Positions 1 through 20,788 of a DNA stretch of 20,788 nucleotides are shown here, piece after piece. The position numbers and the translations under genes were made by a program. A model generated the notes under the pieces. The model made no database searches, was not told the DNA's origin, and was given only the letters and a program-made list of their open reading frames with translations. Every line of letters begins with the position of its first letter. Positions within the stretch are counted from its first letter, which is position 1. This stretch comes from a virus, in IMG/VR virus record IMGVR_UViG_3300009105_000036, positions 1 to 20,788 of that record; one strand, 5' to 3'.

Positions 1-1425
1 GCGGCCAAGATATACGGCATGTACAAAGACGCTTTTCTCACAGCGTGGTCGGTCGGTTTTATTTCACTGCAAGGGCGGGAGCCGAAGGCCGGAGAGAGCA
101 AGGCTGCCTCCCTGGTGCGTTACATACACGAAAAATGGGCGCTGCTTGAGTACTCTGCCGTGTCTGTGCCGGCCAATCCGGAGGCGCTCACCGAAGCCGT
201 GGCCAAAGGCTATGAACTTGGCGACGGCCTCATCAAAGACCTGGAACTCAACATAAAGGAGGAAATGGAAATTGGAACAATCGGAAAAATTGGTGGCGAC
301 ACCATCATCGACTTGGGGGCTTTAAGTGGGCAGCAAAAAGAAGCAGGCGAAGAAGAAACGCCGGAAACGCCTGGCCAAAAAGACGAAGCGCCTGATAACC
401 AAGGAACTGGGACTGGAGACGACCCGCAAGACCCGCCTGCAAAGGGAAGCAAAGACAAGCTTGGCTTACGAACTTTTAAATGCACGAAGTGTGGAGAAGA
501 ACGACAGCTAAGCGACTTGGTGATAAAAGAACAGAAAGCTACCGAAAGTAAATTGGTCAGATGGAAGTTTTATTTTACCGATGAAAACTTCCGTTGTGAA
601 AAGTGTGTTATAGCCGACTCTGACGAAAAAATACACGACCCCGAAGGCAACCCCTCCACGGGTGACATTCGCGACGCCATCTACGCCGTAACGCGGGAGA
701 TGAGTACCGACAAGGTGTACTACTGGATTTATCAGCTTTATCCGGTGCGGTACCCTTCGGGCAGCGTTGCCATTGAGAAAATCTCCAAGAAAGGCGGGCA
801 AAAGCTCTACTCCTACAAATACGAATACGCCGACGGCAAAGCAACCTTGGGCGAAAAAACCGAACTCGACGTTGTGCTGAAACCCAAATGCTTTGACTGC
901 GGTGGGCTAATAACTGAATTTGATGAACCCCGCACGCCAAAGACTGGCCCCGACGTAATGGCGGGCTGCCAAGAATGCGAACCCGAACTCTTTGACCCCA
1001 AACTCCAGGGCCTGCCGCTTACCGAGCAGGCCATTATTCCAAAAGAAACCCTTGACACCATGCAGACAGAATTGTTAGGGTTGAAAACAGAGGTTGAAGG
1101 GATGCGAACCGAACTGCAGGAAAAGGCGGGCGCCGAACTCAGCGCCAAGAACCGCAAATCCCTGGGGGCCATTGCCGATGCCATGGAAACCGCCACAACC
1201 GAAATTAAAGACCTACTCAAACGCACCGACCCGAACCCCGCTCCCGACCCCGACCCGAAAACTGCGCCCATCATCTCTATTGAGGCGCTTATCGAAGGCT
1301 ATGAGGCGGGCGACATTGACCTGAAAAAAGTTAACATATCGGCCATAGCTTCGGAACTGGCCGAGAAAAAGGAAATCAAGGACGTTGTAACCGGCCTTTT
1401 CGACAAACAGAAAGGGAAGGTATGA
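1..1425 (+). CDS. Prohead (capsid maturation) protease, 5' truncated, with Cys-rich insert and C-terminal coiled coil
   Basis: The frame is open from base 1, so the start lies upstream. The first ~60 residues match the end of the HK97-type S78 (U35) prohead protease domain: a Ser-Val-Gly-Phe motif whose Ser (codon 49-51) is the likely nucleophile by family knowledge, then LLEYSAVSVPANPEAL, the usual last strand of the fold. The catalytic His must be upstream. Numbering from the Met at 19, an acidic low-complexity linker (residues 105-145) leads to a segment with four CxxC pairs (155/158, 193/196, 291/294, 317/320), which look like zinc knuckles. After that comes a coiled coil (345-402) containing LSAKNRKSLGAIADAM, typical of protease C-termini, then a Pro/Asp linker and a short helical tail. 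The protease would cleave the capsid N-terminal delta domain inside the prohead. Most relatives go straight from protease to coiled coil, so the Cys-rich middle is the odd part. Confidence 0.85.
   Translation, partial: AAKIYGMYKDAFLTAWSVGFISLQGREPKAGESKAASLVRYIHEKWALLEYSAVSVPANPEALTEAVAKGYELGDGLIKDLELNIKEEMEIGTIGKIGGDTIIDLGALSGQQKEAGEEETPETPGQKDEAPDNQGTGTGDDPQDPPAKGSKDKLGLRTFKCTKCGEERQLSDLVIKEQKATESKLVRWKFYFTDENFRCEKCVIADSDEKIHDPEGNPSTGDIRDAIYAVTREMSTDKVYYWIYQLYPVRYPSGSVAIEKISKKGGQKLYSYKYEYADGKATLGEKTELDVVLKPKCFDCGGLITEFDEPRTPKTGPDVMAGCQECEPELFDPKLQGLPLTEQAIIPKETLDTMQTELLGLKTEVEGMRTELQEKAGAELSAKNRKSLGAIADAMETATTEIKDLLKRTDPNPAPDPDPKTAPIISIEALIEGYEAGDIDLKKVNISAIASELAEKKEIKDVVTGLFDKQKGKV
255..267 (+). 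promoter_or_regulatory. Possible internal ribosome binding site and start inside the protease gene
   Basis: AAAGGAGG (255-262) stands just before an in-frame ATG at 265, right after the end of the protease fold. Initiation here would give a 386-residue product without the protease domain, like the nested scaffold genes of lambda (C/Nu3). The 2-base spacing is shorter than at other starts in this window (4-7 bases), so use is uncertain. Confidence 0.3.
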
Positions 1426-1553
1426 CTATACATTTCGGCACAAGCTGTGCAGGTCAGGCCGCGCAACGCGGCGCCTGGCGGAAAGCGGGCCTTCAAGGCT
1501 GCGGCTACCAGGGCGCCACGGCGGCCGGCGACGCTGAGGCCAAAGCCGGATAA
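1422..1553 (+). CDS. Possible 43-residue ORF between protease and capsid genes
   Basis: An ATG at 1422 overlaps the protease stop as ATGA and is preceded by a purine-rich AAAGGGAAGG, a set-up for coupled re-initiation used repeatedly in this operon. The frame runs 43 codons to TAA at 1551 and fills most of the 149-base gap before the capsid start. The product starts MTIHFGTS and is rich in Ala and Gly, with two Cys and no hydrophobic segment. Third codon positions are mostly G or C, as in the flanking genes, which weakly supports coding. I recognise no family. It could instead be a remnant or untranslated spacer. Confidence 0.4.
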   Translation: MTIHFGTSCAGQAAQRGAWRKAGLQGCGYQGATAAGDAEAKAG

Positions 1554-1561
1554 CGCTAAAT

Positions 1562-1577
1562 AAGGAGAAAAAAATTG
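1562..1577 (+). promoter_or_regulatory. Ribosome binding site with TTG start of the major capsid gene
   Basis: AAGGAG at 1562-1567 is followed, 7 bases later, by TTG at 1575. No ATG or GTG is better placed, and the next in-frame ATG (1647) has no comparable site and would remove part of the N-terminal domain. TTG for the most abundant virion protein is unusual but the ribosome site is strong. Confidence 0.75.
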
Positions 1578-2990
1578 CCACCTGAACCTAACAAAGACGA
1601 AAAAAGAGAGTTCACCGTTGACGACCTCAAGCACCTAATTGCGGAAATGGTTGATTCTAAAATTATGGGTCAAGACTTTGTTAAATTGTCAGACCTTAAA
1701 GACGAAATCAACGAAGCCGTCAAGCCCATGGTCAAAACCGATGAACTCCAAACCGCGCTCTCTGCGGAGTTTGATAAATTGGCGCAACTGCCTGGTAAAG
1801 GCGGAGCCGACGACCTCAGTCCCAACGACAGCGCATGGAAGGGCCTTGACCCGACCGGCGGGTACGACCTTTTTACCGACTTCCTGAAAGACGTTTACCT
1901 TGCAACGCAGCATGGGGCCGAACCATCCAGGAACTTTGAAAAGTGGTTTTCCTCTGCCAGGGCCTACAACGACGTAATCAAGGAAGGCCTCAGTGTTGGA
2001 GCCGGCAAAGACGCCGACGGCGACACCAAAGCCGCCGGCACGCCGACGCTCGAAATCGGCGACCCCGAACAGGGCGGATTCCTCACACCACCGGAATACT
2101 CCCGGACGATGTTGGAACGGGGCTTCACCAACTCCAACTTCCTCCAACGCTGCACCAAGATTCCTATGGCCATCAACGAAATCCATATGCCTTACATTCA
2201 GGACTTCACGCACACAACCTACCTCCACGGCGCCATGCAGGCCTACTGGAAGGACGAACTGGCAGCCAAAACGGCCACCAAGCCCAAATTCGGTGAAATC
2301 ACCATGCGGCTCAACAAGCTCGTAATGCTCATCTATTCCTCGGACGAACTAATTGAGGATTCAATCGTTTCAATGGAACCGCTGCTCGGAGTCAAGGCGG
2401 GCGACACCATCGGTTGGAAGATGGACAGAGCCATTATCCGTGGCACTGGCGCAGGGCAACCTCGCGGAATTATCGGCGCGGCCTGCACCGTCAACCAGGC
2501 GAAGGAAGCCGGCCAAATCGCGGCCACAATCGTTATCGAGAACATCCTGAAAATGTGGAGCCGGATGCCTTCGGCAAGCCTGGCCAAAAGCATTTTCATC
2601 TGTAACAACGATTGTTTCCCGCAGTTAGGCTTGATGACCATTCCTGTTGGCACAGGCGGCGCACCTGCGTATTTGCCTGCCACGGGAGTTTCAGGCGCAC
2701 CGTATGGCACACTCATGGGCCGGCCGCTGATTTTCAGCGAACACTGCAGCGCCCTCGGAACCGTTGGCGACATTATTCTGGCCGACTTTTCCGAATACCT
2801 CGTCGGACAGAAACGCGGCGCAGGCGCAGGCATTCAGTACGCCTCGTCCATCCATTTCAAATTCGACGTTGACCAAACGGCGTTTAGGTTTGTGATGCGA
2901 GCCGACGGTCAGCCGTGGTGGCCGAGCGTGTTCACGCCCAAAGCGGGCAGCACGCAGGGGCCGTTTGTTACCCTGGCCACAAGGGCGTAA
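1575..2990 (+). CDS. Major capsid protein, HK97 fold
   Basis: This 471-residue protein forms the icosahedral shell. Residues 1-140 are charged and helical (segments near 15-70 and 97-140), resembling the delta/scaffold domain that the upstream protease removes in HK97-type phages. The Phage_capsid signature begins near 158 with DPEQGGFLTPPEY (163-175), the usual start of the mature chain. It continues with LIYSSDELIEDS (252-263) in the E-loop/spine-helix region, and RAIIRGTGAGQPRGII (285-300), close to the family consensus for this segment. The C-terminus (FRFVMRADGQPWWP onward) matches the P- and A-domain end of the family. Position directly after the protease is canonical. The exact cleavage site and any HK97-type crosslinking residues cannot be read without an alignment. 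Confidence 0.94.
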   Translation: MPPEPNKDEKREFTVDDLKHLIAEMVDSKIMGQDFVKLSDLKDEINEAVKPMVKTDELQTALSAEFDKLAQLPGKGGADDLSPNDSAWKGLDPTGGYDLFTDFLKDVYLATQHGAEPSRNFEKWFSSARAYNDVIKEGLSVGAGKDADGDTKAAGTPTLEIGDPEQGGFLTPPEYSRTMLERGFTNSNFLQRCTKIPMAINEIHMPYIQDFTHTTYLHGAMQAYWKDELAAKTATKPKFGEITMRLNKLVMLIYSSDELIEDSIVSMEPLLGVKAGDTIGWKMDRAIIRGTGAGQPRGIIGAACTVNQAKEAGQIAATIVIENILKMWSRMPSASLAKSIFICNNDCFPQLGLMTIPVGTGGAPAYLPATGVSGAPYGTLMGRPLIFSEHCSALGTVGDIILADFSEYLVGQKRGAGAGIQYASSIHFKFDVDQTAFRFVMRADGQPWWPSVFTPKAGSTQGPFVTLATRA

Positions 2991-3002
2991 AGGAGGACTA
3001 TC

Positions 3003-3440
3003 ATGGCGCACAACGAATTTCAAAAAAAGTTTGATGTGGACAAGGTTTTTACCCTCAAAACGGTAAACAACGCCATCATCTCAAGCACCACAACAGTCAC
3101 CGGCACCCCGTGGATTCTCATGGACAGGGCGCACCACATTGCGTTCATCTGTCAGCCCATTGACGCCAACCTGGCCGGCGCAATCACCGCTTCGGTGTTG
3201 CAGGCCACAAGTGTCAGCGGCAGCGGGTCGAAAACCATAGGCACCGCCGCTTCAACATCATGGAGCGCGGGAACGGGCGACTTGGGTATTAAGGTTCTCG
3301 AAGTCGAGGCTTCTCAGCTTGACGTGGCCAACGGCTTTGATTGCGTGTCCCTGAAGGTAGTTACCGCAGGCGGTGACTCTTTCTGCGCGCACGCCGTCAG
3401 AGGGCCGTTGCGACACGCACCTGCAAGCCTGATAACCTAA
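3003..3440 (+). CDS. Probable capsid decoration or head-associated structural protein
   Basis: A 145-residue Thr/Ser/Ala-rich, predicted all-beta protein lies 12 bases after the capsid gene behind a strong AAAGGAGG site. It has no signal peptide, membrane segment or catalytic motif. A central Ser-Gly-rich turn (about 70-90) and a terminal VKVVTAGG...AVRGPLRH-like stretch resemble small structural proteins encoded just after the capsid gene in other siphoviruses. From size, beta character and position, a trimeric decoration or head-stabilising role is likely. I cannot tie it to a named family, so the role is inferred from context. Confidence 0.6.
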   Translation: MAHNEFQKKFDVDKVFTLKTVNNAIISSTTTVTGTPWILMDRAHHIAFICQPIDANLAGAITASVLQATSVSGSGSKTIGTAASTSWSAGTGDLGIKVLEVEASQLDVANGFDCVSLKVVTAGGDSFCAHAVRGPLRHAPASLIT

Positions 3441-3457
3441 CCGACGTGAGGTGAAAC

Positions 3458-3694
3458 ATGGAAGCCACACTTAAAAAACAGTACAAGAATCATCCTGCGG
3501 GTACGGTGCTTATGTCCGTGAGCATTGACGTTTTCAAGGAGTTGAGAAAGGGCGGATACATCGAAAGTTACGAGTCCACGCCGGCGGAAAAAAGGGCTCT
3601 TGCTCCGAGCAGAACCCGCAAAGCGCAAAAGCCGGCCAAAGACAAGATGGTGAAAGAGGCTTCCGAGGAGAAAAAAAAGGAAGGGGGCGAATAG
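3458..3694 (+). CDS. Small basic protein, copy 1 of a tandem pair
   Basis: This 78-residue protein starts after GAGGTG with 5-base spacing. Residues 1-40 form a compact unit (MEATLKKQYKNHPAGTV, then a helix and GGYIE), a pattern seen in short phage proteins encoded between capsid and neck genes, where a small beta-barrel-like strand-turn-strand precedes a helix ending in a Gly. Residues 45-78 are a Lys/Ala/Glu-rich disordered tail. The next gene has the same build and similar residues. The function is unknown. The basic tail could touch DNA or the acidic capsid interior, but that is a guess. Confidence 0.7.
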   Translation: MEATLKKQYKNHPAGTVLMSVSIDVFKELRKGGYIESYESTPAEKRALAPSRTRKAQKPAKDKMVKEASEEKKKEGGE

Positions 3695-3700
3695 CCCCCT
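3682..3700 (+). other. GC-rich hairpin over the stop codon of the first small basic gene
   Basis: AGGGGGC (3682-3688) pairs perfectly with GCCCCCT (3694-3700) around a 5-base loop, GAATA. The TAG stop (3692-3694) sits in the loop and stem. No T-run follows, so it is not a standard terminator. It may slow ribosomes or protect mRNA ends between the two paralogous genes. Confidence 0.5.
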
Positions 3701-3718
3701 CTCCCTAACGAGGAACCC

Positions 3719-3949
3719 ATGGAAGTAACGCTCACTAAAAAATTTAAGGAGTACAACATCGGCGACGTAATACCCGCCGCTGAAATGACTCCAAAACTCT
3801 ATCGGCAACTCTACATGAACGATGTTATCAACAAGGTCAGGGCGGACGGAACCCGTTTGCCCGCGACCATAGAGAAGCCGAAGCCAAAGCCAACCGGCAA
3901 GGCTCCCGCTAAAACGGCCGCGCCGGCTGCTACTAAACCAAAAAAATAG
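3719..3949 (+). CDS. Small basic protein, copy 2 of a tandem pair
   Basis: A 76-residue protein starts after GAGGA with 4-base spacing. Its N-terminus (MEVTLTKKFKEYNIGDVIPAAEM) lines up with copy 1 (MEATLKKQYKNHPAGTVLMSV): charged strand, aromatic, Gly, short turn, then a helix of about 12 residues. The C-terminal 25 residues are a Lys/Pro/Ala tail (KPKPKPTGKAPAKTAAP), like a disordered nucleic-acid-binding or capsid-lining tail. Same position, size and layout point to local duplication followed by divergence. No enzymatic motif is visible and no function is assigned. Confidence 0.7.
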   Translation: MEVTLTKKFKEYNIGDVIPAAEMTPKLYRQLYMNDVINKVRADGTRLPATIEKPKPKPTGKAPAKTAAPAATKPKK

Positions 3950-3993
3950 GCATTGCGGCTGCGGAACCGTAAGGCCTGAAGGAGTAAAGTAAA

Positions 3994-4806
3994 ATGGCTA
4001 ACGATTTACTAACAAGGGGCAGCTTGTGGTATAACAATTTTTCCTTTTGGGATGCCGACATTTGCCCTCAAAAACACACGTCGTTGATGGAGCTTGTGCC
4101 GCTGCCGATGCTTTTGTATCCGGCCATAGGCTACAACTTCATGGACGATTTTCACGTCATGGAGTCAACCAAGGCGGCGCAGGCCGACCATTGGACCGTG
4201 ACCGAGGACGATGGCGCCGGTGGAACCAACGCCGTGCAAGAGGCGGTCAATGGAGTTTACCGCCATTATTGTGACGGTGACGACAACGACGAAGCCTACG
4301 TCCACAGCACAAACGAAACGTTTGCCCTGAGAAACGGCAAGCACCTCTTTTGGGAGGCGCGAGTCAAGTTGACCGAAAGCGCAACCAACAAAGCCAACTT
4401 CATCGTTGGACTGAGTGAGAATGTTGGCGCCGACCACTTACAGGACAACGGCGCAGGCCCTCCGGCCTCGTATGACGGTATGTGTTGGTACAAACTGGAC
4501 TCAAATATGTTTATCGAGTTCGAGACGTCCCTTGCAGCCGCTCAAGTCGAATCATCTGACGTTGCGGCTCACGTATCCGGCACATGGTACCGCCTGGGTG
4601 CCTGGTGCAAACCGAACACCGCGACCACGTACACCGTGTACCCGTTCTATCAGGTTGGAACCAACAATGGCGTACTGCAGACAACGTCTCACGCCCTGAC
4701 CCTAACCGGCCATGGCGAAATGGAAGCCTTTTTCGGCGTAAAAGCCGGAAGCGGCGCAGAAGAGTATATCGAGATTGACTACTTTTGGGTATGTCAACAG
4801 CGATAG
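3994..4806 (+). CDS. Lectin-like jelly-roll structural protein, probable head decoration or fibre
   Basis: This 270-residue protein has a 45-residue N-terminal segment (MANDLLTRGSLWYNNF...), possibly an attachment region, followed by a beta-rich domain. The domain starts MDDFHVMES and runs through YRHYCDGDDNDEAYVHST, HLFWEARVKL and ANFIVGLSENVGADHLQDNG to a closing EYIEIDYFWV strand. That strand order, with FWEARVKL and FIVGLSE, is the pattern of concanavalin-A-like jelly rolls found in phage structural proteins and in secreted glycan-binding modules. I see no obvious catalytic Glu pair, so binding rather than hydrolysis is likely. It is the last gene of the head block before an intercistronic region with two hairpins. 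Capsid-surface display binding host glycan or mucin is plausible but inferred. Confidence 0.6.
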   Translation: MANDLLTRGSLWYNNFSFWDADICPQKHTSLMELVPLPMLLYPAIGYNFMDDFHVMESTKAAQADHWTVTEDDGAGGTNAVQEAVNGVYRHYCDGDDNDEAYVHSTNETFALRNGKHLFWEARVKLTESATNKANFIVGLSENVGADHLQDNGAGPPASYDGMCWYKLDSNMFIEFETSLAAAQVESSDVAAHVSGTWYRLGAWCKPNTATTYTVYPFYQVGTNNGVLQTTSHALTLTGHGEMEAFFGVKAGSGAEEYIEIDYFWVCQQR

Positions 4807-4809
4807 GGA

Positions 4810-4826
4810 GTGTCACCTTTTGACAC
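4810..4826 (+). other. Short hairpin after the jelly-roll gene
   Basis: GTGTCA (4810-4815) pairs with TGACAC (4821-4826) around CCTTT, three bases after the stop codon. It is the first of two consecutive hairpins in the 84-base gap. It has no T-run and a moderate stem, so it could be a weak 3' barrier. Part of it reads TTGACA but no -10 box follows. Confidence 0.4.
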
Positions 4827-4844
4827 ATTGAAACGGACAGCGAC

Positions 4845-4868
4845 GGGCGGCCCTTTTTCGGGCTGCCC
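4845..4868 (+). terminator. GC-rich hairpin, possible weak terminator or mRNA processing structure
   Basis: GGGCGGCCC (4845-4853) and GGGCTGCCC (4860-4868) form a 9-bp stem with one G-U pair and a TTTTTC loop. The stem is strong but no T-tract follows on either strand, so intrinsic termination is doubtful. Its position between the head block and the AT-richer accessory genes suggests attenuation or a boundary of an inserted segment. Confidence 0.35.
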
Positions 4869-4890
4869 TCCTGCCCACAAAGGAGGACGA

Positions 4891-5169
4891 ATGGGGATTA
4901 TCAAAAACCTCGAGTTAAACTGGAGTGACAGGAAGCTGCGCTTAATATCATGGAGGAACAAGGCAAAGTCTATGCAAATAAGCAGCTTCAAATGGAGTGC
5001 GGCAACCGGCAAAAAATATATCGGCTTCAAATTTATTGTCGATTTGTTTTCCGATAGTGGCCATTGCCATTGGATAGAGCTAACGGTTTTGGATTGGATT
5101 GTCAGCCTAAGAATCGACACAAAATATGGCAGAGAAAGCATAGAGAGATTTAAAAGGCAATCGGCATGA
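4891..5169 (+). CDS. Hypothetical protein, AT-richer accessory gene
   Basis: I chose ATG 4891 because AAAGGAGG lies 4 bases upstream. A GTG start at 4810 would read through both hairpins. The 92-residue product is basic at its start (MGIIKNLELNWSDRKLRLISW) and has a hydrophobic/aromatic stretch, CHWIELTVLDWIVSL (about 58-72), too polar for a sure membrane helix. The gene looks clearly more AT-rich than the flanking structural genes and uses AGA, AGG and ATA freely, as expected of a recently acquired 'moron'. It ends in an ATGA overlap with the Cys-rich protein gene, so the two are probably made together. I recognise no family. Confidence 0.65.
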   Translation: MGIIKNLELNWSDRKLRLISWRNKAKSMQISSFKWSAATGKKYIGFKFIVDLFSDSGHCHWIELTVLDWIVSLRIDTKYGRESIERFKRQSA

Positions 5170-6038
5170 ACACAAGCAACGTGACTCCTAAACCCTACGA
5201 GCGAATTTGGGAGATAACCCCCGACCCGCTTGCCATCAAGCCGCGGGCGGAATTTCGCTGTTTGTTTTGCGGAGGGCCTACGCAGGTTTCGCATGGCGTT
5301 TACTTCGAGTTTGAACTGAAGCTACACGGTGACAGCACAAAAAAAAGTCACGCCATGGACACCTGGCTGCGGTGCCATTTCTGCGGATGGACGGACGTGC
5401 ATGGCGTTGCCATGCCGGACGAAAAGTACCAACTCATTGCCGACGCTGTACACACGGCACAAAGGGTTGACGAAAAGGGCGGGTACATCACACCCGACCC
5501 GAACGAAGAACGCCCTAGCAAGGGCATGATATTTCCAATGAATCAGGAGGCAATAATGGAAAAACCCACAAAGCCGCCTTGGCTTGCTTACGACACCGAA
5601 ATTGGCATACTGCCAGGATTCCCCATGACCTGCAAAAAATGCGGGCCATGGATACGCCAACAGCAAGAAGAAGGAAACCATACCGACGTAAAGCTCCATG
5701 AAAATGGGGAAGTTCCTATGATTTTGCGCCACAGTCGAATGCACCAGGCGCGGAGAAGTAGGATTGTAAAAAGATGGCGCTTTTTTAACTGGATGCAGAT
5801 TGAGTTCCACAAGCCTGTTTCGCCCACGTTTGCGGCGCCGGTCTTTAGGGTGAGCTACAAATGTCCTGTGTGCGATTGGCTTTCAACGTTTGTTGTGCCG
5901 GTGCCGCAGGAATATTTCGATATAACTTTAGAGCTACGGGGAGGCGAGGCGCTCTACTACCCGCCCCTTGACGACTGGGGCAAGGATGCCGACTACGACC
6001 TCGTAAAGGAAAAACTCGAATCCCTGGGCTACGTTTAG
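5166..6038 (+). CDS. Tandem zinc-ribbon-like protein, possible dual translation start
   Basis: This 290-residue protein has four CxxC knuckles: Cys 32/35 (RCLFCGG), 70/73 (RCHFCGW), 156/159 (TCKKCG) and 233/236 (KCPVCDW). They fall into two halves, each with CxxCG first and CxxCxW second, followed by Pro-x-(D/Q)-E-(K/Y) (MPDEKY at 83-88, VPQEY at 246-250). This looks like internal duplication of a two-knuckle zinc-binding module. The halves are joined by a linker (95-150) that holds a second good start (Met131). There is no nuclease or helicase motif. Zinc ribbons usually bind nucleic acid or stabilise protein contacts. A virion, DNA-binding or host-transcription role is open. It is coupled by ATGA to the small gene before it. 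Confidence 0.6.
   Translation: MNTSNVTPKPYERIWEITPDPLAIKPRAEFRCLFCGGPTQVSHGVYFEFELKLHGDSTKKSHAMDTWLRCHFCGWTDVHGVAMPDEKYQLIADAVHTAQRVDEKGGYITPDPNEERPSKGMIFPMNQEAIMEKPTKPPWLAYDTEIGILPGFPMTCKKCGPWIRQQQEEGNHTDVKLHENGEVPMILRHSRMHQARRSRIVKRWRFFNWMQIEFHKPVSPTFAAPVFRVSYKCPVCDWLSTFVVPVPQEYFDITLELRGGEALYYPPLDDWGKDADYDLVKEKLESLGYV
5545..5558 (+). promoter_or_regulatory. Strong internal ribosome binding site and in-frame ATG in the zinc-ribbon gene
   Basis: AGGAGG (5545-5550) stands 5 bases before an in-frame ATG (5556), the same geometry as true starts in this window. Initiation here gives a 160-residue product holding only the second pair of CxxC knuckles. It may mark the join between two ancestral genes or drive production of a shorter isoform. 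Confidence 0.55.
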
Positions 6039-6047
6039 GAGGATAAA

Positions 6048-6494
6048 ATGAAAAAGCTATTAATTTGCGCAGCGGCCCTGCTGCTGCTTACCCCGCTTTT
6101 TGCCGACCTGCGGTACTCGTATGATTTCCTTGCGGCCGTCAACGCCGTGGCCGATAACACAACCGAAGTACACGGTACCGATTACACAAGCCGGCAGGTT
6201 GACGTCTCAAGTTGGGGTGCCTATTGCGGCATAACGATTGAGTTTACGCCGGCAGCCGGTGCGGCCGTGGACGTGACTTACGAGTTTGCGGTTTCTATGG
6301 ACAACGGCGGCACCTACACGACGGCCGACAATTATTCGATAGCCATACCATCGAACACGCGGGCCGTTGGCGGGGTAGTTCGTTATTCTACGGTGTTTGA
6401 TTTATCGGGGGTAAGCCATATCCGGCTCGACCGCATGATAGTCGGAAACGGGGCGGGAAACTGCACAGCTATGCAAGCCCATGTCTCATATTAG
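6048..6494 (+). CDS. Exported beta-rich protein with Sec signal peptide
   Basis: This 148-residue protein starts behind TAGGAGG with 5-base spacing. It begins with a textbook Sec signal: MKK, a hydrophobic core (LLICAAALLLL) and a TPLFA-D cleavage site near residue 20. The Cys at 7 is too early for a lipobox. The mature part is a Thr/Val/Ala-rich beta domain (VDVSSWGAYCGITIEFTP..., YEFAVSMDNGGTY, HIRLDRMIVGN). This resembles beta-sandwich proteins reporting 'expected value plus variation', common near phage fibres, but I cannot name the family. A signal peptide is unusual for a gene inside a head-neck operon. It could be displayed on the host surface, be periplasmic, or use the hydrophobic N-terminus as an anchor. 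Confidence 0.6.
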   Translation: MKKLLICAAALLLLTPLFADLRYSYDFLAAVNAVADNTTEVHGTDYTSRQVDVSSWGAYCGITIEFTPAAGAAVDVTYEFAVSMDNGGTYTTADNYSIAIPSNTRAVGGVVRYSTVFDLSGVSHIRLDRMIVGNGAGNCTAMQAHVSY

Positions 6495-6503
6495 GAGGGC
6501 GCC

Positions 6504-7286
6504 ATGAGGGGCAAAAAATTTAAAATAATTCTACCGCTAGTGGCAATCCTTTCTTTGGTTGTCTTTGCTGTTGCTGCCGGCCAGAGCGTATTCGTACAGC
6601 CAAGTGTTTTTGTGCGAAACGGCAACACTACTCTGGGGATAATGTCTCAGGAGCCTTACGACGTTTTGGTTTGGGACTTGATTTCGTCCGGCAATCCCTG
6701 GTGGTATTGGTATGGCTACGATGCCGGCACGGCCTCGGTTAAATATGGCCGCGTGCGGGTCAATGCTGCCGGAAAGTTCGTAATCGAGGCTGAGGAAGAA
6801 ATAATTATAGCTTCCGACTTCGGCATAGCCGACGACCAACTCCTGACGTTCGGTGACGACACGGACGCAAGCATCGAATACGACGAAACCACCGACGACC
6901 TTTGGAAGTTCGGGGTGCCGGTTTCAAACGACACTTTTTATATCACCGACACTTGGGTGGCCGACGACGGCGCAAGCGATTGGGACGAAGGCGCTTATTT
7001 GGAGGCAGCCTCCGGGGCCGCCGGCAAGTACATGATGAGTTACACGCTCTCTGCCACGGAAGGCGGGGGCGCAGGGTCAAATTGGACTGTTGCGGTGTAC
7101 CACAACGATGGAGAGGCCAAAAAAAGCATCAGCAAAAGGAAGATGGCGAACAACGATTACGGCAACATGGGAGGTCAAGCCATTGTAACAATAGCCGCAG
7201 GGGACAGGGTATTTTTGACCGCAGAAAGCTCAGGGGTGAACACGCTTACAATCCAATACGGGAACCTTATAATCAAGCGGTTGTAA
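6504..7286 (+). CDS. Exported fibre-like protein with signal peptide and C1q/TNF-like C-terminal domain
   Basis: This 260-residue protein has an N-terminal signal: MRGKKFK, then ILPLVAILSLVVFAVAA, with probable cleavage near residues 25-27. Residues 28-105 are beta-rich. Residues 114-135 contain LTFGDDTDASIEYDETTDDL, a motif seen in phage fibre and tip proteins. From about 145 to the end a jelly-roll like the C1q/TNF head is suggested by GKYMMSYTLSATEG, NWTVAVYHNDGEAKKS, AIVTIAAGDRVFLTAESSGVNTLTIQYG and a short basic end. These domains trimerise in known proteins. It lies 9 bases after the other exported protein, so the two may work together, for example in adhesion. The combination of signal peptide and virion-type domains is the odd feature. 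Confidence 0.6.
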   Translation: MRGKKFKIILPLVAILSLVVFAVAAGQSVFVQPSVFVRNGNTTLGIMSQEPYDVLVWDLISSGNPWWYWYGYDAGTASVKYGRVRVNAAGKFVIEAEEEIIIASDFGIADDQLLTFGDDTDASIEYDETTDDLWKFGVPVSNDTFYITDTWVADDGASDWDEGAYLEAASGAAGKYMMSYTLSATEGGGAGSNWTVAVYHNDGEAKKSISKRKMANNDYGNMGGQAIVTIAAGDRVFLTAESSGVNTLTIQYGNLIIKRL

Positions 7287-7298
7287 TGGAGGATAACC

Positions 7299-8441
7299 AT
7301 GGCTCTTGACACCTACGCACTCATAACCGTCGAGGACTACAAGGCCTTTGCCGGCATAAGCAACAGCGAAATCGAGGCCGACGCGATAAGTCTTTATTGT
7401 TCGGCCGGCGACGCCACCGCAGCCACCGCGACCAAAAGCGGCGACACGTTGACGCTCGTTATCACCGGCGGGGCCAATGCCGGCAGCAACGCCTTGGATT
7501 TGACCGCCGCAGCCAACGACACCTTAGGCGAATTGGCAGCCGTTATTGAGGCCTTAGGGGGTTGGACAGCAAACCTCATAGGATGGGCTTCTGCGGACTC
7601 AACAGACCTAAAAAACGTAGGTTCAACGTCGGTCTTAGGCTCTGCCAACGAAATCACGCTGCGGTTTTACGACAACTACAAAATCGAGCGCCTTATCGAC
7701 CGAGCCTCCGACGTTATCGAGACCTTCCTGAACCGGAAAATAAAAAGTCGCGATTACACCCGCGAACGCTACGACGGGGGGCGGCGGAAGCTGTTTCTAA
7801 CGGCGTACCCCGTAACGGCCGTGCGCCTGGTCAGCGTTGGCCAACAGGATTGTATCCGCATTCAAAACACAGCCGGCGAGTTCAACGCCTCTGTGGCCAT
7901 TACCACGACAGGTGTAATACTCACGGTTGACGGCACGGCCGTCGCGGAAAAAACTTTCGCAAGCTACGCCACCATGACGCTCATGGCTGCCGAACTCAAC
8001 AGCGAGACCGGATGGGAAGCCACCGTGCCGGACAGCAACATGGACTCCTGGCCCTCGGACTTGCTCGTTGAAAACCCGAACATCTTTTGCCTCAACGAAT
8101 ACGGCTACCTGCCCGTGCCCGACGACCCCAAAGAGGACTACACCGTTGACCTCGATACGGGAATCGTTGAGTTCGGGTACCTTGGCGGCGGGTTTCAGGA
8201 TGTTTTCGTGTCCTATACGGGAGGCTACGCCACCGTACCGGACGACATCGTAATGGCCTGTTGTGCCATGGTCAAATATTATGACGACCTCAGCGACGTC
8301 GACCTGGCCACGGTCAGCGAAAAATTGGGCGATTACTCCTACAAGCGCGGCGAAAGCGACATGATGGCGGTCAACGTGGCTCTGTCGCCTGACGACATGA
8401 AAACGCTGCAACGCTATCGCCGGAGGCCGATAAATCCATGA
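7299..8441 (+). CDS. Head-tail connector (HK97 gp6-like) with two inserted beta domains
   Basis: The connector ring sits under the portal. The family core is present but split. Residues 5-32 (YALITVEDYKAFAGIS...) give helix 1. Residues 124-190 (KIERLIDRASDVIETFLNRKI, RERYDGG, LFLTAYPVTAVRLVSV) and 279-330 (DYTVDLDTGIVEFGYL, VFVSYTGGYATVPDDIVMAC) give the rest. Residues ~34-123 and ~193-262 are extra. Each contains LTLVITGG or ILTVDGT, then a helix (TLGELAAVIEALGGW or TLMAAELNSETGW) and a Ser/Asp-rich loop, so they look related. Usual family length is about 100-200 residues, against 380 here. The start follows GGAGG by 6 bases. The end overlaps the head-closure gene by ATGA. Confidence 0.82.
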   Translation: MALDTYALITVEDYKAFAGISNSEIEADAISLYCSAGDATAATATKSGDTLTLVITGGANAGSNALDLTAAANDTLGELAAVIEALGGWTANLIGWASADSTDLKNVGSTSVLGSANEITLRFYDNYKIERLIDRASDVIETFLNRKIKSRDYTRERYDGGRRKLFLTAYPVTAVRLVSVGQQDCIRIQNTAGEFNASVAITTTGVILTVDGTAVAEKTFASYATMTLMAAELNSETGWEATVPDSNMDSWPSDLLVENPNIFCLNEYGYLPVPDDPKEDYTVDLDTGIVEFGYLGGGFQDVFVSYTGGYATVPDDIVMACCAMVKYYDDLSDVDLATVSEKLGDYSYKRGESDMMAVNVALSPDDMKTLQRYRRRPINP

Positions 8442-8773
8442 GCCTAAAAACCATCATCCGAAAAGCCAACACGCGGTGTGACATTAAAAGCGTAACGGGC
8501 AGCAAAGGCGCCGGCGGCAAGCTGACCAAGACCTGGGCCATGCGGTACCACAACGTGCCGTGCCGGTTCAACGCCAAAATGACCGAGGCCGAAATGCTGT
8601 ACTACGAAAAGGCGGCAGTGTTTCCGGATTTTATTATGTACATCCAGTATCGCAGCGGCATTCTCACGACCGACAAGGTTCTTTTCGACAGCCGCACGTT
8701 CGACATAAAGAAAATCGACAACTGGGATGAAACAAACAAATATTTAAAAATAGCTTTACAGGAGGTTTTATGA
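8438..8773 (+). CDS. Head-closure (head-tail adaptor) protein
   Basis: This 111-residue protein begins in the stop of the connector gene (ATGA). It is small and beta-rich: CDIKSVTGSKGAGGKLTKTW, then VPCRFNAKMTEAEM, VFPDFIMYIQYRS, DKVLFDSRTFDIKKIDNWDETNKYLKIALQEV. The pattern 'low-complexity start, CRF/CR-like strand, then x-V-x-x-D-x-R-x-F-(D/E)-I-x-x-I-D' matches phage head-tail joining proteins of the SPP1 gp16 / HK97 adaptor type. They plug the connector after DNA packaging and receive the tail. Length and position are normal for the family. Confidence 0.72.
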   Translation: MSLKTIIRKANTRCDIKSVTGSKGAGGKLTKTWAMRYHNVPCRFNAKMTEAEMLYYEKAAVFPDFIMYIQYRSGILTTDKVLFDSRTFDIKKIDNWDETNKYLKIALQEVL

Positions 8774-9156
8774 GTAAAAAAAAGCTGAACCTTGCGCGCG
8801 CGACCCCAGAGGAAACGCTGCTTGGGTTTGTGGCGGCATGGCAGGGCCGCAAGTGGGAAGACATGGTGCAGTATGTCCAAAAATCCTGGGTTGAAATGAC
8901 CGAAAGCAGCGAATTTTCAGCGGCCGAAATGCTGAAAGCCGCCTTCCAATTCAAACCGGTTGATATGGAAGTGCTTGACTGTGCCATGCCGAACAACTCT
9001 GTTTACATAATCAAACTGCGGATTAAATACGCCATAGCCCGCAACGTTGTAAAAGAGGCGGTAAAAGACGTCCGGCTGATAAGCGAAATTGCGCCCATGG
9101 CGCCGGCCCCTAACGGCACCTGGGGTGTAGTGCCTAACACTCTAATGGTGACATGA
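8770..9156 (+). CDS. Hypothetical NTF2-like protein in the neck block
   Basis: This 128-residue protein overlaps the adaptor gene by ATGA and has its own GGAGG site (8761-8765). Features: TPEETLLGFVAAWQGRKWEDMVQYVQKSW (12-40), the helix-Trp-helix start of NTF2-like domains, then a helix at AAEMLKAAFQF (51-61), strands around VDMEVLDCAM and VYIIKLRIKYAI, and a closing strand with a NGTWGVVPNTLM end. I do not see a catalytic Asp/His pair, so a structural or binding role is more likely. Most HK97-type phages go directly from adaptor to gp10-like protein, so this gene is an addition. NTF2-like is a pattern judgement of moderate reliability. Confidence 0.45.
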   Translation: MSKKKLNLARATPEETLLGFVAAWQGRKWEDMVQYVQKSWVEMTESSEFSAAEMLKAAFQFKPVDMEVLDCAMPNNSVYIIKLRIKYAIARNVVKEAVKDVRLISEIAPMAPAPNGTWGVVPNTLMVT

Positions 9157-9653
9157 TGAAACCGAAAATGGTAATAACCGGCAAAGAAATCGTGGTGAAA
9201 AACCTCAGTCTCTTACCGGCTAAAGCCATCAACGCCGTGGCAAAAGCCACGCTCACGGCGGCCATCTTGACAACCAACGACGCGAAAATTCTTAGCCCCG
9301 TAGACAGGGGCCGGCTAAGGGCGTCCTTGTCTTTCAATTGGACTGACAGCGGAATACAGCACGGCAAAATCAAAGGCAAGGTCAAACCCAAGGCCGGCAG
9401 CAAGGGCAGCACGCCGCAGGACGGCGTTGGCCCGCCGCCGAAGGAACTAAAGGGCTTTCACGCTTCCGTTGGCACCAACGTCGAGTACGCCGAGGACGTG
9501 GAGAATAATATTTCTCCATTCCTGTGGCCCGCTTTTGCCATGAATAAAGAAAAATACAGAACCATGCTATCGGCCGCGCTGCGAACGGAACTCTCGACCA
9601 CGCGACTGACCGGCGGCTCGTTCTTCGGGCGCCCGAATGTGAGGAAATTATGA
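9153..9653 (+). CDS. HK97 gp10-like tail completion (neck) protein
   Basis: This 166-residue protein has starts at 9153 and 9156, both overlapping the previous stop. Core family features are: a long first helix (VKNLSLLPAKAINAVAKATLTAAILTT), the NDAKILSPVDRGRLRASLSF motif (43-62) corresponding to the conserved 'aP..tG.LR.S' segment, SVGTNVEYAEDVE (105-117), and a terminal SPFLWPAF followed by a helix. A Lys/Gly-rich loop (about 70-98) separates the halves. The usual Gly-Thr after the YAxxVE motif is replaced by NN. Proteins of this family join tail and head and are normally encoded just before the tail terminator, as here. Confidence 0.8.
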   Translation: MMKPKMVITGKEIVVKNLSLLPAKAINAVAKATLTAAILTTNDAKILSPVDRGRLRASLSFNWTDSGIQHGKIKGKVKPKAGSKGSTPQDGVGPPPKELKGFHASVGTNVEYAEDVENNISPFLWPAFAMNKEKYRTMLSAALRTELSTTRLTGGSFFGRPNVRKL

Positions 9654-10066
9654 GCATAGCAACCGACGTCCCTTTCGATGCAATCCAGAACGCCATTTAC
9701 ACGGCGCTGCAAGGCACAATTACCGGCGAAGTGTACGACGAAGTGGCCGACGATGCCGAATTTCCTTACACGGTCATTGGTGAGCCGATGGACTTGCCGT
9801 TTGAGGCCCGCGGGGTCAAAGGCCGTTCTGTGATATGGCCAATTATTGTACATAGCCGGCCTGGCGACACCGGCGGCAAGTGGCAGTTGTACGACATAAT
9901 GGAGGAAATCGTCACAACGCTGACGGCCTCCCAACTGAGCCTGACCGGATGGCGGGAAATATGGAAAACCTTTAACCAGGCCCGCGTAGAACGGCAGAAA
10001 AAAGAGACCGGCAACGTTGCCTACAAAGGAACGGTGACGATGCTCATTACGGTGGCAAAACTATGA
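9650..10066 (+). CDS. Tail terminator protein (DUF3168-like)
   Basis: This 138-residue protein overlaps its neighbour by ATGA on both sides. It matches the tail-terminator pattern: helix DAIQNAIYTALQG, the strand TGEVYDEVADDAEFPYTVIGEP (25-46), in which Y-D-x-x-x-x-x-x-x-FPY is the family hallmark, and WPIIVHSRPGDTGGKWQLYDIMEEIV. The end carries SLTGWREIWKTF and RQKKETGNVAYKGTVTMLITV. The hexameric terminator stops tube growth and presents the tail to the head. In most phages of this type the tube gene follows directly; here three enzyme genes intervene. Confidence 0.82.
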   Translation: MSIATDVPFDAIQNAIYTALQGTITGEVYDEVADDAEFPYTVIGEPMDLPFEARGVKGRSVIWPIIVHSRPGDTGGKWQLYDIMEEIVTTLTASQLSLTGWREIWKTFNQARVERQKKETGNVAYKGTVTMLITVAKL

Positions 10067-10626
10067 ACCAAAAAGAACGGCGGGAAGCCCACATGAAGGC
10101 GCACATCTCTGACGTGCATGATTATGGCACTTTGTTGTATATCGGCGCATCACCTGGCAAGCAGCAAATGGTCAAAGGATTCAACGACGCCGGCTATAAG
10201 ATTGACGTCCTTGAGGCCTGGAAAGAAAATGTCGACGGCCTGAGGTTTATCAACAACGGAACGGGTGTTTTTCGTAAAATCATACACGGCACGGCCGAGA
10301 AGTTTGTTGCCGGCCCTCCGTTTTGGTACGTTGACCCTGACCACCGGCCGTATGATGTGATAATGTGGTGGCATGGCCCGGAACACGTCGGCCGAACGGA
10401 TGCAGAAACAACCTTAATAGGCCTGGAACAGCAAGCTAAACACCTGCTTATCGCTGCCACGCCAAACGGTGTCTTTGAACAAGGGCCGGATTTAGGCAAC
10501 CCGTACAATCCGCACGTTTCGACATGGTATGCACAGGATTTTCACCGGCTAGGGTTTTTGTCGGCCGCAATCGACGGTATCGACAAAAAAGGCAGCCATC
10601 TTTTGGCCTGGCGGAGGGTGGCATGA
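10063..10626 (+). CDS. Class I SAM-dependent methyltransferase-like protein
   Basis: This 187-residue protein starts in the terminator stop (ATGA). It has a Rossmann-type layout: LLYIGASPGK (24-33) as motif I, YKIDVLEAW (45-53) as strand 2 with its acidic end, YDVIMWWHGPEHVGR (97-111) as motif IV region with the usual 'leH', and LLIAATPNGVFEQG...NPHVSTW (128-155), a form common in type-11 methyltransferases ('tPnG...N..H'). Motif I is degenerate compared with DxGxGxG, and there is no DPPY/NPPY, so a DNA base methyltransferase is unlikely. Likely targets are sugar, protein or small molecule. Tight coupling to the sulfotransferase and glycosyltransferase genes suggests a shared substrate. Confidence 0.62.
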   Translation: MNQKERREAHMKAHISDVHDYGTLLYIGASPGKQQMVKGFNDAGYKIDVLEAWKENVDGLRFINNGTGVFRKIIHGTAEKFVAGPPFWYVDPDHRPYDVIMWWHGPEHVGRTDAETTLIGLEQQAKHLLIAATPNGVFEQGPDLGNPYNPHVSTWYAQDFHRLGFLSAAIDGIDKKGSHLLAWRRVA

Positions 10627-11426
10627 AAATCTTTGTGGTTTCCACAGGAAGGTGCGGCACGGTGTTTATGTCGGAGGTGTTCAGCAAGCTCACGACCGTT
10701 CCGAGTTTTCACGAGCCGCGGCCGCATTGCGCGGGCGAAACCATGCGTTTTGTCAACGACACTGAAGGCAAACAATATCCCGTGGCCGTGCGACGTGAAC
10801 TTGCGGATAAAATAAAACAGGTCAAGGCCGATTCCGTTGACGGCCACTATTTCGAGAGCAGCCAAATGTTCGTCAAAGCGTATGCGCGGTTTGTATTCAA
10901 GGCGTTTGAGAATGTGGCCTTGATTTACCTCCACCGCAATCCGATTGAAGTTACCATGAGTTACTACAAAAAGAAGCTCGGTCAACCGAAGCAATACAAT
11001 TATTGGCACCTGCAAAGCCATTGGAGCCAAAACATTTTACGCATGGCAGAGCCGCAGGGCCTTTATGCCGACATATTTTGGGAATGCCTGGAAATAAAAG
11101 AGCGCTTTCTGGCGCTCAAGGCCATGGCCGCAAAAACGTTTGTAATGGATTTTAAGCGACTCAACGACGTCGGCGCTTGGAAGGCTCTGTTTAAGCACCT
11201 AAACGTCCCGCACAGGCCATTTAAGGCCCTGCCTGATGTAAACAAAAACGCCGTCGAGGGCGATACGCTCAAAACGCTGAACGGGCTGCTCTCAATTTGG
11301 GATGAACCTGGCGCCGATGCGCCGCCGGCCACGGCTCACTACGACCGATTGGCCACGTTCATAGACTTCGGCCAAAAGACAATAGCAAAAACACAGAGAG
11401 GGAACAATGCGCAAATACTTGGATGA
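10623..11426 (+). CDS. Sulfotransferase-like protein (PAPS-dependent fold)
   Basis: I chose ATG 10623 (GGAGG 5 bases upstream, ATGA overlap). An upstream start at 10524 would bury the first 33 residues in the methyltransferase gene. The 267-residue product begins MKIFVVSTGRCGTVFMSEVF, the 5'-phosphosulfate-binding loop of sulfotransferases (GRCGT/GRSGT). ALIYLHRNPIEVTMSYYKK (99-117) is the 3'-phosphate site with Arg105 and Ser113 in the expected spacing. SFHEP (28-32) resembles an HEP element seen in some sulfotransferase-like proteins. These enzymes move sulfate from PAPS to hydroxyls or amines of glycans, lipids or Tyr. The fold can also be used by non-sulfating P-loop enzymes. It overlaps the glycosyltransferase by 20 bases. 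Confidence 0.72.
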   Translation: MKIFVVSTGRCGTVFMSEVFSKLTTVPSFHEPRPHCAGETMRFVNDTEGKQYPVAVRRELADKIKQVKADSVDGHYFESSQMFVKAYARFVFKAFENVALIYLHRNPIEVTMSYYKKKLGQPKQYNYWHLQSHWSQNILRMAEPQGLYADIFWECLEIKERFLALKAMAAKTFVMDFKRLNDVGAWKALFKHLNVPHRPFKALPDVNKNAVEGDTLKTLNGLLSIWDEPGADAPPATAHYDRLATFIDFGQKTIAKTQRGNNAQILG

Positions 11427-12297
11427 TGTTGCCGTGGTGGTGACGACGTTTATTCGCCCGAAACAGTTGACGAAGTGCATTGTCAGTATTCGGAAGTTTT
11501 ACCCGTCAATAAAAATCCTTGTGGCCGACAACGGCCGGCCCGATGCGGCAATATCCGCTTTTCTGCGCTCTGAGAATTGCGAACACCTCTTGCTGCCGTT
11601 TGACAGCGGCCTGGCCATGACGCGCAACAGAGGTCTGGATAAACTGGCGACCTATCCCTACGTTGTTATGCTTGAGGACGACATGGAATTTACAGCCGAG
11701 TCGAAGCTAGAGAAATTCAAGGCTGCCATCGAACCGAACCCCCAAATCGGAGTCGTAGCCGGCGGGCTTGAAGTTGAGCCAGGCGTAAAAAACCTCTTTG
11801 CCAACAATATCGTAGTGGACAAGGAAAACAACCGTTATCTTGTGCGGGCCATCGACAAGCCCGAATGGCACACGTCCGGCGGGGTACGGTGGTTTTATGC
11901 CGAGTACGTTTACAACTGGCATATTATGCGCAACGCGCCCGATATACGTTGGGACGACGACCTCAAGCAATGTATCGAACATTTTGATTTTGCCGTCCAC
12001 ATGAAAACGGAAACGAAATGGAAAATCGCTGCCACGCCGGAAGTTGTCTGCCGGCATTTTGCCGTGACGGAAACCAAAGAGTACGTCACCCACCGGCGCA
12101 ATTACGCAACGTGGAAAAAGTTTTTCGCGAAACGGGGCATCCGGTTCATGCACGACTCGACAGAAAAAAGGATGCGTGATTTTAAGACGATTGAATGCTT
12201 GTCGGCGCCGGAATACCACTACCGAATGCTCATGGCAATGAAAGAAGCCCAAAGCGGGGTCGACATGAAAGACCAATCGCTTTATAGGGATATATAA
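11407..12297 (+). CDS. Family-2-type (GT-A) glycosyltransferase
   Basis: This 296-residue protein has a clear GT-A N-terminus: VAVVVTTFIRPKQLTKCIVSIRKFYP (8-33), ILVADNG (37-43), DSGLAMTRNRGLD (66-78), and VMLEDDMEF (87-95), in which EDDM holds the metal-binding Asp. Further on EHFDFAVHM (191-199) fits the base-bearing E-H-x-D-F element, and CRHFAV (215-220) may be metal-coordinating. The N-terminal pattern is reminiscent of beta-1,4 N-acetylgalactosaminyltransferases (GT12-like) as well as GT2. The donor sugar cannot be read from the sequence. No membrane helix or signal peptide is visible, so it works in the cytoplasm. It is the last of the three modification genes, ends 20 bases before the tube gene, and probably glycosylates a virion protein or a host glycan precursor. 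Confidence 0.8.
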   Translation: MRKYLDDVAVVVTTFIRPKQLTKCIVSIRKFYPSIKILVADNGRPDAAISAFLRSENCEHLLLPFDSGLAMTRNRGLDKLATYPYVVMLEDDMEFTAESKLEKFKAAIEPNPQIGVVAGGLEVEPGVKNLFANNIVVDKENNRYLVRAIDKPEWHTSGGVRWFYAEYVYNWHIMRNAPDIRWDDDLKQCIEHFDFAVHMKTETKWKIAATPEVVCRHFAVTETKEYVTHRRNYATWKKFFAKRGIRFMHDSTEKRMRDFKTIECLSAPEYHYRMLMAMKEAQSGVDMKDQSLYRDI

Positions 12298-12317
12298 TTT
12301 TTTTATAGGAGGCTACT

Positions 12318-12761
12318 ATGGCTGACCAAATACCAATTCCTGGGGAGTTTTGTACGCTCCTGGTGGAAACCGTTGCCGTGGCGGCAACAAGAACGTTCAC
12401 CATGAACGTTGACCGTGCGCATTATGGCACTTTTGTGGCACGGGACACGTCGAAATGGCGGACAAATTATGTGGCTGATATAGGCGCTACCTTTGATATT
12501 GACGGCCTGGTTGTTTGCGCCGACACATCACCCGCAGCCAAACAGTTTGACGACCTTTTCACCTACATGGGTGCCGGTACAATTCTAACAATCGTGTTCA
12601 CGCTCAGGTCAAACACTTCGGCAGAACAGACGTTTATTTACACGGCCGAGGCGTACTTGAATACGCTCAATGTGGTGGCACCGCAGTTCGGTGAGTCAAC
12701 CTACACGGCGAACCTTATCGTTTCCGGTGCGGTCACGCAAACCACAGGTACGGTAAGCTAA
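12318..12761 (+). CDS. Major tail tube protein
   Basis: This 147-residue beta-rich protein follows a strong AGGAGG site 5 bases upstream. It has the two-sheet layout of tube proteins: TRTFTMNVDRAHYGTF, DISKWRTNYVADIGATFDI-like strands with the Asp/Trp-rich loop, a central helix at PAAKQFDDLFTYMG (73-86), LTIVFTLRS, and AEAYLNTLNVVAPQFGESTYTANLIVSG (120-147 region), the final strand pair plus '-SGAVTQTT' tail. Size, and position directly before the G/G-T chaperones and tape measure, fit the tube role. Family assignment is by pattern and context. An AT-rich stretch with a T-run lies before the gene but no convincing promoter. Confidence 0.82.
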   Translation: MADQIPIPGEFCTLLVETVAVAATRTFTMNVDRAHYGTFVARDTSKWRTNYVADIGATFDIDGLVVCADTSPAAKQFDDLFTYMGAGTILTIVFTLRSNTSAEQTFIYTAEAYLNTLNVVAPQFGESTYTANLIVSGAVTQTTGTVS

Positions 12762-12774
12762 ATTAGGGAGGAAC

Positions 12775-13230
12775 ATGGATAAAAAAGAAGAAAAAACAGC
12801 TATGACAAATAATAAGGCGGGGGCGGATTCGCCCCCGTACCTCATTATAAAGCTCGAAGGAAAAGAGCGACGGTTTAGGTTCGATATGTTGGCAGTTTCC
12901 GACTTCCAGGGATTGACCGGCATACGCTTGTCAGAGTTCGACACGCTCGACGAAAGGATTGACGCGGACGCCGGCATTTTGGTGGCCCTGCTTTGGGCGG
13001 GCCTGCGGCAAGAGGACAACAAACTGACCTACGAAAAAGTGGGCCGAATGCTCGACATGACGAAGATTAACGAGTTGGAGGAAGAAATAACAACGTTTCT
13101 TGCCTCTCAACTTGGCCTCGACGATGAAGGAGAGGGAAAAAAAGCGACAAGGGCGAAGCCACGCAAAACGTTCCCCAAGAACCATGGACGTGGAAAGTCG
13201 CCCGTCAAACGGCCCGCCGCATCGGGCTAA
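12775..13230 (+). CDS. Tail assembly chaperone, short form (gpG-like)
   Basis: A start after GGGAGGAAC gives 151 residues. The core (24-115) is YLIIKLEGKERRFRF, ISDFQGLTG-type and DAGILVALLWAGLRQED segments, then a helix KINELEEEITTFLASQLGL, typical of the first of two overlapping chaperone frames in lambda-like phages. The last 35 residues are basic and low complexity, as expected of a tail read when the frameshift fails. The chaperone coats the tape measure protein before tube polymerisation. The frame crosses a GGGAAAA AAA slippery run at 13134. A perfect 8-bp hairpin lies just inside the gene (12818-12837). Confidence 0.82.
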   Translation: MDKKEEKTAMTNNKAGADSPPYLIIKLEGKERRFRFDMLAVSDFQGLTGIRLSEFDTLDERIDADAGILVALLWAGLRQEDNKLTYEKVGRMLDMTKINELEEEITTFLASQLGLDDEGEGKKATRAKPRKTFPKNHGRGKSPVKRPAASG

Positions 13231-13610
13231 CGCAAGACGAATTTCACCGTATCACTCTTTCCGAATTTAATGCCGCGATTAAAGCGTGGGAGGAAAACAG
13301 GAAAGACCGATGGTTCTTGGAGGCATGGGCAGTAGCGCACCAAATAAACATCTGGTTGCCGAAGGGCAGAAGCATTACAGCCCAAACCCTCTTGGCCCCG
13401 ATGTTTGGGGCTGCGGCGGTTGGAGTGAAAAGCAATCTCCCGCAGACCAAAGAGGAATTTGAGGCCTACAAAAAGGACTTGATGCAAGTGGCAAAATGGC
13501 ACAGCAAAGTGGCGCAACAGATTAAAGATGGCACCAGGGAAAGCACCACAGCCTCGACCGAACAAATGGTCATCGACAGCATGAGAGGACAGGCAATAAA
13601 AGGAAAATAA
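12775..13610 (+). CDS. Tail assembly chaperone, -1 frameshift product (gpG-T-like)
   Basis: If the ribosome slips back one base at 13134-13140, base 13140 is read twice and translation continues in the -1 frame to TAA at 13608. The product has 278 residues. The -1 frame is closed just upstream (TGA at 13125-13127) and open from there to 13610 with no ATG start in the first part, so the only window for entry is 13128-13230, which contains the slippery site. The T part reads on with a conserved-looking helical domain (RRIGLTQDEFHRITLSEF, AWEENRKDRWFLEAWAVAH) and ends with a Thr/Ser/Gln-rich tail. In lambda the G-T form is made at a few percent and brings tape measure to tube protein. Here the layout is the same, directly before the tape measure gene. 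Confidence 0.8.
12818..12837 (+). other. Perfect GC-rich hairpin near the start of the chaperone gene
   Basis: CGGGGGCG (12818-12825) pairs perfectly with CGCCCCCG (12830-12837) around GATT, about 45 bases into the chaperone ORF. The core (GGGGGC...GCCCCC) matches the hairpin at 3682-3700. It may affect early elongation or mRNA stability. Coding constraint alone does not require it. Confidence 0.4.
13134..13143 (+). promoter_or_regulatory. -1 ribosomal frameshift site (G GGA AAA AAA)
   Basis: The zero frame reads GAG GGA AAA AAA GCG. G-GGA-AAA (13134-13140) fits the X-XXY-YYZ rule exactly (GGG AAA A), the same class as lambda's G/T site (GGGAAAG). A second overlapping slippery run, A-AAA-AAA (13137-13143), may help. 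It lies within the only window where the -1 frame is open while the zero frame has not ended. I did not find a clear pseudoknot by eye. Confidence 0.85.
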
Positions 13611-13611
13611 A

Positions 13612-16600
13612 ATGGCTACCAACATAGGGCGGCTTTATGCGGTTTTGGGCGCAGACACTTCCGAGTTCACGCGCAAAATGGGTGCGGCCGGCAAGAAGAT
13701 AAACACCATCGGCACCAAGCTGACCAAAGGCCTGACTATCCCGCTCTTGGCCGTTGCGGCCGCTTCGGTCAAAACGGCTGCCGACTTCGAGCAGGCAATC
13801 GCCAACGCCGCCTCGGTCACGGGCGGCTCTGCGGAGGTGTATAAGAGCAATCTGCAGGAGATGGAAAAAATCGCCCGCGACATGGGCGCCACCACCGTCT
13901 TTTCCGCCAAAGAGGCGGCCGACGGGTTGTATTTTATGGCGTCGGCCGGTTGGGACGTCAACAAAATGGGCAAGGCCATCAAGCCGACCCTCGACCTGGC
14001 AGCAGCCACGCAAAACGACCTGGCGTTCACCACCGAAACGGTGGTTGCCTCTTTGAGCGCTTTCGGTTTGGAGTCTAGCGAAGCCGGCCGCGTGACTGAT
14101 ACTTTTAGCGGCATTATAAGTTCATCCCAGGCCACGCTCGACAAGCTCGGCAACTCCATGACATACATAGGCCCTCTGGCTGCTAACCTCGGATGGTCAA
14201 TCGAAGAAACAAGCGCCGCCCTGGGGTTGCTTTACGACAAGGGCATTCCGGCGTCGACGGCCGGTACGTCGCTGCGAATGGCCATGCAAAAGCTGCTCGA
14301 CCCGACAAGCAAAGTCCACAAGGGCCTTAAAACTTTGGGCCTCGAAATCGAGGACGTCGACCCGCGCTTCCACAGCCTCGACGAAATTGTGGACACGTTC
14401 AGCAAAACGTCGATGGACGCGCAGGCGGTCACACAGACGTTCGGCGCCCGCGGCATGGCCGCAATCCTTGGCCTGACTACCGCCGGCGGTCCCGCTCTGG
14501 TTGAAATGACGGATAAAATCAGCAAAAGCGGCACGACCTCGGAAATGGCCGGCCGACAGCTTGACACGTTCAAAGGCCAATGGAAACTGACCACCTCGGC
14601 ATTGAGCGAAGCCGGCATTCAAATCGGACAGGTGTTGATGCCAATCCTGCGGGGCCTGCTCGATGACTACGTAATACCGGCCATACAGTGGTTTTCCGGC
14701 CTGACGGCACAAAAGAAAAAGCTAATATTGATTATCGCCGGCGTGGCGGCCGCCATCGGGCCGCTGTCGAAGGCCTTGCTGTTTCTCGCATCGAACCCTT
14801 TGGTGGCTGTCGCCACTGCCGCTGCGGCGGTTGTGATAGTTTTCAATAAGGTAAGAAAAGCGCAAGATGCGGCAACTGCGGCTCAAGAACGGGCGGCAAT
14901 GGCCACCGCAAAGATGGACGATAAAATGAGAATGATAGCTGACAGGGCGGGGATAAGCAGGGTTGAGCTTGCCGAATTAACAAAAAAATATGACGGGAAC
15001 ACCTTGGCCCTTGGTCATGCAATCCTGCGGGGAAAAGAGGGCGCAGCGCTTCAGGAAGCCATGGCGTCAATCGGAAAAGAACGCGTTGCGGTTATGGACA
15101 AGGAAAAAGAGGCGCAGGATAGTGTTGCTGCCGCCATGAAAGCAGCGGCACAGGAAACAAAGGACATAATGGAGGCCACACGCAAGGCCGCAGCCGAGGA
15201 AGACAAGGCCGAAAAGGTGGCCGCGAAATGGCAGGAACGTCTTGCCTCTTTGAACGTGCAAACGCTGCCGGAAAAACGCAAGCGCATGGGCGAACTCAAG
15301 GGCGAACTCGAAAAGCTCAACAAGATGTACGAGAACGGCGAAATTGCTCTCAGCGATTTCGAGCGCGGCACGAAAATAGTCAATGACGAACTCATTAGCC
15401 TCTCAAACGACACCATCGAACTGACTGCTATACCAAAAATGCGGGACGTGACTAATATAATAAACAATCTGCCACCGGGACTCATTGAACTGGCCAAAGG
15501 GGCAAAAACGTTCGGCGGGAAGCTCAAAGAGGCCTTTGCTGCGGTTGACATGAAACAGGTTTCCAACGATATGCTCAACGTTTGGGGCGAAACGTTTAGC
15601 GCCATGATAAACGGCACAAAAACGTTCGGCGATTTCCTCAGCGGCACGTTCGACACCTTGGCCTCCGGCGTATCGTCCGGACTTGGAAAGATGGTCGGCA
15701 ACCTGGCGGAAACGGCCGGCGGCATATTCAAAGCCTTGGCGCCTGGTATTGGTTCGGCTGTAACGGGCATAGTGACGGCCGGCCTGGGCCTATTCAAAAA
15801 GCTGTTCAAGATAAAAACCAAGGCCGAAAAGGAACGGGAAAAACAGGAGCAAGCCGAACGGCAGTTTACGGCCCAGATTGAGGAAGCCAAAAAAGTCATG
15901 GGCAAGTACGGTGAGGTGTCCGACAGCACGGCCGAAAAGATTGCCGAACTCCGCAAGAAACACGAGGGCTACACGGCTGTTTCCCTGGCTTTTAACGACG
16001 TCATTTCCGACGTGGGGGTAAACCAGGAAAACATCAACGAGCTTTGGGCGCGCGCCGGTTCGATTATCGACCAGGTGGCGGCCAACGAAATCAAGGCCAC
16101 CGACGCCACCGCGGTGCTTGACGATGCGTTCTCGCAGCTTAAAGACGGCGCCGTCAAGCTCGGCGAGGAAGGCTCGGCCGCCATGGTTTCGTTTATCCTT
16201 AAAACACGGGAAGCCGGCGTGGAGGTGGCAAGCGTTACCGAGTATGTAATAGGGCAGCTTGACCGCATCCCGGCGGCGCTTTCAACGCTCATAGAGTCAC
16301 AAGAAAAAACCGGCCAATCCGTGGTCAGCCTTGGAAAGCTCGCTGTGACTTCGTTCCAGGCCATGTTGGCTTCCGGCGTGACCTGGACAGAAGCCGTCGA
16401 AAGCATGAAAGAACCCCTGGCCGCGCTCAAAGAGAAATACAAAGAGCAGGGCATAGAGGCCACCGGCGCCCTGGCCAAAATGTTCAAGGTGGTTGAGGTT
16501 ACTGAGGCAAACAAGGAGTTGTTCGACTCCATCGAGGCGAACAAGGAAATCCTCGAAGCACTCGGCAACACGGGTTTTCTTACGCAGGAAACGTTCAAAA

Positions 16601-17364
16601 CATTCACAGACCAGGCTCAAGTTGATTTTAAGAAACTGAAAAAAGAATTTGAGAACGACGAATTGGCGCTGCGCTCAATGCAGCCGACTTTGCAGCGCCT
16701 TGCCGACGATGCGGCCACTTACGGCTACGCGCTTGACGATAACACGCAGGCCATTATCGACCAGGCTAAAGAATTAGGCCTTGTCACCGAAGCACAGGAA
16801 ACCGAGCAAGCGCAACAGGAACGGCTCTTTGGCGACCTGGGCGACCGCATGGGCAAAATTATGCAGGATTTGGGCGACAGGATTCAGGGGATTTTCGCCA
16901 AAGTGTGGCCTAGCGCCTTTGCGGGGGCGAAAACGGAAGCCAAAGCGGCCAGGAAATACATCGACGACAGATTCGAAAACATGAACTACGGCGTGGGCCT
17001 GGACGTCGACGCCGACGAGGGCGGCACCCGCACGGGCGACCAGGGCGGCCGAACCGACAAAGGCGGCCTGCGAACCGGCGGCATAGCGTTCACGCCGACG
17101 GTGAGGCGGATTGCCGAAGTCGAGCCGGAAATCATCACCCCGTTTTCAAAGGTCAAGGAATTAATCTCTGGCATTGCGGCCGGAGTGGGTGCCGGCGAGC
17201 AGCGGGTGTTTCAGTTTTCGCCGGTGATAAAAGCCATGGACTCCAAGGACGTTTACAAGTTTATGGTAGGCCCAGGGCGCGAAGCGTTCCTTAAAATGGT
17301 GCGCGCGAACGTGCGCGGGGTGACGCGGGAAATAAAAAAAGAGACGGAGAAATATAGTGGCTAA
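13612..17364 (+). CDS. Tape measure protein
   Basis: At 1250 residues this is the longest gene, placed right after the chaperones, one base after the G-T stop. Residues 1-330 carry the TP901/PhageMin tail domain: IGRLYAVLGADTSEFTRKMG, LTKGLTIPLLAVAAASVKTAADFEQAIANA, MEKIARDMGATTVFSAKEAADGLYFMASAGWD, and GWSIEETSAALGLLYDKGIPASTAGTSLR. Hydrophobic segments follow at about 370-412 (LILIIAGVAAAIGPL, then VAVATAAAAVVIVF) and about 692-735, probable membrane-active parts used in DNA entry. Lys/Glu/Ala-rich coiled coils fill 415-560 and parts of 740-1100. No lysozyme or peptidase motif is visible. Using the usual ~0.15 nm per residue, a tail near 185 nm is expected if the whole protein spans it. Confidence 0.93.
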   Translation: MATNIGRLYAVLGADTSEFTRKMGAAGKKINTIGTKLTKGLTIPLLAVAAASVKTAADFEQAIANAASVTGGSAEVYKSNLQEMEKIARDMGATTVFSAKEAADGLYFMASAGWDVNKMGKAIKPTLDLAAATQNDLAFTTETVVASLSAFGLESSEAGRVTDTFSGIISSSQATLDKLGNSMTYIGPLAANLGWSIEETSAALGLLYDKGIPASTAGTSLRMAMQKLLDPTSKVHKGLKTLGLEIEDVDPRFHSLDEIVDTFSKTSMDAQAVTQTFGARGMAAILGLTTAGGPALVEMTDKISKSGTTSEMAGRQLDTFKGQWKLTTSALSEAGIQIGQVLMPILRGLLDDYVIPAIQWFSGLTAQKKKLILIIAGVAAAIGPLSKALLFLASNPLVAVATAAAAVVIVFNKVRKAQDAATAAQERAAMATAKMDDKMRMIADRAGISRVELAELTKKYDGNTLALGHAILRGKEGAALQEAMASIGKERVAVMDKEKEAQDSVAAAMKAAAQETKDIMEATRKAAAEEDKAEKVAAKWQERLASLNVQTLPEKRKRMGELKGELEKLNKMYENGEIALSDFERGTKIVNDELISLSNDTIELTAIPKMRDVTNIINNLPPGLIELAKGAKTFGGKLKEAFAAVDMKQVSNDMLNVWGETFSAMINGTKTFGDFLSGTFDTLASGVSSGLGKMVGNLAETAGGIFKALAPGIGSAVTGIVTAGLGLFKKLFKIKTKAEKEREKQEQAERQFTAQIEEAKKVMGKYGEVSDSTAEKIAELRKKHEGYTAVSLAFNDVISDVGVNQENINELWARAGSIIDQVAANEIKATDATAVLDDAFSQLKDGAVKLGEEGSAAMVSFILKTREAGVEVASVTEYVIGQLDRIPAALSTLIESQEKTGQSVVSLGKLAVTSFQAMLASGVTWTEAVESMKEPLAALKEKYKEQGIEATGALAKMFKVVEVTEANKELFDSIEANKEILEALGNTGFLTQETFKTFTDQAQVDFKKLKKEFENDELALRSMQPTLQRLADDAATYGYALDDNTQAIIDQAKELGLVTEAQETEQAQQERLFGDLGDRMGKIMQDLGDRIQGIFAKVWPSAFAGAKTEAKAARKYIDDRFENMNYGVGLDVDADEGGTRTGDQGGRTDKGGLRTGGIAFTPTVRRIAEVEPEIITPFSKVKELISGIAAGVGAGEQRVFQFSPVIKAMDSKDVYKFMVGPGREAFLKMVRANVRGVTREIKKETEKYSG

Positions 17365-18193
17365 AGAAGTGGCATATTTGTACAACGATTATTTTAAGGA
17401 TATTACTGCGGCCGACATAACCATCGTTGACGACGGGGGGGCCGACAAAGAGGATGCCGATTACGAAAAGGAAAACGCCCAAAACGAAGACGTCGGCGAC
17501 ACCTCCCGCAGTGACGATAAAACCAATATAAAAATACGGTTCGACATAAACTCCGCAGCCGGCGGCTCGGCGGCCCTCAAGGGGTTTGGATGGTTCAACC
17601 ACAACTGCACTGGCGGCAGCATTAAAATATACAGCTACACGGCCAACGACTACGCCACAGGCCAAAACCTAGAGGACACCGTAGCCGTGCGGGCGTTGGA
17701 TATGTTTACGCGCATTGCGGCGCCGTCCGACCGGCGCTATTGGGAATGGGACATAAGCCACAACGGCACCGCCACGGCCGCCGAAGCCTACTACGAATGG
17801 GGCCGGCTTATGTGCTACACCGACCTGGTGCTGCTGACCGAGATTGAAAACTATGAACGGCTGCGGGCGTACATCTTCAAAAACATTATCCACAAAACCA
17901 AAGGCGGCGTAAGATGGGCGCACAAGGTCAGCGAAAAACAGGAACGCTTCGGCCTGAATTGGAGCGTTCGCACGCAGGCCACCTTGCCGGCAGAGCTTCG
18001 CACCATGTACGAATCGATAAACGGCAACGCCTCACCGTTCCTTTTCGTGCCGGACATCGACGCGGCCGCCTGTTATCACGGCTATGCCGAGGACGAAGAA
18101 CTCAACTACGTGGAGTACGACGGCACGGGCGCCTCAGAGTACGCCGGCCAGTTTAACTTTAATTTCATCGAATCCGTAAGGGGCAAAGCGTAA
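17357..18193 (+). CDS. Distal-tail-like protein with discoidin-like N-terminal half
   Basis: A GTG start (17357) overlaps the tape measure end by 8 bases; GGAGA lies just upstream. Of 278 residues, the N-terminal part (about 40-155) has a discoidin-like (F5/8 type C) strand pattern: IKIRFDINSAAGGSAALKG, GWFNHNCTGGSIKIYSYTAND, and YYEWGRLMCYTD, as seen in 'RS..I.FDLG...HN...IEIGRL' modules. The C-terminal part (about 175-278) contains RFGLNWSVRTQATLPAELR, MYESINGNASPFLFVPDID, and a closing FNFNFIES strand, a layout found in phage distal-tail (Dit-like) proteins encoded after the tape measure. The discoidin-like part could bind glycan. Position supports a Dit role; the family match is by pattern. 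Confidence 0.6.
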   Translation: MAKEVAYLYNDYFKDITAADITIVDDGGADKEDADYEKENAQNEDVGDTSRSDDKTNIKIRFDINSAAGGSAALKGFGWFNHNCTGGSIKIYSYTANDYATGQNLEDTVAVRALDMFTRIAAPSDRRYWEWDISHNGTATAAEAYYEWGRLMCYTDLVLLTEIENYERLRAYIFKNIIHKTKGGVRWAHKVSEKQERFGLNWSVRTQATLPAELRTMYESINGNASPFLFVPDIDAAACYHGYAEDEELNYVEYDGTGASEYAGQFNFNFIESVRGKA

Positions 18194-19884
18194 TGACCTG
18201 GCTTTCTGTCGCCTCCAAGCTCGTGACGGAGCCGGCGTTCTATGTCTCGATAGATTTTAATTCCGGCCTGCGGTATTACTCCGACACCTGGCTGCGACTT
18301 TCGGCTTTTGCTTGCAAGGGAAACATCCTTTCCATTTCACGCATAGCCGCGTCTGTGGGCGACATAAAACGCACTTACGAACAGGGCAAGATAAACATAG
18401 TTTTTGCCGATACGGACAAGGAGTTTAGAACCCTACTTGACGACGAAAACCCGAACCTCAAAAACCGCACCGTGACCATTACGGCCGTGTTTGTGGACGA
18501 CGATTTTGCCACGACGAAAGTGCTGTTTACCGGCCAAATTTACGACTGGCGTATGTCCGACGACCTGAAGTTTGAAATCGACGTCGAGGAAAAATCCGTT
18601 GACCTTGAAAACTTCTTTCCCGACCAGGAAGTCAACCGCACCGATTACGCCAATGCGCACGGCGAGAGCGTGGGCCTGAGTATCCCAATACCCTACGGCG
18701 CAATCTCGGCGCTCGGCGACAGCGCCGACGGGGCCTTTGGCCATCCGGCGTTGACCGACGGTTCCGGCCTGCTTTTTGTGGACACGTCGACGGACGCGGA
18801 AATCCACCTGGTGGGGATGCAGACGGCGGCCATAACGGTTGACCGCGTGTACCTGGACAAGCGCGACGGCAACGGGGCGGTTCTGCAGACCGAGGGCGCC
18901 GGCAACGATTACCAAATTAACACGCAAGTCATTGACGGAAAAACGCACACCCTGATTGAATGGGAAGCCGGCGTAAACCCGCTGCCGGAACATCGGGTTA
19001 GCTGCGACATAACTTTTGGCAGCCGGCTTCCGGTCGAGGGTATGCGGCATTTCCTTGAGAACTTTTCAAGCTACGGCAGCTTTAATGCGGCCGCTTATGC
19101 AACGGCCCAAACGACCGAAGCCGCCCGCGACTACGACTTTGCCGGCTGTGTTTGGAACCCGAAAGCGCTGCGCACCATTCTGGACGAGTGGCGCGACCAA
19201 TGGGAGCTTGATATTTACTGGAACAAGGCCGGTGAGGTTGTTTTCAAATACATTACGGCCGTCATCGGTTCCGACCTCAGCGAATACAACGACCTCAACG
19301 ACATACTGGAAGGATTCGACAGCGACCCGCAAGTGCATGAAATAATAAACTCTCAACGCTACGGCTACAAAAAGCATTGGTCACAAACTTACTACGAGAA
19401 CTACGCGACCTACGAAAACACCCCTAGCCAAACAAAACACGGCGGCACGTTTAAAGGGGAATTTTTGGGCTTGGAGTGGACTAGGACGGCCTCGGTGTCT
19501 CACGACATAGCAAGCCGCAAGGTTATCCGATTCAAAGACCCCATTACGTTTGTTATGCTGCGGTTGCCGATAAAATCTTACGACGACGACCTGGCCGACA
19601 TGGTGCTTGTCTCGCACGATTATGGCCTGGGTTCAAGCGGATACGCTTTAAACCGGTTCCATATTCGGTCAATCGACTACAACCTTGACGACTACACAAA
19701 CGACATGGTTGTCGAGGACGCAAGGAACTTTACGGGTTCGGCCTTTATTTTGGGCGACGGATTGCTGCTGCCGGCCGATTGGGATTTAGCCGTGGGGCCT
19801 GAAAAAGACTACGGGTTTTTGGGCGACAGCACCGACGACATGATGGACAACGACCTTGACCCCGCAAAAAGGCTTTTTGATTAA
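18193..19884 (+). CDS. Tail tip hub-like (Tal/gp27-type) structural protein
   Basis: The start overlaps the previous stop as TAATG. This 563-residue, mostly beta protein contains: an N-terminal strand block with GNILSISRIAASVGDIKRTYEQGKINIVFAD (about 44-74) that resembles phage hub domains measuring displacement from a 'null' surface; PIPYGAISALGDSADG (164-179), an Ile-Pro-Tyr-Gly element common in such tip proteins; a middle domain (DITFGSRLPVEGMRHFLENF, ~270-290); an EWRDQWELDIYWNKAGEVVFKYI segment (~335-357); and a C-terminal strand block with a flexible Asp-rich end. I see no peptidoglycan hydrolase motif. Hub proteins cap the tube and carry fibres; gene order (tape measure, Dit-like, hub-like, fibres) fits. 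The family is not identified beyond doubt. Confidence 0.6.
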   Translation: MTWLSVASKLVTEPAFYVSIDFNSGLRYYSDTWLRLSAFACKGNILSISRIAASVGDIKRTYEQGKINIVFADTDKEFRTLLDDENPNLKNRTVTITAVFVDDDFATTKVLFTGQIYDWRMSDDLKFEIDVEEKSVDLENFFPDQEVNRTDYANAHGESVGLSIPIPYGAISALGDSADGAFGHPALTDGSGLLFVDTSTDAEIHLVGMQTAAITVDRVYLDKRDGNGAVLQTEGAGNDYQINTQVIDGKTHTLIEWEAGVNPLPEHRVSCDITFGSRLPVEGMRHFLENFSSYGSFNAAAYATAQTTEAARDYDFAGCVWNPKALRTILDEWRDQWELDIYWNKAGEVVFKYITAVIGSDLSEYNDLNDILEGFDSDPQVHEIINSQRYGYKKHWSQTYYENYATYENTPSQTKHGGTFKGEFLGLEWTRTASVSHDIASRKVIRFKDPITFVMLRLPIKSYDDDLADMVLVSHDYGLGSSGYALNRFHIRSIDYNLDDYTNDMVVEDARNFTGSAFILGDGLLLPADWDLAVGPEKDYGFLGDSTDDMMDNDLDPAKRLFD

Positions 19885-19903
19885 AATGGAAGGAGAATAA
19901 AAA

Positions 19904-20437
19904 ATGCCAGACTTACTAAATGGGGCTTATGCGGTTGTCGATGAGCCGTTTACATATCAAAAGGCAAATAAATTCCTAGACTGTTATGCAGGCGCAGCGT
20001 TTCCGGCCAATCCGGTGGCGGGCGTGCGGTGTTGGCGAACCGACCTAAAGGCCATATACATTTACGATGGCACTCAATGGATAACCGTAGCCGGCGCCGC
20101 GACCGTTGCCGTCAAGACGGACAATTACAGCCTTACGCTTTCGGACTGGGGAAGCCACATTTACATGAACAATGCCGCCTCCAAAACGTTCAGCCTCCCT
20201 TCGGTGGCCGCCGCGAACGTCGGATGCAACTTTTGGCTAGGCTCCCGCGGGGCGGGCGCCGTGGTGATTGACGCGGCCGACAGCGACGTGATAAACACAC
20301 ACTGGGGAAGCTCTGCGGCCGGCGGCAACGTCACCAACGCGGCAAACACCTGGTGGCTTTCGTACATAGAATTGGTGACGGAAACCAATTGGATGTTCAT
20401 GACACTTGGAGGGGATGGCTTTGCGATAGACCCTTGA
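19904..20437 (+). CDS. Tail tip or fibre-associated protein
   Basis: A start after AAGGAG (7-9 bases upstream) gives 177 residues. The first 65 residues end in NPVAGVRCWRTDLKAIYIYDGTQWI, a short beta-hairpin module common near phage fibres (frtD...lyiYDGTqW). Residues 70-177 form a beta-rich stretch with SLTLSDWGSHIYMNNAASKTFSLPSV, GCNFWLGSRGAGAVVIDAADSD, and NTWWLSYIELVTETNWMFM, resembling fibre-tip repeat modules. It has no signal peptide, unlike the next gene. It probably forms part of the tip that meets the host. The exact role is unknown. Confidence 0.55.
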   Translation: MPDLLNGAYAVVDEPFTYQKANKFLDCYAGAAFPANPVAGVRCWRTDLKAIYIYDGTQWITVAGAATVAVKTDNYSLTLSDWGSHIYMNNAASKTFSLPSVAAANVGCNFWLGSRGAGAVVIDAADSDVINTHWGSSAAGGNVTNAANTWWLSYIELVTETNWMFMTLGGDGFAIDP

Positions 20438-20453
20438 TTTAAGGAGCAAGAAA

Positions 20454-20477
20454 ATGAAAAAAAGAATGAAAAAAAGA
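20454..20477 (+). repeat. 12-base tandem duplication at the fibre gene start
   Basis: ATGAAAAAAAGA occurs twice in a row (20454-20465, 20466-20477), encoding MKKR twice. It doubles the start codon and the positive n-region of the signal peptide. The A-runs suggest slippage during replication. Confidence 0.85.
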
Positions 20478-20788
20478 TGGCTCGTGATTTTGCCGATTTT
20501 GTTACTGGCAAGCCTTTTGTTTGCACAACAGCAATCGGTAAGGCTGCTAAATACCGGAGGGACGGACTGGCTCACTTTTGTGTGGAACGAGGCCGACGCG
20601 AACGACCGGACGTTGAATTTCACCGTGAACGGGGCGAGTCGGACGTTCGCTATACATGGCAATCTGACGGTTGAATCCGCATCTCTCATAAACCAGGACT
20701 TGACAACGGACTCAGCGACAGCGACTTTAGCCGGACTTGCCTTAACTGGAAATCTTACTCTAGCAGCCAACTCAATAACTGGAACATC
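20454..20788 (+). CDS. Tail fibre-like protein with Sec signal peptide, 3' truncated
   Basis: The gene runs off the window; 111 codons are visible. AAGGAG (20441-20446) is 7 bases before ATG 20454. The N-terminus is a strong Sec signal: MKKRMKKR, then WLVILPILLLASLLFA and QQQ, with cleavage after Ala near residue 24. The mature part (SVRLLNTGGTDWLTFVW..., ANDRTLNFTVNGASRTFAIHGN, LTVESASLINQDLTTDS, ALTGNLTLAAN) is a series of short beta modules typical of phage fibres and tail spikes ('rTLnf.vnga.Rtf...GnlTv'). A fibre with a cleavable export signal is unusual. The first 24 bases are an exact double of a 12-base unit, so a second Met (20466) is also possible. Confidence 0.65.
   Translation, partial: MKKRMKKRWLVILPILLLASLLFAQQQSVRLLNTGGTDWLTFVWNEADANDRTLNFTVNGASRTFAIHGNLTVESASLINQDLTTDSATATLAGLALTGNLTLAANSITGT

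Follow-up and report, generated by a model that had tools for sequence, protein, structure and literature searches.

Three genes in the structural region of a tailed virus, here termed A, B and C, begin with predicted Sec signal peptides. We propose, at a probability of about 0.45, that their products are virion-type surface proteins that have acquired export signals and that, once exported, join the virus particles at lysis. The DNA analysed (the window) is the whole of a 20,788-base IMG/VR entry, probably itself a genome fragment, and its gene content is that of the structural region of a siphovirus-type virus. The head part contains, in order, genes for a prohead protease, the capsid, a decoration-like protein, small proteins, A, B and the head–tail adaptor; these are followed by neck and tail-terminator genes, the tail tube, the tape measure, baseplate-like genes and a fibre region (Table 1). 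A and B are tandem genes, flanked by the gene for a 290-aa protein on one side and the adaptor gene on the other, and the family matches of the capsid and adaptor confirm the original placement of the pair between head and neck genes. C lies 3′ of the baseplate-like genes, where a tail-fibre gene is expected.

Table 1. Features of the window that bear on the exported proteins
Feature	Coordinates	Strand	Basis
Major capsid protein	1575..2990	+	PF05065, E 3e-42; anchor for the search for relatives
Decoration-like protein, directly 3′ of the capsid gene	3003..3440	+	phrog_28483; conserved in relatives
ORF A, 148 aa: signal peptide and a mature part of ~129 aa, beta-sandwich-like, 2 Cys	6048..6494	+	ORF call, scorer, model
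Predicted Sec signal peptide of A, predicted cleavage LFA/DLR after residue 19	6048..6104	+	Own rule-based scorer
ORF B, 260 aa: signal peptide, fibre repeat, C-terminal jelly-roll-like domain	6504..7286	+	ORF call, scorer, phmmer, model
Predicted Sec signal peptide of B, predicted cleavage AVA/AGQ or VAA/GQS	6504..6575	+	Own rule-based scorer
Fibre motif FGDDTDASIEYD in B	6849..6884	+	Motif search, phmmer
C1q/TNF/BclA-like C-terminal domain of B (weak)	6900..7283	+	Pfam below cut-off, low-confidence model
Head–tail adaptor	7299..8441	+	phrog_442, E 1e-20
ORF C, runs off the window: signal peptide and fibre motif SLINQDLTTDSATATLAGL; tail-fibre position	20454..20788	+	ORF call, scorer, phmmer

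Two other segments of the window are worth recording. The 290-aa protein encoded directly upstream of A (5166–6038) contains several CxxC pairs, is zinc-ribbon-like and belongs to no family. Between the tail-terminator and tail-tube genes, an insertion at 10063–12297 encodes a sulfotransferase (PF13469, E 4.5e-7), a GT2 glycosyltransferase (PF00535, E 2.6e-11) and a 187-aa product that, judged by eye, resembles a methyltransferase; these enzymes may modify virion or host glycans.

Signal peptides were scored with a rule set of our own, not SignalP, at a threshold of 12. Among the controls, OmpA and Lpp were recognized (Lpp as type I), PhoA was missed, GroEL gave no signal and LacY scored 8.3, under the threshold. 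Three of the 25 window genes pass, A with 13.6, B with 17.0 and C with 14.3; the other 22 called genes give no score or at most 10.6. All three N-termini have a positive n-region, a hydrophobic h-region and a small residue at −1, and A and C carry Leu at −3, which is allowed although less usual. In 5,000 shuffling trials per protein, a score as high as the natural one arose 8 times for A, never for B and once for C. An AGGAGG Shine–Dalgarno sequence stands at normal spacing upstream of both A and B, and C likewise combines a strong Shine–Dalgarno site with a classical Sec signal peptide at its start. The Sec signals originally predicted for A and B are borne out by these results, and the scorer accepts both as type I. 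Cysteine counts and glycosylation sequons listed for the three proteins were uninformative.

The comparison set consisted of 1,042 non-redundant genes, all encoded on the same strand as the capsid gene and drawn from 104 of 109 given capsid-selected loci. Seven of these genes pass the threshold without a second membrane segment. Against this background, 3 of 25 has a binomial probability of ~6e-4, and an adjacent passing pair is expected ~0.001 times per genome. The rate in true phage genes is probably lower, since two of the seven come from close to the end of a bacterial contig (L168) and a third (L023) appears to be a false positive. A signal in the slot of A and B is rare, with only one of the 104 loci (L162) having a passing gene between capsid and adaptor. 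The shuffles and the comparison set make chance N-termini unlikely, and the strong Shine–Dalgarno sites at the exact starts rule out wrong start codons.

B provides the clearest link to virion proteins. It contains a phage-fibre repeat of the FGDDxDxxIxYD type, and among 18,729 ORFs of the fetched loci the best phmmer match of mature B is a five-repeat fibre protein of L143 (E 1.7e-13). The fibre motif in B, as judged from these sequence matches, is real, in agreement with the original prediction. C matches another L143 fibre (E 1e-4) in the same type of search. For the C-terminal tip of B, the proposed C1q/TNF-like fold is more weakly supported than first stated: a low-confidence model is jelly-roll-like, and the Pfam matches to BclA_C (E 0.0017) and C1q (E 0.043) both fall under the curated cut-offs (18.7 vs 38 and 14.5 vs 23.7 bits). 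Residues ~133–260 of the model (pLDDT 48) resemble TNF, C1q, BclA and CBM chains alike, with Z-scores of 6.7–7.7, all below 8. The models weakly suggest that B carries a receptor-binding-type domain.

The single-sequence AlphaFold model of A is a beta-sandwich of low confidence (pLDDT 57). By Foldseek it is most similar to TNF-like lectins, and phage fibre domains come further down the list. Structure prediction of the mature parts, which had been suggested as a check, yields jelly-roll or sandwich models in both cases, but the models of A and B are poor and their fold matches therefore serve as leads only. No confident homologue of A was found by phmmer among the ORFs of the fetched loci (best E 0.08), and comparison of A, B and C with Pfam, PHROGs, PDB sequences and a phage collection gave no firm homologue. 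IMG/VR scans with A and B returned only an identical contig, adding nothing, and scans with C or the capsid protein alone returned no match.

Fibres related to B mostly lack a signal, and those that have one recur in other viruses. A DNA pattern for the FGDD motif has 71 matching stretches in viral contigs. The ORF that holds the motif starts with a signal peptide in four of these, which belong to three viruses: the window virus, L124/L125 and L140. The remaining 67 motif loci show no signal; in seven of them the ORF is truncated at its 5′ end and therefore not assessable, and a few of the 71 stretches match by chance. Because most of the homologous fibres are without it, the signal appears to be an add-on. 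In L124/L125 and in L140, the signal-peptide fibre lies directly 3′ of a capsid-like gene, and next to it comes another gene with a signal peptide, whose product is jelly-roll-like. The two fibres are homologous from residue 1 (37% over 65 residues), and the second proteins are 36% identical, with the signal kept in both. The tail-end genes of the L124 virus carry no signal.

The L124 capsid-like protein has no family match; from its size and its place behind a maturation protease we infer that it is the capsid. It is 58% identical to its counterpart in Caudoviricetes sp. vir525, a Methanosarcinales virus, and a PCNA-domain gene lies on the same contig as L124, which makes an archaeal host likely for this virus. 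By capsid protein, both groups, L124/L125 and L140, are related to a Methanosarcinales virus. A search for MCM in six records, made for host placement, found nothing in the viral contigs. Like its capsid relative L124, vir525 (L159) has signal-scoring genes, in its case in the head and packaging region, but its gene behind the capsid-like gene is without a signal; it belongs to a different group from the window virus. Side observations in these contigs include a PTPS/QueD-like gene, perhaps for 7-deazaguanine DNA modification, near the PCNA-domain gene on the contig of L124 (L199, 10320–11683). Signal-scoring genes of vir525 lie upstream of the terminase gene (1877–3325) and just before the portal gene (8686–9381). 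L140 has a further signal-peptide gene, of 211 aa, behind a portal-like gene (2064–2699), and the capsid-selected viral contig L028 encodes a 139-aa signal-peptide protein that is fibronectin type III-like (10433–10852).

A genome scan with the capsid alignment gave 25 loci, among them L162, a relative of the window virus, which is binned as Parcubacteria but is also present in IMG/VR as a virus contig (L192). Its gene order is capsid, decoration-like gene, a 234-aa gene, a 138-aa signal-peptide gene and adaptor, and the signal-peptide gene occupies the slot of A and B. The adaptors of the two viruses are 52% identical over 103 residues (residues 24–123 of the window adaptor); this ~100-residue domain of the window adaptor lies outside the usual adaptor match region. 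The domain of the L162 signal-peptide protein is found without a signal in vir525 and in L193–L196. Among viral contigs, L009 is the best capsid relative with a related adaptor, and in its A/B slot it has a fibre with an NQDV-type motif like that of the window virus and no signal. Bins containing relatives of the window capsid include Planctomycetota, Dehalococcoidia, Desulfobacteraceae, Streptomyces and Clostridium, among others, and no host for the window virus was identified from them.

A further case, L188, was found by a scan with a jelly-roll alignment. Three consecutive genes score 11.7, 14.8 and 10.6, of which only the middle one passes the threshold of 12. Its product matches phrog_3287, annotated ‘virion structural protein’, over residues 35–557 (E 7.7e-18). 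In two cultured phages, Microcystis phage MaAM05 and Rhizobium phage RHph_N3_2, the homologous protein starts at the point where the signal of the L188 protein stops. No second copy of the phrog_3287 gene was found in the 15.9-kb contig. The signal-less homologous domains seen across these viruses also include the C-terminus of a 927-aa L188 protein.

The predicted signals suggest that A, B and C are exported by Sec and cleaved. The original view that structural-looking proteins are exported holds up for export itself: the sequences speak well for it, and so does the finding of the trait in other viruses. In the pathway that we propose, A would be a small beta-sandwich, decoration-like protein and B and C would be fibres, all expressed late in infection. 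Sec would export the three proteins, their signals would be cleaved, and folding and oligomerization would take place outside the cytoplasm. Lysis would then mix the compartments, allowing A, B and C to attach to finished heads and tails, and the outer parts of the particle would thereby be completed outside the cytoplasm. Weighing against this proposal are the rarity of the trait, the signal-less tail-end genes of the L124 virus, the failure to find a confident homologue of A, and the envelope or lysis roles of the exported tailed-phage proteins described so far in the papers found. Joining of particles at lysis was absent from the original prediction, which considered display on the infected cell or use of the N-terminus as a membrane anchor.

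Display is a strong competitor, although we place it below even odds. The exported proteins would be retained by the envelope, at its surface or within it, in infected cells or lysogens; their fibre-like receptor-binding domains would mask receptors, block superinfection or act as adhesins, and the proteins would not be virion parts. Those exported proteins of tailed phages for which we found a description act on the envelope, and the receptor-binding-type domain suggested by the model of B would suit such a role. However, display leaves unexplained why one virus has signals both in capsid-adjacent slots (A and B, between capsid and adaptor) and in a tail-fibre slot (C, behind the baseplate-like genes), and why a core virion family carries a signal in L188. 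Phage lipoproteins of the Llp/Cor type have a lipobox with Cys at +1; this mark is absent from A, B and C, for which the scorer returns type I. Attachment at lysis fits the signals on several virion slots and the L188 virion structural family somewhat better, and on these grounds we slightly favour it over display on the cell.

It is improbable that the hydrophobic N-termini escape signal peptidase and serve as membrane anchors or prohead protease substrates, with the proteins entering the virion from the cytoplasmic side. A prohead protease gene does precede the window capsid gene, and the available part of a report on Porphyromonas phages suggests that prohead proteases cut signals on capsid proteins (PMC10367356). 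In the signals of A, B and C, nevertheless, the n-, h- and c-regions are all complete, a small residue stands at −1 and the scorer rates them as cleavable, which makes an uncleaved anchor less likely, and the genes encode proteins of the surface type, not the head interior. That A is instead a small outer-membrane beta-barrel (Lom- or OmpX-like), leaving only B and C as fibres, is very unlikely: weak OmpX matches by phmmer (E 0.49), a C-terminal tyrosine and amphipathic strands favour a barrel, but the model and its fold matches, at low confidence, are of the beta-sandwich or jelly-roll type.

If A, B and C are in particles, part of a tailed virion is built outside the cytoplasm, where disulphide formation and extracytoplasmic glycosylation become accessible. 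If they are not, they represent a class of secreted receptor-binding proteins from a viral structural operon, which would probably influence superinfection or adhesion. Pipelines that annotate such genes as fibres, or drop their signals, would miss either outcome. To our knowledge, assembly of tailed virions takes place, as a rule, wholly in the cytoplasm. A wider and rather doubtful extension is that several unrelated tailed viruses, archaeal and probably bacterial, send fibres, decoration proteins and even a neck- or nozzle-type protein through Sec and, against that rule, finish the particle beyond the cytoplasm.

Each of the ingredients, namely fibres, decoration proteins and exported proteins encoded by phages, is already known. 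What appears to be new is that fibre- and decoration-type proteins encoded within the structural region carry Sec signals in several unrelated tailed-virus groups; the open-licence literature searched yielded no account of Sec signals on tailed-virus fibres or decoration proteins. Structures of the turret and tail of the archaeal tailed virus HFTV1 (PMC12494034) and of a gene transfer agent (PMC7296036) are described, in the accessible portions of both papers, without mention of export. B and C share their repeats with fibres of marine T4-like and other phages with FGDDxDxxIxYD and NQDV-type repeats; those loci are mostly signal-less, whereas B and C have a signal.

Several known proteins resemble one aspect of the window proteins. 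Lom of lambda, an envelope protein, is encoded by a signal-peptide gene between tail genes, according to the available text of its source (PMC12309495), and shares with A, B and C a place inside the structural gene region; by description it is an outer-membrane barrel, whereas B and C contain fibre repeats. In Porphyromonas phages, signal-peptide genes whose function is unknown were linked by the authors, in the section available, to outer-membrane modification (PMC10367356). XepA and YomS of PBSX and SPbeta are phage-encoded exported beta-sandwich proteins with weak fold similarity to A. XepA is reported to be exported and absent from mature particles, and the available part of that report mentions no Sec signal on it (PMC6834076); the two are lytic-cassette proteins, whereas A lies between head and neck genes. 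Signal-peptide endolysins are, as excerpted, exported phage proteins that act in lysis (PMC6116005). The minor coat protein G3p of M13 is a virion protein made as a Sec preprotein, in the available account (PMC8310372); M13 is a filamentous phage, unlike the tailed window virus, and the likeness lies in a virion part that starts as a Sec preprotein.

Follow-up and report, generated by a model that had tools for sequence, protein, structure and literature searches.

Described systems of virion glycosylation and phage sulfotransferases

Glycosylation of the virion by phage-encoded glycosyltransferases has been described in mycobacteriophages, where the passages of PMC12619734 and PMC11256854 that cite Freeman 2023 place the glycans on capsid and tail tube subunits, at the C-termini of these subunits according to the passage in PMC12619734. 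The locus described here lies in an IMG/VR virus record of 20,788 nt (the window, meaning the whole stretch of DNA that was analysed) and resembles that system in encoding its own glycosyltransferase (GT). The mycobacteriophage system as cited in those passages includes no sulfotransferase (ST), whereas the window cassette has one, and the Maravista GTs are located near the 3′ end of the genome, whereas in the window the genes occupy the tail operon, adjacent to the tail tube gene. A search of cultured phages with the window GT gave no mycobacteriophage match, and the GT of a relative matched mycobacterial phages only at E ≥ 3e-3, in four records. GT and methyltransferase (MT) genes are likewise found together in GX15bay (MK557849) and in the Mycobacteroides abscessus prophages BK061311 and BK061312, but there the clusters are next to packaging genes, before the terminase, and no sulfotransferase was seen in them. 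In the two prophages (BK061312, L056:5947-8749; BK061311, L057), a GT-MT-GT25-like set sits just before the terminase genes, and its third gene, annotated as hypothetical, scores to Glyco_transf_25.

Auxiliary sulfotransferase genes have been reported from cyanophages, OM43 phages, and a glacier-ice virus (PMC10580990, PMC8290583); viromes list them as auxiliary metabolic genes, and their function in phages has been called unclear (PMC10580990). These enzymes are of the PF13469 type, like the window ST, but were reported as isolated genes, whereas the window carries an ST-GT pair within a structural module. An overlapping pair of an ST-like and a GT gene similar to that of the window is present in Salinibacter ruber phages (OR896166, about 180 near-identical isolates), where it follows the major capsid gene in the head module and its GT has an extra head-cluster domain, while the window pair lies 5′ of the tail tube gene. 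Phage GTs are known to glycosylate virions; in a literature search that covered few subscription journals, no paper was found that gives a phage sulfotransferase a virion or tail role, and none that connects phage sulfotransferases with virion glycosylation.

A three-gene cassette between the tail terminator and tail tube genes

Three co-directional genes on the plus strand, encoding an MT-like protein, an ST, and a GT2-family protein, separate the tail terminator gene from the tail tube gene. Both borders were identified by profile: the tail terminator at 9650..10066 (Pfam Tail_completion_gp17, E 1.6e-9; phrog_176, E 1.5e-13) and the major tail tube protein at 12318..12761 (phrog_1407, E 3.6e-8). 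The three open-reading frames noticed in the sequence-only reading are thus present at the place and on the strand given there, and its view that the insertion between these two genes is unusual was borne out; in an outgroup Bradyrhizobium phage, nothing separates the tail terminator from a neighbouring tail gene. The same region is found at 99.97% identity over 11.6 kb on another contig, which comes from metagenome 3300013120.

The putative MT (10063..10626, 187 aa) overlaps the tail terminator by 4 nt in an ATGA, the ST (10623..11426, 267 aa) overlaps the MT in the same way, and the GT (11407..12297, 296 aa) overlaps the ST by 20 nt. The start of the ST had been open to two readings. A start at 10524, giving 300 aa and a 102-nt overlap with the MT, was rejected, as no Shine-Dalgarno sequence precedes that ATG, while a near-perfect one (GGAGG) is found at the 10623 ATG and the ST homologue in L007, a related contig, begins at the residue matching 10623. 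With ST starting at 10623 in an ATGA coupling, the long MT/ST overlap is an artefact; the earlier description of the genes as coupled by overlaps holds for the two 4-nt overlaps and the 20-nt overlap, and fails for the long one.

Assignment of the cassette enzymes

The window GT matched PF00535 (Glycos_transf_2) at E 2.6e-11, with 44.2 bits against a cut-off of 23.3, and its best PDB match by sequence was the beta-1,4-GalNAc transferase B4GALNT1 (E 1.1e-12). The D-x-G motif, the acidic (E/D)-(D/E)-D motif, and the EHx(D/E)F region are conserved in eight divergent phage GTs, in agreement with the fold first proposed from the motifs, and on this profile and motif evidence we firmly assign the protein to the GT2 (GT-A) glycosyltransferases.

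For the ST, the Pfam models PF13469 and PF00685 were used with their curated cut-offs, and both were exceeded by the window protein (Sulfotransfer_3, E 4.3e-7, 30.9 versus 27 bits; Sulfotransfer_1, E 1.6e-5, 24.9 versus 22 bits), as was the 22-bit cut-off by the L007 homologue (30.6 bits). Residues R10, G12, and T13 of the 5′ phosphosulfate loop and R105 and S113 of the 3′-phosphate site are invariant in six divergent phage STs, which supports the sulfotransferase assignment suggested at the outset; membership in the PAPS-dependent sulfotransferase family, as judged from profiles and site residues, is firm. An AF2 model of the ST (pLDDT 65.5) was compared with the PDB, and five of the six matches at E ≤ 0.001 were sulfotransferases, but the top rank went to a P-loop kinase, a shikimate kinase, and TM scores were about 0.5 or less. 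Among the closest PDB folds were tyrosylprotein sulfotransferases (8w5z, 3ap2, 3ap3) together with heparan 3-O-sulfotransferases. A PDB sequence search with the ST gave no relevant match, and tblastn of the cultured phage collection with the window, L016, and L025 STs gave no ST relatives.

Comparison with L007 showed 70% amino acid identity for the GT (pS 0.84, pN 0.20) and 55% for the ST (pS 0.88, pN 0.31). Both genes are saturated at synonymous sites and unsaturated at replacement sites, as are the neighbouring structural genes, which argues that the two open-reading frames did not arise by chance; by this substitution pattern, both are under strong purifying constraint.

The first gene of the cassette is a weak candidate for a class I SAM methyltransferase. 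No Pfam, PHROG, or NCBIfam model matched it above cut-off, a PDB sequence search gave no relevant match, the AF2 prediction (pLDDT 31) provided no usable fold, and neither protein nor two-sequence alignment against viral contigs revealed any relatives. Its sole homologue found is the annotated methyltransferase of GX15bay, to which it has local similarity (37% over 54 aa, shuffle z 11.5) and which itself falls below the Pfam cut-offs. Motif-like stretches read by eye include IGASPG, an E after beta-2, and YDVIMWWHGPEHV. For the SAM-binding fold originally proposed for this protein, the local similarity to the distant GX15bay homologue speaks weakly in favor, while the family models and the structure prediction do not.

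The same locus in related phages

Relatives were found by scans with the tail tube protein, GT, and ST, and near-identical contigs were counted once, resulting in six lineages of one phage family: the window, L007, L027 (=L015), L010, L033, and L009. In all six, the gene immediately before the tail tube gene is a GT. Between the tail terminator and tail tube genes, the window has MT-ST-GT, L007 and L027 have ST-GT, L010 has GT4-GT, and L033 has the GT alone; L009 has a GT before the tail tube gene on a contig that begins 171 nt upstream of the GT. An ST thus accompanies the GT in three of the five readable loci and an MT in one. This distribution does not support the trio as a conserved unit, the view that the cassette of the sequence-only reading would suggest, since relatives carry ST-GT, GT4-GT, or the GT alone, and indicates instead a cassette at one fixed position in which the GT is constant and its companions are swappable. 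L033 has a further insertion, of a GT, a second GT-like gene, and an FkbM methyltransferase, before the head-tail adaptor.

The GTs of these lineages are 29-70% identical (29-46% between most), compared to 57-79% for the tail tube proteins. In the GT tree, L010 is placed apart from L033 with a support of 100, while the adaptor tree joins L010 and L033 with a support of 97, and this partial disagreement indicates that GT and tail are not strictly co-evolving. The low identity of the GTs and the conflict between the trees fit a fixed site at which genes are exchanged or diverge fast. When the host was sought through relatives of the major capsid protein in genome contigs, only Bacteroidales and Planctomycetota MAG contigs were found, with no readable tail tube gene.

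Two other features of these relatives were observed. The neck/tail-completion protein of L033 (L033:3173-4660; IMGVR_UViG_3300031643_000028 and near-identical contigs) is encoded by a 495-aa ORF with an in-frame insertion that matches the HNH endonuclease phrog_559 (residues 152-337, E 6.5e-12) and is absent from the window phage, so that this tail completion gene may contain an intein or an in-frame homing element. The L007 phage has, early on its contig and far from the tail cassette, an ORF with a GT-like N-terminus (L041:4347-5114, by eye) that follows a ParB-like ORF.

ST-GT pairs and glycan clusters in unrelated phages

The search of cultured phages with the window GT identified 183 near-clonal Salinibacter ruber phages, which represent one lineage. 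In these phages, an ST-like gene and a GT gene, both annotated as hypothetical, directly follow the major capsid gene; the ST-like gene (213 aa) begins 5 nt past the stop codon of the major capsid gene and overlaps the GT by 7 nt. Its product carries GTGRCGT and GLRRSREATIASY, and we call it ST-like only, since Pfam misses it (E 0.47) and a phage-ST profile finds it (E 8e-4 among 1457 ORFs, with the first decoy at 0.39). The GT of Salinibacter phage 10_4 (L004:7367-8485) ends in a C-terminal domain that is a homologue of the small head-cluster protein encoded just downstream (L004:8506-8853, phrog_2616; 49% identity over 43 aa), and this domain possibly tethers the enzyme to the head.

A fused form of the pair was found in L016 (IMGVR_UViG_3300035698_007508), a 126-kb contig on which a single ORF at 4250-6004 encodes a 584-aa ST-GT2 fusion, with Sulfotransfer_3 at residues 22-213 and GT2 at 275-388. 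This ORF is preceded by a LicD-like ORF and overlaps the next GT by 4 nt. L018, L019, and L046 carry larger glycan clusters, placed amid genes for the capsid, adaptor, or tail. The recurrence of the ST-GT pair was thus observed both in related phages (three of five loci) and in unrelated ones (Salinibacter phages and L016).

Proposed role in virion decoration and alternatives

On balance, we favor the reading that this locus is a swappable virion-glycan cassette at a fixed tail-operon site in a family of uncultured siphovirus-like phages. The constant GT, cytosolic and made with the tail proteins, would place a sugar onto a structural protein. Hydropathy revealed no transmembrane segment in the MT, ST, or GT, and the genes, by their position, would be co-transcribed with the tail genes, so that a soluble structural protein would be the most natural acceptor. 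The most likely one would be the tail tube protein encoded directly 3′ of the GT, a candidate given its Thr/Ser-rich C-terminus (QTTGTVS or similar in five of the six lineages) and the C-terminal glycans mentioned for mycobacteriophages in the passages cited above. The variable upstream genes would elaborate the glycan: the ST would transfer sulfate onto it, as the ST-GT2 fusion in L016 argues, from PAPS assumed to be supplied by the host since a search of the contigs for a phage-encoded APS kinase gave none, and the putative MT may cap it. A charged, hydrophilic particle coat might alter stability, adsorption, or recognition; evasion of antibodies, which had been raised from the sequence, is not a role that one would first expect in a phage from the environment. 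We infer, then, a sulfated glycan on the virion, along with the donor sugar of the GT, the acceptor, the sulfation site, the methylation, and the benefit.

The pairing and fusion of ST and GT in structural modules give phage sulfotransferases a concrete proposed role, virion decoration, and suggest a coat of sulfated sugars on the particles of some phages. A broader proposal, which we hold tentatively and with somewhat less than even confidence, is that several unrelated tailed-phage lineages independently built virion sulfoglycosylation, with a GT and an ST beside a tail tube or capsid gene and, at one fixed tail locus, exchangeable chemistry (sulfate, methyl, or a second sugar). This role is testable in the cultured Salinibacter phages. 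If true, particle glycosylation would reach beyond mycobacteriophages to aquatic and hypersaline phages, in which the glycans would be sulfated, and the reading of phage sulfotransferases in sulfur-cycle surveys would change.

The leading alternative, itself unlikely, is that the enzymes act late in infection on host surface glycans or cytosolic precursors, for superinfection exclusion or to keep progeny from sticking to debris, and reside in the tail operon for late expression only. Serotype-converting phage glycosyltransferases are established, polysaccharides are common substrates of both the GT2 and the sulfotransferase families, and the clusters of L018, L025, and L024 (cytidylyltransferases, LicD, UDP-Galp mutase, and GDP-fucose synthetase, by eye) resemble surface-polysaccharide pathways. 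However, the cassette has no flippase, membrane GT, or transmembrane segment, the genes are constantly adjacent to tail tube or capsid genes, and the GT is fused to a head-cluster domain in the Salinibacter phages, all of which fit poorly with a target on the host surface.

The position beside the tail tube gene could also be a neutral insertion hot spot, which would weigh against a virion role. That these are transient cargo genes of no consistent function at a tolerant tail locus is improbable, in our estimate: although the upstream genes differ from lineage to lineage, most lineages share little GT identity, and the conflict of GT and structural trees suggests exchange, the GT was kept in all six lineages with its catalytic motifs intact and under constraint, and the arrangement recurs independently in other phages. 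Slightly more doubtful still is direct sulfation of a tail protein by the ST, as in tyrosine sulfation, with the GT acting independently on the same or another protein. The tyrosylprotein sulfotransferases, which are among the closest folds together with heparan 3-O-sulfotransferases, would favor it, yet the ST model is too poor to assign a substrate, and a glycan substrate common to both enzymes agrees better with the L016 fusion and the recurrent pairing of ST with GT.

Modification of phage DNA to give hypermodified bases is the least likely of these alternatives and very improbable: some phage GTs do modify DNA, and a mycobacterial prophage GT that was a weak match in the search with the L010 GT has a TAGT score of 2.4e-4, which is below cut-off, but the window GT scores to PF00535 and showed no match to the TAGT profile at E ≤ 1, no Tet_JBP dioxygenase was found in the window or the related contigs, which are fragments, and the cassette is located among the tail genes, not in the replication module.

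Elsewhere in the window, 3′ of the capsid gene, two adjoining small proteins (3458-3694 and 3719-3949) have similar N-termini (ATLKKQYKNHPAGTV and VTLTKKFKEYNIGDV) and may be tandemly duplicated copies of one head-associated protein.
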